NCBI GenBank assembly: GCA_902756345.1
Contig: CACVQR010000002.1
Span: forward strand, 186,001 to 250,000
From: Fibrobacter succinogenes
GTDB taxonomy: Bacteria; Fibrobacterota; Fibrobacteria; Fibrobacterales; Fibrobacteraceae
DNA: 64,000 nt
Direction: 5' to 3'
The translations under genes were made by a program, and so were the position numbers. Shown here in pieces: positions 1 to 64,000 of this stretch. The notes under the pieces were generated by a model. The model worked only from the letters and a program-made list of their open reading frames with translations. It was not told the DNA's origin and made no database searches. How positions within the stretch are numbered: the first letter of the stretch is position 1; each line of letters starts with the position of its first letter.

Positions 1-530
1 CCCAGTTCCAAGAGCAACTGGAGCGATTCGGTCACCTGTGCGGGAGTCACGAGCCCGCGCAGTTTTTTGGAAATCAAGTCGGGAATGGGGCGGAAATCCT
101 TGAGCCCTACCATCTCAAGAATCACAGAATGGTGCCATTCCTGGAAAATACGTAACTGCGCCTTGTCCATCTTGTGCAGCTTTGAACGGGGGCTTGCCTT
201 GATGAGCTGGGCGTAGTAGATTTGCTTGTCGGCGTCGGTTTGTGCCTGGTTAAAGAATACGAGGCTTTCGAAGTATGCGGCGCGCTGGTTTTCAAGGCCC
301 AAGCCATGAATGAGCTTGGTGACCGTGTTTTTGGTGATGTTGCGCTTGCCGTCGATTGCGAGCTTTAAATGGGCATGGCTAGAAAGCCCTGCCTTCTCGG
401 CAAAGAACCGCAAGCTGAACGCGGTCGAGGTTTTCTTTTTATACTCGTAATAATCACGGAGAAATACCCTGTAGTTCGTGTACTGCAGGATATCCGGTTC
501 TACGAGTTTCTGCTTTTCTCCATTTTCCAT
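1..530 (-). CDS. TIGR02147-type Fibrobacter paralogous protein, C-terminus cut by window edge
   Basis: Reading leftward from an ATG at 528-530 the frame stays open for 176 codons to the window edge, so the gene is incomplete. The translation begins MENGEKQKLVEPDILQ, followed by a segment rich in Tyr/Phe (YTNYRVFLRDYYEYKKK) and a helix-turn-helix-like stretch (SLRFFAEKAGLSSHAHLKLAIDG). This matches my recollection of the TIGR02147 family, a paralogous family of about 270 residues expanded in Fibrobacter; its N-terminal part looks like a DNA-binding or regulatory domain, but its function is not established. The family call rests on overall pattern, not a search. Start choice: ATG at 530 is the first in frame after an AT-rich upstream; no strong ribosome binding site is visible. 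Confidence 0.75.
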   Translation of the reverse strand, partial: MENGEKQKLVEPDILQYTNYRVFLRDYYEYKKKTSTAFSLRFFAEKAGLSSHAHLKLAIDGKRNITKNTVTKLIHGLGLENQRAAYFESLVFFNQAQTDADKQIYYAQLIKASPRSKLHKMDKAQLRIFQEWHHSVILEMVGLKDFRPIPDLISKKLRGLVTPAQVTESLQLLLEL

Positions 531-611
531 ACTCAAAAAAATAGAAGAATTAACCCCTGAAAGCCATATCTAATTTAAGTTTCCCGTTTACCCGAGTAAC
601 CATTGTAACTA

Positions 612-1226
612 TTAATATACGTCCCGGGCCAGAAGCGAAAATCGCCTGTGGTCAACGAATTTGCCGTTTATGAGCTCGTAATCGCGGTTTATGCCCTCTT
701 CCATGAACCCGCATCGTGCGGCAACGGCGGCGCTTTTCCCGTTGTATACAGAGACTAAAAGTTCCAGACGGTTGAGCTTGAGGGTTGCAAATGCGAACGC
801 CGAGAGCAACTTTACGGCCTCCGTCATAAGCCCCTGACCCGTAAATTCCTTGCAAAGCCAGTAGCTCAGGGTCGCAGAACGATTCGATAGTTTGACGTCC
901 ATCATGATGGCGCCTGCTAACGGGGCTGAATCTCCGGCCGTGATTTCTTCGTCCGCGTTCTTGAAAATCAGCCAGCAACCGCCTTGTCCGAAGCGTTCGT
1001 TCAGGATCCAGGAACGGATGCGTTTTTTGATGTCGAAAATATCGGTATCGCGAACCCAGGGGAGGTACTCCGAAAGATGTTCGCGGGATTTTTCGATTGC
1101 CTGCATGATCGATTCTGCGGAAATCGGACCCTCGGAATTTTCTCGCAGGCCCTTGAGCGTCACTACGCTATTGGCAAGTGTCGCCGTTTCGAATGTCGCC
1201 GTAAAAAAATCTTCGAAGTTATCCAT
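612..1226 (-). CDS. GNAT-family N-acetyltransferase (RimL/RimJ-like)
   Basis: The 204-residue product has the layout of RimJ/RimL-type acetyltransferases, which move an acetyl group from acetyl-CoA to protein N-termini or small amines. Visible landmarks are the N-terminal substrate segment with [11 protein letters not shown] (about residues 48-58), a central strand-turn region with [19 protein letters not shown] (the acetyl-CoA binding loop; GQG with basic context replaced by FTGQGL) and a C-terminal [20 protein letters not shown], the usual N-x-x-S-x-x-V/A-A motif of the family. Length is normal. It is monocistronic; its upstream region consists of a minisatellite array (1246-1384), so the promoter must lie in or beyond that array. 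The acetyl acceptor cannot be deduced. Confidence 0.85.
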
Positions 1227-1245
1227 GAGGGGGAATGTAGTAAAT

Positions 1246-1384
1246 AGTTGGAAGTGGGCAGTAGGAAGTAGGCGGTAGACAGTAGGAAGTAGGCAGTAGA
1301 CAGTAGGAAGTAGGCAGTAGACAGTAGGAAGTAGGCGGTAGACAGTAGGAAGTAGGCAGTAGACAGTAGAAAGTGGGCGGTGGG
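1246..1384. repeat. Minisatellite, six copies of a 21-bp unit
   Basis: Five full and one degenerate copies of a 21-bp unit run head to tail from 1260 to 1384. Each unit reads AGTAGGAAGTAGGC followed by RGTAGAC; only one position alternates A/G. A degenerate lead-in lies at 1246-1259. Related pieces occur elsewhere in this window, on either strand, at 25605-25657, 28590-28612 and 53050-53108, always in gaps between genes. The array sits directly upstream of the GNAT gene start. Copy number in such arrays can vary between strains. Confidence 0.9.
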
Positions 1385-1391
1385 AGAAAAT

Positions 1392-1422
1392 AAAAAACCG
1401 CCGAATCGCTTCGACGGTTTTT
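1392..1422 (-). terminator. Intrinsic terminator after tRNA-Leu
   Basis: The hairpin has arms AAACCGCCGAA and TTCGACGGTTT around a short TCGC loop. On the reverse strand it is followed by a run of T residues (the AAAAAA at 1392-1397), and it lies 4 nt past the 3' end of the tRNA. Confidence 0.85.
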
Positions 1423-1425
1423 CAG

Positions 1426-1509
1426 TGCGGATGAAAGGACTTGAACCTTCATGCCCTTGCAGGCACTAGAACCTGAATCTAGCGTGTCTACCAGTTCCAC
1501 CACATCCGC
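1426..1509 (-). tRNA. tRNA-Leu (anticodon CAG)
   Basis: On the reverse strand the 7-bp acceptor stem GCGGATG/CATCCGC is intact. D-arm TGGTAGACACG, anticodon stem CTAGA/TCTAG around loop TTCAGGT (anticodon CAG), a long variable arm typical of leucine tRNAs (TGCCTGCAAGGGCA) and the T-arm loop GTTCAAGTC are all present. Total 84 nt. The discriminator base is A and the CCA end is not encoded. A TTGACA box lies upstream on the reverse strand at 1546-1551. Confidence 0.95.
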
Positions 1510-1545
1510 GTGGGGTAAGCCAAATTTTGAAAATTTTGCCCTATT

Positions 1546-1551
1546 TGTCAA
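1546..1551 (-). promoter_or_regulatory. Possible -35 box for tRNA-Leu
   Basis: TTGACA on the reverse strand lies 37 nt ahead of the tRNA-Leu 5' end. The expected -10 region about 17 nt further on is AT-rich but not a clear match, so only the -35 box is called. Confidence 0.5.
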
Positions 1552-1554
1552 GGG

Positions 1555-2304
1555 TTATTTAGAAAAAATCTCTAAAATCCAGTCTTTGTGCTTGTTTTCC
1601 CAATAGCTCCAGTCATGCTCGCCTTGCGGGTCGAATTTGAGGTCACATCCGGTGCCTACGTTTTTGCAGAATTCCTGAATCCAGGGGACGGTCTTGTCGG
1701 CGGGGTAGAGCCGGTCGGAGCCGCCCTGAATGAATCTCCAATGCCCGTTTTTGAACGGAGCCTGAGCGGCGACTTGTGCTGCCGGTCCGAGCGATTCTCC
1801 GTACGAACTCATGAGAATGCGGTTTTTGATTTTGCGCTTGCCCCACATGGAGTAGGCGATAACTCCCAGGGAGCCGTCCGAAACTCCGATGAGCGAGACT
1901 TCGGCAATATCTTTCTTTTGGCGCTTGGCAAGGCTGTCCAGGGCATCGTCTAAAGAATTGATAGTGGAGGGATCGACCCAATGGTTTTGTTTGCAGGCCG
2001 ATGCGCTGACTACGGTGTAGTTTGGCATCATTTTAGAAAGTGCTCCGCCGGCAACAAGTCCTTTTTGGCAGTTGTTGCTTGTCATGCCGCCGTGAAACCA
2101 AACTATAGTTCCGGCTGTTGGCTTGTTGCCTTTGGCTCGCCAAACTCCCACGGGCATGTTGGGTGATTTGTTCCCGGCCGAAAACATGAACGACGCGTTT
2201 TCGAGAGGGTTCCTGTATTTGACAAACAAGGTGTCTAATTGCGGGGTTGCCTGTACAAAGCAGAATGCAACTAACAATAAAATGAGGATGGATTGCTTCG
2301 TCAC
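1555..2304 (-). CDS. Secreted alpha/beta-hydrolase-like protein
   Basis: About 249 residues from the GTG at 2302-2304, with a Sec signal peptide (TKQSILILLLVAFCFVQA, cleavage near residue 19). The mature part has alpha/beta-hydrolase landmarks: an oxyanion-hole strand WFHGG (about 69-73), a nucleophile elbow GVSDGS (Ser about 142) and a late histidine in GEHDW (about 230) that would complete the triad. Cysteines are frequent and may be paired. Substrate is unknown; esterase is a reasonable but unproven guess. The frame extends 12 codons further upstream, but that extension reads through a dispersed repeat (2293-2326) and the GTG has a GAGGAAC ribosome site 5 nt ahead, so the GTG start is preferred. 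Lies downstream of the two membrane-protein genes. Confidence 0.7.
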   Translation of the reverse strand: MTKQSILILLLVAFCFVQATPQLDTLFVKYRNPLENASFMFSAGNKSPNMPVGVWRAKGNKPTAGTIVWFHGGMTSNNCQKGLVAGGALSKMMPNYTVVSASACKQNHWVDPSTINSLDDALDSLAKRQKKDIAEVSLIGVSDGSLGVIAYSMWGKRKIKNRILMSSYGESLGPAAQVAAQAPFKNGHWRFIQGGSDRLYPADKTVPWIQEFCKNVGTGCDLKFDPQGEHDWSYWENKHKDWILEIFSK

Positions 2305-2326
2305 GTTCGTTCCTCGCAATGACGGT
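2293..2326. repeat. Copy of a widely dispersed intergenic repeat (ATTGCTTCGTC...CTCGCAATGACGG type)
   Basis: The segment combines GATTGCTTCGTCACG and TTCCTCGCAATGACGG, a short palindrome-like element that I recognise from intergenic DNA of many unrelated bacteria, where it yields spurious peptides such as RHCEERSDEA. Here its reverse strand carries the ribosome site and the probable GTG start of the hydrolase gene. Confidence 0.6.
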
Positions 2327-2361
2327 TTGCTTGCTGCCAACTAAGCTCTGCCAACTGCTTG

Positions 2362-2880
2362 CTATTTTCTCTTTTTTACGATCCAAAGGATAAACAGTAT
2401 AACTGAGACAAGAGCCAAGGCAAGTACAATTGCGCAGCCGATGAAGGCATTGTAGACTTGATAATCTATGACCAAGGTGTCAAAGTCCATCTCGCCATCG
2501 GTGGATGCAAGACTATGGACAATGAAGGTCTTGTTATCGATGCGGCTTGCCGAAATTTCAAGCGGAATATCGCCTGCGTCGCGGCTGGCGAAACTGTACC
2601 ATTCGGCCATGTTGTTCAGCATGTCTTCCGAGGCATACAGAATAAAATTCGCCTGGTCGTCGCCGTTAATCTGGAAGATAGTTTTGTCGAAAAAGGGAAT
2701 GTTGCTCCCGCCAAAAATGCTCGGGATAGCGGCATGCGAAACCGTTCCGTAGAACAAGTGCTCTTCTTGCATCAAGCCTTTGAGGGCAGGCATGATGTAC
2801 GAAAAAAGCCATCCTGCCAAAAAAAACAGCAGCAAGGAAAAATTCAAAAGGGCCGGTTTTCTAGAAGTGTAAAATCGCAT
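2362..2880 (-). CDS. Two-pass membrane protein of unknown function
   Basis: I do not recognise this 172-residue protein. It has one transmembrane helix near the N-terminus (about residues 12-32, LLNFSLLLFFLAGWLFSYIM) and one at the C-terminus (about 145-168), with a roughly 110-residue soluble loop between that would face the periplasm, ending in a basic KKRK tail. The ATG at 2878-2880 is preceded by AAGGAAC. It starts 7 nt after the stop of the upstream 267-residue gene, which has the same architecture (helix, periplasmic domain, helix), so the two are probably co-transcribed and may form one complex. Confidence 0.7.
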   Translation of the reverse strand: MRFYTSRKPALLNFSLLLFFLAGWLFSYIMPALKGLMQEEHLFYGTVSHAAIPSIFGGSNIPFFDKTIFQINGDDQANFILYASEDMLNNMAEWYSFASRDAGDIPLEISASRIDNKTFIVHSLASTDGEMDFDTLVIDYQVYNAFIGCAIVLALALVSVILFILWIVKKRK

Positions 2881-2887
2881 GAGTTCC

Positions 2888-3691
2888 TTATTGCTTGGAT
2901 CTGAAAATAAAGAAGAAGGTAGAAAGCATCAGCACGAGAGTCAAGAAGTAGAATGCCATGGGAATCTTGGATTTGAGCGACATTTCTTCCATGCTCTGGC
3001 TCTGGAAAAACTGAATCAGGTCTTCGCTGTACATGGCGGCGAGTTCGCTGTTGAAGCGGCTCCATGCAAGAGTCTGTTCTTCGTTGTCCTGGAGCAGGGC
3101 GAATATGGCATCCTTGGTTGAATCGGGAATGGCGTTCACCACTGAGTCGCCGAGGCCTGCAATTCCGACCAGGTAGCCGGCACGCGCGGAATCGAGTGTC
3201 CCGCGCAAGGGTATCTGGACGCTTGCAGGGAGGTTTGCCACTTGCTGGTTGACCGTCTGCAGTCTTTCGAGCCACCCATGGCGGCTTGCCGCGTAGCGGC
3301 GCATGCTCGAAACCTTGGCCAGGACTTCGCGCTCGAACCGTTCGACGGTCGAATGCGGGGGAGCCTTGACTCCGACCCGGCTGATTTCGTCCATTTCGCG
3401 GGTGAACGAAACTGCAATTTCGCGCAGGGTCATGGTCTGTGCCTGGACAAAAACGGTGTCAATGCCAAAACCGATTCGCACGCGTTCCATACCGCGCATG
3501 GCGTAAGACTCCTGCAGCTGGTAGTCGGAAAGTGTCTTGATATAGCGCGAATACATGATGATTTGCGGCTTTTGCGAAAAATAGAACAGAACTGTGAGCC
3601 CTATAGCAACAGCCAAAACCACCCACGCCCAAGGGGAGCGGATTCTTGCGTTAAAGGTATCGGCAATCGATTTATTCTTTAACTCTGGCAC
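2888..3691 (-). CDS. Membrane protein with large periplasmic domain, unknown function
   Basis: Unrecognised 267-residue protein. One helix at about residues 19-39 (WAWVVLAVAIGLTVLFYF) and one at about 243-263 (FYFLTLVLMLSTFFFIF) bracket a long, mostly helical, charged domain that may form coiled coil. The start is GTG at 3689-3691, since no ATG lies further up in frame before the divergent lipoprotein promoter. Its start and that of the divergent lipoprotein (3726) are only 34 nt apart, so both promoters must overlap. No catalytic motif is visible. Confidence 0.7.
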   Translation of the reverse strand: MPELKNKSIADTFNARIRSPWAWVVLAVAIGLTVLFYFSQKPQIIMYSRYIKTLSDYQLQESYAMRGMERVRIGFGIDTVFVQAQTMTLREIAVSFTREMDEISRVGVKAPPHSTVERFEREVLAKVSSMRRYAASRHGWLERLQTVNQQVANLPASVQIPLRGTLDSARAGYLVGIAGLGDSVVNAIPDSTKDAIFALLQDNEEQTLAWSRFNSELAAMYSEDLIQFFQSQSMEEMSLKSKIPMAFYFLTLVLMLSTFFFIFRSKQ

Positions 3692-3725
3692 AACTAGAAA
3701 TTACCTTTTTTCTACTTTAACTGGT

Positions 3726-5078
3726 ATGTGTGCGATTCGTTTTATACCCTTTTTCGGCCTCGTTGCGCCAATTTTGATGCTCGTTTCGGGCTGTACGGTG
3801 GAACGTGCCGAAGAAAAAGTGCTTGCCGAACACGCAAATGGGGCGAAAAAGACCTCTATCTGGGTTTACCCCGACGGCGAAATCCTGAAAAGGAACGAAT
3901 GGTACACCGACGGAATCAAGGAACTTGAGATTCCGTACAAAGACGGCGTTCCGCATGGCGACTTCAAGCGTTGGACTGGCTTTGGCGATGTGGCCCTGCT
4001 CGGGCATTACAAGAAAGGCCTCAAAGACGGCAAGTGGACTGCGCTGTTTAGCGACAAGAAAGTCGAAGCTTACCTCTATTACGAAAACGATCACCCGGTG
4101 GGCGACTGGGAAGGCTGGCATTACAACCGCGAACGTTCTTTTGAGGAGCATTACAATGACGATGGCTTGGCGGTTGGAATCTGGAAAAAATGGTTTGACA
4201 ACGGCGCCTTGCAACAAGAAGGCAATTGTCACGCCATGTGGGATCCCAAACGCGAAATTGTTTCGGCTTCGGGCGATTCGGCTTACCTGAAACGTTTTTC
4301 GAAGGATTGTCACCTGCTTGAAGAATTCACCTGCAGAAACGGGATTCTTGACGGACCGTTTTCGCTGTATTACGAAAGCTTTGGTGAATCGGTTGACACT
4401 GCCAATTGTGGTGTGGGCCGCGTGCGTGTACAGGGGGTGCTCGGTAAAGGGGCGACCGGCAAAGACAGCGCCCTAATCGGGACAGTCACTTATTTTAGGG
4501 CCGACGGCACGCGCATGAAACAGGAACATTGGAATAGGGAAGGCAAACGTGATTCCGTATGGCGCTGGTTCGATGAACGCGGTGAACTGGTGCGCGAGGT
4601 GGATTTGAGCATGGACGGCGTGATTTATGGTGCCTGCGAAGGCCATATGGCCAAGTTCTGCGCCGAGACCTCGTACGTGGGCGGAGTCAATGGAATTCTT
4701 GACAGTAGTAATCTTGCCCAAAGCGTTGATTTTGTACAAAGTATCGGAAAATTCCCTGCCACGGTGCGTTATGTTAAGCCGGGACGTTTGTTGCTTTACG
4801 AAGAACTTTGGAAAGATGGCCAAATTGCGGAAAGCCGTAGCTTTTTCCCGGACAGCATGGGCGGCAGACTTGCAAGTGAAACCTTCTGGAAGGACGGCAA
4901 GAGAAACGGAATCATGCGGAACTGGTACCGGAGCGGTGTACTCCGCGACAGCCTTACTTTTGTAAATGGCGAGCGCGTGGGCGAACAGTTCAGCTACGAC
5001 AGCACCGGAAAACTCACGATCCATAAGACAGAGGCCGGCAAGAACCGCCCTGTGATCATGCACTTGCTCGGGGAATAG
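3726..5078 (+). CDS. MORN-repeat lipoprotein (YwqK-like repeats)
   Basis: About 450 residues from the ATG at 3726. The N-terminus is a lipoprotein signal ending in the lipobox LMLVSGC (Cys 23), so the protein should be anchored in a membrane. The body is a series of MORN-like repeats recognisable by G-x-W/F-x-x-W/Y spacing, for example DGVPHGDFKRW, KGLKDGKWTALF, DHPVGDWEGWHY, DGLAVGIWKKWF and DGKRNGIMRNWY. Such repeats form beta-hairpin ladders and are common in secreted proteins labelled YwqK antitoxin-like, though no toxin partner is visible here. A 44-codon longer reading frame is possible but would run into the divergent gene and lose the signal peptide. Confidence 0.85.
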   Translation: MCAIRFIPFFGLVAPILMLVSGCTVERAEEKVLAEHANGAKKTSIWVYPDGEILKRNEWYTDGIKELEIPYKDGVPHGDFKRWTGFGDVALLGHYKKGLKDGKWTALFSDKKVEAYLYYENDHPVGDWEGWHYNRERSFEEHYNDDGLAVGIWKKWFDNGALQQEGNCHAMWDPKREIVSASGDSAYLKRFSKDCHLLEEFTCRNGILDGPFSLYYESFGESVDTANCGVGRVRVQGVLGKGATGKDSALIGTVTYFRADGTRMKQEHWNREGKRDSVWRWFDERGELVREVDLSMDGVIYGACEGHMAKFCAETSYVGGVNGILDSSNLAQSVDFVQSIGKFPATVRYVKPGRLLLYEELWKDGQIAESRSFFPDSMGGRLASETFWKDGKRNGIMRNWYRSGVLRDSLTFVNGERVGEQFSYDSTGKLTIHKTEAGKNRPVIMHLLGE

Positions 5079-5100
5079 GGAATAAAAAAAGACCCCATGG

Positions 5101-5190
5101 AGACCGCTCGGCTCATAATCATCTTGGAACTTATGATATCGCCTCGCTCTCGCCAACACGACTCGTTAATACGAGTCGTTTATGGCTCAC
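5101..5190 (-). repeat. Type A hairpin repeat, copy 1
   Basis: Read on the reverse strand the element starts GTGAGCC, contains a hairpin (ACGACTCGT ATTA ACGAGTCGT), then GGCGAGAGCGAGGCGAT, a variable spacer and ends GAGCCGAGCGGTCT. The same order of blocks occurs at 18547-18636, 53130-53219, 53224-53393 and 58351-58440. This copy lies between the MORN lipoprotein and tRNA-Gly. Confidence 0.8.
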
Positions 5191-5201
5191 AAATAAAAAG
5201 A

Positions 5202-5221
5202 AGACCCCTCAGTGAGGGGTC
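5202..5221 (-). terminator. Intrinsic terminator after tRNA-Gly(TCC)
   Basis: Hairpin AGACCCCTCA/TGAGGGGTCT followed on the reverse strand by CTTTTTATTT, 4 nt past the tRNA 3' end. Confidence 0.85.
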
Positions 5222-5225
5222 TAAG

Positions 5226-5297
5226 AGCGGCGGACCGGGATCGAACCGGCAACCATTAGCTTGGAAGGCTAAGGCTCTACCATTGAGCTACCGCCGC
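5226..5297 (-). tRNA. tRNA-Gly (anticodon TCC)
   Basis: The reverse strand gives acceptor stem GCGGCGG/CCGCCGC, D-arm GCTCAATGGTAGAGC, anticodon stem TTAGC/GCTAA around loop CTTCCAA (anticodon TCC) and T-arm GCCGGTTCGATCCCGGT. Length 72 nt; discriminator T; no encoded CCA. A TATAAT box lies upstream on the reverse strand (5309-5314). Confidence 0.96.
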
Positions 5298-5308
5298 GAG
5301 CAAGTCCA

Positions 5309-5336
5309 ATTATACAAAAATCCGCCTATTTTCAAA
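5309..5336 (-). promoter_or_regulatory. Probable promoter of tRNA-Gly(TCC)
   Basis: On the reverse strand TATAAT (5309-5314) lies 11 nt ahead of the tRNA 5' end, with a weaker TTTGAA (5331-5336) 16 nt upstream of it. Confidence 0.55.
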
Positions 5337-5355
5337 GGGGTTCGTTAAAAAGTTC

Positions 5356-5383
5356 TTGCATTTTTTATTAAAAAAACTATATT
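5356..5383 (+). promoter_or_regulatory. Probable promoter of infC-rpmI-rplT
   Basis: TTGCAT (5356-5361) and TATATT (5378-5383) are separated by 16 nt, giving transcription start about 40 nt before the infC start codon. The same TATATT -10 box appears ahead of rpsF and tRNA-Cys in this window. Confidence 0.6.
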
Positions 5384-5422
5384 TAGCGCCACAATAACAA
5401 TTTTACCTAGAGGTAGCTTAAC

Positions 5423-6049
5423 TTGGCGTTACAAAATCCCCGCGACCGTCGCATGCCGAACAGACAGAGTGACGGAACCCGCATTAACGAAGACATTCGC
5501 ATTTCCCCGATCCGTCTTGTAAAGGAAGATGGCGAGGCCGTCATCATGGATACCAAACAGGCTCTCCAGATGGCCAAGGACGCCGGACTGGACCTGGTGG
5601 AAGTGTCTCCCAATGCTAAGCCGCCTGTATGCCGTATCATCAACTACGGCAAGTACAAGTTTGAACAGATCAAGAAGGCCAAGGCCGCAAAGGCCAAGCA
5701 GCACGTGGTGAAGCTTAAAGAAATCAAGATGCACCCGAAGACTGCCGAGAACGACTACCAGTACAGGATCAAGCAGGCAGCCGAGTTCTTGCAGGATGGC
5801 ATGAAGGTCAAGCTTATTATGCAGTTCCGTGGGCGCGAAATGGCGCACATGGACTACGGCAAACGCCTAATGGAGCGCGCTAAAGAAGACTTGCTCCAGT
5901 ACGGCGACTTGGAAATGGATTCGCGAGTCGAAGGCAACACAATGCTTTCGATTTACGGTCCTAAACGCGGTGCAGGCACTGCCAAAAAGCAGGCCCCGGC
6001 ACCAAAGCCCGTAACCGAGCCCATGGCAGCAGGTGAGGCTTCAACTTAA
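5423..6049 (+). CDS. infC: Translation initiation factor IF-3
   Basis: The 208-residue protein is IF-3, which binds the 30S subunit and enforces start-codon fidelity. The N-domain has RINEDIRISPIRLV and the KPPVCRIINYGKYKFEQ motif; the C-domain has KEIKMHPKTAENDYQYRI and VKLIMQFRGREMAHMDYG. The C-terminal about 25 residues (Ala/Pro/Lys-rich) extend past the usual end. The start used is TTG at 5423, with GAGG 9 nt upstream; an in-frame ATG at 5453 lacks a ribosome site. A weak start codon fits IF-3's known habit of limiting its own translation through a non-canonical start, which is an inference here. First gene of infC-rpmI-rplT, followed after 18 nt by rpmI. Confidence 0.95.
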   Translation: MALQNPRDRRMPNRQSDGTRINEDIRISPIRLVKEDGEAVIMDTKQALQMAKDAGLDLVEVSPNAKPPVCRIINYGKYKFEQIKKAKAAKAKQHVVKLKEIKMHPKTAENDYQYRIKQAAEFLQDGMKVKLIMQFRGREMAHMDYGKRLMERAKEDLLQYGDLEMDSRVEGNTMLSIYGPKRGAGTAKKQAPAPKPVTEPMAAGEAST

Positions 6050-6067
6050 TAACCTAAAGAGGTAAAA

Positions 6068-6265
6068 ATGCCTAAGATGAAAACACACAGCGGTGCTAAG
6101 AAGCGCTTCCGCCTGACTGGTTCCGGCCACGTCAAGTTCAAGCGTGCTGGCATGCGCCACATTCTTGCCAAGATGTCCACGAAGCGTAAGCGTAACCTGC
6201 GTAAGGGCGCTCTCGTTAAGAAAGTCGATGTTTACCATGTCAAGCGTCTGCTTGTCGTTGCATAA
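6068..6265 (+). CDS. rpmI: Ribosomal protein bL35
   Basis: The 65-residue basic protein starts [20 protein letters not shown] and has the L35 signature with KRNLRK near the C-terminus. It is a small protein of the 50S subunit. The ATG has an AAAGAGGTAAAA ribosome site. The position between infC and rplT is the conserved bacterial order; in other bacteria the L20 product represses this operon by binding the mRNA, but no clear L20-binding fold was traced here. Confidence 0.97.
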
Positions 6266-6276
6266 GGAGTGTAAGA

Positions 6277-6627
6277 ATGCCACGCGCTAAAACCAGAGTT
6301 CCTTCCCGCGAACGCCGCAAAAAAATCCTTAAGGCCGCCAAGGGCTTCTATGGCCGTCGCAAGTCGAACCTTCGCCTTGCTATCGACGCCGTAGCCCACG
6401 CCGGTCAGTATGCCTACGCTCACCGCCGCGACAAGAAGGGTGACTTCCGCTCTCTGTGGATTGTCCGCCTCAATGCCGCTGTCCGTGAACTCGGCATCAG
6501 CTACAGCCAGTTCATTTACAAGCTTTCCAAGTCGGGCATCAAGCTGAACCGCAAGGTTCTCGCTGACATGGCCGTCGCCGATCCGGCATCCTTTGCCAAG
6601 GTCGTGGAAACTGTGAAGGCTGCCTAA
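6277..6627 (+). CDS. rplT: Ribosomal protein bL20
   Basis: The 116-residue protein starts [19 protein letters not shown], with the L20 motifs [14 protein letters not shown] and [18 protein letters not shown]. It is needed for early 50S assembly and in other bacteria represses its own operon. It is preceded by an AAGGAGTGT ribosome site. The last 57 nt, including the stop codon, are repeated exactly at 6861-6917, outside any gene. The gene itself is complete and of normal length. Confidence 0.97.
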
Positions 6628-6652
6628 TAGCTTCATCTTCACGCGAGAAATT

Positions 6653-6686
6653 GCACCCTGCTCCTAATCGGGCGGGGTGCTTTTTT
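6653..6686 (+). terminator. Intrinsic terminator of the infC-rpmI-rplT operon
   Basis: GCACCC pairs with GGGTGC around an interior that pairs partly itself, followed by TTTTTT; 25 nt after the rplT stop. Confidence 0.85.
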
Positions 6687-6743
6687 GCAGTTGGGCGTCG
6701 GCCATGGTGAGCCGGAGTCGCCAGGCGTAAGCTGGCGATGTAG

Positions 6744-6799
6744 GCGACCTTTGGACACTTGGCCTTTAGGCCTTAGTGTACATGGCCACCTTTAGGTGG
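6744..6799. repeat. Type D repeat, copy 1 (56 bp, exact)
   Basis: This 56-bp sequence is identical to 18469-18524. It holds two hairpins with TTTA loops: ACACTTGGCC TTTA GGCCTTAGTGT (with a bulge) and CCACC TTTA GGTGG. Both copies lie next to type A elements. Confidence 0.9.
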
Positions 6800-6860
6800 G
6801 AGCATGCGAAGAACCGCTGACCATGATTTCTTGCAGAACTTCGCATGCGGTCTTGTAACC

Positions 6861-6917
6861 GCCGTCGCCGATCCGGCATCCTTTGCCAAGGTCGTGGAAA
6901 CTGTGAAGGCTGCCTAA
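6861..6917 (+). repeat. Duplicated 3' end of rplT (57 nt, exact)
   Basis: Identical to 6571-6627, from the codons [18 protein letters not shown] to the stop TAA. The two copies are separated by 233 nt that include the operon terminator and a type A/D repeat. The second copy has no start codon or ribosome site and is not a gene. Confidence 0.95.
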
Positions 6918-7015
6918 ATGAACCGTAGTCGCCAAGCGCAAGCTGGCGACGAAGGTGAGAGTGAGGCGCTTTTCGTTTTTAGGAATTTGTTCGTAATTTG
7001 AGGTTTGTTTTAAAG

Positions 7016-7041
7016 CTTTTCTTTTTTTAGAGCGGGAAAAG
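7016..7041. repeat. 26-bp direct repeat matching the 3' end of tRNA-Gly(GCC)
   Basis: Matches 7486-7511 exactly. The shared sequence is a T-rich stretch followed by AGCGGGAAAAG, the last 11 nt of the tRNA gene read from the complementary strand. The two copies bracket about 445 nt of hairpin-rich, gene-free DNA. Confidence 0.85.
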
Positions 7042-7118
7042 CGTGCTAAACGAGTGTCGCGACAAAATGCTCGCATTTTGTCTTGACCGAGTGACGCTGC
7101 GGACGCCGTAGGCGTCAA
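7037..7118 (+). repeat. Type C hairpin repeat, copy 1
   Basis: The element has flank AAAAGCGTGC, then CGAGTGTCGC, a perfect 10-bp stem GACAAAATGC/GCATTTTGTC (7061-7082), TTGACCGAGTGACGC and a second hairpin GACGCCGTAGGCGTC. The same blocks occur at 53259-53340 (reverse) and, in shorter form, at 49029-49075. Stem sequences differ between copies but remain fully paired. Confidence 0.8.
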
Positions 7119-7460
7119 AAGGGATTTTCGCTTGAGAAAGGGACTGCTCACTCGCAGTCTCCTTGCTTGCGCAAGGCTGCGGTCTAACCCTACGGGCTCG
7201 ATGCAAGCTGCGCTTGCCTCAAGCTCATAATTTGCCTCTTCGCACTTCGTGCATGAGCCAAATTATGTGATTTGGCGTATAGGGAAAAGGGATTGTTATC
7301 CCGCAATAATCCTTGCTTGCGCAAGGTTGCGGCCTAACCCTTCGGGCTCAACACTCACTTCGTTCGCGTTAAGCTCCAAATTCTTTTCACGGGCTTGCGC
7401 CCACAAAAGAATTTGGTCGCACCCTCTTCAAGGGTGCCGGGTCCCTTCCCGTGTTATAAA

Positions 7461-7499
7461 AAAAAGAAAGCCACCTGATAGGTGGCTTTTCTTTTTTTA
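7461..7499 (-). terminator. Intrinsic terminator after tRNA-Gly(GCC)
   Basis: AGCCACCTGATAGGTGGCT forms a hairpin flanked by A-rich and T-rich tracts, so it can terminate on both strands. It starts right behind the tRNA 3' end. Confidence 0.85.
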
Positions 7500-7500
7500 G

Positions 7501-7573
<73 letters not shown>

Positions 7574-7584
7574 GGGGTAGCCCA

Positions 7585-7613
7585 ATTATAGAATAATAAA
7601 TTCACTATGTCAA
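7585..7613 (-). promoter_or_regulatory. Promoter of tRNA-Gly(GCC)
   Basis: On the reverse strand TTGACA (7608-7613) and TATAAT (7585-7590) are separated by exactly 17 nt and end 11 nt ahead of the tRNA. The -35 box lies inside the last codons of the upstream cyclase gene. Confidence 0.85.
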
Positions 7614-8681
7614 GGGCTTATGCAGAGAAAAAATCAAAATTCCGTTCTTTTTTCCGCGTAATTCGAAAAATCCGGCCTTTACGCTCAAAAAACCGTGGGG
7701 GAGCGGCAGGGGAAGTCTCATATATAAGTCTTCCGAAATCAAAAAGTCCTGCCCGAGCTTGGAGCAAAGAGTCTGGATTCTTGAAGTGGTGTTCAGCACG
7801 TCGCCGTGGTAGGCCATTTCGCTTCCGAAGTTCCCGACTTCGGTAGAGATGACTTTTCCGCAGTGGGCGGCTGCCTTGAATGCGGGAACAATCCCGTAGC
7901 GTTTTTTGAATTTGTATGCGGTGCGTTCCAGGCATTCGGCAAAATCGTAAAAGCAATCCAGCGGGCGCGCGGCGCGTTTGCAGTCGCTGGTTTTCCAAGT
8001 CAAGAAAACGCCGTCGCCTGCAATTTGGTAAATCTCGCCATGGTTTTCTTCGCAGCAGTTCGAAAGCAGGCGGTAGTAGTCGCGAATAAAGTTGCTGTAC
8101 TTCACGTGTCCGAGTTCTTCGGCAATCTCGGTGGAATGCTTCATGTCGATAAACATGAATATCAAGTCTTCTTCTTTGGGGTCCTGGTTCTTCCCGAGCA
8201 AGGTGTTCATAAAGACGCGGGTCCCGAACTTCTTGTGCACGGAACGGATAAAGGTAATCAGGTGCCCGAGCATGAACAGTTCGAAAATCAGAATGTGGTT
8301 TTTCGGCTGCTTGAAAAAGTTCAGCATGTGTTGCAGGGCGGCTTCGTTAATAAGGCCTTCGCTGCGGTCGATATCCCAAATCAGAATGCATAGCGTCAGG
8401 TTCGCGCAAATGCTTGCCAAGAAAAAACAGGAACGAATAATCAGGGCTGCCGCAACAGGGCGTTTGTCCATTTCGTCTTGCAAAATAATTACGTCGTAAA
8501 TAGCGTGCGAAAGTCCTGTCAAAAGAGACAGCTGCAGCATGAACAGCATGCGTGTCGGGTCGAAACCGTTTCCGGCGCCGTACGTCAAAAGGGCCGAGGC
8601 ACTTAAGGTGAAAATCACCCAACTCAAGATATAGAAAGCGATCGCTTTGCACTTACGCTGCGTTAATCGGGTAATGGCCAT
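7605..8681 (-). CDS. Membrane-anchored class III adenylate/guanylate cyclase
   Basis: The 358-residue protein has four predicted N-terminal transmembrane helices (about residues 13-33, 45-66, 78-103, 130-147) and a C-terminal class III nucleotide cyclase domain (about 172-355). The first metal-binding aspartate is in FMFIDMKHS (D179), the second in QIAGDGVF (D223), and the late segment GDVLNTTSRIQ supplies the conserved N and R that contact the transition state. It should make cAMP or cGMP at the inner face of the membrane; the specificity residues were not resolved. It is preceded 7 nt upstream by a 61-residue membrane protein gene and carries the tRNA-Gly promoter in its 3' end. Confidence 0.88.
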   Translation of the reverse strand: MAITRLTQRKCKAIAFYILSWVIFTLSASALLTYGAGNGFDPTRMLFMLQLSLLTGLSHAIYDVIILQDEMDKRPVAAALIIRSCFFLASICANLTLCILIWDIDRSEGLINEAALQHMLNFFKQPKNHILIFELFMLGHLITFIRSVHKKFGTRVFMNTLLGKNQDPKEEDLIFMFIDMKHSTEIAEELGHVKYSNFIRDYYRLLSNCCEENHGEIYQIAGDGVFLTWKTSDCKRAARPLDCFYDFAECLERTAYKFKKRYGIVPAFKAAAHCGKVISTEVGNFGSEMAYHGDVLNTTSRIQTLCSKLGQDFLISEDLYMRLPLPLPHGFLSVKAGFFELRGKKNGILIFSLHKPLT

Positions 8682-8688
8682 AGCACCT

Positions 8689-8874
8689 TCAGTGGATAAA
8701 TAGAGGCAACGCCCAAATCATGGCAATAATGATGATATCTTTGTACGATTCGTCTAAAAGGAGGGTCGATGCCAAAAAGAAGATAGCGGTGGACAACGTC
8801 AAGAAAATCAGGAGCGGGAGCCGCTTCTTCAATTTTTTCTTGATTTTATTTAGTTGCTTGTTGTCCATATACAT
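8689..8874 (-). CDS. Small two-helix membrane protein upstream of the cyclase
   Basis: Unrecognised 61-residue protein. A lysine-rich N-terminus (NKQLNKIKKKLKKR) precedes two hydrophobic helices (about residues 20-37 and 43-60). It ends 7 nt before the cyclase start, so translation is probably coupled. An ATG two codons further in (8868) is an equally good start; no clear ribosome site is visible for either. Small size makes the call tentative, but its position and composition favour a real gene that could assist or regulate the cyclase. Confidence 0.55.
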   Translation of the reverse strand: MYMDNKQLNKIKKKLKKRLPLLIFLTLSTAIFFLASTLLLDESYKDIIIIAMIWALPLFIH

Positions 8875-8934
8875 TTATATAATCTAAATTTTATAAAAAA
8901 GGTTTTTTGTAATAATTTTATTCGTTTGTAAAAG

Positions 8935-10104
8935 ATGTTTTGTGTTTATATTCACGTGCCTTTCTGCAAAAAAGTTTGCGATTATTGCGATTTTCGCGTA
9001 ATGCCGTCGCAATCGAAAATTTTTGCCGAGTACACGGAATTATTATGTAAGCAAATTGTAAGTTTCGAGAGGGCGAACCCGGGGCTGCTTGCTTCGGCCC
9101 GAACGCTCTATTTGGGTGGGGGAACCCCGTCGGAACTGCCGGCAGAATTTTTGCACCGGATTTTTGAATGCCTTGCTTCGGTAGGGCTCGATATATCCAA
9201 ATTGAACGAAGTTTCCATGGAGTTCAATCCGGAATCGACTAGTCGCCAGTCCGTACAAAATGCCGTGGAACTGGGCGTAAACCGCATCAGTCTTGGGATT
9301 CAGACGTTCGACGCTAATTTGTTGAAATTGGTCGGGCGCTCCCATTCGGTAGAGGCTGGGCTCGAGGCCTTGAATTTGCTGACATGCACGTCGAACTTGC
9401 AAGTGAATGCGGACTTGATGTTTGATTTGCCGGGGCAGACGGTCGAGGGCTTCTTGGCCGATGTGGACCGCCTTTCGGATTTCCCGCTGAACCATGTGAG
9501 CTTTTACGGGTTGAATGTCTCGCCCCGCTCGAGGCTCGGGCATCGCGTGGATCGCGGGGAACTTGCCGTAAACGAAGACCTTTACGAGCCCATGTACATG
9601 AGCGGTGTCGAAATCCTGAAACGCAAGGGCTTTGAACGCTACGAGGTATCGAACTTTGCACGGCCCGGTTTTGAAAGCGCCCATAACCAGAATTACTGGA
9701 ATCGGGGCGAATATGCGGGCTTTGGCCCTGGTGCCCACAGTTATTTGCATGCGGTGCGCTATTATGCTCCCGAAATTTACCCCCGGTGGCGCGACTATGT
9801 CAAGTCGGGCTGCCCGGAATCGATGCTTTCGGTTGACCGGCTGAGGCGTGAAGACGAAATTATGGAGCTTTTGTGGCTCTCTCTTCGGCAATCTAGGGGA
9901 ATTTCGACTGAAGATCTCGAAAAAATGGGAATTGCCCTGGATGAATCAGTGTGCGAACGCTGGATTTCGAAGGGCTTCTTAAAGCATGGAAATCTGTCAA
10001 ATTTGTTACAAAGTAAATCTTGCTTGCGCCTTGAAGGACGCGGCTGGATTTTTATGGACGATATCGTTACAGACCTTGCAAATACTTATTCCAACTTGGA
10101 ATAA
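8935..10104 (+). CDS. hemW: HemW-like radical SAM protein (heme chaperone)
   Basis: The 389-residue protein starts MFCVYIHVPFC and has the radical-SAM cysteines C11, C15 and C18 (CKKVCDYC), the GGGTP glycine motif and the HNQNYW motif plus GFGPGAHS typical of HemW rather than HemN. HemW binds heme and an iron-sulfur cluster and is thought to deliver heme to respiratory proteins; older annotation as oxygen-independent coproporphyrinogen oxidase is unlikely because the N-terminal HemN extension is missing. Length is normal. The gene stands alone, divergent from the cyclase pair. Confidence 0.9.
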   Translation: MFCVYIHVPFCKKVCDYCDFRVMPSQSKIFAEYTELLCKQIVSFERANPGLLASARTLYLGGGTPSELPAEFLHRIFECLASVGLDISKLNEVSMEFNPESTSRQSVQNAVELGVNRISLGIQTFDANLLKLVGRSHSVEAGLEALNLLTCTSNLQVNADLMFDLPGQTVEGFLADVDRLSDFPLNHVSFYGLNVSPRSRLGHRVDRGELAVNEDLYEPMYMSGVEILKRKGFERYEVSNFARPGFESAHNQNYWNRGEYAGFGPGAHSYLHAVRYYAPEIYPRWRDYVKSGCPESMLSVDRLRREDEIMELLWLSLRQSRGISTEDLEKMGIALDESVCERWISKGFLKHGNLSNLLQSKSCLRLEGRGWIFMDDIVTDLANTYSNLE

Positions 10105-10197
10105 ACAAATTTGAAAATATCTTGCGATTCGTATCACAACGTAAATTTTTGTTGTCCGTTTTCTAAAAAAAAATCATATCTTTGGAGTATATGTTAT

Positions 10198-10213
10198 GCA
10201 AAGTTTTCTTTGC
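10198..10213 (+). other. Hairpin and possible short leader ORF ahead of the 901-residue protein
   Basis: GCAAAG TTTT CTTTGC forms a 6-bp hairpin 28 nt before the start codon at 10242. It overlaps a possible leader ORF starting at 10191 (M-L-C-K-V-F-F-A, stop), which has TTTGGAGTAT in ribosome-site position. Whether the leader is translated is unknown. Confidence 0.35.
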
Positions 10214-10241
10214 GTAAGTGGAGCCAATTGTAGAGGTCATA

Positions 10242-12947
10242 ATGCAGTCTGTAAAAAATCATATTCTTTCGCTGATGTTGTTCGCGTTGCTTTGTCTTGC
10301 AGCGGGGGCTTTTGCGCTTGAATCTATTGATTGCATTGACTACAGTGGCAAGCCCGACGTGCGTTGCAAGTATTACCGTATCTCGGAAATCCGAGGCGCC
10401 ATTCTTTACGTGGTTCCGCCCGAAGCCGACCTTGTCAAGAAAAACGCCATCAAGGGTGCTTCGTTCTTTATCTACGCTCCGCAAGAAAAGGACTATGGTC
10501 GCGACACCTTGACTCTTGAACTTTCGAAAGATTCCTCTGTCGTTCACAACATGGAGCCCGTAAAAGCCGATGAGGACTCCGGTCTCGTGAAACTGCGCGT
10601 CGGAAGTCGCTATAAGCTTTACAACCTCATGCTCGGTACTGCCGAAGACGAATCGGCAACGGATCCGATCGTAAGCCTGGTCTACAACTTCTACGTGCCG
10701 TACCTCAAGTACATTGTGAAGGGCAAGGAAGTGACCGATGCATCCAAGCTCCAGTACGAAGTGGGCGATACCATGCATGTCGATGTCGAAGCGATTGTTC
10801 CGATTGGCCCGGCAAAGGGACGAGTCGATTCGACTCTGACGAAAACTTTCTATTTCAAGGCTTTCGGCGAAAGCGAAAACCTGGAGTTCTTGAGCGATGG
10901 TGGAGTAAACCTGAAGCTAAGTGACAACACCATTCGCTTAAATATTGAAAACGGCAAGGGCCGGTTCCTGGTGGTTGCGACCAAGGCCATTACCGACGGT
11001 TCGACGTTCAGCATGAATGCGTTCCCGGATAGCCTGCGTAACAATGAATTCATTCTGAGCGATCCGTTCCCGGGTGAATACCAGTTCGTGAATCCCGACA
11101 TGCCGACTCTCGATAACGCCGCCATTTACGATACCGACGGCGATGGTATTGGCGACAGCATTGCGACCTGGTTCGGCGGCAAGACCGATTCCATGGATGT
11201 GAAGGATTTCTTCTACAGCTGGCCGAGCGACAAGTCCTTTGAAAAGTACAGTGGCGATGTCAAGCAAGATGGTGATGTCTATGGATTGCCCGATGTCAAG
11301 GTTGAAATTCAGGGTGACGATGCGAAGGGTGTCGTAAAGGCTTTTGTGTGCTCGGTGGGTAACCGCTGTGACACGCTCACGACGGCTCTTGCCGATAGCA
11401 TTGGCGCAGCCATTCAGACGGCCACCTTGGTCAAGGGCAATGACGGGACGGATACCTTGATCGTTCGCTTCAACAAGGATATGGATCCGTCTTGGACAAG
11501 CGGTCGCGGATTGAAACTCAATGGCGAATCAATCGACGTGGATGCAATCTCCAAGAAGGGAACCCAGTGGGCATTCACCGTGGAATCAGGCGTTGTGTCT
11601 GTGGGTGACATGCTCAAGATTGAAACCATCTGCAGCAGCAAGGAATGCCCCGATGGAATCCTGACTGCCGCCGACGGTGTACCGACAAGCAAGAACAACC
11701 AGGAAGTCCCTGTGCAGAATGCTGGCCGCATTTATGTGGACAACGACAAGAACGGATTCTATGACCGCGATGGCGATGGCCGCATGGACTCTACCTCGCT
11801 GGGCTTTGAAACCCCGATCACCGAGGAAGACCTCAAGAAGATGGACATTACCTTCTACTGGCTCGACAACGACGGCGAATTGGTGGCCATCAAGCCGAAC
11901 ATTGCCGACCTCGAGATTTCGGAAGGCGGTACGCTGCTTGGCTTTGCTCTTGATCCCGAAGAATACGACATCAAGAAATTGCTGACGGGAATTGACAAGT
12001 CCTATTCAAAGGACGGCAAGACAGAATACGGCTATGCCTCGATTACAAACAAGGTTTCTGTCGAAGGCAAGGAATCCGAAGAAGAAATGATGTATGGAAT
12101 GAACGACTACATGGCTCCGGTCATTTCGTCGACGTTCCTGTATCCGGAATCCTTCCAGATGATGGAACCGGATAAATTCAAGATCAGCTTCTCCGAAGCG
12201 ATGGACAAGAAAGGCGTGGATCTTTCCGATGACTGCCTCGCTTTCTATGTCGATGGCGCCTGGGTGCATTACAGCCTGAGGTCTTCGGAATGGAGCGAAG
12301 ACGGTCGCGAATTGATGCTGTACATGGAAGCCGGCGAAGACCTCGCAAGCCGCATGAATCCTGCAGACTCAGTGCGTTTCGATAACTTCACGAGCGGTCT
12401 TGTCGACAAGAGCGGCAACAAGGTTTCTGAACTTGCTCCGACTGTCATGGTGGAAGGCGATCCGCGCGTGATTATGAAGACGAATTCGTTTGCGGACTTG
12501 AACAAGGCTGAAGAACTCAGTGACCGCGTGAAGCCGTTTACGATTGAACATGTGAAGGATGCCAAGGAAGCCTCTGACCAGTCTTCGCTGGGCGTGCTCA
12601 TGGATATCGGCTATTCGACCATTATGGGTAAAGATGACAAGGGCCTGACTGTGCCGAATATGGAAGATATCGGACTCCATTGGGAACTCTACGTGTATAC
12701 GAATATTGGCAACTACGTTGGAGGCGCTTCGGGCAGTATTGCTTGCGATGACCCGTTCTTCGATGGCAACTGCCTTGAAAATCCGGACAAACTCTATGTT
12801 CGTTGGAACATGCGTGCCGACAATGGCCGTAAGGTGGGCGCCGGTATTTATCTTGCAAAGTTCAGAGTAAAGGTTTACGGAGCAAAGGATGACTTTAAAG
12901 TTGAAAGAATCTTTAGATGGGGTATCTCTTCTAAGAGGGCTAAATAA
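10242..12947 (+). CDS. Large exported protein with calcium-loop motifs and FlgD-Ig-like C-terminus
   Basis: About 901 residues from the ATG at 10242 (ribosome site TAGAGG). A Sec signal peptide is clear (SLMLFALLCLAAGAFA). The body has Asp-rich loops resembling calcium-binding repeats, DTDGDGIGD and DNDKNGFYDRDGDGRMD, inside Ig-like strands. The C-terminus (VRWNMRADNGRKVGAGIYLA) resembles the FlgD-type Ig domain seen at the ends of exported proteins. The next gene encodes a longer paralog with the same C-terminal plan. A GTG eight codons upstream would extend the frame but has no ribosome site. Function is unknown; cell-surface or outer-membrane-associated is the inference. Confidence 0.75.
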   Translation: MQSVKNHILSLMLFALLCLAAGAFALESIDCIDYSGKPDVRCKYYRISEIRGAILYVVPPEADLVKKNAIKGASFFIYAPQEKDYGRDTLTLELSKDSSVVHNMEPVKADEDSGLVKLRVGSRYKLYNLMLGTAEDESATDPIVSLVYNFYVPYLKYIVKGKEVTDASKLQYEVGDTMHVDVEAIVPIGPAKGRVDSTLTKTFYFKAFGESENLEFLSDGGVNLKLSDNTIRLNIENGKGRFLVVATKAITDGSTFSMNAFPDSLRNNEFILSDPFPGEYQFVNPDMPTLDNAAIYDTDGDGIGDSIATWFGGKTDSMDVKDFFYSWPSDKSFEKYSGDVKQDGDVYGLPDVKVEIQGDDAKGVVKAFVCSVGNRCDTLTTALADSIGAAIQTATLVKGNDGTDTLIVRFNKDMDPSWTSGRGLKLNGESIDVDAISKKGTQWAFTVESGVVSVGDMLKIETICSSKECPDGILTAADGVPTSKNNQEVPVQNAGRIYVDNDKNGFYDRDGDGRMDSTSLGFETPITEEDLKKMDITFYWLDNDGELVAIKPNIADLEISEGGTLLGFALDPEEYDIKKLLTGIDKSYSKDGKTEYGYASITNKVSVEGKESEEEMMYGMNDYMAPVISSTFLYPESFQMMEPDKFKISFSEAMDKKGVDLSDDCLAFYVDGAWVHYSLRSSEWSEDGRELMLYMEAGEDLASRMNPADSVRFDNFTSGLVDKSGNKVSELAPTVMVEGDPRVIMKTNSFADLNKAEELSDRVKPFTIEHVKDAKEASDQSSLGVLMDIGYSTIMGKDDKGLTVPNMEDIGLHWELYVYTNIGNYVGGASGSIACDDPFFDGNCLENPDKLYVRWNMRADNGRKVGAGIYLAKFRVKVYGAKDDFKVERIFRWGISSKRAK

Positions 12948-12970
12948 GGATTTTTTTCGAGGGTAAGAAC

Positions 12971-15900
12971 ATGAGAAATACGGCAAAATACATTTCAATG
13001 CTTTTGTTGTCTGCGGCGGTAAGCTATGCTGCAGATGTAGATTATCCTACCCCGGAAAATCCGGCGACGGGTATTTGGATTCAGCAGATCGGCGATATCG
13101 TGCCGCATGCTGCTACCAAGGCTACGCTGTACTATACCAAGTACGAACAGAACGACCGCGTCAAGAGCATCAGCTACCAGTATAATGGTGCGGGTTACTT
13201 GCTGATGAAACCTTCTGACAAGAAGACGCTTTGTACAGAAGGCGATAACGTGAAGGGTGCCGATGGTATCGTGCACCATCCTGATGGCGACCTGTTGGTG
13301 GCTGGTCAGGGCGAAAAGATTTATAAAGTGAACAAGACCGCCAAGGCCACAGGCTCTGGAAAATGCCTTGTGAAAACTTCGACTCCTGCAACGCAGAAGG
13401 GCGGTTTCTGGCATTTGATGATGGATCCCAATCAAAAATGGTTGTGGGCCGCCGGTATTCCGGGCTACTTGTACCGATTCTCTACGGCAATGGATTCGGC
13501 TACCAAGAACTTTGCTGACATTGGTCACCAGGTTGAACTTGTGCCTAAGGAACCGGATCGCCATAATGACAAGAAATTAGCTACTGTGATTTGGGATGGC
13601 GAAGGTACGGCCTTCTTTACGTATTCTGATTATTTGGGTGGTGGTTGCGAATCGAGCGGTGGTACCAGGGCGTGTTCTGCAGAAAGACGAGGCCAAGAAA
13701 ATAAAAAGGCCTATTTCGGTGTATTTACCGATACGACTTGGACGACGGTGACTAGAGAAAACCAGTCCCAGATTGGTGGTAAAATTGGCGAAAAGGTCAT
13801 TACTAAAGTCGGAACGAAATCTTTGATTGACTCCTTGGAAGGTGCACATGGCGGCGCCTACGATACGTATTCCAAGACCATTTTCGTGTTCGGTGGTTCC
13901 AAGATTGTGCAGATCAAGCCGTCTTATGAAAACGGTAAAGTCACGGCGAAGAAGATTGCTGAAATTGATTTGCGTACATATTTCTTCGAAGAAAGAAATG
14001 AAAACTTGACGGGCCCGAGAACTCCGGGTGTGGGCTGGCGTTTGGACCAGGGAACCACCGATGGCTATGGTCACCTTTTTGTGGCGTCTAATACGGGTCA
14101 TATGATCTTTGTGGACTATGCGGCAAACCCGAAGAAGATGATTAACGACAACGTGTTGATTCATGTGCAGTGGATCGACAACTACCTTGATGATTTGGCT
14201 CCGCTTTCGGGTGTGGGCGTGATTCGTGAAGGCGGTCATACGGGTAGCGATGAAGAAGTTTCTAGCGACTCCCAGAGTAGTTCTTCGCTGGTGGAATACC
14301 ATGAATCGTCTAGCAGTGCAAAGTCTAGCAGCTCCAATAACGGCTCTAGCTCCGGCAACAATGGCAATTCTAGTAGCGGCACCAACTTGAGCTCTGCAGG
14401 CAATGGCAATAGCTCCGGTGGCGACGCTTCTAGCTCTGGCAGCAACGACGGAAGTTCCAATAGTAACGGCGGTAGCTCCAATAGTAATGGAGGCAGTTCC
14501 AATAGCAATGGCGGTAGTTCCAATAGCAATGGAAGCAGCTCCGGTAATGACAACGGTAGCAGTGGCAACGACGGTACCAGCAGCGCCGGCGATTCGAACT
14601 TGAGCTCTGGTGGAAACGGCGGACATTCCAGCAGCAACAGCAATGGTAACGGTTCTAGCAGTAGCGAACAGGGTAACGGTGAAGATGTTGGCGATAAGTC
14701 CTCTTCGAGTCGTACAATCGGAAGTGGAGAAGACGAAGGCGACGGTTCCAGTTCTTCGAGAGTGTATTTCGGTGCTGAAGACTACGATGAGGATCCGGGT
14801 ACGGGCTTTGACGAATACCCGTCTGCCGATGACTTTGAAAAGGGTGATTCTCTTGTCTCGAAGACGGTGGTCCTTGTTCCCACGGATCCCGATCCGAGCA
14901 ACCCGAAGGTGGTGGCGATCAATGGCAACCATTACCTGCTGACGAATGACCCCAAGGGAATTCCGATGGATTTGCACTATAATTCCGGCCTGGATTCTGC
15001 CAAGGTGGGCGATGTCGTTGCCATTACTTTGGATAAGGACAAGGTCAAGGAATATTTTGACTCTCCGGATTCGCTCCGCTTCGTTTCGAAGACGGGCGTG
15101 AAGCTGGTTGACCCGACGGACGGCTCCAAGAACGAATCCCTGGTGGTTAACGCTGACGGCTCCGTGACGATTTTCGTGACGGCAGACGAAGTGGTTCAGG
15201 GCGGTTCGATCAAGGTGTATGGTGGCAATGAAATGATCATCATTGACAATATCAACTTCTACGACCCGATTCCAGATACCCGTGTCGGCTACATCAAGGA
15301 TACTGATGGCGATATGGCTTTGGACTATGTGGAAATCTTGTTGGATGACACCTTGTCGCAGACTTACTACTTAGATGGAGTGAAGCTTGTGCTTGGTAAG
15401 GATACGCTTGATTGCGTGGATCCGAAGCTCAATTCTGCCCGCGACCGCATTCTGGTGGATGTCTCTAGCCTCGTGCTTCCGTCTGTCGGAGAATTCCCGA
15501 AGGATGCCAAGGCCTTGGTGACCTATGGCGACAAGGCTAGCGATGGCGCAACCTATGTGCGCGAGGCCTCGATTGTGGAAGTGGGTAGCAATGTCATTAA
15601 GGACGCCTACGCTATTCGCAACGTAAACGGTCTTGACTCGCTGTTCTTGCAGTATAACATTGACCTGTTCCCGGTGGACATCGGTATGCCCGAAATGCTG
15701 GTCATGATCAAGCAGAGCGCTGAACGCTACGGCTTCGATGTGGACCAGATCAAGAAGGTCTACATGCCTGCCAAGGATATCGTGATTCTGGTTGGCAAGA
15801 ACTTCAAGCTGAAGGGTAGTGACAAGGATAGCGTGTCGCTCTATCCGGGGGCAACCTTCACGAATTTGCCGTACATCACCTCTGACGAATACGAACGCGA

Positions 15901-17179
15901 AGTTCCTGTCCAGGTGGTTGACAGATTCCCGATGATCCAGAATGTGGAATACTGGGATACCGATGGCGATGGCGTTCTCGACCAGGTTGTGGCCGTGTTC
16001 GACAAGAAGTTGACAAAGGATGACGTGGACGAATCCTTGTACATGTCGTTCCCGTGGTATAGCTATCGCGGAATGATGATCCAGCTGCAGGCTCAGCCTG
16101 AAAACATGAAAATCGATCCGAAGGATCCGACCCGTGTTATTTGGGACGTGTTCTCGACGACGAAACTTGCTTCCGGCGTCACGAGCATCTCTGAGAACCT
16201 GCCGCAGGCAACTATCTATACCTACTACAGGATCTTTGGCGAAACCTTCGTGAACGAAGACGTCGCTCCGCTGGTTGACAAGATGGCGCCGGTCGTGGCA
16301 AGCGCAACGCTCAGTTATGGCAAGAAGGCCGATACGCTTGAAATCAGATTCTCGGAACCGATTCGCACGAAGAACCTGAAGGGTAAGGATTTCTTCTCTT
16401 ACATTCATGGCGAAGAAACAATCGAACTGAACCCGACGAGAATAGACTGGTCTCCGGATGGCCTTACTGCAAAGCTTGTCTTTAACGGAAGCGACGGAAC
16501 GATCATGCCGGGTGACTCCATTGTGGTTCACAAGGGTCTTAAGGATGCAATCAAGGATAACTACGGCAATATCGCTGGCGAAAACCCGCAGGCGGTCATT
16601 ATCGGAGGTCTCCTGAACCACTTGGTCGAAGCCACTCAGATGGGTACCTTCGATGTCAATGACGACACTCCGAGGGAAGATTCTGACGGCAAGAGCTACA
16701 CGTTGCAGACCGTAAGCTCGGTGAACCTGCGCTACGTGCCGGGCTCGACCACCAAGGAAGACATGGAAAAAGAAGGGGCGCTTGGACAGTTGGTGCAGTT
16801 GGGCGAACGCTTTGTGCCGCAGCTTCTTGACCGCGCCCAGGTTTCTTCTGACGGTACGTACGACCCGTCCGTGCTTGATTCCTTGAAGCCTGAAGATGTG
16901 TACATCTCGTTCATCGTGAACTACTTCGATCACTTGGGCCAGTACGTGAACGACACCATTATTACGGTGCCTTGCGAAAGCCCGAAGTTCGGTGGTAACT
17001 GCCTTGAAACCGACAAGAAGGTCTTTGTGAACTGGAACTTCAAGGATCACAAGGGACGCTTCGTTGGGACGGGCGTGTACACCGTGCAGTTCAAGATGGT
17101 TGTCCGCTACGAAGACAAGAAGATTGTCGAAGAAATCAAGGACAAGTGGGGCGTTCGCCGCAAGAAACACAAGAAGTAG
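12971..17179 (+). CDS. Giant exported protein with Ser/Asn/Gly linker and calcium-loop repeats
   Basis: The 1402-residue protein has a signal peptide (MRNTAKYISMLLLSAAVSYA). Residues about 40-410 look like a beta-propeller-type domain (repeated GxLLVA, GHLFVAS segments). A linker of about 180 residues (about 425-605) is made of Ser, Asn and Gly with near-perfect SSNSNGG repeats. The rest shares its plan with the upstream gene product: DTDGDMALD and DTDGDGVLD loops, Ig-like strands, a closing VNWNFKDHKGRFVGTGVYT and a Lys-rich tail. Starts 23 nt after the 901-residue gene, so the pair is likely one operon. Poly-Ser linkers are common in Fibrobacter surface proteins. Function unknown; a surface or adhesion role is inference. 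Confidence 0.78.
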   Translation: MRNTAKYISMLLLSAAVSYAADVDYPTPENPATGIWIQQIGDIVPHAATKATLYYTKYEQNDRVKSISYQYNGAGYLLMKPSDKKTLCTEGDNVKGADGIVHHPDGDLLVAGQGEKIYKVNKTAKATGSGKCLVKTSTPATQKGGFWHLMMDPNQKWLWAAGIPGYLYRFSTAMDSATKNFADIGHQVELVPKEPDRHNDKKLATVIWDGEGTAFFTYSDYLGGGCESSGGTRACSAERRGQENKKAYFGVFTDTTWTTVTRENQSQIGGKIGEKVITKVGTKSLIDSLEGAHGGAYDTYSKTIFVFGGSKIVQIKPSYENGKVTAKKIAEIDLRTYFFEERNENLTGPRTPGVGWRLDQGTTDGYGHLFVASNTGHMIFVDYAANPKKMINDNVLIHVQWIDNYLDDLAPLSGVGVIREGGHTGSDEEVSSDSQSSSSLVEYHESSSSAKSSSSNNGSSSGNNGNSSSGTNLSSAGNGNSSGGDASSSGSNDGSSNSNGGSSNSNGGSSNSNGGSSNSNGSSSGNDNGSSGNDGTSSAGDSNLSSGGNGGHSSSNSNGNGSSSSEQGNGEDVGDKSSSSRTIGSGEDEGDGSSSSRVYFGAEDYDEDPGTGFDEYPSADDFEKGDSLVSKTVVLVPTDPDPSNPKVVAINGNHYLLTNDPKGIPMDLHYNSGLDSAKVGDVVAITLDKDKVKEYFDSPDSLRFVSKTGVKLVDPTDGSKNESLVVNADGSVTIFVTADEVVQGGSIKVYGGNEMIIIDNINFYDPIPDTRVGYIKDTDGDMALDYVEILLDDTLSQTYYLDGVKLVLGKDTLDCVDPKLNSARDRILVDVSSLVLPSVGEFPKDAKALVTYGDKASDGATYVREASIVEVGSNVIKDAYAIRNVNGLDSLFLQYNIDLFPVDIGMPEMLVMIKQSAERYGFDVDQIKKVYMPAKDIVILVGKNFKLKGSDKDSVSLYPGATFTNLPYITSDEYEREVPVQVVDRFPMIQNVEYWDTDGDGVLDQVVAVFDKKLTKDDVDESLYMSFPWYSYRGMMIQLQAQPENMKIDPKDPTRVIWDVFSTTKLASGVTSISENLPQATIYTYYRIFGETFVNEDVAPLVDKMAPVVASATLSYGKKADTLEIRFSEPIRTKNLKGKDFFSYIHGEETIELNPTRIDWSPDGLTAKLVFNGSDGTIMPGDSIVVHKGLKDAIKDNYGNIAGENPQAVIIGGLLNHLVEATQMGTFDVNDDTPREDSDGKSYTLQTVSSVNLRYVPGSTTKEDMEKEGALGQLVQLGERFVPQLLDRAQVSSDGTYDPSVLDSLKPEDVYISFIVNYFDHLGQYVNDTIITVPCESPKFGGNCLETDKKVFVNWNFKDHKGRFVGTGVYTVQFKMVVRYEDKKIVEEIKDKWGVRRKKHKK
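14329..14670 (+). repeat. In-gene Ser/Asn/Gly-coding degenerate tandem repeats
   Basis: Inside the 1402-residue gene, 21-bp units encoding SSNSNGG recur at 14455-14540 with synonymous differences, within a longer Ser/Gly/Asn coding stretch. Such units can change in number by slippage while keeping frame. Confidence 0.8.
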
Positions 17180-17267
17180 GCGAAAGAACGCTCGCGAGCT
17201 CGCTACAGACGAGAGACGAAAGAGTTTTGAGTCTGTGCGTGCTTTCCGAAAAGTTTGATATAAAAAG

Positions 17268-17296
17268 AAGTCCGGTTTTCAACCGGGCTTTTTAAT
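17268..17296 (+). terminator. Intrinsic terminator after the exported-protein pair
   Basis: GTCCGGTTTTCAACCGGGC forms a hairpin followed by TTTTTAATT, about 90 nt after the stop codon. Confidence 0.75.
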
Positions 17297-17406
17297 TGTT
17301 GGTTGTTTGCATGACGAAACGAAGTGACCCCTACTTGTTGATTTTAGTCAGCTTGTGGGAAAGGGGTCCAGGGGGCGGAGCCCCATGCGTCATAGGCAGC
17401 GATTAA

Positions 17407-18219
17407 TTATTTATTAATCGCTGCGAGGAATGCGTCCTTCTTGTCTTGCAAGAATTCCTTGCTGTTGTACTTGCGGATACGGCGCAGCGCCTGGTCGCGC
17501 AGTTGACGGACACGTTCGTGGGAGATGTTCATGGATTCGCCCACTTCGCGAAGTGTCTGCGGAGCTTCCTGGTTGATACCGAAGATGCCGGTAATCACCT
17601 TGGCTTCGCGTTCCGGAAGCTGTTCCATGAGGTCGCGGGCCAAAGCTTCGACGCTCTGGATTTCGGATTCGTTTTCCGGGTTCGTGGCGGTGCCGTCAGG
17701 CAACACTTCGGCGTAGGTCGCCTTGGAGTCTGCCTTGAGCGGGCTGTCGAACGAAACGCCGCGCTGACCGATCTGGATAAGTTCGCGGATTTCTTCGTTG
17801 ATTTCCTTACCGCGGCTCTGTTCGTGCAAAGCCTTACGCACGCGCAAGTGCTGGTTGGCCGGCAAGCGAATCAGGTTGCCTTGTTCGTTAATGGCGCGGG
17901 TAATGTAAGCCTTAATCCACCACACGCCGTAACTAATGAACTTAAGACCACGAGTGTGTTCAAAGGATTCGATAGCACGCACGAGACCCATGGCGCCTTC
18001 GCTCACCAAGTCCGGCAGCGGAATCGGGCAACCACGGTATTGAATAGCGACTTTCAAAACGAAACGCATGTTGGCAGAAATAAGCTTCTTACGGGCGATC
18101 TTGTCGCCTTCTTTGGCTTTCTGGAACAGAATCTGCTCTTCTTCACGAGAGAGGGGAGCGGTGCGTCTAATATCTTCGAGGTAACGTTTTAGAGTGGTAT
18201 CAGTAGAATCAATATGCAT
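17407..18219 (-). CDS. Sigma-70 family RNA polymerase sigma factor (SigA/RpoD-like, no region 1.1)
   Basis: The 270-residue protein has region 1.2 (TLKRYLEDIRRTAPLSREEE), region 2 with FISYGVWWIKAYITRAI, region 3 and region 4 with the HTH LREVGESMNISHERVRQLRDQAL. Region 1.1 is absent. This is the size seen for the housekeeping sigma of Bacteroidota and for RpoS-like factors; the sequence alone does not settle which role it has. The ATG (18217-18219) follows AAGGATGTAAGG. A perfect -24/-12 (sigma-54 type) promoter match lies 36-53 nt upstream. Confidence 0.9.
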   Translation of the reverse strand: MHIDSTDTTLKRYLEDIRRTAPLSREEEQILFQKAKEGDKIARKKLISANMRFVLKVAIQYRGCPIPLPDLVSEGAMGLVRAIESFEHTRGLKFISYGVWWIKAYITRAINEQGNLIRLPANQHLRVRKALHEQSRGKEINEEIRELIQIGQRGVSFDSPLKADSKATYAEVLPDGTATNPENESEIQSVEALARDLMEQLPEREAKVITGIFGINQEAPQTLREVGESMNISHERVRQLRDQALRRIRKYNSKEFLQDKKDAFLAAINK

Positions 18220-18254
18220 TTTATAACCTTACATCCTTAATATCGTATTTTTTT

Positions 18255-18272
18255 AAGCAAGATGCGTGCCAA
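18255..18272 (-). promoter_or_regulatory. Candidate sigma-54 (-24/-12) promoter of the sigma-70-type gene
   Basis: The reverse strand reads TGGCAC, five bases, TTGCT, with GG and GC 10 nt apart, matching the RpoN consensus fully. Predicted transcription start is about 25 nt before the start codon. No good -35/-10 pair is visible in the same place. No rpoN gene or activator lies in this window. Confidence 0.5.
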
Positions 18273-18398
18273 AAGTGTAAAAAATTAGCAAAGTGTATCA
18301 AATTTCCCGTATATTGTCACATTTTGATGAATTTTGTCTTTAAATTTAGAAAAATTGTTTCAAAAAATCAACTATTGTCGTAAATTTGTGACTAATGT

Positions 18399-18546
18399 GG
18401 GGTTTTAGGGGCGGAGCCCTTAGGCGAGGGGGTAGCGTAAGACACGGTATTGACGGGGCGTGGCTGAAGCGACCTTTGGACACTTGGCCTTTAGGCCTTA
18501 GTGTACATGGCCACCTTTAGGTGGTGCGGGAAACTTCCCCCTTTAC
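18399..18546 (+). repeat. Type B repeat, copy 1, with type D repeat embedded
   Basis: Starts GGGGTTTTAGGGGCGGAGCCC, continues TAGGCGAGGGGGTAG and ends GGGAAACTTCCCCCTTT. The 56-bp type D sequence sits inside it at 18469-18524. The type A copy follows directly at 18547. The gap 18220-18689 holds nothing else I can identify apart from the sigma gene's promoter. Confidence 0.75.
18469..18524. repeat. Type D repeat, copy 2 (56 bp, exact)
   Basis: Identical to 6744-6799; two TTTA-loop hairpins. Confidence 0.9.
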
Positions 18547-18636
18547 AGACCGTTCGGCTCTATTTCTAACAAAAAAATGTGATATAGCCTCACTCTCGCC
18601 GTCACGACTCGTTTATACGAGTCGCTTTCGGCTCAC
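18547..18636 (-). repeat. Type A hairpin repeat, copy 2
   Basis: On the reverse strand: GTGAGCC, hairpin GCGACTCGT ATAA ACGAGTCGT, GGCGAGAGTGAGGC, spacer, then TAGAGCCGAACGGTCT. It closes a B-D-A composite that begins at 18399. Confidence 0.85.
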
Positions 18637-18689
18637 GGCAAAAATTGAATTCCAAATTTTGAATTCTGAATTAGTATATTTTACACGCT

Positions 18690-19469
18690 ATGTCTATTAA
18701 AGAACCTGATCAGTCTGTCTGGAACAGATTTTGGCAACAGAAGAACGATATGGACAAGGTTTATCCTTCGTCCCCGTCTGTGTTGAATACGATTAAGAAG
18801 AATTTTAAGCTCGAAGGCCTCAAGGTTTTGGAAGTGGGTGCCGGTACCGGTCGCGACAGCGCAGAGCTGGCTCGCTTGGGTGCCGACGTCTATGTGCTCG
18901 ATTACGCCGAAAACAGTTTGAAAATTGTGGATGGCATTCGCGCAAAAGACAATCTTTATGACAATTTGAAACTGGTGCGTGGCGATGCCTTCAAGGCACC
19001 GTTCCCGGATTGCACTTTTGACCTGGTGTTCCATCAGGGCCTGGCCGAGCATTTTAAGGATTCGCTCCCGCTGATCAAGGAAAACTACCGCATCTTGAAG
19101 CATGGCGGCCATTGCCTGTGCGACGTGCCACAGACCGTTCACCCTTACACCGTAATCAAGCATATTCTGATTGCGATGGACAAGTGGTTTGCCGGTTGGG
19201 AAAAGCAGTTCACCATGCCGCAACTGAAAAAGCTCATGACCGATGCGGGCTTTGAATGTGTTTACGATTATGGCGACTGGATGCGCCCGAACCTGTTCTA
19301 CCGCATTGTGCGCGAAGTGGGCTTCAAGGTGGGCGTGGAACTGCCGAAGTACCCATTGCAGGGAACCGCTTACCAGAAAATTAAGGACAAGATTCTGGAT
19401 TCTCTTGAAAACAATTCGCTTATGCACTACACGCAGTTGTGCATTGGAGTCCTGGGCAGAAAGCCCTAG
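18690..19469 (+). CDS. Class I SAM-dependent methyltransferase
   Basis: The 259-residue protein carries the SAM-binding motif VLEVGAGTGRDSAEL (about residues 46-60), an acidic end to strand two (VYVLDYA) and FDLVFHQGLAEHF (motif IV region). Its methyl acceptor cannot be told from sequence. It lies 3 nt ahead of a glycosyltransferase gene and is followed by a flippase-like membrane protein, which suggests modification of a lipid-linked sugar or a polysaccharide. It reads as the first gene of that cluster. Confidence 0.85.
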   Translation: MSIKEPDQSVWNRFWQQKNDMDKVYPSSPSVLNTIKKNFKLEGLKVLEVGAGTGRDSAELARLGADVYVLDYAENSLKIVDGIRAKDNLYDNLKLVRGDAFKAPFPDCTFDLVFHQGLAEHFKDSLPLIKENYRILKHGGHCLCDVPQTVHPYTVIKHILIAMDKWFAGWEKQFTMPQLKKLMTDAGFECVYDYGDWMRPNLFYRIVREVGFKVGVELPKYPLQGTAYQKIKDKILDSLENNSLMHYTQLCIGVLGRKP

Positions 19470-19472
19470 CCG

Positions 19473-20627
19473 ATGAACATCCTTGTAGTCAATTACCGCG
19501 ACCGGATGCACCCTGCCGCAGGGGGCGCCGAAAAGCACCTTCACCGCATTTTTTCTCAGATTGTAGAATCGGGGCACAAGGTTGTGCTCCTGACGACGGC
19601 GTTTGCCGGCTGCAAGGCCCGCGAGACGGTCGACGGTATCGAGGTGATTCGCAAGGGGGGCGATCTGCTGTTCCAGCTGACGGTGGCGATGAATATCCGC
19701 AAGTTGGATCGTGAATTCAATTTCGATGTGGTGGTCGAGGACTTGAACAAGCTTCCGCTGTTTACGCCGTTCTTGACCAAGAAGCCTGTGGTGGTGCAGA
19801 TGCACCACTTGTGGCGTAGCTCCATTTTCCATGAGGCGTCGTTCCCGATTGCCTTTATGGTGTGGGCGTTCGAACGCGTTATTCCGTGGTTCTACCGCAA
19901 GCAGCCGTTTGTGGTGGTAAGCCCGAGTACCAAGTACGAACTGGAAGAAATTGGAATTGACGAAGACCGCATTTCAGTAATCTATAATGGTTCTGACGAA
20001 GCCCATGAGGCTGCTGATGTGGATCCGTCGCAGGTCGAGAAGTCTGAAGAAGTGCCGAGTACGCCGTATTTTTTGTGGCTTTCGCGCGTGCACCGCTACA
20101 AGGGAATTTGGACGGCGCTCGAGGCGTTCGAAGAATTTGCCGAGAACCATCCGGATGTAAAGCTCGTGGTGGCAGGTGACGGCCCGCTCCTGAAAAAGAT
20201 TCCGGCGTGGATCAAGGAACGCGGGCTTACGGAGCGTGTTGAACTTTTGGGATTTGTGACGCCGTCGAAGAAACGCGCTTTGCTGCAGAATGCGGTGGCG
20301 CTGTTGCAGACGAGCTACAAGGAAGGTTGGGGCCTCACGGTAGTGGAAGCTGCAAGGCTTGGGACGACGACGATTGCAAGCGATGTGCCGGGGCTCCGCG
20401 ACAGCGTAAGAAACGGTGAAACGGGACTCTTGTTCCCGGTGGGGGATTTTCATACTTGTGCGTCCGAAATGGACAGGCTTTATAGCGACGACGATTTGCG
20501 CACGAGACTTTCGGCGGCGGCAAAAAGCTATGCGGGCGAGTTCCGCTGGGACATTGCTGCCGAGAAGACTCTCGATCTTTTGCAGGATGCCGTTATAGAG
20601 CGACAAGTGGGGGGAGGAAATGAGTAA
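19473..20627 (+). CDS. Glycosyltransferase, GT4 (GT-B fold)
   Basis: The 384-residue protein starts MNILVVNYRDRMHPAAGGAE, the nucleotide-sugar GT-B N-terminal pattern with a Gly-rich loop. The C-terminal half has FLWLSRVHRYKGIW and the EX7E-like element KEGWGLTVVEAARLG, both typical of GT4 retaining transferases. It would transfer a sugar from a nucleotide donor to a lipid or glycan at the inner membrane. Its stop overlaps the start of the next gene by 8 nt. Donor and acceptor are unknown. Confidence 0.9.
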   Translation: MNILVVNYRDRMHPAAGGAEKHLHRIFSQIVESGHKVVLLTTAFAGCKARETVDGIEVIRKGGDLLFQLTVAMNIRKLDREFNFDVVVEDLNKLPLFTPFLTKKPVVVQMHHLWRSSIFHEASFPIAFMVWAFERVIPWFYRKQPFVVVSPSTKYELEEIGIDEDRISVIYNGSDEAHEAADVDPSQVEKSEEVPSTPYFLWLSRVHRYKGIWTALEAFEEFAENHPDVKLVVAGDGPLLKKIPAWIKERGLTERVELLGFVTPSKKRALLQNAVALLQTSYKEGWGLTVVEAARLGTTTIASDVPGLRDSVRNGETGLLFPVGDFHTCASEMDRLYSDDDLRTRLSAAAKSYAGEFRWDIAAEKTLDLLQDAVIERQVGGGNE

Positions 20628-21642
20628 AATGAATGGCCGACTCAAATCGGCGTTGATTTTTTGTTTGAAGTTGGTGGTGACGGCTGTCCCCGCTTACTTT
20701 GTGTACAGAAACATCGTGATGGCTCCTGACTGGAGCGTTGACGATTTGTATCGCCTGTTCAGTGCGCATAGTATTTGGCCCTTGTTTGTTGCGCTTTTGT
20801 GCCTTGGCCTTTCGAACTTTACGGCGTGTCTGCAGTGGAAGCTCTTGCTCGAAAAGCAGAACGTGAAAATGGGCTATGGTCATTTGCTCAAGCTTTATTA
20901 CGTGGGCTTGTTCTTTAACAACTTTATGCCGGGCAATGTGGGTGGAGACGCCAAAAAGGTTTACGACATCCGTATGCAGGGCGGGCAAGATTCCGTTGGC
21001 GCTGGGCTGACGGCGACATTCTTTGACCGCCTTTATGGGCTGTTCTTTATTACGCTGTTTGCTCTTGCGATGGGACTTCTGTTCTTTATGCATGACGAAG
21101 CGCAGCGTTCGTTCATGTGGCCCTCGGTCTGGATTTTCCTGGGATTCTGTGCCCTATTTGCAGCTCTCTGCAGCCGTAGGCTCGGGCGCCTCTTGTGCAA
21201 GGTGCTTACGAAGATTTTCCCGAAGAAGATTAACGAACGCCTGATCCACATGTTCGAACGATTCCAGCAATTCCGTTCGGTAAAGCTTTTGGCGTCTATT
21301 AACTTGCTTTCGGCACTGACGCAGGGCCTTCGAATTCTGGTGCATTATTTTTGCGGAATCGCGGTCGGCGTAGACCTCTCGATTTCGTGGTACTTTTATT
21401 ACATCCCGCTCGTTGCAATCGTGAGTGCGCTTCCGATTTCGATTGGCGGTTTTGGCCCGCGTGAACTATTGGCGCAGTCGCTGTTTGCGCGTGCCGGAGT
21501 GCCGGGGCTTGAATCGGTAGTGATTCAGTTGCTTGCTTACTTTGTGAGTCTGGTACTGAGTTTGTTCGGTGCATTCGTGTTCTTGCTTGGCGGAACGCCT
21601 GCGGCAAAAGTGCCGGCTAAGACTGAAGGCGAGCCGAAATAA
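20620..21642 (+). CDS. Lysylphosphatidylglycerol synthetase/flippase-type membrane protein (YbhN/UPF0104-like)
   Basis: The 340-residue protein has about eight transmembrane helices and the family motif FFNNFMPGNVGGDAKKVYDI (about residues 104-123), plus PISIGGFGPRE towards the C-terminus. Members of this superfamily are the membrane domain of MprF and similar stand-alone proteins thought to move or modify lipids. The start ATG at 20620 is preceded by GGGGGGAGG and overlaps the glycosyltransferase stop, so translation is coupled. In context it may flip the lipid product of the glycosyltransferase. Confidence 0.85.
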   Translation: MSKMNGRLKSALIFCLKLVVTAVPAYFVYRNIVMAPDWSVDDLYRLFSAHSIWPLFVALLCLGLSNFTACLQWKLLLEKQNVKMGYGHLLKLYYVGLFFNNFMPGNVGGDAKKVYDIRMQGGQDSVGAGLTATFFDRLYGLFFITLFALAMGLLFFMHDEAQRSFMWPSVWIFLGFCALFAALCSRRLGRLLCKVLTKIFPKKINERLIHMFERFQQFRSVKLLASINLLSALTQGLRILVHYFCGIAVGVDLSISWYFYYIPLVAIVSALPISIGGFGPRELLAQSLFARAGVPGLESVVIQLLAYFVSLVLSLFGAFVFLLGGTPAAKVPAKTEGEPK

Positions 21643-21740
21643 TTCAACGGCGCAGGCCTTGGAATACCCTGGGGCGTGCGACGGTTTTTAGATAGCGGTG
21701 GCGATTTACATGTACTTCGCCCCATTCCCTACGAGGCGTT

Positions 21741-23963
21741 ATGGACGCCGAAGAAATCCTCAAGGGTTTAAATTCTGACCAGCGTGCAGCGGTGTTGCAC
21801 GATCATGAGAAAAATGCGCAACTTCTGATTTTGGCGGGGGCCGGCTCGGGCAAGACGTCCGTCTTGACCAGGCGAATCCAGTACAGGATTCTTTGTGGTG
21901 TAGAACCTGAAAAAATCCTGGCGTTGACCTTCACCGCAAAGGCCGCCGCCGAGATGCGGGAACGCGTGCAGAAACTATTCCCGAATGCGGGCGTGCGACT
22001 GTGTACGTTCCATTCGCTTGCGCTGTACATGCTCAAGTGCAAGATTCCGTGCGGTAAGGCGGGAGCGGGCGGCGGGTGCCCGGCTTATGAACTGCTTGGC
22101 TTCAAGAAAATTCCTTCGCCGACGGAGTCTTCGGAACGTGAATTCTCGCAGGCGCTTTCGAAACTCAAGTTGAAAGTCAAGGTGTCTCGGGAAAATTTGT
22201 TTTCAGACTGCTATGGCGCGACAGTGTCGGCAAAACTGCAGCCGCTTCGCGATGCGGTGCTGGAATCGGGACAAGTCGTATTTGAAGACCTGATTTATTC
22301 GGCGATTCAGTTGCTCGAAACCAACGAGATGGCGCGGAATTACTTTCGCGAACAGTGGCAAGAAATTCTGGTCGACGAGTACCAAGACATCAATCCTTCG
22401 CAGTACCGCTTGGTGAAAGGACTGCTCGGCGACCGCAAGCAACTATTCGTGGTAGGCGACGACGACCAGGCCATTTATGGGTTCCGCGGTGCCGACATCG
22501 GAAACATCGAACGCTTTTGCGAAGACTTCAAGGAATCCACTCAGATTCGCCTGGAATGGAATTACCGTTCGGTTCCGAACGTGCTGTACCTCGCCAATGA
22601 CATCTTCAAGAACAAACCGATTCACTTGCGCAAGATGCTTAGGGCTGGCAACCTGAATGGCTCCGGTGGAAACCCGCTGTATAAGGAAAATCGCAAACCT
22701 GAAATCTGGGTGTCTGATAACCCTGTCGAAGAAATCCAGAAGATTATTCTTTCGATAAAGGAAATGCGCATCGGTTATGACCTTGCCTGGAAAAATTTCG
22801 CCATCCTGGTCCGCTACAACCGCCAGCGCCTTTATTACGAACAGGCGCTCCGCGACTATAACATTCCGATTGCAGGCGATGTGGTGACTGAGGCGGGCGA
22901 AATGAAAAATGGAGCCGCTGCGCCCGAGGTGACTGTTGAAGACGGCGTGCATGTCGAGACGGTGCATGCGTCCAAGGGCCTCCAGTATGCGGTGGTGTAT
23001 TATGCCGGATTATGTGAGAAACTTACGCCCGGGGAATGTACCGGCGACCGACAAGCGCGAAAACGCCAACTGGATGAGGAACGGAGGCTTTATTATGTGG
23101 GGGTGACCCGTGCCGAGGCGTGCCTGTTTTTGTTATATTGCAAGCGTAGATTCTGGAAAGGCAAATTGCGAAGGTTTAGACGTTCAAGGTTCTTGCCTTC
23201 TGTAACTCACCAGAATCGAAGTATGGATTTGAGTATGCCTGTATTCTTGTTTAAAGTCTATGTCGCTGTCGCTGTGTTGGGGTATATGCTGATGTATATT
23301 CTTGCGCTGCCGTATTTAAAACTGCGCTACAAAAAAAATTTTGAAGCTTGGCTTGAACACAAAATCCAGGATTTTTCAAGATTCTGCATGAAGGTGCTTC
23401 GTGTGGATTTGACTATTGAAAACCAGGCTGAGCTTGGCAAAGTCGATTGGAGCCGCCCGGTGTTCGTCGTAGGCAACCACAATTCGTTTGCCGACATTCC
23501 GATTGTATTTTTGGCACTCCAGAAGACGGTAGGTTTTGTCGCGAAAAAGTCGCTTGACCGAATTCCGTTCTTGAATTTCTGGATGCACAAGATTGGCTGC
23601 GTCTTGGTGAACCGCGAAAAGGGCGGTGCCGCCAAGGCCGTGCGCAAGGCTGTTGCCGAAAGAGGCAACTCTGTTCGCATCTTTATTTTCCCCGAAGGCA
23701 CGCGCAGCAAGACGGGTGCTCTTGGAACGTTCAAGAGTGGCGTATTCCGCTTCGCTTGCGAAAACGATGCCATTATGCTTCCGCTAGTGATCAAAGGCTC
23801 GGGCCCGGTGTGGGAACGCCGCAAAGACACGAAGCGCTGCAAGGTGAGCGTGAAGGTGCTTGCTCCGATTGATGTGCTGGAGTGCCGCAAGGAAGGCGAA
23901 AAGTTCGACCCCAAGGTTCACATGCTCCCCATGGTCCACAAGATGATGGAGGAAGCCCTGTGA
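21741..23963 (+). CDS. Fusion: compact UvrD/Rep-type helicase plus PlsC-type acyltransferase
   Basis: One uninterrupted 740-codon frame encodes two unrelated enzymes. Residues 1 to about 475 are a superfamily 1 helicase: LNSDQRAAV (Q motif), AGAGSGKT (32-39), TFTAKAAAEMRERV, VDEYQD (211-216), VVGDDDQAIYGFRG (237-250), WNYRS (273-277), VETVHASKG (405-413) and EERRLYYVGVTRA (446-458). It is short: the stretch between motifs IV and V lacks the usual 2B subdomain. Residues about 500-740 are a 1-acylglycerol-3-phosphate acyltransferase: a membrane helix (503-525), NHNSFAD with the catalytic H580/D585 and FPEGTRS (650-656). An internal ATG (23223) could start the acyltransferase separately, but no strong ribosome site precedes it. 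murI follows with a 4-nt overlap. Confidence 0.85.
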   Translation: MDAEEILKGLNSDQRAAVLHDHEKNAQLLILAGAGSGKTSVLTRRIQYRILCGVEPEKILALTFTAKAAAEMRERVQKLFPNAGVRLCTFHSLALYMLKCKIPCGKAGAGGGCPAYELLGFKKIPSPTESSEREFSQALSKLKLKVKVSRENLFSDCYGATVSAKLQPLRDAVLESGQVVFEDLIYSAIQLLETNEMARNYFREQWQEILVDEYQDINPSQYRLVKGLLGDRKQLFVVGDDDQAIYGFRGADIGNIERFCEDFKESTQIRLEWNYRSVPNVLYLANDIFKNKPIHLRKMLRAGNLNGSGGNPLYKENRKPEIWVSDNPVEEIQKIILSIKEMRIGYDLAWKNFAILVRYNRQRLYYEQALRDYNIPIAGDVVTEAGEMKNGAAAPEVTVEDGVHVETVHASKGLQYAVVYYAGLCEKLTPGECTGDRQARKRQLDEERRLYYVGVTRAEACLFLLYCKRRFWKGKLRRFRRSRFLPSVTHQNRSMDLSMPVFLFKVYVAVAVLGYMLMYILALPYLKLRYKKNFEAWLEHKIQDFSRFCMKVLRVDLTIENQAELGKVDWSRPVFVVGNHNSFADIPIVFLALQKTVGFVAKKSLDRIPFLNFWMHKIGCVLVNREKGGAAKAVRKAVAERGNSVRIFIFPEGTRSKTGALGTFKSGVFRFACENDAIMLPLVIKGSGPVWERRKDTKRCKVSVKVLAPIDVLECRKEGEKFDPKVHMLPMVHKMMEEAL

Positions 23964-24769
23964 TAGGCGTGTTCGATTCGGGCTTTGGCGGGCTTACGAT
24001 TCTGAGAAACCTGCAGAAGGCTTTGCCGCAGTACGACTACCTTTACTTGGGCGATAATGCCCGCGCCCCGTATGGCTCGCGCACGTTCGAAACGATTTTC
24101 CGCTACACGCTACAGGCCGTGCGCGAACTGTTCAGCCGCGGTTGCCCCTTGGTGATTCTTGCTTGCAATACGGCGTCGGCCAAGGCGCTCAGGAGTATTC
24201 AGCAAGATGTGCTGCCGTATGAATTCCCCGACAAGCGCGTGCTAGGCATTGTGCGACCCACTGCCGAGGAAATCGGCAAGTTCAGTCAGTCGGGCCATAT
24301 AGGGATTTTCGGGACAGCAGGGACAGTGTCTTCGGGCAGTTACCTGATTGAGATCAAGCATTTTTACCCCGAGCTGCACGTGACGCAACATGCCTGCCCC
24401 ATGTGGGTACCTCTGGTCGAATACGGCGAAAGGGAATCCGAAGGGGCCCGGTTCTTCGTGAAGAAGGATGTAGACGCCCTGCTCGCCCAAGACCCGGATA
24501 TCGACACCGTCTTGCTCGCCTGCACCCATTACCCGCTCCTGGAGGGGGCGATCCGTGCAGCGCTCCCCGAGAAGGTGAAACTGGTATTCCAGGGGGATAT
24601 CGTGTCCGAGAAGACGGTGGACTACCTGAAGCGCCATCCGGAGATGGATGCTCGCCTTACAAAAAATGGAAAAACAAGGTTTTTGACCACCGACACCGCG
24701 AAATTCTTCGAAAAAGGGGCGTCGCTCTTTGGAATGGCCGGATTTTCGGCGGAGTCAGTTACCTTTTAG
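23960..24769 (+). CDS. murI: Glutamate racemase
   Basis: About 269 residues from the GTG at 23960, which overlaps the stop of the acyltransferase (GTGA) and follows GGAGG. The sequence begins IGVFDSGFGGLTIL and has the two catalytic cysteine motifs ACNTAS and ACTHYPLL. It interconverts L- and D-glutamate to supply D-Glu for peptidoglycan. The frame could be read 26 codons further upstream inside the preceding gene, but that part has no family similarity. Its tight coupling to a PlsC-like domain puts two envelope-precursor functions in one transcript. Confidence 0.96.
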   Translation: MIGVFDSGFGGLTILRNLQKALPQYDYLYLGDNARAPYGSRTFETIFRYTLQAVRELFSRGCPLVILACNTASAKALRSIQQDVLPYEFPDKRVLGIVRPTAEEIGKFSQSGHIGIFGTAGTVSSGSYLIEIKHFYPELHVTQHACPMWVPLVEYGERESEGARFFVKKDVDALLAQDPDIDTVLLACTHYPLLEGAIRAALPEKVKLVFQGDIVSEKTVDYLKRHPEMDARLTKNGKTRFLTTDTAKFFEKGASLFGMAGFSAESVTF

Positions 24770-24848
24770 CTTATAAATTTGTATCTTGCATATTGAAAAT
24801 AAGCAGCGGACTGCCATAAGTAGTCCGATTGTAAGATTTATATAAAAA

Positions 24849-24879
24849 GGGGACTCCGGACCAAAAATTCGGGGTTCCC
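24849..24879 (+). promoter_or_regulatory. 12-bp hairpin in the leader of the 212-residue gene
   Basis: GGGGACTCCGGA (24849-24860) pairs along its whole length with TTCGGGGTTCCC (24868-24879), counting G-U pairs, around a CCAAAAA loop. It ends 30 nt before the start codon at 24910 and has no T-run behind it, so a terminator is unlikely. A role in mRNA stability or translation is possible. Confidence 0.5.
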
Positions 24880-24909
24880 AAAGTTTAACCTAACTAGAGT
24901 GGATGACAA

Positions 24910-25548
24910 ATGCCTAAAACACAGATCAATCTCGAAGGTTGGCAGGATTACCGCGGCAACGCTGCCGGTAGCTTGCTCTACGTCGAAACCAGCCACCAGT
25001 CCGAAATGCCGGTCCGTGACCAGCTGAACGAAAACGGTAAGGGTTTCCTTTATGAACCCAACTACGAAACCAGCACCTATGGTCTGATGAGCTGCTATAA
25101 CGTGAAGGCGATTAATGCAATCCTCAAGGCAAAGAGCCGTTACATTCTGTTCGGCACCCGTTACGAAGGCCTGAGCGATTCCGAACTCCGCAACAAGTAC
25201 CTGATTATGGGTTACATGCGTATCGACAAGATCAAGGACGTGCGTACCCGCCACATCCAGCGCTACATGGCCAACCCGGAACTTGAAGAACCGGAATGCA
25301 TGCAGATGGAACACAACTGGGCTGTCTATGGCCCGATGCGCTTTGTCTCGATGAACGATGCCTTCGTGGTGACCGATGAAATCCTCAAGGAATGGGGCTA
25401 CCGCGGACATGCCAGCCGTCAGCTCAAGGCTGTGTTCAAGAAGGAACATCTGGAACAGATTCTTTCTTACCTTGATTCCAAGGACGACATGATCGACGAA
25501 TACATCGCGACGGTCGACGAATACAAGGAAGCTCTCGAAGAAGGGTAA
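24910..25548 (+). CDS. Conserved-looking cytoplasmic protein of unknown function
   Basis: I do not recognise this 212-residue protein. It has no signal peptide or membrane helix, is rich in Tyr, Met and charged residues, and uses the codons of the highly expressed ribosomal genes here, so it is probably well expressed. Features are LEGWQDYRGNAAGSLLYVETSH near the start, a central KYLIMGYMRIDKIKDVR and an acidic helical C-terminus. It has its own leader hairpin and a strong terminator, so it is transcribed alone. Confidence 0.75.
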   Translation: MPKTQINLEGWQDYRGNAAGSLLYVETSHQSEMPVRDQLNENGKGFLYEPNYETSTYGLMSCYNVKAINAILKAKSRYILFGTRYEGLSDSELRNKYLIMGYMRIDKIKDVRTRHIQRYMANPELEEPECMQMEHNWAVYGPMRFVSMNDAFVVTDEILKEWGYRGHASRQLKAVFKKEHLEQILSYLDSKDDMIDEYIATVDEYKEALEEG

Positions 25549-25568
25549 TGGACGTTGCTTGCGTAACG

Positions 25569-25600
25569 AAAAAAAAGCGGGCTTTAAGCCCGCTTTTTTT
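25569..25600 (+). terminator. Intrinsic terminator
   Basis: AAAAGCGGGC TTTAA GCCCGCTTTT with a T7 tail, 20 nt after the 212-residue gene's stop. Confidence 0.92.
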
Positions 25601-25604
25601 GTTG

Positions 25605-25657
25605 AGTAGGAAGTAGACGGCCGACAGTAGAAAGAAAAATACTGTCTACTTCCTACT
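25605..25657. repeat. Inverted pair of minisatellite-type units
   Basis: AGTAGGAAGTAGAC (25605-25618) and its exact complement (25644-25657) face each other across 25 nt. They are built from the same AGTAGGAAGTAG words as the array at 1246-1384. Confidence 0.8.
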
Positions 25658-25666
25658 TCTAACTTC

Positions 25667-27778
25667 CTACTTTTTTATCGCTTTCACCGTAGCGTTTTTC
25701 GTCTTCACGAGGTACATGCCCTGGCGCAGCTCGAGACGGAGTGTGCCGTCGGCGTTGAGGGCCGCTCCCTTGAGGCCGCTCCACACGAGATTGCCGTTCA
25801 GGTCGAAGACTTGTGCAGGCATGTTGCGGTCGTTGAACACGAACTTGGGGGCCTTGATGATGCCGCTAGAAGAACATCCCGTGGCCACGATCTTTGCGAT
25901 GTAGATTCCTGTTGCGTCACTGTTGAAGGTGAGGGCGGTAGAGCCGTTATCGCCTTCCTTTTCGAGATCCACAGTGGTTTCGCTCCACTTGCCTGCGGCG
26001 GCGGTGCGGCCGTACTGGTAGTCGACCCAGCTGCCACCGTTTGCGGCACCCACGTTCACGTAGGCGTTGGATTTGTCCTGGCTACGCATGGTAATCACCA
26101 GTTCGGAGCAGTTTGCCAGTGCGGCGGCACTTTCTTCGCTGATGTTCACGAGCTGGCTCTTGTAACCGCATTCGGCCTGTTCGCAACCGGCGAGCGGAAT
26201 GTTTACGTAACCGGTAATGCCGTCGAGTTCGCCGGCTTCGTAGGTGACGGCGCCGAGGTCGTCGCTCATGGCCTGCCAGGTGGAAACGTCGGTGGTCTTG
26301 GAGTAGTCGAGAATCACAACGTCTGCAGACGGGGTGATGACCGGTTCAGAGTAGTTCGGGTCGGTCGTTTCGTCTTGGCAGGCGGCGACGGTCGGGGCGG
26401 CAGCGGTCTTGGTGAGAACAAGCGTTGTCACCGAGCGGGCCGGGAGCATATAGCAGCTGGCGATGGTGATGTTCTTGCTCTTGAAGCCGTTTTCCTTGGA
26501 CTGTACTGCGGTTGCGACGTTCATGTTGCTGATTGCCGGAGCGTCAAGCTGAATGGCGGTCTTGCCAGTGTTGATGACAATTACGGAGATGGAGTCGCCG
26601 GAGGCGCTTGCGAAGGCGACCGTCTTGAGGTCGTTTTCGGTGGTGGTGGCAGAAATTGCCTTCCAGCCCGGATTCACGAACTTGGAGTAATGACGCATGG
26701 CGTGGTATTCAGGGCCAATCACGATTTCGTCTTTTTTGCAGCTGCCCCAGCCTTCGGTGCAAACGCCGATAAGCTGGCCGCGGCCTTCGCCCCAGAAGAG
26801 CTGCCAGGCGATGTAGCCACCGAGCTGACCGTCGGTAAAGCCGACCTGCATAATGTGGGCGAGACCCACCATGTCTTCTTCGCGAGTCTTGTCGAGCATG
26901 TTGCAGAACTCGGTCATAATAATCGGCTTGCCTTTGCCGCCGTAAGTGGAACCGATAGCCTTCATGGCCTTGCGGTAGTTTTCGGGAGCGAGGTAGTTGT
27001 TGCCGGAGTTGTCGTTGCCGTCACCGGCGTGATACAGGTGGTAGGCGTAGCCGTCCAGCTTGTTGTCGTCGAGTTCCTTGGCGTACTTTTCGAAGTTGCT
27101 GTAGCCAATACCGAGCGGCTCGGGGCCCAAAATTTTGGTAGTGCCCTTCACGGCGTCATAGACTGCATTCAAAGCTTCTTTGTAGCCGGCCGCTGTGTCT
27201 GTTTCGGTGGGGTTGAACAGGGTTTCTTCGTAGTCGGCATTCATGTCCGGTTCGTTCTGAAGGCTGATGTAGTCCGGTGTGATACCCGCGGCCTTGTAGG
27301 TTTCGAGGCTCTTTTTCCACCAGGCGGCAAAGTCACTGTAGGCGTAAGCACCGTAGGCATCGCCACTGACTTTTTTCAGGGAGTTGTCGGCCGAACTTGA
27401 ACCGTCCTTACCGTTCACGCTGCCGCTCGGCTTGAGGTTGCCCGGTGCAGACCAGCTGGACATTTCGATCTTCACGTGGTTGCCAAGGCGCTGCTTGGCT
27501 GCCTGCACGATGGCGATGTCGTCTTGGCTTACCTTGGCGGTATCGGCCTGGAGCCAGTTGCCCACGCGCAAAAGAGAAAGGTTGAGGCCCGTGAAGGCGG
27601 TGTCAAAAAGGGCTTCCTTGTTTTTGTCGGCAAGTGCCGTAATCCAGCTCTGGTAATAAACGGAAGCGCCGCCGAAACCGACAATTTCTTGCTTGGTTGC
27701 GGTCGGGTCGACGGTGATGTTTGCTGCAGAAGCGATTGTGGCTGCAGCGAGGGCTGCAGTAGTCATTTTTTTCATCAT
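25667..27778 (-). CDS. Secreted GH30 family glycoside hydrolase (xylanase-like)
   Basis: About 703 residues from the ATG at 27776-27778 (ribosome site GGAG 8 nt ahead). A signal peptide (MKKMTTAALAAATIASA) is followed by a GH30-type (beta/alpha)8 barrel with side beta-domain, up to about residue 460. The acid/base Glu is in LQNEPDM (about E176) and the nucleophile Glu in IMTEFCNM (about E290). A Thr/Pro/Asp-rich linker and a beta-sandwich carbohydrate-binding-like domain (about 490-640) follow. The last 55 residues (MPAQVFDLNGNLVWSG through GMYLVKTKNATVKAIKK) resemble a type IX sorting domain. Related enzymes cut glucuronoxylan; exact specificity is not deducible. Confidence 0.88.
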   Translation of the reverse strand: MMKKMTTAALAAATIASAANITVDPTATKQEIVGFGGASVYYQSWITALADKNKEALFDTAFTGLNLSLLRVGNWLQADTAKVSQDDIAIVQAAKQRLGNHVKIEMSSWSAPGNLKPSGSVNGKDGSSSADNSLKKVSGDAYGAYAYSDFAAWWKKSLETYKAAGITPDYISLQNEPDMNADYEETLFNPTETDTAAGYKEALNAVYDAVKGTTKILGPEPLGIGYSNFEKYAKELDDNKLDGYAYHLYHAGDGNDNSGNNYLAPENYRKAMKAIGSTYGGKGKPIIMTEFCNMLDKTREEDMVGLAHIMQVGFTDGQLGGYIAWQLFWGEGRGQLIGVCTEGWGSCKKDEIVIGPEYHAMRHYSKFVNPGWKAISATTTENDLKTVAFASASGDSISVIVINTGKTAIQLDAPAISNMNVATAVQSKENGFKSKNITIASCYMLPARSVTTLVLTKTAAAPTVAACQDETTDPNYSEPVITPSADVVILDYSKTTDVSTWQAMSDDLGAVTYEAGELDGITGYVNIPLAGCEQAECGYKSQLVNISEESAAALANCSELVITMRSQDKSNAYVNVGAANGGSWVDYQYGRTAAAGKWSETTVDLEKEGDNGSTALTFNSDATGIYIAKIVATGCSSSGIIKAPKFVFNDRNMPAQVFDLNGNLVWSGLKGAALNADGTLRLELRQGMYLVKTKNATVKAIKK

Positions 27779-27932
27779 AGACACAACTCCAAATTTTGTG
27801 TCAAGATAGCTTTATTTTGTAGTTCTGTTTACCCTAGAATTGTAAAAAAGAAAAAGGAATATAGGGTGCGGTTGTGAACATCCTGATTTAAGGGGTGTAT
27901 TGTTCCGCAATCTAGGTTTTGGGGTATGTTGG

Positions 27933-28559
27933 TTACTGCTTGCAGCCGATAACGCTGCAAATGGGACATTGCTCGGGCTTGTGGCCTAACGCTTTGCAGT
28001 AAGTGCGACCGAACAAGATGATTTGTAGGTGGCGTTTTTCCCATTCGCTTTCGGGGAATATTTTCTTAAGGTCTTTTTCAGTCTGTTCTACAGAAGAGCC
28101 GTCGGAAAGTCCCCAACGTTTTGCGAGGCGGTGAATGTGCGTGTCCACCGGGAAGGCGGGAATCTTGAAAGCGTGAATCATCATGACGCTTGCTGTCTTG
28201 TGGCCGACACCGGGGAGCGCCTCGAGTTCTTCGAACGTTTGCGGAACAACGCTGTTGTACTTTTCGACAAGAATCTTGGACAAGTTGAAAATGTTTTTGC
28301 CCTTGGTGGTCGAAAGCCCGCAAGGCTTGATAATCTCGGTGATTTTTTCGACGCCGAGCTTGACCATGTCCTTAGGCGTTTTCGCCTTCTTGTAAAGTTC
28401 CTTGGTCACCTGGTTTACGCGGAGATCGGTGCATTGCGCACTCAACACGACCGCGACCAGGAGCGTGTATGGGTCAGAGTAATCCAGTGGAATCGGCGGG
28501 TCCGGAAGCAACTCGTCGAGAGTTTCGCTGATGAATTTTATTTTATCAGCTTTTTTCAT
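27933..28559 (-). CDS. nth: Endonuclease III
   Basis: The 208-residue protein has the helix-hairpin-helix LEALPGVGHKTAS with the catalytic Lys, the catalytic Asp in VDTHIHRLAKR, and the four C-terminal cysteines of the 4Fe-4S cluster (C-x6-7-C-x2-C-x5-C in YCKALGHKPEQCPICSVIGC). It removes oxidised pyrimidines and nicks the abasic site. Last gene of the reverse-strand run that begins with the GH57 gene, 47 nt after cysE; that gap contains a short minisatellite-type fragment. Confidence 0.96.
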   Translation of the reverse strand: MKKADKIKFISETLDELLPDPPIPLDYSDPYTLLVAVVLSAQCTDLRVNQVTKELYKKAKTPKDMVKLGVEKITEIIKPCGLSTTKGKNIFNLSKILVEKYNSVVPQTFEELEALPGVGHKTASVMMIHAFKIPAFPVDTHIHRLAKRWGLSDGSSVEQTEKDLKKIFPESEWEKRHLQIILFGRTYCKALGHKPEQCPICSVIGCKQ

Positions 28560-28606
28560 TTCTTTGAGGCTCTCCTGACCACTGCCGACTGTCTACTTCC
28601 TACTGC

Positions 28607-29395
28607 CTATTCACAGTCGCGGGTGAAGTCTTGCTGCATGTTGAAGCTGGGCATTTCGTCGTGCGGCTTACCGACTTGTACGGCGGGCACGCCTGCATAA
28701 GTCGTATGCGCCGGAACATCGCTTACCACCACAGCGCCTGCACCAATCTTTGCGCCATCGCCGATGTGAATGTTGCCGAGCAGCTGCGCATGGGCGCCGA
28801 GCATCACTCCGTTTCCGATTTTCGGGTGTCGGTCGCCGACTTCGTTGCCGGTACCGCCGAGGGTCACGCCGTGCAGGAAGCTGACATTGTTGCCAACGAC
28901 AGCGGTTTCGCCGATGACAATGTTTGTGGCGTGGTCAATCAAAAGGCCGTAACCGATTTTGGCGGCCGGGTGAATGTCCATGCCGAACTTGCGGCTAATG
29001 ATGCTCTGGAGCATTTTGGCGGGGAACGATCTGCCTTCTTGCCACAGGGCATGGGCGGCGCGGTATGCCTGCAGGCCTTGAAATCCCTTGAAGAACAGAA
29101 GCGGTTCCAGAAAACTTGTACAAGCCGGATCGCGAAGAACCGTTGCGTACAAGTCCTTGCCTGCGCAAGTGATCAGTTCCGGATACTTGAGGTAAAGAAT
29201 TCCGAAAACTTTTTCAAGTTCAGCGCGGTCAATCACCTCGCCTGCAAGCTGACAAGAAAGAGTGACCGAAAGCATTGCGGCAAAGTTCTTGCTGTTAAGA
29301 ATTTGCTCTGTGATCATCAGTACCGAAAGCGGTTCGTCGTGAACCAGTTTCTCGGCTTCGCAGCGGATTTTCTGTTCAATTTCTTCGACGGTCAT
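28607..29395 (-). CDS. cysE: Serine O-acetyltransferase
   Basis: The 262-residue protein has an N-terminal helical domain and a left-handed beta-helix of hexapeptide repeats with LIDHATNIVIGETAVVGNN and FLHGVTLGGTG, the CysE signature. It makes O-acetylserine from serine and acetyl-CoA, the first step of cysteine synthesis. It starts inside the stop codon of the upstream gene (ATGA overlap). The long N-terminal domain is of the type that sets up trimer-dimer assembly in bacterial CysE. Confidence 0.95.
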   Translation of the reverse strand: MTVEEIEQKIRCEAEKLVHDEPLSVLMITEQILNSKNFAAMLSVTLSCQLAGEVIDRAELEKVFGILYLKYPELITCAGKDLYATVLRDPACTSFLEPLLFFKGFQGLQAYRAAHALWQEGRSFPAKMLQSIISRKFGMDIHPAAKIGYGLLIDHATNIVIGETAVVGNNVSFLHGVTLGGTGNEVGDRHPKIGNGVMLGAHAQLLGNIHIGDGAKIGAGAVVVSDVPAHTTYAGVPAVQVGKPHDEMPSFNMQQDFTRDCE

Positions 29396-29898
29396 TTCTT
29401 TGCTTTGTCCTTAGCTTCGCCTTCATCTTCGTCCAGAGTCGGAATAACCTTGTTTTCGCGGCATAGATTTTCTTCGCGGATTTTGAAGGTAAAGTCTACG
29501 AGGTTGTTTTCAAACATTTTCTGGTAGGGCTTTTTCTTTTGCACGCTTTCGAGGGCGCAAGTGCAGTAGTTGATTCGCTGGATGAGCGACTTTTCGCTGC
29601 CAGGAGTTCCCTTGCCGAAAACGCATTCGTGCATGATGGCGTATTCCATGGCGCGATCATAGCGGTACTTGCACTTGTTCGGCATATCGGGCTGGGCTGC
29701 CACGCGTTCGATAATGCCTTCGTTCGGAATGCTCGTAAATACGCTACAGGTAATGATACCTGCAATAAAGAACAGTAAGCACACGCCAAGGTTGATCAGT
29801 AGTCGTTTGCCGCGGCCAATCTTGTTGTAGCTGCGTTCTACAGCTTCGAAGGCTTGGGTGGCATGGAGTCGGACGTCATCTAAATCGTTGTTTGCCAT
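29392..29898 (-). CDS. Single-pass membrane protein of unknown function
   Basis: Unrecognised 168-residue protein. A cytoplasmic N-terminus of about 33 residues is followed by one transmembrane helix (about 34-54, LLINLGVCLLFFIAGIITCSV) and a periplasmic part with five cysteines (CKYRYDRAMEY, HECVFG, YCTCALE, NLCRE), which suggests disulfide bonds. The C-terminus is acidic then lysine-rich. It begins immediately after the hpt stop and overlaps cysE by 4 nt, so it is part of that operon. Confidence 0.72.
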   Translation of the reverse strand: MANNDLDDVRLHATQAFEAVERSYNKIGRGKRLLINLGVCLLFFIAGIITCSVFTSIPNEGIIERVAAQPDMPNKCKYRYDRAMEYAIMHECVFGKGTPGSEKSLIQRINYCTCALESVQKKKPYQKMFENNLVDFTFKIREENLCRENKVIPTLDEDEGEAKDKAKK

Positions 29899-30444
29899 TT
29901 AGTTGGTCTCCTGTAGTGTCCAAATGTCCGGTAGGAATCGGTAATCGTTTGCGTAGTCGAGCCCGTAACCTACCACGAATTCGTTTGCTATTTCAAAACC
30001 TACAAAATCTGCCGTGATGTTTACTTCGCGACGCTCCTGTTTGTTCAGTAAAACGCAGGTGCGGACCTCTTGGGCGCCCCCTTCCTTGAGCATTTTGCAA
30101 ATTCCGAGCAATGTGGTTCCCGTGTCGGCGATGTCGTCGACCATCAGAATCCTTTTTCCGCGCAGGTCGATTTTTTCAAGCCCGTGCACCTGGAGCTTGC
30201 CGCTGGATTCCGTGGAGTCGCCGTAGCTTGATGCCTTGATGAAGGCTATCTTTTTCTGGGGGGCTTTGGCGCCTTCGGCCTTGGCGAGTTCTCGGCTTAG
30301 GTCGGCGGTGAACATGTAGGCGCCGGTGAGCGCCGAAATCAGGATGTCGTAATCGTAGACGGCGACAATTTCGCGGGCGAGTGTTGCTACCCGTTCGCGA
30401 ATTTCGTTTGCACTAATCAGCGGTTTTTCGAACATCCTGTACAT
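29899..30444 (-). CDS. hpt: Hypoxanthine phosphoribosyltransferase
   Basis: The 181-residue protein has the PRPP-binding loop RILMVDDIADTGTTLLG, the substrate region with FVVGYGLDYANDYRFLPDI and the active-site loop SSYGDSTESSG. It salvages hypoxanthine (and often guanine) to IMP/GMP. The start ATG at 30444 follows GAGGTATAGC; the TAG inside it is the stop of the GH57 gene, so the two genes are 1 nt apart. An ATG three codons later is less well placed. Confidence 0.94.
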   Translation of the reverse strand: MYRMFEKPLISANEIRERVATLAREIVAVYDYDILISALTGAYMFTADLSRELAKAEGAKAPQKKIAFIKASSYGDSTESSGKLQVHGLEKIDLRGKRILMVDDIADTGTTLLGICKMLKEGGAQEVRTCVLLNKQERREVNITADFVGFEIANEFVVGYGLDYANDYRFLPDIWTLQETN

Positions 30445-30445
30445 G

Positions 30446-32860
30446 CTATACCTCGAAGTTCAGCCAGCTGAACATGGGCTTGAGGCCCGCAATCTTGCTG
30501 GTCGGGTACTTTACGTATTCCTGGTATGCGGGGAATACCTTGTTTTCGAGGCTGGTCTTGTCGATGCCGAGGCCAAGCCAGTCGGCCACCGTAATGAGGC
30601 CGGTAATGTGCTTGACTGCGGCCGGGTCAAATTTTTCGAAAACGGAGTCGATCAGCTTTACGAGCTTGGCATGGAACATGCGACCTGTACCGCCGAACGA
30701 GAAGTGGGTGTGCAATGCCTTTGCCTCTTCGATCAAGTCCTTGATTTCGTCGAAGACCTTCTGGTCGTCGGTTTCCATGTAGGCGAGCGCCAGATGGTGA
30801 ATCTTGGAGTTGATTTCGAGCGAAAGAATCTTGCGCATGGTGTCCGGCAGGGTATGGTCGAGGTCGGCCAGACTGTCGATTGAAAGCCCGTGAGAAAGAG
30901 CGAAGTTCGAGAACGATTCCGTAATTTCGTTCAGGTACTTCTTAGTCGAAATCTGGTTGATGCGCTTGATGGAGTCGCTCATGAGGTTACGCATGCGCAC
31001 CACGTATGCAGTGGGGTAGGTATCCTGCAATTCCTGCGTACTCATGTTCGGGTCCCTGACAATCTTGAGCCCGTTCTGTTCGTTTTCGCCATCGGCAACG
31101 ACCAGGTTGATTCGGCCGAGCGTGTCGGTAATGGCAAGTATCGTCGAAATGCGGCGTTCGTTAATGTACTTGTCGTAATATTCCGTACGCACAAGCGTCT
31201 GGCGTTTACGCGATGCAATCTTGGTGGCGACTATTTTTTTGTTCTGTTCGTTGTCGTCTTCCAGGTTCAGGTGGAAAATGGCGGCTTGTTCGGCCATTTC
31301 CTTCACGATAGAAGGAACGGTTTCTTCTGCGTATTTCGTGAAGACTTCTGCGCCGTTCCACTTATGCTCGTTACTCGTGGCACGGGCAAGAATACTGATG
31401 ACTTCGTTCTTGATATGGTGGCCATACGGCAGGAACGGTTCCAGGAGTTCCATGGCACGGAGGGCGTAGCGCATGTTCTGTACCGGTTCCAGACCTTCGA
31501 TATCGTTGAAGAACCAGCCGCAGCTCGTGAAGCTGAACAGGCAGAACTTCTGGATTTCCAAGAGTCGGATTGCCTTGGCGCACATTTCGGCGTCATTCGG
31601 GTCCTTGACCGTTTTGTCGAGGAAAGCCTTGATGCGGGATTCGTCTTCGGGAGCGACCAGGACTTCCACAAAGTTGTTGCGGGCATCCCACGGGTTCACA
31701 TCCGAAATTTTTTCGAATTCGCGGTAGAAAATGTCGTCGGCGAGTTTTTTCAGATGGTTGAACGCGTCGCGCAGGGGACCACGCCATTTCTGGTTCCAGC
31801 CCGGGCCGCCGCCTGTCGAGCATCCGCAATCGCGGTACCAGCGGCCAACGCCGTGGGCACAGCTCCAGGCGCACCCTTCGCTGTAGAAATTCTTGAGCAA
31901 CACTTCGTGCTGTGGCGGGAACTTTTCCAGGAACCAGCCGTAGTTTACCGGCACCATGTTGTGGTCGGGAGCGTAGTGGTTGTAGAGCCAGGCGGCGCAC
32001 ATGTCGCCAAACGGTTCGTGGTGACCGTAGCTTTCGCCGTCGGTACCGATGCTTACCAGTTGCGGGTCCGTGCGGTTTTCGTTCCAGGCACTTTTGATAC
32101 GGTTGCCGAAAGTTTTAGCGTCGCGCAGCAAGTGTTCAAAACCAACAGCAGAAGAAAGTTCCGGATTGTAGAAGAATACATCCAGGTAGCCGTCGCAAAC
32201 GAGTACGCCGTCTTTGTTGCGCGGGTAAATGCGGTACGGGCGAGTCGTATCAATGCTCGTGTTGCTGCAGTCAGTCCAGTTGGAATCTCCAAGCTTGCGG
32301 AACTTGTCGGCCTGCGTGGGCGAAAGAATCGTGAACTTGATGCCTGCCTTGATGAGTTCCACCACTGTCTCGAAGTTGATTGCGGTTTCGGCGAGCCACA
32401 TGGCTTCGGGCATGCGACCAAAGTGGAACTTGAAATCTTCGATGCCCCAGCGGATTTGCGTCTTTTTGTCTTCGGCGCTTGCGAGCGGCATAATGATGTG
32501 GTTATACACCTGCGCAATCGCGTTGCCGTGGCCGTTCAGTCGTTCGGCGCTTCGCTTGTCGGCTTCTTGAATGCGCTTGTAGGTGTCGGGCGCGTTCGTG
32601 CGAATCCAACCCATGAGAGTCGGACCCATGTTAAAGCTCATGTAATCGTAGTTGTTGACGATGTCAACGATACGTCCTTTGGGGCTCAAAATACGGCTTG
32701 CAGAGTTCGGACTATAACATTCACTCGCAATACGGTCGTTCCAGTCGTGGAAGGGGCGTGCGCTCGGCTGATTCTCGATAACGCCCGTCCAAGGATTTTC
32801 ACGAGGCGGCTGGTAAAAGTGACCGTGGATCGTAAAATAAAGGGGGTGCTTCTTTTCCAT
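30446..32860 (-). CDS. GH57 family glycoside hydrolase with DUF3536-type C-terminus
   Basis: The 804-residue protein has no signal peptide, so it is cytoplasmic. The N-terminal barrel starts LYFTIHGHFYQPPRENPW, with the GH57 nucleophile region MWLAETAINFETV and the acid/base region SIGTDGESYGHHEPFG. The C-terminal half is long and helical, matching proteins annotated as DUF3536. GH57 members act on alpha-glucans (amylase, branching enzyme, glucanotransferase), so glycogen or maltodextrin is the likely substrate. It heads a tightly packed run of five reverse-strand genes (GH57, hpt, membrane protein, cysE, nth) that have no obvious common pathway. Confidence 0.88.
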   Translation of the reverse strand: MEKKHPLYFTIHGHFYQPPRENPWTGVIENQPSARPFHDWNDRIASECYSPNSASRILSPKGRIVDIVNNYDYMSFNMGPTLMGWIRTNAPDTYKRIQEADKRSAERLNGHGNAIAQVYNHIIMPLASAEDKKTQIRWGIEDFKFHFGRMPEAMWLAETAINFETVVELIKAGIKFTILSPTQADKFRKLGDSNWTDCSNTSIDTTRPYRIYPRNKDGVLVCDGYLDVFFYNPELSSAVGFEHLLRDAKTFGNRIKSAWNENRTDPQLVSIGTDGESYGHHEPFGDMCAAWLYNHYAPDHNMVPVNYGWFLEKFPPQHEVLLKNFYSEGCAWSCAHGVGRWYRDCGCSTGGGPGWNQKWRGPLRDAFNHLKKLADDIFYREFEKISDVNPWDARNNFVEVLVAPEDESRIKAFLDKTVKDPNDAEMCAKAIRLLEIQKFCLFSFTSCGWFFNDIEGLEPVQNMRYALRAMELLEPFLPYGHHIKNEVISILARATSNEHKWNGAEVFTKYAEETVPSIVKEMAEQAAIFHLNLEDDNEQNKKIVATKIASRKRQTLVRTEYYDKYINERRISTILAITDTLGRINLVVADGENEQNGLKIVRDPNMSTQELQDTYPTAYVVRMRNLMSDSIKRINQISTKKYLNEITESFSNFALSHGLSIDSLADLDHTLPDTMRKILSLEINSKIHHLALAYMETDDQKVFDEIKDLIEEAKALHTHFSFGGTGRMFHAKLVKLIDSVFEKFDPAAVKHITGLITVADWLGLGIDKTSLENKVFPAYQEYVKYPTSKIAGLKPMFSWLNFEV

Positions 32861-32911
32861 GTTAACAAATATAAAAAATAGTGGGCGAAAGGCAGTGACG
32901 AGTAAACAGAA

Positions 32912-32932
32912 GGACTCGCCTGAGCGAGTCCC
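32912..32932 (-). terminator. Likely terminator after the first GH26 gene
   Basis: GGACTCGCC TGA GCGAGTCC forms a hairpin with a short T-rich tail on the reverse strand, 30 nt past the stop. Confidence 0.6.
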
Positions 32933-32961
32933 TGTTTGCTAAAGTCATTTTTTTGTAGGCT

Positions 32962-34833
32962 TTATTTCACCTGAATTCTCTGTGCGTAGTTCATGGTGCC
33001 GTTCTTGGCGCGTACAATGTAGTTGCCGTTTGCGATTCCGTCGAGGCTGAACTGCAGGGTGCCTGCGGGCAGGTTGCCCTTGGCGAGGCTTGCAACCTTG
33101 TGGCCGAGCATGTCAAATAGGGCAATGTTTGTGTGGCCTGCTTGCGGAACGGTAATGCTCAAGTTATTGCCTTGTAGCGTAATGTTTAATTTGTTTGAAA
33201 TCTGGCTGAATGCTCTGGAGGTTCCTTCGGAACCGATGGCGCTCACCTTGTCCCAGCCGGGCATGTCGTCGAGGGCGATAATGCGTTCGTCATCCAAGTT
33301 CTTTTTCCACATTTCGGTGGTCGTCTTTTCCAAGAAGTTTCCGCTCCAGGTCTGGCTCCAAGTCATCCAGTAGCTCCAATAGGCCTTGTCTTCGGCAATG
33401 CTGTCGATGTCCGGAATAGCACCGTTTTCGCTCAAGGCAATCATCTTGCTTGTGCCCACGTCGCTCACAATCTTGTTGTAGTAATTGGCTGCAGAATTGT
33501 GGTCATTCAGCGGGTCGTAAATATCGACTGCGACAATGTCTACGTATGCATCGCCCGGGTACCAGGCCGCATTCAGAGCGCTGTAGTCGTAACCGAATTT
33601 CGGGTCGGTATTGATGTTCCAGACCCAGATTAGGTTGGTGAGCTTGTTGGTCTTGACCATGCGATCGAATACCAGGCGGTACAGCTGCACATAGCATTCG
33701 GGGCTTGCGACTCCCCACCAGAACCAGCCACCGCTCGCTTCGTGCAAGGGACGCCATATGACGGCGATTCCCTTGTCTTGCAGCTGCTTGAAGTAGCCCG
33801 AAACAATGTCTACGTCGGCGACAATGTCCTTGTATTCCTGCGAGGTCTCGTCAAGTTCCTGGCATTGTTCGCCCTTGAAAGCCTTGGTGTAGTTAAAGCA
33901 GGTATTTGTGTTCGAAGTGCCCATGACGCCTTCGGTGCAGCCTGGGTTGTTAAAGCCTGCGGGAGAGCCCTGCGTGTAGAATACGGTGTCTTCGCCAACC
34001 TTCCAGTGCCAGGTATAAGTCGGAATGCCTCCCATTTCCCACAGGTCTTCGGTCATGAGCAAGTTGTTTTCGGTGTAGCCCTTGAACCAACCTTCTTCGT
34101 GGTGGCCGCCTGCGGCAAACAGCATGTCGAAGCCGCCGATAGCGGGGTAGTGTCCGCTACGCTTGTAGAATTCGGCGATGTCGGTCTGGCCCTTCCACGA
34201 AACTTCTTCGTCGCTGAACTTGCAAGAGTCTGCGGGCGTGCATTCGCCGGGACCCAAGAGTTTCATGTCGCCATAATTGTAGTTGAAATTTTGGTCGCTA
34301 ATCATCATGCCGCTAACGGTCTTTTTGCCGAAGTTTTCGCGCAGGAAGGAGTAGAGTTTCTTGGCGCTTTCGCTTGCATTCGGCGTGACTGGTGCAGTTC
34401 CGATGTTGAATTCCGGATCGGGGTGGCGTTCCACGGTAATGTAGTCCACGCCGAGAGCCTGGTTCCCTACGGTAATCTTGTTTTCGCCGGCCTTCATTTT
34501 GGCCGAAGCCGAAACCACGTAACTCGAATCGCAGTTGCGCGGGGTGGTGAGCATGGAACCCACATCCACTCCGTTGACCGCGATTTTAGAGGTGGTCCAG
34601 TCGTATTGCTTGATTAAAACCTTGGTGGTAATATCGTAGACGGCGGTTTCTTCGACCTTGACGGTGAACGTGATGCCGCTAGGGTCTGCGGTTTTTGCGT
34701 ACTTTCCGCCCGAAAATTCGGCGCCTTCGGCAACGCTTGCGCCAGGCAAATCTTCGGCTTCGTACATGGTGGGGGCTGCAAAAGCAGACACCACGGAGAA
34801 TGCGGACAGCGCCGCGAGTAATTTACATCCCAT
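32962..34833 (-). CDS. Secreted GH26 beta-mannanase-like enzyme with N-terminal CBM35
   Basis: The 623-residue protein has a signal peptide (MGCKLLAALSAFSVVSAFA), a CBM35-type domain (about 22-135: YEAED...GGKY...VDYITV) and a GH26 barrel (about 155-510). The acid/base Glu is E365 in RPLHEASGGWFWWG and the nucleophile is E469 in ALSENGAIPD. The last roughly 70 residues (ALFDMLGHKVASLAKGNLPAG through RIQVK) match a type IX sorting domain. GH26 enzymes mostly cut beta-1,4-mannan. The start has AAGGAG 6 nt ahead. It is the last of three consecutive GH26 genes; the two gaps contain hairpins, so each may be transcribed separately. Confidence 0.9.
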   Translation of the reverse strand: MGCKLLAALSAFSVVSAFAAPTMYEAEDLPGASVAEGAEFSGGKYAKTADPSGITFTVKVEETAVYDITTKVLIKQYDWTTSKIAVNGVDVGSMLTTPRNCDSSYVVSASAKMKAGENKITVGNQALGVDYITVERHPDPEFNIGTAPVTPNASESAKKLYSFLRENFGKKTVSGMMISDQNFNYNYGDMKLLGPGECTPADSCKFSDEEVSWKGQTDIAEFYKRSGHYPAIGGFDMLFAAGGHHEEGWFKGYTENNLLMTEDLWEMGGIPTYTWHWKVGEDTVFYTQGSPAGFNNPGCTEGVMGTSNTNTCFNYTKAFKGEQCQELDETSQEYKDIVADVDIVSGYFKQLQDKGIAVIWRPLHEASGGWFWWGVASPECYVQLYRLVFDRMVKTNKLTNLIWVWNINTDPKFGYDYSALNAAWYPGDAYVDIVAVDIYDPLNDHNSAANYYNKIVSDVGTSKMIALSENGAIPDIDSIAEDKAYWSYWMTWSQTWSGNFLEKTTTEMWKKNLDDERIIALDDMPGWDKVSAIGSEGTSRAFSQISNKLNITLQGNNLSITVPQAGHTNIALFDMLGHKVASLAKGNLPAGTLQFSLDGIANGNYIVRAKNGTMNYAQRIQVK

Positions 34834-34910
34834 ACAACACTCCTTAATTTATGCCTTAAATATACCTTCGAATGGCCGCGATTTTCATTTTGAAAGCAAA
34901 AAAGCGGAAA

Positions 34911-34935
34911 AGATGTTGTCTTTTCCGCAATAGCC
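34911..34935 (-). terminator. Intrinsic terminator after the second GH26 gene
   Basis: GCGGAAAAGA TGTTG TCTTTTCCGC hairpin followed on the reverse strand by TTTTTT. Confidence 0.85.
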
Positions 34936-34962
34936 TAAAAGGCGCTTTTTAGCGAAATTTGG

Positions 34963-36714
34963 CTATTTTAGCGTGATTTTGAGGCTCTGAGTCAATCCGT
35001 TCGCCTGAATTTTTACTAGGTACGGTCCGCGGGCGAGGCGTGAAAGCGCAATCGTGCCGTTCTGGCTCATTTTTCTTACGAGTACGCGGATTCCTTGCAA
35101 ATCGTAAATCGAAATTTGGGCCACGCTGGCGTTCAGGTTCACCTGCAAATCGCGACCGACAAGCCGGACTGCGGGGGAGGCTTTCTTGGAGGTGGCGATT
35201 GCGGTCGGCTGCATTTCGTACTTGTCCCAGCCGGGCATGTCTTCGAGCGTGATGATGTAATCGTTGTTCATCACGGTATTCCAGCTTTCGGCGTTGTTGT
35301 CGTTTGCCCAGCCTTCCATGGCGTAGTCGCCGTACCACGGCATGAACCAGCTCCAGTTCGCGCCATCGGCCTTCATTTCGTCGGGGTAGGGCACGGAACC
35401 GTTTTCAGACAAGGTGACGATTTTTTTGGCGCCGTACATTTCCTTGACTTTTTCGAAGGAACTCACGAGAGAGGCGTGGTTTGCTTCGCGGGGGTAGTAG
35501 TAATAGTCGCGACCCACAACGTCTACGTATTCGTCGCCCGGGTACCAGTCCAGCGCATCGGGGGCTTCGTCGGTGGTCCAGACCCAAATCAGGTTATGCA
35601 GGCCTTTCTTGTTCACGAAGGTGTCAAACATGAGCTTGTACAAGGCAACACAGGCTTTAGCACCGTCGGTCCCCCACCAGAACCACTTTCCGCTCGCTTC
35701 ATGCAGCGGGCGCCACAGCACGGCAACGCCTTCTTTCTGGAGCGTCAAAAGCGAATCGGCAATCATTTCCATGTCGCGCATAAGGGCCTTGTATTCGTCG
35801 CTGTCGGTTTTCCACTTGCCGGTGGTGGTGTCGTAAGCAAGTCCGATGCTGAATTCGGTAAAAGGCGTGTTGCCGCTAGATTCGGTATAAAACGCTTCCA
35901 CGTCGTGCATCGGGTCTTTCCAGTGCCAGTTGAATTGCGGAATGCCGCCCTTTTTCCATACGGTCTTTGCCATTTCCAAGGAGGCATGCGTATAGCCTTG
36001 ATACCATTGCTGGTCAGAACTCTTGCCGGAAGAATGCAAGAAGTCGAAACCGACGAGCACCACGTTCTTGCCGCTCGCTTTGTTGATGTAGCTGAGTTCG
36101 GTCTGAGTGTCAAAATCTTGCGGGGTGTACTGCCCGTTGTTTTCGAAGGGGCGTTCGGTCATCACGCCGCTGATGGTGCGCTTGCCGAAATTGCTGAGCA
36201 AGAAGTTGTAGAGTTTCTGGGCGCTTTCGGTGGGTTCAGGCGTTACAGGAGTCGGGCTGATGTTCCAGGGGGTCGCCTCGTATTCCGAAACTTCAATGTA
36301 GTCAACGGCCACCCATCCCCAGGAATGGACAATCCCGATTGCGTTTTCACCTTTTTTTAGCTTGATTTTACCCGCCGCCTTGAGGACCTTAAAATCATCG
36401 GAAACTCCGAAGGTCACCTGACCGGCGGAGCTTCCGTTCAAAGTCAGATTCTGGGTTTTGCTGCCGCGATCGGTGGGGAGCTTGTAGCTTACGTACAGCG
36501 TGTAGTAGCCGTCGCTTGGCATGTCTACGGTAAACGAAAGGTCGCCTTCGCCCATTTCGACATATTTGCCGCCCGAGGCTTTTGCGTCGGTCAATGTCTC
36601 GATTTTGTGGTCGTCGGCAGGTACGGCGTCTTCGGCTTCGACGCGGATGGCCGCTGCCATGGAGTAGGTCGAAAAAGCGAGCGCTGTCGCGGTCAAAAAC
36701 TTGTAGGTGTTCAT
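34963..36714 (-). CDS. Secreted GH26 enzyme with N-terminal CBM35
   Basis: The 583-residue protein has signal peptide, CBM35 (about 24-145: VEAEDA...GGKYVEM...VAVDYIEV), GH26 barrel (about 160-490) and type IX-like tail (ISIYDLQGIRVLVRKM through LKITLK). Acid/base is E339 (RPLHEASGKWFWWG), nucleophile E437 (TLSENGSVPY). The ribosome site GGAGG precedes the ATG. It differs from its neighbours mainly in loops near the active site: MTERPF replaces the MMISDQ/MTGNMD segment, which could alter substrate choice. Middle gene of the triplet. Confidence 0.9.
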   Translation of the reverse strand: MNTYKFLTATALAFSTYSMAAAIRVEAEDAVPADDHKIETLTDAKASGGKYVEMGEGDLSFTVDMPSDGYYTLYVSYKLPTDRGSKTQNLTLNGSSAGQVTFGVSDDFKVLKAAGKIKLKKGENAIGIVHSWGWVAVDYIEVSEYEATPWNISPTPVTPEPTESAQKLYNFLLSNFGKRTISGVMTERPFENNGQYTPQDFDTQTELSYINKASGKNVVLVGFDFLHSSGKSSDQQWYQGYTHASLEMAKTVWKKGGIPQFNWHWKDPMHDVEAFYTESSGNTPFTEFSIGLAYDTTTGKWKTDSDEYKALMRDMEMIADSLLTLQKEGVAVLWRPLHEASGKWFWWGTDGAKACVALYKLMFDTFVNKKGLHNLIWVWTTDEAPDALDWYPGDEYVDVVGRDYYYYPREANHASLVSSFEKVKEMYGAKKIVTLSENGSVPYPDEMKADGANWSWFMPWYGDYAMEGWANDNNAESWNTVMNNDYIITLEDMPGWDKYEMQPTAIATSKKASPAVRLVGRDLQVNLNASVAQISIYDLQGIRVLVRKMSQNGTIALSRLARGPYLVKIQANGLTQSLKITLK

Positions 36715-36780
36715 ACAACCTCCGGTTCCATTTTAAAATACATTATTTTCCCCGAAATTGAAAATTCATTGTTCAAATAG

Positions 36781-36823
36781 AAGAATCCCCGCGGCAAACT
36801 TGCGTCGGCCACGGGGATTCTAG
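36781..36823 (-). terminator. Intrinsic terminator after the third GH26 gene
   Basis: AGAATCCCCG and CGGGGATTCT arms pair around a central GC-rich loop, with a T-rich tail on the reverse strand. Confidence 0.75.
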
Positions 36824-36840
36824 GAGTCATGAAGAGAAAC

Positions 36841-39147
36841 TTACTTGATTAATACTGGCTGGGTAGCGGCAATGCCTGCGCCCTTGACGCGCACGATGTA
36901 GCGGCCCTTGGGCATGTCGGCGAGGCTGAATGCGCTGGTGCCTGCGGCGAGGTTGCCCTTGTAGAGCGTTGCCACGCGCTTGCCGTTCATACCGAACACT
37001 TCGACGGCAACCATGCCAGCCTTGGCGGTAGTGAGCGAGACGGTCTTGCCCGAGACGCCGAGCTTGGCGGAGGCGCTTGCCTTGGCGACCACCGGCTTGA
37101 TGGCGGCAGGTGCGCCCGTTTCGTCGACGAGTTCGATCTTTGCGATATGACCCTTGCTCTGGTCGGCGGCGGTGAAGAGTTCGGTCTTCTTGTCGAATGC
37201 GGAAATCACCTTGCCGTTGTCGGCGACGAGTTCGTCGAAAATCACGGTTCCTTCGAAGCCTACTGCTGCAACCATGAGCGTTACAGAGAAGAGGTTGTCG
37301 AGATCGATCGGATGTTCTACCTTGTCGTCATCTTCGTACTTGGTGATGTCGAATTCGCAAGTAGCAGAGGCTCCGTCGTTAATCCAGCAGCCGGTGGAGG
37401 TAGACATTTCCCATGTCCAGGCGTCGTCCTTCATGCCGTTTCTTACAAAGGCGAGACCAACCCAGATGCCATTGTCTGCACCGCCGGAACCGTTATTTGT
37501 AATCTTCAACGAAACTGTCGTTGCACCAGTGAGGTTCGGAACCTTTTTGAGTTCGATGTTTGCACCGCTGTCGTTCAAGGCAGTGTAGGTCACGGCCATC
37601 ATCAGGTTCTTGTAGTCTTCGGGAGTTGCTTCGCCGGCACCGTACTTGGCGTTTTCGGTCGAGGTCGGGCATGCCTTTGTTGCAGAGGCTGCTTCATTAT
37701 AGTTGTCCCAACCCGGCATTTCGTCGAGCGTGATGATTCGTTCGTCGGCGAGGTTCTTCTTCCATACGCTTTCGGCGGTTTGGCTCACGAAGCCTGCAGA
37801 CCAGGATTCGTACCACGGCATCCACCAGCTCCAGGGGGCGTTTTCTGCGTACATGTTGTCGACATCGGGAATCGGGCCGTTTTCGCTGAGGGCGATAATC
37901 TTGTTGGTGCCGCCCTTGTTGGCAAAGTCGATGAATGCAGCGCTGTTGCTCTGGTGATCGTTTGCCTTGTTGTAAATGTCAACGCTAAGAACATCGTAGT
38001 AGGTTTCGCCCGGAGTCCAGGAAAGCTTGGAGGCATCTTGCGGGTTAAAGTCCCAAATCAAGTTGTTCACGCCGTTCTTGAACACCATGCGTTCGTAGAG
38101 CAACTGGTAGAGGGCGATAAACTGCTTGCCCGTATTGATGCTCCACCAGAACCAGTTTCCGCCGGATTCATGCAACGGGCGGAAGATGGCAGCAACGCCT
38201 TCTTTCTGGAGGTCCAAGAAAATCTGGGAAACGTGGTCGATATCTCCGACAATTGCCTTGTAAGCGGCAGAAGTCGTGTCCCAAGTGGTGGAACCCTTGA
38301 TGAATGCTTCGGAGAAGTCGAATTCGGTGTAGGTGTCATGAGCACCCTTCACGTAGAATTCAACTTCGTCACCCGGGCGCCAGTGCCACGTGAAGGCCGG
38401 AATGCCGCCCTTCTTCCAGGTGGTTTTTGCGATATCGATAGCCTTTTCGGTGTACTGCTGGAACCAGCCTTCGTCCTTGTTGGCACCGGTTGCGTTCATG
38501 AGGTCTGCACCGATGAGTGCCGGGTACTTGCCGCCGGCCTTGTAAACTGCTTGCACGTCTTCGTGCTGGGTGGCATCGCCAATGGTGTAGGCATCCATGT
38601 TACCGGTCATGACGCCAGAAATAGTCTTCTTGCCAAAGTTGTTGACCAAGAAGTTGTAAAGCTTGATTGCAGAAGGGGTGGCGTTCTTGGTAACGGGAGC
38701 GTTGCAAAGGGTGAATGCCTTGGCTTCGAATTCCTTGACTTCGATGTAGTCTACATCGATCCAGCCCCAGCTATTGGTAATGGCGATCGTGTTTGCGCCT
38801 GCTGCAAGTGTAAGGACGGTTTCGACATCGACAAACTTGCCTTTGTCTGTAACCGGGAAGGAAACCTGAGAGGTTGTACTGCCGACACCGACATAGTTGA
38901 TCTTGTCGCCACCGTAGTTGTTCATGTAGTGGACCACTACGCTGTATTGGCCGGCTTTCTCGACGGTAACAGCGGGGAACGTGATGTCGCCGCCGTTCAT
39001 CTTGACGTACTTGCCGCCCGATGCTTCGGTATTGGAGGCGACAGCTGCGTCTTTGGTGAGTGTTCCGTCTTCGGCTTCGTACTGCGCCGCACTTGCAGAT
39101 GCTGCAGCGGCAAGGCCGAATGCGAGAAGGGTTTTAGTAAATTCCAT
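36841..39147 (-). CDS. Secreted GH26 enzyme with CBM35 and an extra C-terminal beta-domain
   Basis: The 768-residue protein has signal peptide, CBM35 (about 22-140), GH26 barrel (about 155-490; acid/base E327 in FRPLHESGGNWFWW, nucleophile E422 in ALSENGPIPD), then an added beta-sandwich (about 515-660, including the ELKKVPNLTGATTVSLKI segment and EFDITKYEDDD) that looks like a second carbohydrate-binding module. A type IX-like tail closes the protein (VEVFGMNGKRVATLYKGNLAAG). The ribosome site AGGAG precedes the ATG. As the upstream gene of the three, it probably carries the promoter. Among the three, only this one has the extra domain. Confidence 0.9.
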   Translation of the reverse strand: MEFTKTLLAFGLAAAASASAAQYEAEDGTLTKDAAVASNTEASGGKYVKMNGGDITFPAVTVEKAGQYSVVVHYMNNYGGDKINYVGVGSTTSQVSFPVTDKGKFVDVETVLTLAAGANTIAITNSWGWIDVDYIEVKEFEAKAFTLCNAPVTKNATPSAIKLYNFLVNNFGKKTISGVMTGNMDAYTIGDATQHEDVQAVYKAGGKYPALIGADLMNATGANKDEGWFQQYTEKAIDIAKTTWKKGGIPAFTWHWRPGDEVEFYVKGAHDTYTEFDFSEAFIKGSTTWDTTSAAYKAIVGDIDHVSQIFLDLQKEGVAAIFRPLHESGGNWFWWSINTGKQFIALYQLLYERMVFKNGVNNLIWDFNPQDASKLSWTPGETYYDVLSVDIYNKANDHQSNSAAFIDFANKGGTNKIIALSENGPIPDVDNMYAENAPWSWWMPWYESWSAGFVSQTAESVWKKNLADERIITLDEMPGWDNYNEAASATKACPTSTENAKYGAGEATPEDYKNLMMAVTYTALNDSGANIELKKVPNLTGATTVSLKITNNGSGGADNGIWVGLAFVRNGMKDDAWTWEMSTSTGCWINDGASATCEFDITKYEDDDKVEHPIDLDNLFSVTLMVAAVGFEGTVIFDELVADNGKVISAFDKKTELFTAADQSKGHIAKIELVDETGAPAAIKPVVAKASASAKLGVSGKTVSLTTAKAGMVAVEVFGMNGKRVATLYKGNLAAGTSAFSLADMPKGRYIVRVKGAGIAATQPVLIK

Positions 39148-39244
39148 AACAGACTCCTATATTGTCGTCTTCGAAAATAGGTTTTAAAAAACGCAAATCA
39201 AAGAATATTTTGAATTGTGTTGAATAAATCGTTGGGTGATTCTC

Positions 39245-39271
39245 AACAAAAAAATCCGCCATTTTGGCGGA
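39245..39271 (-). terminator. Intrinsic terminator after the aldose epimerase gene
   Basis: AAATCCGCC ATTTT GGCGGATTT hairpin. A tract of seven A upstream gives the T-run on the reverse strand, about 35 nt past the epimerase stop. Confidence 0.8.
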
Positions 39272-39306
39272 TTTCGTAGCATGCAGTTTACAAAAAACTT
39301 GCGTTT

Positions 39307-40332
39307 TTATAACTCGATGCCCGTTTTTTCGTGGAATCGGAACCCGAATGTAAACGTGCGTTCTTCACCAGGCGGAATTACGATGAGGCCGCGGTGATGG
39401 TTCAATGCATCGGGCTCTGCAGTCATGGGCTCGATTGCGATGCTCATGCGGTCAGGCGGAGTGTAGATCTGGATTGCATTATATTGCTCGACACCGGCCT
39501 TCTGCCAAATATCAAGCGAATAGTTGTCGCTTTCGAGCGATACGTGAGCGTTGTTGATAAAGTCAGAACCGTTGGCCTGCAATTCCGTGACATCTTTTTC
39601 AAGGCAGAAACAGTCGTTAATAAATTCGTCGTTAATCTTGCGGCCGCTTTCGAAACGGGAGTCTTCCTTGAATTCGCCGGTCGGAATGTCCGCCTTGTCC
39701 AACAGGGCAAGCGAGCAGCTGGGCAATTTCATGGTCAAGTTGTCAATCTTTTCGCCCAAAGTAAAGTACGGGTGCCAGCCTTCGGAATAGGGCATATCGG
39801 TGTTGCCGATGTTTTTGACGGTCGAGGTAATCGAAACGCTTTCGCCAGTAAAGGTGATAGCGTTTGTGGCACGGAAGGGGAACGGGAAACCTGCAAATGC
39901 ACCCGGCCAGTCACAAGTGAATACGGCGGTGCAACTGTCTGCTTCGCTTTCAAAAGATTCGAATTCCCATTCCTTGTTCTGCAAGAATCCGTGCAGGGCA
40001 TGCGGAGCCCAGCTTACGTTGTTCACAAGTTCGTAAGTCTTGCCCTGCCAGGTGAATTTGGCGTAGGCAGTGCGGCCGGGGAAGGGCGTGAGCCTGCAAC
40101 CGGCATTTGTGTCAGGAGAAATTTTTCTAAGGGTAGGTTCGTCCTTGTAGCCGTAGAGCAAATCGAGCGAAGTCGAGCTGTGGGAGTTTTGCTGATTTTC
40201 TACGGGGACTCGCCAACCGTTGAGTCCGCAGCCAAAACCGTTCAGAATTTCAAATTCGGCTCCGTCGTCGCGTTGAAGCACAAAACAGGGGATGGTGCCC
40301 AAGGGGCGGAAAATTAGTTTGAATTGGCTCAT
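39307..40332 (-). CDS. Aldose 1-epimerase family protein
   Basis: About 341 residues from the ATG at 40330-40332 (MSQFKLIFRPLG). The frame runs 25 codons further upstream through AT-rich non-conserved sequence, so the inner start is preferred although no ribosome site is evident. Family motifs are SEGWHPYFTLGEK (catalytic His) and IAIEPMTAEPDALNHH (catalytic Glu region). Such enzymes interconvert alpha and beta anomers of free hexoses. No signal peptide, so cytoplasmic. Next to sugar-uptake and hydrolase genes, it may process released galactose, glucose or mannose. Confidence 0.85.
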   Translation of the reverse strand: MSQFKLIFRPLGTIPCFVLQRDDGAEFEILNGFGCGLNGWRVPVENQQNSHSSTSLDLLYGYKDEPTLRKISPDTNAGCRLTPFPGRTAYAKFTWQGKTYELVNNVSWAPHALHGFLQNKEWEFESFESEADSCTAVFTCDWPGAFAGFPFPFRATNAITFTGESVSITSTVKNIGNTDMPYSEGWHPYFTLGEKIDNLTMKLPSCSLALLDKADIPTGEFKEDSRFESGRKINDEFINDCFCLEKDVTELQANGSDFINNAHVSLESDNYSLDIWQKAGVEQYNAIQIYTPPDRMSIAIEPMTAEPDALNHHRGLIVIPPGEERTFTFGFRFHEKTGIEL

Positions 40333-40464
40333 ATGTAGATAAATGTACAATAAATAAGGGGAAAATGCCTTGTTGCAATAATCAAATAAGAAAATATTAA
40401 AATACAATGTGTCAATTTTCGTACATAAATGAAGGCCTCGGGTGCTTTTGCTATCTTTGCCGCC

Positions 40465-41781
40465 ATGGATTCCCAGACGATTGTAGCCCCGATGACGCCT
40501 GCGGGCGTGAGTGCCGTGGCGGCCCTCCGAGTGAGTGGCTCGCAGGTGCGTTTGGTGGTGGAACGCCTGTTTGGAACAAAGGCTGCCAAGGGGTTAAAGC
40601 CCCGCATGGCAAACCTCGGCACGGCCCGCGACCCGGAATCGGGCAAGGTGCTTGATAGCCTCTTGTTCATTTATTTTGAATCGCCCAATTCTTACACCGG
40701 CGAAGACGTGCTGGAACTTTACCCGCACGGAAACCCGCTGATCGTGCGCGACTTGCTGCAGGCGATTCGCCGCATCGAAGGCGTGCGCCTGGCCGAACCG
40801 GGCGAATACACGCGCCGTGCCTTCTTGAACGGCAAGATGGACTTGACCCAGGCCGAATCGGTGGCCGACGTGATTCACAGCGCAAACCGCGCGGAACTGG
40901 AGAACGCCCACCGCTTGCTGGGCGGCGCACTATCGAAAAAGATTGCAACGCTCACGGCGCAGGTGAAAGACATTTCGGCCCGCCTGGAACTCGATGTGGA
41001 CTTTGCCGAAGAAGAAACCGACCCCGATTTTGCAGGCTGGGAGACGCGCTTTGTCTCTATCCGAGAATCGATCCAGCAGATTTTGAACAGCTTCCGCGGA
41101 AAGGCGAACCTGAGCCGCTTGCCGCTGGCTGTACTTTATGGTGCCCCCAATGCGGGCAAGTCGAGCCTGGTGAATGCACTCCTCGGCGAAGACCGCGTGC
41201 TCGTGAGCAATGTGCCGGGCACCACGCGCGACTTTGTCGAAGTCCGACTCTTCTTGGAAGGCGGTGAAATCCGTCTGGTCGATACCGCAGGCATTGCAGA
41301 GCATGCCACCGACGAACTCGATGCGCTCAGCATGAAAAAGTCCCGCGAGATTTTGGAAGAAGCCGACCTCAAGATTTTAGTCCTCGACGGTACGGATTCG
41401 ACCGAGCCGGTTGTCCAGCCAGATTTTATAGTCCACTCCAAGTGCGATGTGCGCGGAACCCTTCCCGAAACGGGACTCCGTATTTCATCCAAGACAGGTG
41501 CGGGCCTTGCCGAACTCAAGAGCGTCATGAATTCCGCCTTGTTCAAAAAATGTGAAAACGAAGAAGACCTCTGGATTACAAGCGAACGCGAAAAGGCATG
41601 CCTCGAAGACGCTTATGCCGGCGTGAACCGAGTGCTCGATTTGCTGCATAGAAATCCGGCGGTGGAACTGCTCGCCTTTGAAATGCAACTGGTGCGTCGC
41701 GCATTACAAAGTATAACAGGCGAAATTTCGTCCGAAGACATTTTACAATCTATTTTCGCGGGGTTCTGCATTGGAAAGTAG
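40465..41781 (+). CDS. mnmE: tRNA modification GTPase MnmE
   Basis: About 438 residues from the ATG at 40465 (MDSQTIVAPMTPAGVSAVAA), which aligns with the usual MnmE start; a longer frame from 40429 is possible. The N-terminal folate-binding domain has GEYTRRAFLNGKMDLTQAES. The inserted G domain has GAPNAGKSSL (P-loop), the switch TTRDFVE, DTAGIAEHATD and HSKCD in place of the usual NK-D. The C-terminal FAGFCIGK is the signature with the catalytic Cys. It forms the wobble uridine cmnm5 modification with MnmG. Confidence 0.95.
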   Translation: MDSQTIVAPMTPAGVSAVAALRVSGSQVRLVVERLFGTKAAKGLKPRMANLGTARDPESGKVLDSLLFIYFESPNSYTGEDVLELYPHGNPLIVRDLLQAIRRIEGVRLAEPGEYTRRAFLNGKMDLTQAESVADVIHSANRAELENAHRLLGGALSKKIATLTAQVKDISARLELDVDFAEEETDPDFAGWETRFVSIRESIQQILNSFRGKANLSRLPLAVLYGAPNAGKSSLVNALLGEDRVLVSNVPGTTRDFVEVRLFLEGGEIRLVDTAGIAEHATDELDALSMKKSREILEEADLKILVLDGTDSTEPVVQPDFIVHSKCDVRGTLPETGLRISSKTGAGLAELKSVMNSALFKKCENEEDLWITSEREKACLEDAYAGVNRVLDLLHRNPAVELLAFEMQLVRRALQSITGEISSEDILQSIFAGFCIGK

Positions 41782-42643
41782 TTATATCGGAGCTTTGCTT
41801 GCCATTTTCATGTTCGGCTCCTACATGGTGCCCCTTAAAAAATGGCCGAATTATTCCAGCTGGGCATACCTTTCGATGATGACCTTGGGCGCGCTTTTGA
41901 GTGCGCTTGTCGTGGCGTTCTATACGGGCACGTTCAACGTGCACCCGGTGGGCGTGTTTTGCGGTCTCTTGTGGGTCGTGGGCGGAGCCTTCTGTTTTTG
42001 GGCGGTGCAAGCCGAGGCTGATCTTGCGGGTGCCGGCGTGCGCTCCATGGGGGTGAGCATTTTGGCTTCGTTCCTTTCGGGCGTGCTCCTGTTCGGTGAA
42101 CAGTCCAAGTTCTTCCTCTCGATTCCGGCGATTGCATGCTTTTTGATCGGGCTTTCGCGCTTGTCGCCGTCGCATGGTGGTTCCGTATTCAAGAACTGGC
42201 GTTCGCTCTTGGGCGGTTTTGCCTTCGGTACATACTTGATTCCCTATAAGCTTGCAGTTCAGTCGGGCCTCTCGATGACCGATGTTGAATTCCTTTGCCC
42301 GTTTACCATCGGCATTTTTGTCGGCAGCCAGGCGCTGATTGCCGTGCTTGAAATCCGCCGTAAAAAGATGTTCGAATACAAGCTTGTGCCGAGCGTTGTT
42401 ACCGTTTTGATGGGTGTGCTCTGGACGATTGGCATGCACGGCTGCTTCTGGGCTATCGATGTGAACGGCGCGCTCGGTTATGCCATCGGTTATCCGCTCA
42501 CGCAGCTGAACTTGCTTGTAAACCTCGGCTGGGGCGTGTTCGTTTTCGGTGAATACAAAACGGCCCGCGAACGAATCAAGTTGCTTTTGGCGACCTTCAT
42601 CATTCTCGCGGGCGCTGTTTTGCTGACCCTGTCGAAGGGCTAG
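41771..42643 (+). CDS. GRP/DMT-superfamily sugar transporter-like membrane protein
   Basis: The 290-residue protein has ten predicted transmembrane helices in the two-fold repeat pattern of the drug/metabolite superfamily, closest in look to glucose/ribose uptake (GRP) proteins: FGSYMVPLKKWPNY in helix 1, GLLWVVGGAFCFWAVQAEADLAG, FGTYLIPYK in the second repeat. It starts at a TTG inside the mnmE 3' end, overlapping by 11 nt. It would carry a monosaccharide across the inner membrane. Substrate is unproven; neighbouring hydrolases favour glucose or a related hexose. Confidence 0.78.
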   Translation: MESSYIGALLAIFMFGSYMVPLKKWPNYSSWAYLSMMTLGALLSALVVAFYTGTFNVHPVGVFCGLLWVVGGAFCFWAVQAEADLAGAGVRSMGVSILASFLSGVLLFGEQSKFFLSIPAIACFLIGLSRLSPSHGGSVFKNWRSLLGGFAFGTYLIPYKLAVQSGLSMTDVEFLCPFTIGIFVGSQALIAVLEIRRKKMFEYKLVPSVVTVLMGVLWTIGMHGCFWAIDVNGALGYAIGYPLTQLNLLVNLGWGVFVFGEYKTARERIKLLLATFIILAGAVLLTLSKG

Positions 42644-42662
42644 CCGGGGCGTTTGCCCTCTT

Positions 42663-44786
42663 TTATTTTATCACAATCTTCTTTGCTCCAAAGCCGTCAA
42701 CCTTGACCATGTAGATTCCGCTCTGCACGTTGTCGAGGTTCAGCGTTGCGTGTCCGGCGGTAAGCTTTGCGGTCGCAATTTCTGCGCCATTGATTCCCAA
42801 GACGTGCACCTTTGCGGTACCGCGGGCGTTTATCGTAAGCGTGCGACCCTGAGTCAGCACCGAGAACTTTGCACTTGCGATGGTCTTAGGCTTGATTGCA
42901 TCAGGGTTGTATAGCTTAATCGGGTTTTCATCGTAACGGGTGGCAAGTGCCATTAGGTACCAGGTGCTATGCGGTAGCCACTGTTCCACCCAACGCCAGT
43001 TGTTCCACGGTTCTTTGGGGTCAAAGCCTACGTAGGCAACGCCATCGTCATCCCAGGCGATTCCCGAACCGTCCGTACTCTTGCCGGTAATGCCGTTTGC
43101 GATGCCTCCCTTGAGGGTTGCGTCATAGTCGGAGGTGCCGTCGTACTTGGCGGGGTTCTTTTTACCGATGCCGTACATCATGCAGGTGCCGTAAGGGTTC
43201 TTGCCCAAAATCCAGTCGAGCTGGTCGGTTGCGTACTTGTTGATGTTAGTGTCGAGGAGGCTTAAATCACTTGCGACAAGCGATGCCGCTGCTGCAAGGC
43301 TTGCGATACGGGCGTCTTCGCCTTGCCACCAGTACTTGCTTTCGTTGTCGTGCGGGATAAAGAAACCATCCTTGATGTTTCCGCCAGTTTTGTAAGTCTG
43401 ACGGGCGTAACCGAACGGGTTTTCGACCTTGTTTGTAATGGAGATGAGCCAGCTCAAGTGCTTGCGAACGGCAGATAGTGCGGTCTTGTAGATAATTTCA
43501 CCGTTGGTGGCGGAACAGTCAAATTCAGGGGGGCAAGGTTCGCGTGCGATTTGCATTTCCGCTTCCAGGAATCGCATCAAGGCAATCAGCGGGAGTCCTG
43601 CGTCGCTTGCGTGCCAGAACGGACGAGTCTTCGCGTCGTCGCTCCAGAAATATCCGTCTTCGCTAATGCGGGCGGCGAGGTGTCCAGCGCGGCGTTCCAT
43701 ATCGTCCATGTAGGAGGCTTTTCCCGTAGCGAGGAACAGTTCCGTTGCCGCAAGGAGTGCGGTGTAGTCATCAATGATGTTTTCCTTGCCGTCGTCGCAG
43801 TAGGCGCAATTGCTACCGATGCTTTGCTTGTCAGAGAGGTGTGCATAAGCTTTCTCGGCTGCAGCGAGGTACTGTTCGCTGGTGTAATCGCCTTTGACTC
43901 CAAGTTTTGCCACGCGGGCAAGGCCGGCAATGGCCATGCCGCCGCCTTCGCGGAATGCCGTCTGGTAATTATTGCTCTTGACGCCGTCGGAACCGCTAAA
44001 GGCGCAAAGGTAGCGACTTCCCATGCCCCAGTTGTCGAACACAGTCATGTAGAAGAATCCCTGTTCGTCAAGCATGCGTACCAAGAAGTCTGCGCCGTAG
44101 GCGGCTTCGTCTGCGGTTTTTGCCTTGGTGCTTGTAGACGCGAGTAGCTCCGGAATGCGCTCCGCTGTAAAAGCGAGTGCCCACACCGTTAGGGGAATCT
44201 GTTGCGGATTCAAATAGTTGGCGTAAGATAGATGACTCAGGTACTTGCTCACGTCGCCGCTAGCATCGTACCAGCCGCCGCGAACATCGCGCGTAACGCC
44301 CGAACTCCCGTAAACGGAAACCTTCTGGTCCCATTCGGTAATGGGAGCCTTGTCGGCGCGGTCGTTGTAGAAGTAGTCCAGCACCATGCCGAGGGTGCTC
44401 TTGGCAAGCTGGTTTCCGCCTACAGAGAATTCCGCTGATGTGGAGGGGCTGCCTGTGACATCGCCGATATAGTACGTTCCTGCGTACATAAAACTGTAGG
44501 GAATTTCGATGCGATAGTATTTTCCGCTTTTAGACCAATTGTCGGGATTTTCGCCTTTGCCAAATACGCCCTCTGCTAAAACTTGCGCGGGTAAACCTTG
44601 AGTTTGGGGCATGTTGTCGCGATTAAAGTAAAGGCTCCACTTGGTTCCTTCGAGTTCTTCGGTACTTTGTACTACGGCCGAAAATGGCATGCCCAAGTCG
44701 TAGCCCGCCTCGTTAAGGAAAAACGTGTTGTCCGCGAATGCGGAAGCCGCAATCGCAAAGGGGAGAAGTTTGCAAACTGTATTCAT
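42663..44786 (-). CDS. Secreted GH9 cellulase-type enzyme with N-terminal Ig-like domain
   Basis: The 707-residue protein has a short signal peptide (LLPFAIAASAFA), a CelD_N-type Ig-like domain (about 20-125), and a GH9 (alpha/alpha)6 barrel (about 130-620). The catalytic aspartates are in GWYDASGD (D174 and D178). The C-terminal acid region is WRWVEQWLPH (Glu about 608), rather than the more usual NEVAIDYN form, so assignment to a precise GH9 subgroup is open. The end (VHVLGINGAEIATAKLTAG through AKKIVIK) is a type IX-like sorting domain. Endoglucanase or cellodextrinase activity on beta-1,4-glucan is expected. Confidence 0.88.
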   Translation of the reverse strand: MNTVCKLLPFAIAASAFADNTFFLNEAGYDLGMPFSAVVQSTEELEGTKWSLYFNRDNMPQTQGLPAQVLAEGVFGKGENPDNWSKSGKYYRIEIPYSFMYAGTYYIGDVTGSPSTSAEFSVGGNQLAKSTLGMVLDYFYNDRADKAPITEWDQKVSVYGSSGVTRDVRGGWYDASGDVSKYLSHLSYANYLNPQQIPLTVWALAFTAERIPELLASTSTKAKTADEAAYGADFLVRMLDEQGFFYMTVFDNWGMGSRYLCAFSGSDGVKSNNYQTAFREGGGMAIAGLARVAKLGVKGDYTSEQYLAAAEKAYAHLSDKQSIGSNCAYCDDGKENIIDDYTALLAATELFLATGKASYMDDMERRAGHLAARISEDGYFWSDDAKTRPFWHASDAGLPLIALMRFLEAEMQIAREPCPPEFDCSATNGEIIYKTALSAVRKHLSWLISITNKVENPFGYARQTYKTGGNIKDGFFIPHDNESKYWWQGEDARIASLAAAASLVASDLSLLDTNINKYATDQLDWILGKNPYGTCMMYGIGKKNPAKYDGTSDYDATLKGGIANGITGKSTDGSGIAWDDDGVAYVGFDPKEPWNNWRWVEQWLPHSTWYLMALATRYDENPIKLYNPDAIKPKTIASAKFSVLTQGRTLTINARGTAKVHVLGINGAEIATAKLTAGHATLNLDNVQSGIYMVKVDGFGAKKIVIK

Positions 44787-45389
44787 AGGCTTGAATATAA
44801 TTTATTGCCCCCCGAATATCAACAACCCGGCGTAAAAGTGTGTTTTCAGTCAAAACAACGCCCCCTAGGAACGCCTTGCGCGAAAAGATATTTTTACGTG
44901 ACTGTACCCATGGCTTGCGGACAAGCTGTTTTTGTGATGGGGGGGGGAGGATTCCCCCTCGGCAAAGCCTGTAGTCTTTGCCTACCCCCTCGCCTAGGGG
45001 CGCAACCCCTAAAACCCCAATGAGCCACACGGATTGTACTATGTACTAAATGCTTGGCTCGAAAATAGGCTTGCAAGCAATCCTGCTTCACTCGCCTTAC
45101 GCATTTATCGATTTTGCTAACGCAAAATCTGGATATGTAAAAAGTTGCTTCTAATTGTCTTGCCGGGCTTGACCCGGCATCTCCTTTTTCTAGTTGCGTA
45201 GAAGCGTTTTTTATTAGTGCAATAACGACTGCATCTGATTTTTTGAAGCTTCTAGCTACCGCTTTCCGAAGATGATATTATACCCTAAGCAGGCTCGTGG
45301 TGGTGTTTTCAGAATTTATTTCTGCATGGCCCTGAACGAGTTGAATACGCTCATTCTGTTGTGTGCGAAAATGAAACAATATAAAGAAC
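44787..45389. other. Gene-free interval ahead of the GH9 gene, with repeat fragments
   Basis: About 600 nt without a credible gene. It contains a type B repeat on the reverse strand (44939-45018), a hairpin with GAGCCA/TGGCTC ends (45021-45060), a GATTTTG/CGCAAAATC hairpin near 45110-45130 and a GCCGGGCTTGACCCGGC hairpin near 45162-45178. The last resembles a short element common between genes in many bacteria. Confidence 0.6.
44939..45018 (-). repeat. Type B repeat, copy 2
   Basis: On the reverse strand: GGGGTTTTAGGGG, TTGCGCC, CCTAGGCGAGGGGGTAGG, a variable hairpin CAAAGACTACAGGCTTTG and GAGGGGGAATCCTCCCCC. Confidence 0.8.
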
Positions 45390-45686
45390 TTGTTAAACAA
45401 GGAGTCATGCGATGAAAAAAAGATCAAGTCCTGGATTTCATGGGTTCGCTTGAAAGAGAAGACGAATCCTTCTTACAAGCAACTGCTGAAGATGGCGGAA
45501 GCTGTCGGTGGCGATTTGTTTGTGACGCCGATGAAAAATATGACCGTCCTGGTCCCATATGACTTGCAGGAATCTGTGCGGAAAATGTCGGCCGACGCAG
45601 GCAAAACGACGAACGAATATTTGGAAAGTGTTTTGCGCAACGCTATAGATGATGCCCGCGCGAAAAAATCCAAACGAAGGAAATAA
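45390..45686 (+). pseudogene. Antitoxin-like (XRE C-terminal part) ORF with probable frameshift at its start
   Basis: The frame encodes WVRLKEKTNPSYKQLLKMAEAVGGDLFV, then VLVPYDLQESVRKMSADAGKTTNEYLESVLRNAI and a Lys-rich end. This resembles the latter part of small XRE-type antitoxins or plasmid stabilisation regulators, but the helix-turn-helix half is missing. The best start (ATG at 45412, after AAGGAGTC) is in another frame: ATG is followed by exactly seven A. One more A would join that start to this frame, giving a protein of about 92 residues. So it is either a decayed gene, a phase-variable tract, or a sequencing slip. A terminator-like hairpin follows. Confidence 0.5.
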
Positions 45687-45758
45687 ATTTTTTGTTTGGC
45701 TATCTAAAATTTCATTACGCCCCTTGCCAGCTTTTTGAATATTAGGTGCATTCATGCC

Positions 45759-45798
45759 CGACGCGTCATTCCATAGAAAGGAATGATGCGCTTTTGTT
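45759..45798 (+). terminator. Intrinsic terminator after the antitoxin-like ORF
   Basis: GCGTCATTCC and GGAATGATGC pair around ATAGAAA, followed by GCTTTTGTTTT. Confidence 0.75.
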
Positions 45799-45812
45799 TT
45801 ATTTGGCTTTGC

Positions 45813-46075
45813 CATTTCAGCAGACGTTCGAGAATATCAAACACATTGATGAAAATGGAGCCGAGTTCTGGTATGCGAGGGTGTTGCAGACGGCTTTGGA
45901 ATATGCTCAATGGCGGCGCTTTCAGGAATCAATTGAAAGGGCTAAAATAGCTTGCGAGGCCAATGGGTTAATTGTCGGGGATCATTTTGCCGACGTCGGC
46001 AAAATGATAAATCTTGCCAAAGGTGCCCGGCGTGAAGTCGCCGACATGAAGCTTTCCCGTTATTCCTTAATGCAT
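45813..46075 (+). pseudogene. dinD fragment (N-terminal part only)
   Basis: The frame gives QTFENIKHIDENGAEFWYAR, then QTALEYAQWRRFQESIERA and HFADVGKMINLAKGARREV up to KLSRYS. This is the N-terminal third of DinD (DNA-damage-inducible protein D), whose family members are about 270-290 residues and continue CYLIAQNGDPRK. Here the match stops abruptly at about 46070, exactly where the 3' end of the opposite-strand lipoprotein begins. No ribosome site or ATG of its own is visible. It is a remnant, left by a deletion or by insertion of neighbouring DNA. Confidence 0.75.
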
Positions 46076-47691
46076 CTGACGGGGACGTATTCGCCGTTTT
46101 CGCGGGGGTCGACTTTTTCGTAATAAGCGAAGAAGTCGCTGTTCATTGCGTATTCGCCTTCTTCGACCCAGAACAGGTTGTAGCCAGATAGAGTCATGTC
46201 CATGCCGTAGGGGTCTACGCCGCCGTTTTTTCTGAGCGACAGGCCGAATTCGTCTGTTACGACTCTGGTGTTACCGGCAATGTGGGTTCCTATCGCGTAC
46301 AGCTTGGGGTAGTATTTATCCGCTTCGGAGTAAGACATTTCTGTGATGTGGTTCCAGTCTTCTTTGGTGGGTAAGCGCCAGCCGGTGGGGCAAACTTTCT
46401 TGATCACGTTGACGGTGTAGAATCGGCTGGCTCCGTCGCAATAGGCGTTTTCGCTGGGGTCGTGCTTTTTGTGTTCTGCGACCTTGGCGCATTTGCTCTG
46501 GTTCACGAAAAGAGGATCGTCTCTGTCGTAGTAGTCGATGTCTTGCGCAAGCCAGGTTTTGCCTTCGTACACGGTTGTCTTGTACACATGCCCGTCGCGA
46601 GGGTCTTCGAAGGTGCCGTATTCAAAGTCCGGGTTCAAGAAATATTCTGCGGGTAACGATGCCGTGTTCGATATGGCGCGCCAGAAACTGTCGAGGCAGA
46701 TGTAGGTCATGTCGTTGTTGTCGTTTCCCCTGACGACGACTCGGTCTCCGTTGTTGGTGCAAATCACGCCGTTCTTTTCTTTGCCGAGCATTTCGAGCGT
46801 GACCCACGAACCTTCCTCGCATACAAAATGGTCTTTGCCCAAGGTGATCATGGTGTCGCCGACGCTTGCGTTGCAGTAGGGCATGCCGTTGCACTTTCGC
46901 CAGATGTTGCGCATGATGGCCAATGGGTTGTTGATTTCGGGCGTGCTGATGAAGCAACCCAAGGGCATAAACAACATTGGGTAACCGTCCAAGGCGGCGT
47001 ATGGGACTTGGTTGATGCAGTAGTTGTCCGCTTCTAGCGTGCCGTCGGCAAAGTCGTCGACCAAATCTTGATTCAGCGTATTCTCGCTTTTGTTTCCGTA
47101 AAGGAAGAATAGCGTGTATTCCAGTTGATATTCCGCGATGTAGGGGTTCTCCTGGAATAGGGTGTCTAGGCCGAGTTCGCGCTGGAGTTCTTCGGTGGCG
47201 AGGTCTCTCGCGGAGTCGTTGCTTAAACCTTGCTGTACGAGGGTCTCGACTCGTTTCTGGATAAAGGCGTCGACCACGCCGAAGGTTTCGCTTTCTACGG
47301 GGGCGGTGGGCCTACAGCCTCTTTCTTGCGGAAAACTGATTCCGCCTGCTGGGCCGGAACCTGATTGCGCGGCGCTTGAAGATGATGTGGTTGACGCGGT
47401 GGCGCTTGAAGAAGACTGTGTGCCTGTAACTGTGCCGCTTGACAGCGGAGCGTCCGAAGCGGTGTCGCTAGATTGTGTCTCGGCTGCGGAGCTCGACGAC
47501 AAGACGCTTTTGTTGGACGATGACGATTCCTTGTCTGGAGTTGCGTTGCTTTCGCTGGAATATGAGATTTCGGATGATGAAATCTCTGAAACCAGTGGTT
47601 CGTTTTCGGGTGAGTTGGCGTTACTGCCGGAATCGTTTCCGCAGGCGCACAGAAAGAATGAAACTAATCCCCAAAAAATTTTCTTTTTCAT
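46060..47691 (-). CDS. Lipoprotein with Ser-rich linker and TIGR02145 Fibrobacter major paralogous domain
   Basis: The 543-residue protein has a lipoprotein signal (MKKKIFWGLVSFFLCAC, Cys 17) and a Ser/Thr/Ala-rich linker (about 20-120). The middle part has cysteine-bearing repeats with aromatic ends (CEEGSWVTLEML, YICLDSFWRAI). The C-terminal 180 residues form the TIGR02145 domain: DPRDGHVYKTTVYEGKTWLA, VCPTGWRLPTKEDWNHI and PVRCI near the end. That domain is characteristic of Fibrobacter and some Bacteroidota surface proteins; its function is not known. The last codons overlap the dinD remnant on the other strand. Confidence 0.9.
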   Translation of the reverse strand: MKKKIFWGLVSFFLCACGNDSGSNANSPENEPLVSEISSSEISYSSESNATPDKESSSSNKSVLSSSSAAETQSSDTASDAPLSSGTVTGTQSSSSATASTTSSSSAAQSGSGPAGGISFPQERGCRPTAPVESETFGVVDAFIQKRVETLVQQGLSNDSARDLATEELQRELGLDTLFQENPYIAEYQLEYTLFFLYGNKSENTLNQDLVDDFADGTLEADNYCINQVPYAALDGYPMLFMPLGCFISTPEINNPLAIMRNIWRKCNGMPYCNASVGDTMITLGKDHFVCEEGSWVTLEMLGKEKNGVICTNNGDRVVVRGNDNNDMTYICLDSFWRAISNTASLPAEYFLNPDFEYGTFEDPRDGHVYKTTVYEGKTWLAQDIDYYDRDDPLFVNQSKCAKVAEHKKHDPSENAYCDGASRFYTVNVIKKVCPTGWRLPTKEDWNHITEMSYSEADKYYPKLYAIGTHIAGNTRVVTDEFGLSLRKNGGVDPYGMDMTLSGYNLFWVEEGEYAMNSDFFAYYEKVDPRENGEYVPVRCIKE

Positions 47692-47748
47692 AGTGTATAA
47701 AATAACTTTAAATTGCGGGAATGGCTTGGATTTTCTTTGATTTTATAT

Positions 47749-47763
47749 ACGCAAAATATGCGT
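47749..47763. promoter_or_regulatory. Palindrome ACGCA-N5-TGCGT, copy 1
   Basis: A 15-bp inverted repeat identical to 47919-47933, located 58 bp ahead of the lipoprotein start codon (reverse strand). Spacing of about 170 bp between copies suits a looping repressor site, but no regulator is identified. Confidence 0.4.
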
Positions 47764-47918
47764 AAAATGAAAATTGCGCGAGCAGCCTTCGCCTGCTTGG
47801 TTATGAAGATTCTTATTCAAATGTCGGGCGTTTTTCGTTTCTGGAGGTCTGTTTTTCGGTTTTGGGAAATTTCTAACCCATTGATTTTGATAGAATTACA
47901 AACTTTTTGTTAAAAATA

Positions 47919-47933
47919 ACGCAAAATATGCGT
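47919..47933. promoter_or_regulatory. Palindrome ACGCA-N5-TGCGT, copy 2
   Basis: Same 15 bp as at 47749-47763, here 149 bp ahead of the aldolase start at 48082. Confidence 0.4.
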
Positions 47934-48081
47934 TGAAAATGTTCTTTTTTGGACGAAATGTTTTAAGACTCTTGACCGGCTCTTTCGCAGAACCTATCTT
48001 TGCCTGCGAAACAATTAACCTTAACCACTAGCCGCTCGCGGCGACGCTCATACCTCAAAGCGAAGCGACCTCATAACCACT

Positions 48082-49023
48082 ATGTACTACGAAAGCATCA
48101 AAGTTTTGGATTGCACCATCCGCGATGGCGGCCTGGTGAACAAGCACGACTTCTCCCTTGAATTTGTGCGTCGCCTTTACACCCTCCTGTCTGCCGCCGG
48201 TGTGGACTATATGGAAATGGGTTACAAGAACTCTCCGGAACTTTTTGACCCCAAGGAATACGGTCCGTGGAAGTTCTGCGACGATGACCTGCTCTGGAAG
48301 GTGAAAGACGGTATCGATTCCAAGATCAAGATGGCCGTGATGGCTGACGTGGGCCGCGTGAACATGGACGCCGTGAAGCCCGCGAGCGAAAGCCCGTACC
48401 AGATGTTCCGCGTGGCAAGCTATGTGAAAAACATCGACAAGGGTATCGAAATGGTGAACGCCTTCCACGACATGGGTTACGAAACCACCCTGAACATCAT
48501 GGCTGTGAGCCGTGACCGTGGCCCGGAACTCGACGAAGCCCTGCACCAGGTGAACGAAGAATGCAAGGCCGACGTGCTTTACTTGGTGGACAGCTTCGGT
48601 GCCTTCTACCAGGAAGACATCGATAAGGAAATTACCCGCTACCGCGGTATCGTGAAGGGCAAGAAGTTCGGCTTCCATGGCCACAACAACCAGCAGCTGG
48701 CCTTCTCCAACACCATCCAGGCTATCATCGACCACGTGGACTACCTCGACGGTTCCGTGTCCGGCATGGGCCGCGGCGCCGGCAACTGCACCACCGAACT
48801 CTTGCTCGGATTCCTCAAGAACCCGAAGTACGACCTTCGCCCGGTGCTTGACGCCTACCAGGAACTCTTCCTCCCGCTCAAGGAAAAGTACGAATGGGGC
48901 TACATCATTCCGCAGATGATTACGGGTATGCTGAACCGCCACCCGCAAGACGCCATCGCCGTCCGCAAGACCGAAGACCGCGACAACTACACCAAGTTCT
49001 ATAATCATATGATGAACGACTAG
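48082..49023 (+). CDS. DRE-TIM metallolyase (HMGL/4-hydroxy-2-oxovalerate aldolase-like)
   Basis: The 313-residue protein begins MYYESIKVLDCTIRDGGLVN; DCTIRDGG is the metal- and substrate-binding signature of the DRE-TIM superfamily, and FGFHGHNN supplies the two His ligands. SGMGRGAGNCTTELLL completes the barrel. The family includes isopropylmalate synthase, HMG-CoA lyase and 4-hydroxy-2-oxovalerate aldolase; the short length without a C-terminal domain favours an aldolase or lyase. No catabolic partner genes are nearby, so the substrate is unknown. Codon use is like that of highly expressed genes here. Confidence 0.8.
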   Translation: MYYESIKVLDCTIRDGGLVNKHDFSLEFVRRLYTLLSAAGVDYMEMGYKNSPELFDPKEYGPWKFCDDDLLWKVKDGIDSKIKMAVMADVGRVNMDAVKPASESPYQMFRVASYVKNIDKGIEMVNAFHDMGYETTLNIMAVSRDRGPELDEALHQVNEECKADVLYLVDSFGAFYQEDIDKEITRYRGIVKGKKFGFHGHNNQQLAFSNTIQAIIDHVDYLDGSVSGMGRGAGNCTTELLLGFLKNPKYDLRPVLDAYQELFLPLKEKYEWGYIIPQMITGMLNRHPQDAIAVRKTEDRDNYTKFYNHMMND

Positions 49024-49028
49024 GAGGC

Positions 49029-49075
49029 GAGCGTCGCAGGAACAAGCTAGCTTGTTCCTATGACCGAGCCGACGA
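49029..49075 (+). repeat. Type C hairpin repeat, copy 2 (short form)
   Basis: GAGCGTCGCA, the perfect 20-nt palindrome GGAACAAGCTAGCTTGTTCC (49039-49058), then TATGACCGAGCCGACGAG. Compare GAGTGTCGC...TTGACCGAGTGACG at 7037-7118. Confidence 0.65.
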
Positions 49076-49151
49076 GTCATGGGCTCGCGTAGCGAGACCA
49101 ACGATTAGGAGTGAATGCCACGACGGCAAGTGTGGCGAGTTTATCTAAGTA

Positions 49152-49178
49152 GGAGTGCATTTTATGCACTCCTTTTTG
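49152..49178 (+). terminator. Intrinsic terminator after the aldolase gene
   Basis: AGGAGTGCAT TT ATGCACTCCT hairpin followed by TTTTT, 129 nt after the stop. Confidence 0.85.
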
Positions 49179-49354
49179 ATAAACGAAGTCACGGACGCGA
49201 AGCGTCTATAGGACTTGCCGGCATGGCTGAACCGAAAAGTCGTGGACTTGAGCCCGTAGGGCGAAAGGCCAACGATTAAAGACCGCTCGCGCCCTTGATT
49301 TGAAAAATCAAGGGCCACGACTAATCATGAGTCGAATGCGGCGATAAACTATCC

Positions 49355-49440
49355 GGGTTTTAGGGCGGAGCCCTAGGAGAAGGGGTAGTGGAAAACGCAG
49401 CAGGGCTGCGATTGCAACGAGGGGGATTCTTCCCCCTTTG
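49355..49440 (+). repeat. Type B repeat, copy 3
   Basis: GGGTTTTAGGGCGGAGCCCTAGG, AGAAGGGGTAGTG, a variable hairpin around GCAGCAGGGCTGC and GAGGGGGATTCTTCCCCCTTT. Confidence 0.75.
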
Positions 49441-49461
49441 TTTTTTTACTAGCTTATACCT

Positions 49462-50295
49462 GTGCGCTACTTATTCTTGCTGATTGTACTTGTATTTGGG
49501 TTGTCTGTCTCGTTTGCGGCAGACGGCGTAGACTCGCTTGAATCAGAGAATAAGTTGTCCGAAATCAGCACGGTTCCCTTGCCGGGGCAGACCGCCTACA
49601 TGGAACAGGGACTTTCGTTCGGGCTTGGCTTTGGCGTGTACGACCCGCTGGACGAATGCGACTGCATGGGCGCCTGGCAGGCGCAACTCGAATACTTTTA
49701 TAAAGATTGGATAAGCGGGGGAGTCAGTGCGCTCTTTTTCGGGGGCGACCTCGACCGCGACGCGATGATCGTTTACCAGCGGTACCGCCTGAATGTCAGG
49801 TTCCACATGGCGTCCGAAGAGTTCGACTTGTATGCTTCGCCGCTTCTGGGTTTTGAAAATACGAGTATCTCGGCGTTTAGAAAGCAGGTGCGCGGAAAGA
49901 AGACTGACTCGGAACAGCGGCAACATTACTGGTGGGATGACGATGCTGAAGACGACAAAGCCGATGCGGATTCCGTAGAAGTCAAAAATGACGACTGCCA
50001 AAAACTTTTTACGCTGGACGGTTTTTCTATCGGGCTTGCGCTGGGCGGCGGGTATGACCTGTCGGATTTGTTCGGCCTGACCGGCGAAGTTCATGTGGAA
50101 TACAACTTTACCAAGGAATTCCTGCTGAACGTGGTTCCGGGGGTTGCCTTTAACCTGCGCGAAGTGTGGCCCTGGGCCAAGCGGACGCTCCGTTCGACCT
50201 GGATTTCGTTCGAAGTGGGGGCTCAAAAGGCCTTCAACAAGGATATTGACGGGTGGTCGAACACCTTTTTCCTGGGAATTCAGTTCGGGGCGTAG
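49462..50295 (+). CDS. Outer-membrane beta-barrel protein, unknown role
   Basis: The 277-residue protein has a signal peptide (YLFLLIVLVFGLSVSFA) and alternating amphipathic strands with aromatic girdle residues (SFGLGFGVYDPL, SIGLALGGGYDLS, GEVHVEYNFT), ending in a strand with a Phe close to the C-terminus (NTFFLGIQFGA), as barrel proteins require. An acidic loop with WWDDDAEDDKADADS would lie outside the membrane or in the periplasm. The start is GTG at 49462; no ATG is in frame upstream. It ends about 20 nt before the rpsF promoter. Confidence 0.72.
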   Translation: MRYLFLLIVLVFGLSVSFAADGVDSLESENKLSEISTVPLPGQTAYMEQGLSFGLGFGVYDPLDECDCMGAWQAQLEYFYKDWISGGVSALFFGGDLDRDAMIVYQRYRLNVRFHMASEEFDLYASPLLGFENTSISAFRKQVRGKKTDSEQRQHYWWDDDAEDDKADADSVEVKNDDCQKLFTLDGFSIGLALGGGYDLSDLFGLTGEVHVEYNFTKEFLLNVVPGVAFNLREVWPWAKRTLRSTWISFEVGAQKAFNKDIDGWSNTFFLGIQFGA

Positions 50296-50315
50296 GGTAG
50301 ACCTGCCTCCGAGGT

Positions 50316-50344
50316 TTGACACCTAAATCCCGATTTTCTATATT
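50316..50344 (+). promoter_or_regulatory. Promoter of rpsF-rpsR-rplI
   Basis: TTGACA (50316-50321) and TATATT (50339-50344) are separated by exactly 17 nt; predicted start of transcription is near 50351, about 70 nt before rpsF. Confidence 0.8.
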
Positions 50345-50350
50345 TGGTGC

Positions 50351-50412
50351 ACCGATTTTTATCGGAACCCTCCCGGGGCCAATGTCGGTTTCCCGGGCGA
50401 TAGACCAAAGGG
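50351..50412 (+). ncRNA. Structured leader of rpsF; candidate S6:S18-binding motif
   Basis: Two hairpins follow the promoter: CCGAT/ATCGG (50352-50365) and CCCGGGGCC/GGTTTCCCGGG (50372-50397, with a TT bulge). S6-S18 complexes are known to bind a leader with a CCG-bearing internal loop in many bacteria. The fold here is suggestive, but I could not align it to the known consensus. Confidence 0.4.
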
Positions 50413-50421
50413 ACTCATTAT

Positions 50422-50793
50422 ATGAGACAATACGAAACGATGGTGATCATCGACGCTATGATCTCTGACGACGCTATCAAGGCCGAAATCGAGACTATCG
50501 CCGCCAACATCACCAAAGGCAACGGCGAAATCCTCCGCCGCGACGATTGGGGCAAGCGCAAGCTCGCATACTCCATCAAGAAGCGCCAGCATGGCTTTTA
50601 CGTGATCTTCTACTACAAGGCCGAAGCCGCTACGGTCGCCTCTGTGGAAGCCGCTCTCAAGCTGAACGAAAACGTTCTCCGCTGGATGACTCTCGCTGAT
50701 TATCCGATGAGCGAAATTGTTTATGACCAAACTCAGACCCAGTCCACCGAAGATATCATCCCGGTTGACGCAGAAGAAGGGGAGGCTGAATAA
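50422..50793 (+). CDS. rpsF: Ribosomal protein bS6
   Basis: The 123-residue protein starts [13 protein letters not shown] and has [20 protein letters not shown] and the [21 protein letters not shown] segment, the standard S6 fold of the 30S platform. The acidic tail (VDAEEGEAE) is longer than in E. coli. Its stop overlaps the rpsR start by 1 nt. First gene of the rpsF-rpsR-rplI operon, behind a strong promoter and a structured leader. Confidence 0.97.
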
Positions 50794-51044
50794 TGGCTTT
50801 TGAAGATAAGAAGCAGGCAACCCGTATCCGCCGCAAGAAGACTTGCTGGTTCACGGAAAACAACATCAAGTTCATTGACTATAAGGACGAAAAGACTCTT
50901 CGTCGCTTTATCTCTGAACGTGGTAAGATCATTCCTCGCCGCATTTCTGGCACCTCCGCCAAGTATCAGCGTATGCTGAACGAAGCTATCAAGCGTGCCC
51001 GTCAGATGGCTATTCTCCCGTTCGTTTCGGACAGTCTGCGCTAA
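50793..51044 (+). CDS. rpsR: Ribosomal protein bS18
   Basis: The 83-residue basic protein has [21 protein letters not shown] and [19 protein letters not shown], the S18 signature. It forms a heterodimer with S6 on the 30S platform. Its start sits directly after the S6 stop region (AATAATGGC). The Cys in the N-terminal part is conserved as a possible zinc ligand remnant in some lineages. Confidence 0.97.
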
Positions 51045-51058
51045 GGAGGAACTAGACT

Positions 51059-51508
51059 ATGGAAATTATTCTTAAGGCCAACGTTCCCCACTTGGGCAAG
51101 ATGCTTGACGTCGTGAAGGTTAAGGACGGCTATGCCCGTAACTACCTCTTCCCGCGTAAGCTCGCTGTTCGCGCTACCAAGGAAGCCAAGCTCGAAATCG
51201 AAAACAACCGCGCTGCTGTCGAAGCTCAGTTCCAGAAGGAACTCGCTGCCGCTGGCGATGTGGCTGCTAAGCTTTCTCAGATTTCTGTTAACCTCGAACG
51301 CCGCGTTGTGGAAGGCGAACGTCTGTACGGTTCTGTGACCGCAGCTGACATCGCTGACGCCATCACCAAGCAGGGCGTTAAGGTTACCCGTGCTCAGGTT
51401 GCTCTCGAAGAACCGATCAAGCAGCTCGGTGTTTACACCGTGACGATCAAGGTCTTCAGCGACGTTGAAGCTCAGGTCAAGGTTTGGGTGGTTGCGGAAA
51501 AGGCATAA
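51059..51508 (+). CDS. rplI: Ribosomal protein bL9
   Basis: The 149-residue protein starts MEIILKANVPHLGKMLDVVKVKDGYARNYL, the L9 N-domain, linked by a long helix (KEAKLEIENNRAAVEAQFQKEL) to the C-domain with LYGSVTAADIADAI. It binds 23S rRNA at the L1 stalk base. AAGGAGG is the ribosome site. A strong terminator follows, closing the operon. Confidence 0.97.
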   Translation: MEIILKANVPHLGKMLDVVKVKDGYARNYLFPRKLAVRATKEAKLEIENNRAAVEAQFQKELAAAGDVAAKLSQISVNLERRVVEGERLYGSVTAADIADAITKQGVKVTRAQVALEEPIKQLGVYTVTIKVFSDVEAQVKVWVVAEKA

Positions 51509-51533
51509 GTCTTTTCTAAATCACTAGAAATCT

Positions 51534-51566
51534 AAAAAGCCGCTCCTTCGGGAGCGGTTTTTTTTG
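51534..51566 (+). terminator. Intrinsic terminator of rpsF-rpsR-rplI
   Basis: AAAGCCGCTCC TTCG GGAGCGGTTTT with a T-run; the UUCG tetraloop makes it very stable. Confidence 0.95.
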
Positions 51567-51586
51567 ATAAGCGCCGGGATTTTTTT

Positions 51587-52234
51587 TTACTTGTTGATGA
51601 ACTGCGGAATGCCCTTGTACTTTTCCATGTTCTTCATGATGCAGGCCATTTCCCAGTCCTTTTCCTTGAAGCGGCGGCGGAGCAGGGCCACGAACACTTC
51701 CATGAGCATCAGGCAGTCGTAAACGGCGCGGTGCATTTTGTCGGATTCGATCTTCATGCTGATTTCGTCGCGGCGCTGGAACATGTTTGCCAAAATACCG
51801 AGCTTGTGGGAACTTGCTTCGGGGAGGATTGCCTTGGAAATAGCGAGGGAGTCGATGACGGGGTTGCCGGGCACGAGCTGCGGATTGTTCTTGTAGGCCA
51901 CGCGCAAAAAGCTTGCGTCGAAGTTTGCGTTGTGGGCGAGCAGAATGGAACTCTGGCCGCAGAATTCGGTGAACTTCTTGATGGCGTCACCCACGGCGGG
52001 GGCGTCTTGCACGTCGCTGTCGTAAATGTGGTTCACGGCAGAGGCTTCGGCCGGAATCATCATGTTCGGCTTCACGAAGGTTTCGAGCTCGCCGAGCAGC
52101 TTGGGCACGACTTTGCCGTTCTTGGTTTCGACGGTGAACTTGACGGCACCGATTTCGATGATTTCATCTTTCTGGTTGTTAAGACCTGTAGTTTCAAGGT
52201 CGAAGGCGACAAATTTCGGGGGCATTAAAATCAC
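51587..52234 (-). CDS. DnaQ-like DEDDh 3'-5' exonuclease
   Basis: The 215-residue protein begins with FVAFDLETTGLNNQKDEIIEIGAV (ExoI: D and E), has LLAHNANFDASFLR (ExoII Asp) and MHRAVYDCLML (ExoIII H and D). It should trim DNA or RNA 3' ends. Without an attached polymerase subunit it cannot be told apart from the epsilon subunit, RNase T-type or stand-alone exonucleases. The start may be GTG at 52234 or ATG at 52225; the family start MPPKFVAFD fits either. Confidence 0.85.
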   Translation of the reverse strand: MILMPPKFVAFDLETTGLNNQKDEIIEIGAVKFTVETKNGKVVPKLLGELETFVKPNMMIPAEASAVNHIYDSDVQDAPAVGDAIKKFTEFCGQSSILLAHNANFDASFLRVAYKNNPQLVPGNPVIDSLAISKAILPEASSHKLGILANMFQRRDEISMKIESDKMHRAVYDCLMLMEVFVALLRRRFKEKDWEMACIMKNMEKYKGIPQFINK

Positions 52235-52279
52235 GATTCATTCCTTAGTTAATAAGTTATCACCTTGGTATATTTGCAG

Positions 52280-52792
52280 TCACAAAGATAATTTAATTTC
52301 GATGTCAATACGTGTCAGCGGCAGGGGCAAGACAAATTTATCCCATGTTTTTAGCGTGATGTGCGCGCCGTACTTGGCGCTGATTTGCCATAGGGGAGTG
52401 TGGCTTGATTTGGAAAGCCAGAGCGAGCCTTTTTTGACTACGCCTGCCGGTCCGCGAGGGCCGTCTAGCGCCATGCCTACAAAGTGGCCTTCGCGGAGCG
52501 GTATAAGCAAGTGGCGCACGTTGGTGGCGCCGTGGGTGCTAGAGCCGCGTGTGACACTGTAGCCGAGATTTTGGACGATGCTTGCGAAAAGGTCGCCGTC
52601 GCTTGATTCCGAAACGAGCGTGTGCACACCCCAGTTTTTAAAGGCGGCGGCACTCGCGAGTAGATCTTGATGCCATACCCCAAGGATTCCCGGTGCAAAC
52701 GATTCGGGCGTTTTTAGCCTTACGCGCAGGCTTTTAATCCAGAGGGTAACAAGAAAAGCCTTGAACCTGACCTTGAACGGCGGTTTAGTCAT
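52280..52792 (-). CDS. DUF374 lysophospholipid acyltransferase-like protein
   Basis: The 170-residue protein has ILGVWHQDLLASAA (an H-x4-D-like motif, His followed by Asp/Ala positions), GDLFASIVQNLGYSVTRGSS and GMALDGPRGPAGVVKKG, which is the DUF374 signature. Relatives act on lipid A or phospholipid precursors. It is slightly short compared with the usual 200-220 residues, so it may lack part of the C-terminal region. It lies 46 nt upstream of the exonuclease gene. Confidence 0.8.
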   Translation of the reverse strand: MTKPPFKVRFKAFLVTLWIKSLRVRLKTPESFAPGILGVWHQDLLASAAAFKNWGVHTLVSESSDGDLFASIVQNLGYSVTRGSSTHGATNVRHLLIPLREGHFVGMALDGPRGPAGVVKKGSLWLSKSSHTPLWQISAKYGAHITLKTWDKFVLPLPLTRIDIEIKLSL

Positions 52793-52833
52793 GCCTAAAA
52801 GATAAAAAAATGCAAAAAAAGCCCGGTTTGCCC

Positions 52834-52862
52834 TTGAAAAAGGGAATAAATTTACCTATATT
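52834..52862 (+). promoter_or_regulatory. Promoter of tRNA-Cys
   Basis: TTGAAA (52834-52839) and TATATT (52857-52862) with 17 nt between; the tRNA starts 12 nt further on. Confidence 0.8.
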
Positions 52863-52874
52863 GCGTTTCACTTT

Positions 52875-52947
52875 GGCGACGTACCCAAGTTGGTAAGGGG
52901 CGGCTCTGCAAAAGCCTTATTCATCAGTTCGAGTCTGATCGTTGCCT
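52875..52947 (+). tRNA. tRNA-Cys (anticodon GCA)
   Basis: Acceptor stem GGCGACG/CGTTGCC (one G-T pair), D-arm with CCCAAGTTGGTAAGGGG, anticodon loop CTGCAAA (GCA) on stem CGGCT/AGCCT and T-arm ATCAGTTCGAGTCTGAT. Length 73 nt, no encoded CCA. Confidence 0.95.
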
Positions 52948-52953
52948 CTCAAA

Positions 52954-52986
52954 ACTCCTTCTCACCCCGGGAAGGAGTTTTTTTTG
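52954..52986 (+). terminator. Intrinsic terminator after tRNA-Cys
   Basis: AACTCCTTC and GAAGGAGTT pair around TCACCCCGG, followed by TTTTTT. Confidence 0.9.
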
Positions 52987-53003
52987 GCTTGCAAGGGAAT
53001 ATC

Positions 53004-53035
53004 AAAAAAAGACGGACAAAGTCCGTCTGATTTTA
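53004..53035 (-). terminator. Hairpin GACGGAC AAA GTCCGTC, possible reverse-strand terminator
   Basis: The hairpin is followed on the reverse strand by a run of T (from AAAAAAA at 53003-53010). The nearest reverse-strand gene ends 340 nt away. Confidence 0.6.
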
Positions 53036-53049
53036 TACCAAACCACCAG

Positions 53050-53108
53050 CCTACCGCCTACAGTCTACAGTCTACTTCCTACTTCCTACTTCCTACTTCC
53101 TACTATCT
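53050..53108. repeat. Minisatellite-type array, CTACTTC units
   Basis: Seven-base units CTACTTC repeat without gaps through 53072-53100 after CTACCGC and CTACAGT variants. It reads as the complement of the AGTAGGAAGTAG words at 1246-1384. Confidence 0.85.
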
Positions 53109-53129
53109 TCTACACAACTAGATTCTTCC

Positions 53130-53219
53130 GTGAGCAACAAAGCCCCAGGCGTTAAGCTGGGGCGGTTGCGAGAGAGAGGCGATGTCACGTTTAATGAATG
53201 TTATAGAGCCGAACGGACT
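53130..53219 (+). repeat. Type A hairpin repeat, copy 3
   Basis: GTGAGCAACAAA, hairpin GCCCCAGGCGTTAAGCTGGGGC, GCGAGAGAGAGGCGATG, spacer, TATAGAGCCGAACGGACT. Its hairpin stem differs completely from those of the other copies but is equally well paired. Confidence 0.85.
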
Positions 53220-53223
53220 TTCC

Positions 53224-53393
53224 GTGAGCAACAAACGCCTCGTATTGACGAGGCGTGGTTGACGCCTACGGCGTCCGCGGCTTCACTCGGTCATGAAATT
53301 ATGCAAGCATAATTTCGCGACTCTCGTTTTGCACGCTTTTGCGAGAGTGAGGCGAAGCTGCATGTTTATGAAGGCTATAGAGCCGAACGGACT
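53224..53393 (+). repeat. Type A hairpin repeat, copy 4, with type C element nested inside
   Basis: GTGAGCAACAAA and hairpin ACGCCTCGTATTGACGAGGCGT match the other type A copies. The following GCGAGAGTGAGGCGA block is pushed 80 nt downstream by a type C element (53259-53340), after which the type A end TATAGAGCCGAACGGACT completes it. The last 19 nt also encode the final codons of the AT-hook protein on the reverse strand. Confidence 0.8.
53259..53340 (-). repeat. Type C hairpin repeat, copy 3
   Basis: On the reverse strand: AAAAGCGTGC, CGAGAGTCGC, the 10-bp stem GAAATTATGC/GCATAATTTC, ATGACCGAGTGAAGC and GACGCCGTAGGCGTC. Compared with the copy at 7037-7118, three stem positions differ and each is compensated on the other arm. 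Confidence 0.85.
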
Positions 53394-54025
53394 TTTCTAG
53401 GTCTTCCGCGGCCGCGCTTTACGGGAGTTCCGTCGGGCATCACGGTTGCTTCCGGGTGCTTGGCCTTAAAGAAATCCTGAATCTTCTTGGCGCGTTCTTC
53501 GGCTTTTTGCTTGGCGAGGTCTGCGGCCGATACAATCACGGCCTTGGGCTTGTCGCCGCCTTTAAAGCCGAACGACGCCTTGAGAACGCGGCCCGAGGCG
53601 GGCTTCGGAGGTTCCGAAATCATGGACTTGGGGGCGCTGTTCAAGGTCGCCTCTTTAAGCTTGTAGCTCGAAAAACTCGGGCTTTCTTGCGTGAAGGCGG
53701 TGTTCAGCATTTTCTGCTTTTCGGCCGAAAGTTCGCCGAACGCGGGAATTCCCGGGATGGCTGCCTTGGGCTTGAAATACAGGTCGCCCTGCTTGGGAAT
53801 CGAACCGAAGATCTCGTTCGCGATGCTCTGGGCTTCTTGGTATTCCTTTTGCTGCTTCTGGGCGAGGCGGTCTTTCTTGGAGGGTCTGGCAGCCCCGTTC
53901 TTGCGTTTTCCGCTAAAATCCCTCTTTTTCTCGGAATTCTGGATGATTTCTTCGTCAGTGAGTCCGCGGAGTTCCGGCGGAACTTCGATGATTTGGAGTG
54001 CGATGTTAGACAAATTCTGATCCAT
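53375..54025 (-). CDS. Basic protein with C-terminal AT-hook, unknown function
   Basis: Unrecognised 216-residue protein. It has no signal peptide. The N-terminal part (IALQIIEVPPELRGLTDEEI) is followed by a charged, low-complexity region (KKDRLAQKQQKEYQEAQ), an alanine/lysine-rich helix and, near the C-terminus, KRGRGRPRKVR, a canonical AT-hook core (RGRP) that binds the minor groove of AT-rich DNA. A nucleoid or transcription-related role is therefore plausible. The last five residues and the stop (V-R-S-A-L-stop) are encoded by the end of a type A repeat, so the repeat has replaced or extended the original 3' end. Confidence 0.72.
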   Translation of the reverse strand: MDQNLSNIALQIIEVPPELRGLTDEEIIQNSEKKRDFSGKRKNGAARPSKKDRLAQKQQKEYQEAQSIANEIFGSIPKQGDLYFKPKAAIPGIPAFGELSAEKQKMLNTAFTQESPSFSSYKLKEATLNSAPKSMISEPPKPASGRVLKASFGFKGGDKPKAVIVSAADLAKQKAEERAKKIQDFFKAKHPEATVMPDGTPVKRGRGRPRKVRSAL

Positions 54026-54173
54026 AAAGCCCGATTTTTAGCCCTTTCGGGCCTTGTCAAGAGTGGAAAAAGTCATTTTATTGTAAAAAATGCGACCCAA
54101 ATTTAAAAAAAATTGAAAAAAATGCTTGTCAAGACCTAGAAAAAAAATTTTTTTTGGACTATTTTTGTTATAC

Positions 54174-54836
54174 ATGCTTCGGTTTACTCAAGAAATATTA
54201 CTTGCTCTCCGTGCTATCTCTAATGAAGAAGAAGCACATGAAATGTCTAAGAAGGCCCGAGAACAGTTCGATTTCCTTGGAATTCGTCTTGTTCCCCGCC
54301 GTGAGGTGACCTACCCCATATTCGACAAGTATCCTCCGAAAGATGGTGACGAATTGGTGGCTAGGGTCGAGGACATGTGGGCACAGCCGTATCGTGAAAT
54401 CCAGTATGCGGCTTGTGACTACCTGTTCCGCCACAGAGTTCTGCTCGGTGGACAGCACCTTGCCTTCCTTAAAAAGTTAATCAAGACCCGTGCCTGGCGC
54501 GATACCGTCGATACGCTCGCTGCTTGCGTCCTGGGTGACTTGGCGCTCCGCTTGCCGGCGCTGCGCTCCAAGATCGCTTCCTGGATTCGCGACCCGAACG
54601 TGTGGGTGCGCCGTAGTGCGATCATTTTCCAGATTCAGTACAAGGATCGTACCGACTGGCCGCTGCTCAGGCAGTTCTGCCTGACTTGCGCCAAGGATGA
54701 TGATTACTACATCCGTAACGGTATCGGTCGTGCCCTTTCGGAATATGCCCGAATCAACCCGACCGAGGTGCGTCGTTTCGTGCAGGACAACACCTTTGCC
54801 GAACAGACCGCCCAGGAAATCCTCCGCCTGATTTAA
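54174..54836 (+). CDS. AlkD-like DNA alkylation repair protein (HEAT-repeat fold)
   Basis: About 220 residues from the ATG at 54174 (MLRFTQEILLALRAISNEEE). The sequence is made of paired helices and carries DPNVWVRRSAIIFQI, the Trp/Asp/Arg region that in the ALK family contacts the damaged base. Family members excise N3- and N7-alkylated purines. A longer frame from 54126 starts in A/T-rich sequence with no ribosome site. It is followed by its own terminator. Confidence 0.8.
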   Translation: MLRFTQEILLALRAISNEEEAHEMSKKAREQFDFLGIRLVPRREVTYPIFDKYPPKDGDELVARVEDMWAQPYREIQYAACDYLFRHRVLLGGQHLAFLKKLIKTRAWRDTVDTLAACVLGDLALRLPALRSKIASWIRDPNVWVRRSAIIFQIQYKDRTDWPLLRQFCLTCAKDDDYYIRNGIGRALSEYARINPTEVRRFVQDNTFAEQTAQEILRLI

Positions 54837-54860
54837 ACGAAAAAAATCAAACATTTTAGC

Positions 54861-54896
54861 GCCTTTTTCGCAAGAACTGCGGAAAAGGCTTTTTAT
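54861..54896 (+). terminator. Intrinsic terminator after the AlkD-like gene
   Basis: GCCTTTTTCGC and GCGGAAAAGGC pair around AAGAACT, followed by TTTTTATTT. Confidence 0.88.
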
Positions 54897-54953
54897 TTCT
54901 TAACAGCAGACTACTGTCTTCCGCCTACTTCGGACTTTTTCTAAATTTTAAAT

Positions 54954-56927
54954 ATGCGTTACGGTGACATTTCATTTTTCCAGAGCGGCGTGGCCGTTCC
55001 CCTCTTTAGCCTTTATAGCAAACAGAGCATCGGTATAGGTGAATTCTTGGACCTGATTCCGTTTGCCCGCTGGACCGCTTTTTGTGATTTCAATATTATT
55101 CAGCTTTTGCCGGTGAACGATACGGGGGCCGAATCGAGCCCCTATAGCGCCCGCAGTGCCTTTGCCTTGAACCCGGTGTTCATTAACGTGCAGTCGGTGG
55201 AAGGTTCTTCGGAATACGAAGACGAAATCCGGGCGGGCAAGGCTGATTTTAAAAAGTACGGCAAAATCGACTATTACAATATTACGACTTGGAAGCGCAT
55301 GATTCTGCGCAAGATTTTTGACAATCGTTACGACGACCTGAAAAAAGACAAGGTGTTGCAGCGCTGGATCGATGACAATGCTTGGGCAAAGCCGTATTGC
55401 GTGTATTGCACTCTCAAGGCTCAGAACGACGAAAGAAGCTGGAAGGACTGGAAGAATTACCGCGACCCGACCGAAAAGGATATCGAGGCCCTTTGGAAAA
55501 AATTCTTGAAGGATAACCTGTACCAGGCCTGGATGCAGTTCGAAGCCGAGAAACAGTTCAGCGCTGCGGTTGCCGAAGTCTCCAAGATGGGAATCCGCAT
55601 CAAGGGCGACATTCCTATTCTGATTAACGAAGACAGTGCCGACGTGTGGGCTGACCGCAAGTACTTCTCGCTGGATGACCGTGCGGGCGCTCCTCCTGAC
55701 ATGTTCAGCTACACGGGCCAGAACTGGGGATTCCCGACTTACCGCTGGGACGTGATTGAAAAAGACGACTTTGTATGGTGGCGCCGCCGCCTGGCTCAGG
55801 CAAGCAAGTTCTACCATGCTTACCGCATTGACCACGTGCTTGGATTCTTCCGCATTTGGTCGATTCCGCAGCAAGAAGTCACGGGCATTCTGGGTTACTT
55901 TAACCCGTGCGTGCCGCTCACTTACGACAAGCTCGCTGCCGCCGGCTTTATGCGCGAAACGCTGGAATACCTGCGCCGCCCGAATTACGGCATAGACCAG
56001 TTGCACGAATTTTTGGGCGCTGACGCCGACCGTCTTGCTCCGATTTGCTTTACCCAGCTCGAAGGTCACCCGGACCGCTTGATTCTCAAGCCGGAGTACA
56101 GTTCCGAAAAGGCTATCCTTGGCATGAACGAACCGCAAGAAGTCAAGGACAAGCTGCTCAAGGTTTACTGGAACCGCGTGTTTGTTCCCTCGGGCGACGA
56201 AAACAATTTCTACCCGTATTGGTACTGGTACAATGCGCCGGTGTTCTTTACCTTGCCGGATTACGAACAGGAAAAGTTGCGTAACCTGATCAAGGAAAAC
56301 GAAAATTCCCAGAATGGCTTGTGGGATGCCAACGCCACCAAGCTCTTGACAGTGCTTTCGCAGGAAACCGATATGCTGGTCTGCGCCGAAGACTTGGGTG
56401 CCGTGCCGCCTTGCGTGCCTGCCGTGCTCAAGAAACTCAATATTCTGTCGTTGCGCATTGAACGCTGGGCCCGTAACTGGAATGCCCCGTATTCGCCGTA
56501 CTACGAAATGGACGAATACCCGCGCCTGTCTGTGTGCACCACCAGCTGCCACGATACCTCTAGCTTGCGTGGACTCTGGAAGGAAAGCGACTTTGACCGC
56601 AACCTTTATTGGTCGCATGCGCATTTGCCGGGCAACGCCCCTGACGAGGTGACGCCTTCTGTGGCACGCCAGATACTCTCTCACGTGTATACGGCGAACA
56701 GCTTGTTCTGCATTTTGCCGGTGCAAGATTACTTTGCTCTATCGGCAAGCCTTAGCAAGTGCGCGCCCGAAGAAGAACGCGTGAATGTGCCGGGTACGGT
56801 GGGTGGCTCTAACTGGTGCTACCGCATGCCGTGTTCTGTAGAAGAATTGATGGACTACTCGTCGCTTGCCTCTGAAATCCGCATGCTCGTGGATGTGCGC
56901 AAGCGCCGTCCCATGTGGAAGATTTAG
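54954..56927 (+). CDS. malQ: 4-alpha-glucanotransferase (GH77)
   Basis: The 657-residue protein has FYHAYRIDHVLGFFRIW (nucleophile Asp), LVCAEDLGAVPPCV (acid/base Glu), CTTSCHDTSSLRGLW (stabilising Asp) and GAPPDMFSYTGQNWGFPTY, the GH77 signature. It moves alpha-1,4-glucan segments between maltodextrins. No signal peptide, hence cytoplasmic. It is longer than many MalQ proteins of about 500 residues, in line with the type with an extra inserted region. A GH13 amylase gene follows 71 nt downstream, so the two likely work together on glycogen or maltodextrin. Confidence 0.95.
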   Translation: MRYGDISFFQSGVAVPLFSLYSKQSIGIGEFLDLIPFARWTAFCDFNIIQLLPVNDTGAESSPYSARSAFALNPVFINVQSVEGSSEYEDEIRAGKADFKKYGKIDYYNITTWKRMILRKIFDNRYDDLKKDKVLQRWIDDNAWAKPYCVYCTLKAQNDERSWKDWKNYRDPTEKDIEALWKKFLKDNLYQAWMQFEAEKQFSAAVAEVSKMGIRIKGDIPILINEDSADVWADRKYFSLDDRAGAPPDMFSYTGQNWGFPTYRWDVIEKDDFVWWRRRLAQASKFYHAYRIDHVLGFFRIWSIPQQEVTGILGYFNPCVPLTYDKLAAAGFMRETLEYLRRPNYGIDQLHEFLGADADRLAPICFTQLEGHPDRLILKPEYSSEKAILGMNEPQEVKDKLLKVYWNRVFVPSGDENNFYPYWYWYNAPVFFTLPDYEQEKLRNLIKENENSQNGLWDANATKLLTVLSQETDMLVCAEDLGAVPPCVPAVLKKLNILSLRIERWARNWNAPYSPYYEMDEYPRLSVCTTSCHDTSSLRGLWKESDFDRNLYWSHAHLPGNAPDEVTPSVARQILSHVYTANSLFCILPVQDYFALSASLSKCAPEEERVNVPGTVGGSNWCYRMPCSVEELMDYSSLASEIRMLVDVRKRRPMWKI

Positions 56928-56933
56928 TTGATA

Positions 56934-56986
56934 GAGCTTAGTTGGTAGAACTTAGAGATTGTGTCTAAGTTCTAAGCTCTAAGCTC
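56934..56986. repeat. Inverted repeat made of CTTAGA/TCTAAG words
   Basis: GAGCTTAGTTGGTAGAACTTAGA (56934-56956, split here for reading as GAGCTTAG, TTGGTAGAA, CTTAGA) faces TCTAAGTTCTAAGCTC-type words at 56964-56986. It fills the gap between malQ and the GH13 gene. Confidence 0.6.
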
Positions 56987-56998
56987 AAAGTTCTAGTT

Positions 56999-58258
56999 AT
57001 GTTCGCTCCTGCTTGGGTTAAAGACGCTATCTTTTATCAGATTTTTCCGGACCGGTTCTGCCGTTCGGAGCGTTATAAGGCCGTAGGCAAGTTTGTCGCG
57101 TGGGGGAGCAAGCCTACCCGCGAAAACATGTTCGGCGGGAATCTCGCGGGCATCGAAGATAAGCTTGAATATATTGCGGGCCTCGGCGTCAACGCAATTT
57201 ACCTGTGCCCGATTTTCAAGAGCAATTCGAATCACCGCTACCACACGGTGGACTACTTCGAGATTGACCCGGTGCTGGGTACGCTCGAAGATTTTGACCG
57301 CTTGGTCAAGAAGGCTCACAAGCTAAAGTTGCGCGTGATTTTGGATGGCGTGTTCAACCATTGCTCTCGCGGATTCTTTCAGTTCAATAGCCTGATGGAG
57401 TTGGGCGAGCATTCGCCGTATGTGGACTGGTTCCATGTGAAGGGCTGGCCGCTGAACGCCTATACCGATAAGCCCAATTACGAATGCTGGTGGAACTTTC
57501 CGGCGCTTCCGAAATTCAATACGGACTGCCCCGATGTGCGCGAATACCTTTTTAGCGTAGGCGAGTACTGGATGAAGCGCGGCATTGACGGCTGGCGCCT
57601 CGATGTGCCGAATGAAATTGACGACGATAGCTTTTGGCAAGAATTCCGCCGCCGCGTGAAAAAGGTGAATCCGGACGCCTACATTGTGGGCGAGATTTGG
57701 GATGAGCCTTCTCGCTGGCTCAAGGGCGACCAGTTTGACGGCGTGATGAATTACATGTTCCGCAAGGCGACGATGCAGCTCCTGTTCGACGAGAATCCGA
57801 TTTCGATCAAGGAATTCGGCGAACGCCTGCAGAAAGCATTCCCCGAAGGCCGTGGCGACATGCCCATGAACCTGCTCGGGAGCCACGATACCACGCGCCT
57901 GATGTCGCAACCCTGCGCAAGCCTCGAACGAATCAAGCTCGCGTATACGATTCTCTTCTTCTTGCCGGGGGCGCCGTGCATTTATTACGGCGAAGAACTT
58001 TCGATGAAGGGCGGCAAGGATCCTGACAACCGCCGTAGCGTACCGTGGAGCAAGCTTGCCGAAATGCAGGCCAAGCCGCTGTACGAATTTTTAAAGCAGA
58101 TGATTGCGCTCCGCAACAAGAATGCGGTACTGCGCGAAGGAAAACTCGAAATCCGCTCCGCCGACAATGGATTTGCTATTGAGCGTACCCTCGGCAGAAA
58201 GACGATGACGCTCGTCGTGCTGCAAGACGGCTCTGAATACAAGTTCAACATTATATAA
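56999..58258 (+). CDS. GH13 alpha-amylase family enzyme (neopullulanase/cyclomaltodextrinase type)
   Basis: The 419-residue protein starts MFAPAWVKDAIFYQIFPDRF, the beginning of the GH13 barrel itself, so the N-terminal starch-binding or dimerisation domain of typical neopullulanases is missing. Catalytic residues: nucleophile Asp in GWRLDVPNE, acid/base Glu in IVGEIWDEP, Asp in LGSHDTTR. CNAIYLCPIFKSNSNHRY marks the conserved region I neighbourhood. No signal peptide. It would split maltodextrins inside the cell together with MalQ. The C-terminal beta-domain is short but present. Confidence 0.9.
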   Translation: MFAPAWVKDAIFYQIFPDRFCRSERYKAVGKFVAWGSKPTRENMFGGNLAGIEDKLEYIAGLGVNAIYLCPIFKSNSNHRYHTVDYFEIDPVLGTLEDFDRLVKKAHKLKLRVILDGVFNHCSRGFFQFNSLMELGEHSPYVDWFHVKGWPLNAYTDKPNYECWWNFPALPKFNTDCPDVREYLFSVGEYWMKRGIDGWRLDVPNEIDDDSFWQEFRRRVKKVNPDAYIVGEIWDEPSRWLKGDQFDGVMNYMFRKATMQLLFDENPISIKEFGERLQKAFPEGRGDMPMNLLGSHDTTRLMSQPCASLERIKLAYTILFFLPGAPCIYYGEELSMKGGKDPDNRRSVPWSKLAEMQAKPLYEFLKQMIALRNKNAVLREGKLEIRSADNGFAIERTLGRKTMTLVVLQDGSEYKFNII

Positions 58259-58271
58259 ATAAAAGCCTTGC

Positions 58272-58350
58272 GGGGTTTTAGGGGTTAAACCCCTAGGCGA
58301 AGGGGTGGTGAGCGACGAAGTGCGAACCAGGGGGAGTCTTCCCCCCTTGC
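58272..58350 (+). repeat. Type B repeat, copy 4
   Basis: GGGGTTTTAGGGGTTAAACC, CCTAGGCGAAGGGGTGGTG, variable part with GCGACGAAGTGC, then CAGGGGGAGTCTTCCCCCCTT. A type A copy follows directly. Confidence 0.85.
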
Positions 58351-58440
58351 AGACCGTTCGGCTCTATTTATAGTGAAAATATGTGATTTCGCCTCACTCT
58401 CGCCTCCACGACTCGTTTAGACGAGTCGCTTGAGGCTCAC
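58351..58440 (-). repeat. Type A hairpin repeat, copy 5
   Basis: On the reverse strand: GTGAGCC, hairpin GCGACTCGTCTAAACGAGTC, GAGGCGAGAGTGAGGCGA, spacer and TAGAGCCGAACGGTCT. With the preceding type B copy it forms the same B-A order as at 18399-18636. Confidence 0.85.
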
Positions 58441-58546
58441 AGATGCTTTCTAAACGCATTTCTTGTGACAAATTTTTAATGACTGAAGACTATTTTTCTA
58501 CATTTGGGCGCAAAACTTACTGAATAATGCCTTATAGGGATTACAA

Positions 58547-61192
58547 ATGAACAAGAAAAAATTCGGCATGCGAGAACTCATTATTCTCCTCGTCATTGTT
58601 TTGTCGGCCTACACGGTATGGCCTTCTATCCAGGTTCACACCAAGAAGGGCGAAGAAAAGCAGACCTTCCTCAAGGAAAACCCGAAGGTGGGCGCAAAGT
58701 CCATCAACTTCGGCCTTGACCTTGCTGGCGGTACGGCTATTACCCTTGAAATTGACAAAACCAACATCAAGGGCGACGATATCAAGGACATTCAGGAACA
58801 GTCCCTCGAAATCATCCGCAACCGCGTTGACCAGTACGGTCTTTCTGAACCGCAGATTTCCCCGTCCGGCGACGACCGAATCGTGGTTGAACTGGCAGGC
58901 GTGGATGACTCCACTGCAAAGGCTCTCGTGGGTTCGACCGCCAAGCTCGAATTCAAAATTCTGGCCGAAGCTGAAAAGTTTACCCAGGTGGTCGGCCTCA
59001 TCGACCAGTACCTGACCCGCCAGACGACCGACATCGTGGCTGATTCCGCCGCTACGGATTCCACCGCCAAGGATTCTACGGTCGCCAAGGCTGATTCCGC
59101 CAAGGATACGACCAAGACCCTTTCCGATGACGAATTGCTCGGTAAGGCTCCGGCAGCCGAAGTGGCCGCAACCGATTCTGCCAAGGATTCTGCTGCAGTC
59201 GAGGCTCAACCGGCATCTGAGGTCGGCGTTGCTCTTTCCGCTTACTACCTGAGTTTTGGTAATGGTGGCTTTATCGCCGAAGAAAATGTGGAAAAGGTCA
59301 AGAAGCTCCTTGCTACCGACGGTGTGCAGAAGCTGATTCCGCGCGATGTCGCTTTCGCTTTCGGCAGCGGTCTTGAACCGGTGCAGCGTGATTCCAAGAT
59401 CAAGGCCAAGCGCCTTTACTTGCTCAAGCGCCGTGCCGAAATGGCCGGTGACGATGTGGTCGATGCTCGCCCCTACCGCGTGTCTGACGGTGTGAGCGCC
59501 GGTGAAGTGGCCGTGAGCCTCAAGTTCGGTGGCATTGGTCCTAAGAAGTTCTCTGCCGTGACTGCCGCCAACATCGGCAAGCAGATGGCTATCGTGCTCG
59601 ACAACCAGGTGATTTCTGCTCCGGTGATCCGCGACCGTATCCCGAACGGCGAAGCCCAAATTACGGGTCTCGACGACATGGCCGAAGCTAACCGCCTCTC
59701 TGTGGTGCTCCGCGCCGGTGCCCTCAAGGCTCCGATGAAGATTATTGAAAGCCGCAGCGTGGGTGCAACCCTCGGTGAAGAAAACATTGTGCAGGGTTTC
59801 GGTTCCGGTGCTATCGGCCTTATCCTCTGCTTGGTGTTCATGGTTGCCTACTACCGCCTCGGTGGTTTGATTGCAAGCTTCGGTATGGTGATCAACACCT
59901 TGGTGACCGCCGCCGTGATGTCTGTGTTTAACGCTACGTTGACCTTGCCGGGTATCGCAGGTTTCATCCTCGTGGTCGGTATGTCTCTCGACGCCAACGT
60001 GATTATTTACGAACGTATCCGTGAAGAACTCAAGAACGGCCTGACCGCCCGCGCCGCCGTGGCCAAGGGTTACGAACGCGCCTTCGGTGCCATCTTGGAC
60101 TCCAACTTGACCACCGTGCTTACCGGCCTTATCCTTTATAAGATTGGTACCGGTTCCGTGAAGGGTTTCGGTCTTACTCTTACGATTGGTATCTTGACTT
60201 CCTTGTTCTGCGCTATCACGGTGACTCGCTCTATTCTTGACTGGCGTCTTGCCAAGGCTGATCGTACCACGCTTTCGATTGGTTCCGGCTTCAAGGCTAT
60301 CAACGAAGCGAACCTTCAGATCATTCCGAACCGCCGTCGTTTCGGCCTCGTTTCCATGATCCTGATTGTTGCCTCTATTGCCTTCATCGCTGTCAAGGGC
60401 TTCGACTTCAGCATCGACTTCACTGGTGGTCAGGTTTATACCGTGCAGTACCAGGATAGCGACAAGCATGAAAAGGATTTGAGCAAGGCTTTGTCTGCTG
60501 CCGGTATCTCTGGCACGAAGGTCCGTACGCTCGGTGGTACTTCTGCTAACTCTTACCAGATTAGCATGCGCGCCTCTGATGACGCCCAGTTCGAACTCAA
60601 GATGGCTCAGGCCTTCGAAAAGGCCGGTCAGAAGTGTGAAATCGTCGCTAAGGACAATGTGGGTCCGACCATCGGTAAGGAACTGCGCTTCAACGCTATC
60701 CTTTCTGTGATTCTCGCATGGCTCGGCATTCTGATTTACGTGTGGTTCCGCTTCGGTAAGTTCGGTCTCGGCTTCGGTGTCGCGGCCGTGCTCGGCCTGG
60801 TACACGATACCGTGATTACGCTTGGCTTCATCTCTGCCTTCGGTCTTTCCTTCGATGGCGCCTTGATTGCCTCGCTCCTCACCATGATCGGTTACTCTGT
60901 GAACGACACCATCGTGAACTTCGACCGTATTCGTGAAAACACTGCTGTGTATGGTTCCAGCAACTTCGCCGAAACCATCAACAAGTCCCTGAACCAGTGC
61001 TTCAGCCGTACCATGGTGACCTCTCTCACGACCTTGTTCGTGTGCGTAATCCTCGCCGTGATGGGTGGTTCTTCCATCCGCGACTTTGGCTTGGTCCAGT
61101 GCTTCGGTATCCTTATCGGTACCTACTCTTCTGTGTGCATCTGCTCTCCCGTGGTTCTGTGGTGGAGCAAGCGCTTCAAGAAGGGTGTGTAA
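58547..61192 (+). CDS. secDF: Fused protein-export membrane protein SecDF
   Basis: The 881-residue protein joins SecD (about 1-575) and SecF (about 595-881). SecD shows INFGLDLAGGTAITLEID, SLGEENIVQG-type region near the second membrane block and ASFGMVINTLVTAAVMSV; SecF begins after a second single helix with DFSIDFTGGQVYTV and continues to VGPTIGKEL and NDTIVNFDRIRENT. It uses the proton gradient to help the Sec channel finish translocation. An inserted low-complexity segment (about residues 160-226), rich in Ala, Asp, Ser, Thr and Lys, interrupts the periplasmic P1 domain and is not part of ordinary SecD. The start is ATG at 58547 after TAGGGATTACAA. Confidence 0.96.
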   Translation: MNKKKFGMRELIILLVIVLSAYTVWPSIQVHTKKGEEKQTFLKENPKVGAKSINFGLDLAGGTAITLEIDKTNIKGDDIKDIQEQSLEIIRNRVDQYGLSEPQISPSGDDRIVVELAGVDDSTAKALVGSTAKLEFKILAEAEKFTQVVGLIDQYLTRQTTDIVADSAATDSTAKDSTVAKADSAKDTTKTLSDDELLGKAPAAEVAATDSAKDSAAVEAQPASEVGVALSAYYLSFGNGGFIAEENVEKVKKLLATDGVQKLIPRDVAFAFGSGLEPVQRDSKIKAKRLYLLKRRAEMAGDDVVDARPYRVSDGVSAGEVAVSLKFGGIGPKKFSAVTAANIGKQMAIVLDNQVISAPVIRDRIPNGEAQITGLDDMAEANRLSVVLRAGALKAPMKIIESRSVGATLGEENIVQGFGSGAIGLILCLVFMVAYYRLGGLIASFGMVINTLVTAAVMSVFNATLTLPGIAGFILVVGMSLDANVIIYERIREELKNGLTARAAVAKGYERAFGAILDSNLTTVLTGLILYKIGTGSVKGFGLTLTIGILTSLFCAITVTRSILDWRLAKADRTTLSIGSGFKAINEANLQIIPNRRRFGLVSMILIVASIAFIAVKGFDFSIDFTGGQVYTVQYQDSDKHEKDLSKALSAAGISGTKVRTLGGTSANSYQISMRASDDAQFELKMAQAFEKAGQKCEIVAKDNVGPTIGKELRFNAILSVILAWLGILIYVWFRFGKFGLGFGVAAVLGLVHDTVITLGFISAFGLSFDGALIASLLTMIGYSVNDTIVNFDRIRENTAVYGSSNFAETINKSLNQCFSRTMVTSLTTLFVCVILAVMGGSSIRDFGLVQCFGILIGTYSSVCICSPVVLWWSKRFKKGV

Positions 61193-61218
61193 TTTAGCAC
61201 TAAACTCAAAAAAAGCTT

Positions 61219-61251
61219 TAAAAAACCTCGGTTTTGCCGAGGTTTTTTTTA
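61219..61251 (+). terminator. Intrinsic terminator after secDF
   Basis: AAAACCTCGG TTTTG CCGAGGTTTT with T-run. Confidence 0.93.
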
Positions 61252-61282
61252 TATTTGAAGCCGTTCGATAAAGGGGGCTCCT

Positions 61283-62218
61283 ATGCTCAAGAAGTACTAC
61301 AAGATCGAATCGGGTCGCCTCGCTAGTGCCCCGAACGAAGACAGCGCCGACATCGTGATGATGGGTTCCTTGAGCCAAGAGCAACGTAGCGTGCTCGTTA
61401 AAGAGTACGAAATCACCGAACATACCATAGCCTCTGCTTTCGACTCGGACGAACTTTCCCGCATCGAATACGATGACGATTTTACGACGATCGTGTTTAA
61501 GAAGCCGAAGAACTATTCGGCAAGCGACAACTTCCAGTTCCGCGTGGAATCTTTCGGTATATTCATCTTCAAGGACTGGGTTCTGCTCCTGACGGACTCT
61601 GACATTCCTATCATGGATGAAAAGCGCTTTTCGAAGATTGACAGCTTGAACACCTTCGTGCTGCGTGTGTTGAGCTACGCCATCTTCCACTTCAACGAAC
61701 ACTTGAAGATTATCAACCGCATTAACGACGAGTTGGAACAGAAACTGCGCACGGCCATGGAAAACAAGTACCTGCTTAGCATGTTCAGCTTGAACAAGGG
61801 CTTGATTTACTACGTGAGCGCCTTGAACAGCAACGATACTCTGCTCAAGAAGTTGCAGATTGGCCGCAGCCTGAACTGGAGCGAAAACGAACGGGAACTG
61901 CTGGACGATATCGTGATTGAAAACCGCCAGAGCCTGCAGCAAGCAGAAATCTACGCCAACATTTTGACGTCCATGATGGATGCCCGCGCAAGCGTCATCA
62001 GCAACAACGTGAACACGCTGATGAAGAACTTGACGATTGTGACGATTTCTATTTCTCTCCCGACGTTCTTCGCAAGTTTGTTTGGAATGAACGTGAAGTT
62101 GCCCTTCGGCATGAACGGAGACGCCACGGTCGGTTCGCCGATGGCCTTTTGGCTGATTATCGCGTTGTGTATCTTGTCGGTGATTGTGTTTACCGCTTTC
62201 TGGATGCGTCGGAAATAA
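61283..62218 (+). CDS. corA: CorA-family divalent metal ion transporter
   Basis: The 311-residue protein has a large cytoplasmic N-terminal domain, a long helix (about 205-260) and two C-terminal transmembrane helices. The GMN motif that forms the pore mouth is present in SLFGMNVKLPFG, after the first helix. It moves Mg2+ (possibly Co2+ or Ni2+) as a pentamer. The ATG follows GGGGGCTCCT. It is flanked by terminators on both sides, hence monocistronic. Confidence 0.93.
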   Translation: MLKKYYKIESGRLASAPNEDSADIVMMGSLSQEQRSVLVKEYEITEHTIASAFDSDELSRIEYDDDFTTIVFKKPKNYSASDNFQFRVESFGIFIFKDWVLLLTDSDIPIMDEKRFSKIDSLNTFVLRVLSYAIFHFNEHLKIINRINDELEQKLRTAMENKYLLSMFSLNKGLIYYVSALNSNDTLLKKLQIGRSLNWSENERELLDDIVIENRQSLQQAEIYANILTSMMDARASVISNNVNTLMKNLTIVTISISLPTFFASLFGMNVKLPFGMNGDATVGSPMAFWLIIALCILSVIVFTAFWMRRK

Positions 62219-62254
62219 AAAATTTGAATTTCTGCACAAATGTTCACTAAAAAT

Positions 62255-62276
62255 TAGACGGCTAAGCCGTCTTTTT
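62255..62276 (+). terminator. Intrinsic terminator after corA
   Basis: AGACGGC TAA GCCGTCT followed by TTTTCT, 15 nt before the uvrA start region. Confidence 0.9.
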
Positions 62277-62290
62277 CTATATTGCGGCAC

Positions 62291-64000
62291 ATGACAAAGT
62301 CTATTGAAATCCGCGACGCGCACGAACACAACCTCCGCCATGTGAACCTTTCCATTCCCCGCGATTCCATCGTGGTGGTAACTGGCGTTTCCGGTTCGGG
62401 CAAGTCGAGCCTCGCGTTCGATACGGTGTTCCAGGAAGGTCAGAGGCGATTCGTGGAATCGCTCTCGGCGTACGCGCGCCAGTTCATTGGCCGCATGAAA
62501 CACCCCGAGGTAGAGAGCGTGCGCGGTATTTCGCCGACGATTTCGATTGACCAGAAGACGGTGAACCGTAACCCGCGTTCGACGGTGGGTACGGTGGTGG
62601 AGATTTTGGACCATTATCGCTTGCTTTTTGCCCGCCTCGGCGTGCCGCATTGCCCCGATTGCGGGCGAGTAATCCAGGCGCAGACGGTGGACCAGATTGT
62701 CGATAATTTGTATGTGAGCGATGAGGGCAAGCAGATTACGGTGATGGCGCCGATTGTGCAGGAGCGCAAGGGTGAATACCGCAAGGAGTTGGCAGAACTC
62801 AAGGAAAACGGCTTTGTGCGTGCCCGCGTGGACGGCACGATTTACAGGCTTGAAGAAGTGCCTGCGCTGGTGCGTTACGAGAAGCACACGATTGAGGCGG
62901 TGATTGACCGCTTGACGCTGGAACGCAAGAACATGAGCCGCCTGCGCGAGGCGCTGGAAGGCGCACTGAAATTGACCGACGGAAAGTTGGTGAGCTTCTT
63001 GCTGTCGGCAGGTGAGGGCAAGGAAGAATATCGCCTGCAGGGCACTTTGCTCGCTTGCCCCAAGTGCGGCATATCCATCCCGGAACTGGAACCGCGGTTC
63101 TTCAGTTTTAACGACCCGAAGGGCCGCTGCCCCGCGTGTAAGGGTATGGGCGAAAGCTACAAGTTCGACTTGGACCTAATTATTCCGGACAAGACGAAGT
63201 CCATCAAGGAAGGCTGCATTGCGACCATCAAGAAGGACGACGGGACGCTGATTTTTAGCGACTTCGGCCGCCGCAACTTGAGGAACATTGCGAACGAGAT
63301 GCATTTTTCGCTGAATACGCCGTGGAACAAGCTCAAGAAGGCGCAGCAGGATGCCGTCTTGTACGGCACGCCCAGCGGGAGCGAACGGGGAATCATGCCC
63401 ATCATGGAAGAACTGTGGGACATGTGGCACATTTACCACTTCCGCAAGTACATGCAGATTGGCGTTTGCCCCGAATGCCACGGCACGCGAATCAACCGCA
63501 CGGCGAATGCGGTCACGTTCCATGGCGTGAATCTGACCGAGATGACGGAATGGTCCGTCGAGAAGTCGGTGGAATTTTTCAACAAGATTGACTTGTCCGA
63601 AAAGGAAAAGCGAATCGGCAAGGAAATTCTGAAAGAGATTCGCGGGCGACTTTCGTTCCTCAACGCAGTGGGGCTGGGTTACCTGACCATCAACCGCAAG
63701 GCGTCCACGCTTTCGGGCGGTGAAGCGCAGCGTATTAGGCTTGCAAGTGCCGTGGGCGCCGGCCTGCAGGGCGTGCTTTACGTGCTTGACGAGCCGAGCA
63801 TCGGGCTCCACCCCCGCGATAACGATAAACTGCTCGGGATGTTGGAACATTTGCGTGCGCAGGGCAATTCCCTGATTATCGTGGAACACGACGAAGACAC
63901 CATGCGCCATGCGGACTGCGTGATTGACGTGGGGCCGGGTGCTGGCGTGGAAGGCGGTCGCGTGATTGCGGCAGGAACCGTCGAGGAGCTGGAGAAGAAC
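62291..64000 (+). CDS. uvrA: Excinuclease ABC subunit A, 3' end cut by window edge
   Basis: From the ATG at 62291 the frame runs 570 codons to the window end without a stop. It begins MTKSIEIRDAHEHNLRHVNL and has the first Walker A GVSGSGKSSLAF (about 31-42), a zinc-finger CPDCGRV, a second cysteine cluster CPKCGIS/CPACKGM, the ABC signature LSGGEAQRIRLAS, Walker B VLYVLDEPSIGLH and EHDEDTM. It is the damage sensor of nucleotide excision repair. The normal length is about 940 residues, so the second ATPase half lies outside the window. Confidence 0.97.
   Translation, partial: MTKSIEIRDAHEHNLRHVNLSIPRDSIVVVTGVSGSGKSSLAFDTVFQEGQRRFVESLSAYARQFIGRMKHPEVESVRGISPTISIDQKTVNRNPRSTVGTVVEILDHYRLLFARLGVPHCPDCGRVIQAQTVDQIVDNLYVSDEGKQITVMAPIVQERKGEYRKELAELKENGFVRARVDGTIYRLEEVPALVRYEKHTIEAVIDRLTLERKNMSRLREALEGALKLTDGKLVSFLLSAGEGKEEYRLQGTLLACPKCGISIPELEPRFFSFNDPKGRCPACKGMGESYKFDLDLIIPDKTKSIKEGCIATIKKDDGTLIFSDFGRRNLRNIANEMHFSLNTPWNKLKKAQQDAVLYGTPSGSERGIMPIMEELWDMWHIYHFRKYMQIGVCPECHGTRINRTANAVTFHGVNLTEMTEWSVEKSVEFFNKIDLSEKEKRIGKEILKEIRGRLSFLNAVGLGYLTINRKASTLSGGEAQRIRLASAVGAGLQGVLYVLDEPSIGLHPRDNDKLLGMLEHLRAQGNSLIIVEHDEDTMRHADCVIDVGPGAGVEGGRVIAAGTVEELEKN

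Follow-up and report, generated by a model that had tools for sequence, protein, structure and literature searches.

In a 64-kb stretch of Fibrobacter succinogenes DNA (the window) we find four copies of a repeat whose folded shape is kept while its sequence changes from copy to copy, and on balance we favour the reading that these are short, non-coding, mobile REP-like repeats that act as folded single-stranded DNA and are recognised by their shape. One DNA strand would fold into a first hairpin (hairpin 1), usually followed by a second (hairpin 2) on the same strand; a structure-reading enzyme acting in trans would then recognise this shape together with a few fixed unpaired features, with the arm sequences free to change as long as pairing is kept. 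Most insertions of such units would be at gene 3' ends, in many cases overlapping the stop codon or immediately following it, and would leave the order T-hairpin 1-T'-hairpin 2-T, in which T is the host gene's own end and T' its reverse complement. The features of the window are as follows:

7037–7118, plus strand: complete 82-bp unit of the long type, comprising hairpin 1 (model match 7040–7102) and hairpin 2
7061–7082, plus strand: variable hairpin tip of the first copy, 22 nt, a perfect palindrome with loop CTCG
7102–7116, plus strand: hairpin 2 of the first copy, GACGCC-GTA-GGCGTC, with a GNA triloop
45047–45105, minus strand: fourth, diverged copy, in which GAA/TTT replaces GTC/GAC
48082–49023, plus strand: host gene whose 3' end carries an element (Pfam HMGL-like, PF00682)
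49017–49079, plus strand: hairpin 1 of the array type, the left arm of which holds the stop codon (49021–49023) of the HMGL-like gene
49038–49059, plus strand: variable hairpin tip AGGAACAAGCTAGCTTGTTCCT
49080–49100, plus strand: hairpin 2 of the 49017 copy, triloop GTA
49100–49111, plus strand: second copy of the gene end, AACGATTAGGAG as compared to AACGACTAGGAG at 49015–49026
53259–53340, minus strand: complete 82-bp unit of the long type, comprising hairpin 1 (model match 53275–53337) and hairpin 2 (53261–53275)
53295–53316, minus strand: variable hairpin tip GAAATTATGCTTGCATAATTTC

All three copies reported by a first-pass annotation are present, whilst the fourth had been missed. The window contains the motif GTCGC-N{14,40}-TGACCGAG exactly three times, against 0.04 occurrences expected, and none of 100 shuffled sequences reached three. 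As that annotation had claimed, the stems differ in sequence in each of the three copies and yet are fully paired (GACAAAATGC/GCATTTTGTC, AGGAACAAGC/GCTTGTTCCT and GAAATTATGC/GCATAATTTC), and all three tips are perfect palindromes. The two 82-bp units have 70 of 82 bases in common; exactly three pairs differ between the first and the third copy, each on both sides (CG>AT, AT>TA and AT>TA), so that the three compensated changes originally described are borne out, and hairpin 2, GACGCCGTAGGCGTC, is identical in both long copies. Eight copies of this long subtype in the same genome align with one another over 82–86 bp only. Around the third copy (window 53050–53400) there is another hairpin-rich array, in which a stretch of the kind GTCCGTTCGGCTCTATA..CATTCAT..CGCCTC..CTCTCGCA occurs twice and is followed by short AGGAAGT-type repeats. 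Separately, Rfam models matched both strands of an inverted-repeat stretch at 25539–25684, weakly and below threshold.

Read 5' to 3' on the folding strand, hairpin 1 consists of an outer arm (P1), a short loop, P2 and then a G.A and an A.G mismatch; inward of these lie one pair, one unpaired base, three pairs, a step of G.T plus C.A and finally the tip. P2 is often GGC/GCC, with GCC/GGC, AGC/GCT and ATC/GAT also found, and the single bulged base was T in 41, A in 23, C in 22 and G in only one of 87 copies. The three-pair segment is GTC/GAC in 48 of the 87, with GCC/GGC, CCA/TGG, GTT/AAC, GCA/TGC, GAA/TTC and GAT/ATC as further forms: the flanks that had been called conserved are therefore conserved in one subtype, and elsewhere GTC/GAC gives way to GCC/GGC, CCA/TGG, GAA/TTC or GAT/ATC. 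The tip measures 22 or 18 nt and is mostly centred on GCTTGC or GCTCGC; 101 distinct tips occur among 128 copies with a tip of either length, and mismatches inside the tip are mostly G.A, mainly at the second and sixth pair. Hairpin 2 has a plain stem with a GNA triloop and usually lies downstream of hairpin 1 on the same strand. At one site, three loci (L360, L361 and L364) carry a related type devoid of tandem G.A and bulge, GGGTATCAA-GC-tip-AT-TTGATACCC, which exhibits the same GC-tip-AT module with A.G at the second pair of the tip; since this type keeps the module alone, GC-tip-AT may be the innermost module of the element.

The only invariant columns of the broader alignment are GA, GC, AT and GA, which the search descriptor fixes by construction; this descriptor gave 112 matches in 501 kb of element loci and none in the reversed sequence. 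In an alignment of 36 copies 95.3% of cells are paired, with 117 double-change cells as compared to 13–28 in slid registers. For 40 diverse copies the corresponding values are 96.1% paired (32–40% in slid registers) and 214 double-change cells (11–32 in slid registers), with covariation at 17 of 18 pairs. What stays constant is a pattern: tandem G.A, a one-base bulge that is rarely G, the G.T plus C.A step and a perfect tip of 18 or 22 nt. That selection acts on the fold and not on the sequence, as the first-pass annotation proposed, is strongly supported by both alignments and by the 101 distinct tips; what that annotation overlooked is the mobility of the element, the covariation of its flanks and hairpin 2 as a regular partner.

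The repeat is not confined to the window. The source genome (3.36 Mb, 99.2% complete) contains 15 matches to a strict pattern and none to the pattern read backwards, and 79 of the 80 Fibrobacter genomes carry the strict pattern. A covariance model built from the 36 copies (R1) gave 52 matches in the source genome at E<1e-7, rising to 63 when the limit was relaxed to E≤1 (E-values from the short calibration are rough), and found matches in all 80 genomes, from 5 to at least 67 per genome; further copies, with stems that pair, accordingly exist well beyond those first noted. With a broader model (R2) there were, at E≤1e-5, 59 matches in the source genome (G000), 33 in genome G044 and 17 in genome G041. 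Across the phylum 93 of 167 genomes were positive: all 80 Fibrobacter genomes and 13 from five further Fibrobacteraceae genera (1 of 3, 6 of 6, 1 of 1, 2 of 2 and 3 of 3 genomes), with no element in the other genera of the family or in other families under the stricter filters of this 167-genome scan, where weak matches may drop out. A pattern scan of 84,980 species yielded at least 120 stretches; among the matches listed eight are named Fibrobacter, six of which are paired at five or more of six outer positions, and only one of the other 112 reaches this level. This one lies on contig LVAV01000030.1 (filed as Clostridiales bacterium Firm_16), which is probably mis-binned, since it is ~92% identical to Fibrobacter DNA across 4.3 kb. 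Viral contigs gave 27 pattern matches, of which none was paired. Comparison with Rfam, which had been suggested at the outset, matched no family on the element, either at gathering scores or up to E=2. We found no account of such repeats in Fibrobacter in the literature outside subscription papers, and a prior description is possible: the available text of the F. succinogenes S85 genome paper (PMC3079729), supplementary insertion-sequence text aside, contained no such account, and nothing relevant on Fibrobacter was found in PMC12306157, PMC3733652 and PMC2864571.

The position of 133 distinct copies was analysed relative to genes called by codon usage, using a rough caller trained on 12 long reading frames of the window. 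An overlap of over 40 nt with a called gene is seen in only seven copies. Both neighbours run in the direction of the element in 30 cases, converge in 31, both run against it in 18 and diverge in three; for the remaining 51, one or both neighbours were uncalled. Behind a gene in the sense direction lie 76 of the 133 copies, 37 of them with a stop codon within 20 nt of the start of the element, as compared to two of 55 antisense copies, and some copies overlap the stop codon, as at 49021–49023. A replication-strand bias was not observed in the complete genome G144, which belongs to the same family (leading versus lagging, 9 to 7). Elements at five loci of the source genome (L068, L073, L087, L088 and L101) stand behind paralogous genes for serine-rich, lipoprotein-like proteins, with which they seem to have been duplicated. 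Transposase genes were considered as common neighbours and rejected, the shared flanks of the genome's own copies being those of paralogous serine-rich outer proteins.

The sequences around the hairpins follow an order of their own. Within 24 nt behind hairpin 1, 38 of 169 copies carry the left flank again as a reverse complement of at least 7 nt (re-paired controls, 2.1); further down, 18 of 169 carry it again in direct orientation over at least 9 nt (controls, 1.4). Units often read T-hairpin 1-T'-hairpin 2-T, with T the host gene's own end. This order is clearest at two gene ends, that of the gene at 48082–49023 and that of locus L066. At the first site, element-free relatives (L113, L115 and L118) possess a palindromic gene end whose loop contains the stop codon; at the second, relatives (L362, L365, L371 and L372) possess a palindrome around loops of the type GGTAAG-C-GA-TA. 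Since element-free sites hold palindromes, either the element enters palindrome loops or the palindromes are scars, and T' may accordingly predate the insertion, as a palindrome, instead of arising from it. A guide-sequence role, in which T' would choose T as in IS608, is unsupported where T came with the element (the second thrS insertion of G144, and carB). In two hairpin 2 copies of G144 (L315:15780–16060 and 12110–12690) an insert of ~50 nt that itself contains hairpins takes the place of the GTA loop, and hence insertion into hairpin loops may recur.

Mobility is seen in several comparisons. In G144, a second, broken copy of thrS contains two insertions as long as an element that are absent from the intact thrS (Pfam), and each introduces an in-frame stop at its left boundary. 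Of two copies of a carB fragment in this genome one has the element and the other lacks it. The broken thrS and the two carB fragments lie near IS genes (L315 and L316), in two regions that together hold a cluster of 11 of the 16 elements of this genome. In another genome (G028) an element sits inside the left end of an IS200 copy, and in G044, a close relative of the source genome, the 304 bp corresponding to window 53084–53387, element included, are replaced by 7 bp between flanks of 89–97% identity. By eye, hairpin 1 follows the stop codon closely in 16 of 30 genomes at the gene end of 48082–49023, and the element or a truncated or related form is present in 16 of 30 at the second gene end (L066). 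One near-identical core is dispersed over unrelated sites in many genomes. Target duplication was inconsistent, with 0 to ~4 bp in insertions into genes and IS and repeats of 9–16 nt in arrays.

Parts of the element are also exchanged. At window 49017 the source genome and G044 have the same arms and a different core although the gene is 98% identical, whilst G041 (gene 94% identical) has the core of the source genome. Two orthologous elements (L062 in the source genome and L348 in G041) are alike on the outside and differ from P2 inwards; conversely, L084 and L329 have a common core between arms that both differ, with pairing kept in each. The core is the same in six further orthologous pairs, the whole element differs between L103 and L355, L089 and L354 are chimeric with respect to each other, and L071 and L321 differ by tandem gain or loss.

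By what they do, REP elements are the closest known thing. The repeats share with them a short palindrome in many copies, mainly intergenic and between co-directional or convergent genes, and, as far as the available text of PMC8266576 describes group 2 of E. coli (REP/BIME with TnpA_REP, or RAYT), also imperfect, bulged hairpins, a location mostly behind genes and frequent arrays of two hairpins; in the same text the upper stem of REP is non-specific, and it is the unpaired state of the bulge that counts. The part of PMC3733652 available to us adds that REP ends often supply a TAG stop codon, that some REPs lie inside genes and that G.T pairing is often seen in GTAG repeats. In contrast, the Fibrobacter elements have no GTAG or CGTC tag (two alignments show GTAA, GCAA, AGGA, ATGA and others before the stem, none of them invariant), their source genome has no TnpA_REP gene, their stems differ in nearly every copy with G.T nearly absent, and they exhibit tandem G.A, GC/AT steps and an inverted copy of the gene end between the hairpins. 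They fall outside the GTAG/CGTC REP superfamilies, because tag, transposase and conservation of stem sequence are all missing. Hairpin ends, no terminal inverted repeats and scant target duplication are features of the IS200/IS605 family. The likeness to that family (partial text of PMC8266576) lies in two hairpins on the same strand near the ends, the lack of terminal inverted repeats and little or no target duplication in gene insertions. The ends of ten Fibrobacter IS200 (Y1) copies, however, fail the R2 model, with the exception of the one that carries an inserted element. The Y1 transposase itself (PF01797) was not detected in the source genome and was found in 27 of the 80 genomes of the genus, all 80 of which have the element; we rejected it as the carrier, given that element counts are high both with and without PF01797 and that its IS ends are unlike the element.

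The earlier suggestion of a folded RNA or a DNA cruciform can be narrowed: the evidence leans to DNA, in the form of a hairpin in one strand and not of a symmetrical cruciform. Positions within the 101 distinct tips comprise 777 Watson-Crick pairs, 8 G.T, 4 A.C and 34 G.A. G.U pairing accounts for 8 of 684 pairs in the elements (1%) versus 25 of 224 (11%) in 19 distinct tRNAs from the same loci (Fisher p=4e-10), and an RNA helix drifting by point mutation is expected to pass through G.U, whereas a DNA helix is not. Among 56 triloops of downstream hairpins (within 70 nt), 36 are GNA and two TNC, with a closing pair of C-G in 43 and T-A in 12; likewise, the centres of the 101 tips are GCTTGC in 50 and GCTCGC in 16, as opposed to two each for GCAAGC and GCGAGC. 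In DNA, GNA loops and YGAR tandem G.A have particular stability, and the GCGAAGC DNA hairpin is very stable. The given strand is predicted to fold better than its complement in 144 of 172 cases with DNA parameters and in 146 of 172 with RNA parameters, a comparison that favours this strand with both sets and does not separate DNA from RNA. It is because G.U is nearly absent, loops, bulge and G.A are strand-specific, insertions occur in genes and IS and many copies are antisense that we lean to DNA. A structured RNA of 3' untranslated regions, in which a transcribed array would stabilise or terminate the mRNA or bind a protein and RNA pairing would be selected, appears unlikely to us on these grounds: the 76 copies behind a gene of the same direction, the excess of sense copies near stop codons (37 versus 2 within 20 nt), the strand-specific tip centres and the avoidance of divergent gene pairs (3 of 133) would all suit an RNA role, but the G.U content, the 18 copies between two genes that both run opposite, the insertions into coding sequence and an IS end and the lack of any Rfam match to the element up to E=2 speak against it.

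Mobile single-stranded DNA, the reading we prefer, has points against it as well: no enzyme was found, target duplication is not consistent and G144 shows no strand bias, which single-strand transposition may produce. A route that needs no dedicated enzyme would be fold-back synthesis with template switching at replication forks and recombination between neighbouring hairpins, T being copied to T' round hairpin 1 and back to T round hairpin 2. This would account for the T-hairpin 1-T'-hairpin 2-T order, for the chimeras and the tandem gain or loss and for the near absence of G.T, which would follow if one arm served as the template for the other; we nonetheless hold it to be quite improbable, for without a reader nothing would explain why tandem G.A, the non-G bulge and the GC/AT step are kept in six genera, and element-length insertions at fresh sites in genes do not fit it either. 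The attC sites of integrons are folded single strands with an extra-helical base, a variable terminal structure, a position behind genes and complementary AAC/GTT R boxes. By analogy with this anatomy, the conserved bulge and mismatches, the variable tip, the orientation and the position behind stop codons might point to integron-like sites, with free terminal structure, served by a tyrosine recombinase. Such an origin is nevertheless highly implausible, as the integron integrase TIGR02249 was above cut-off in none of the 80 genomes, the invariant columns (GA, GC, AT and GA) hold no complementary AAC/GTT boxes and no gene cassettes lie between neighbouring copies in the stretches examined. A stronger version of the mobile-DNA reading, which strikes us as possible rather than probable, is that of a shape-only element whose tips would be swapped as cassettes between bases, entering the palindrome loops of gene ends and nesting hairpin within hairpin; it would call for a new structure-specific DNA recombinase of the Fibrobacteraceae that requires only the tandem G.A, the non-G bulge and the GC/AT step.

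Covariation by itself would have put these repeats among structured RNAs, and their G.U depletion cautions, more generally, that a hairpin in DNA can show covariation like that of RNA. Whereas known palindromic repeats conserve their sequence, the Fibrobacter family conserves only its shape, specific mismatches included, across 93 genomes. The family thereby amounts to a natural mutational scan of the requirements of a hairpin-reading protein and offers a route to identifying it. It is also relevant to how genes alter their ends and stop codons, in that the units duplicate the host gene's end and can provide the stop codon.
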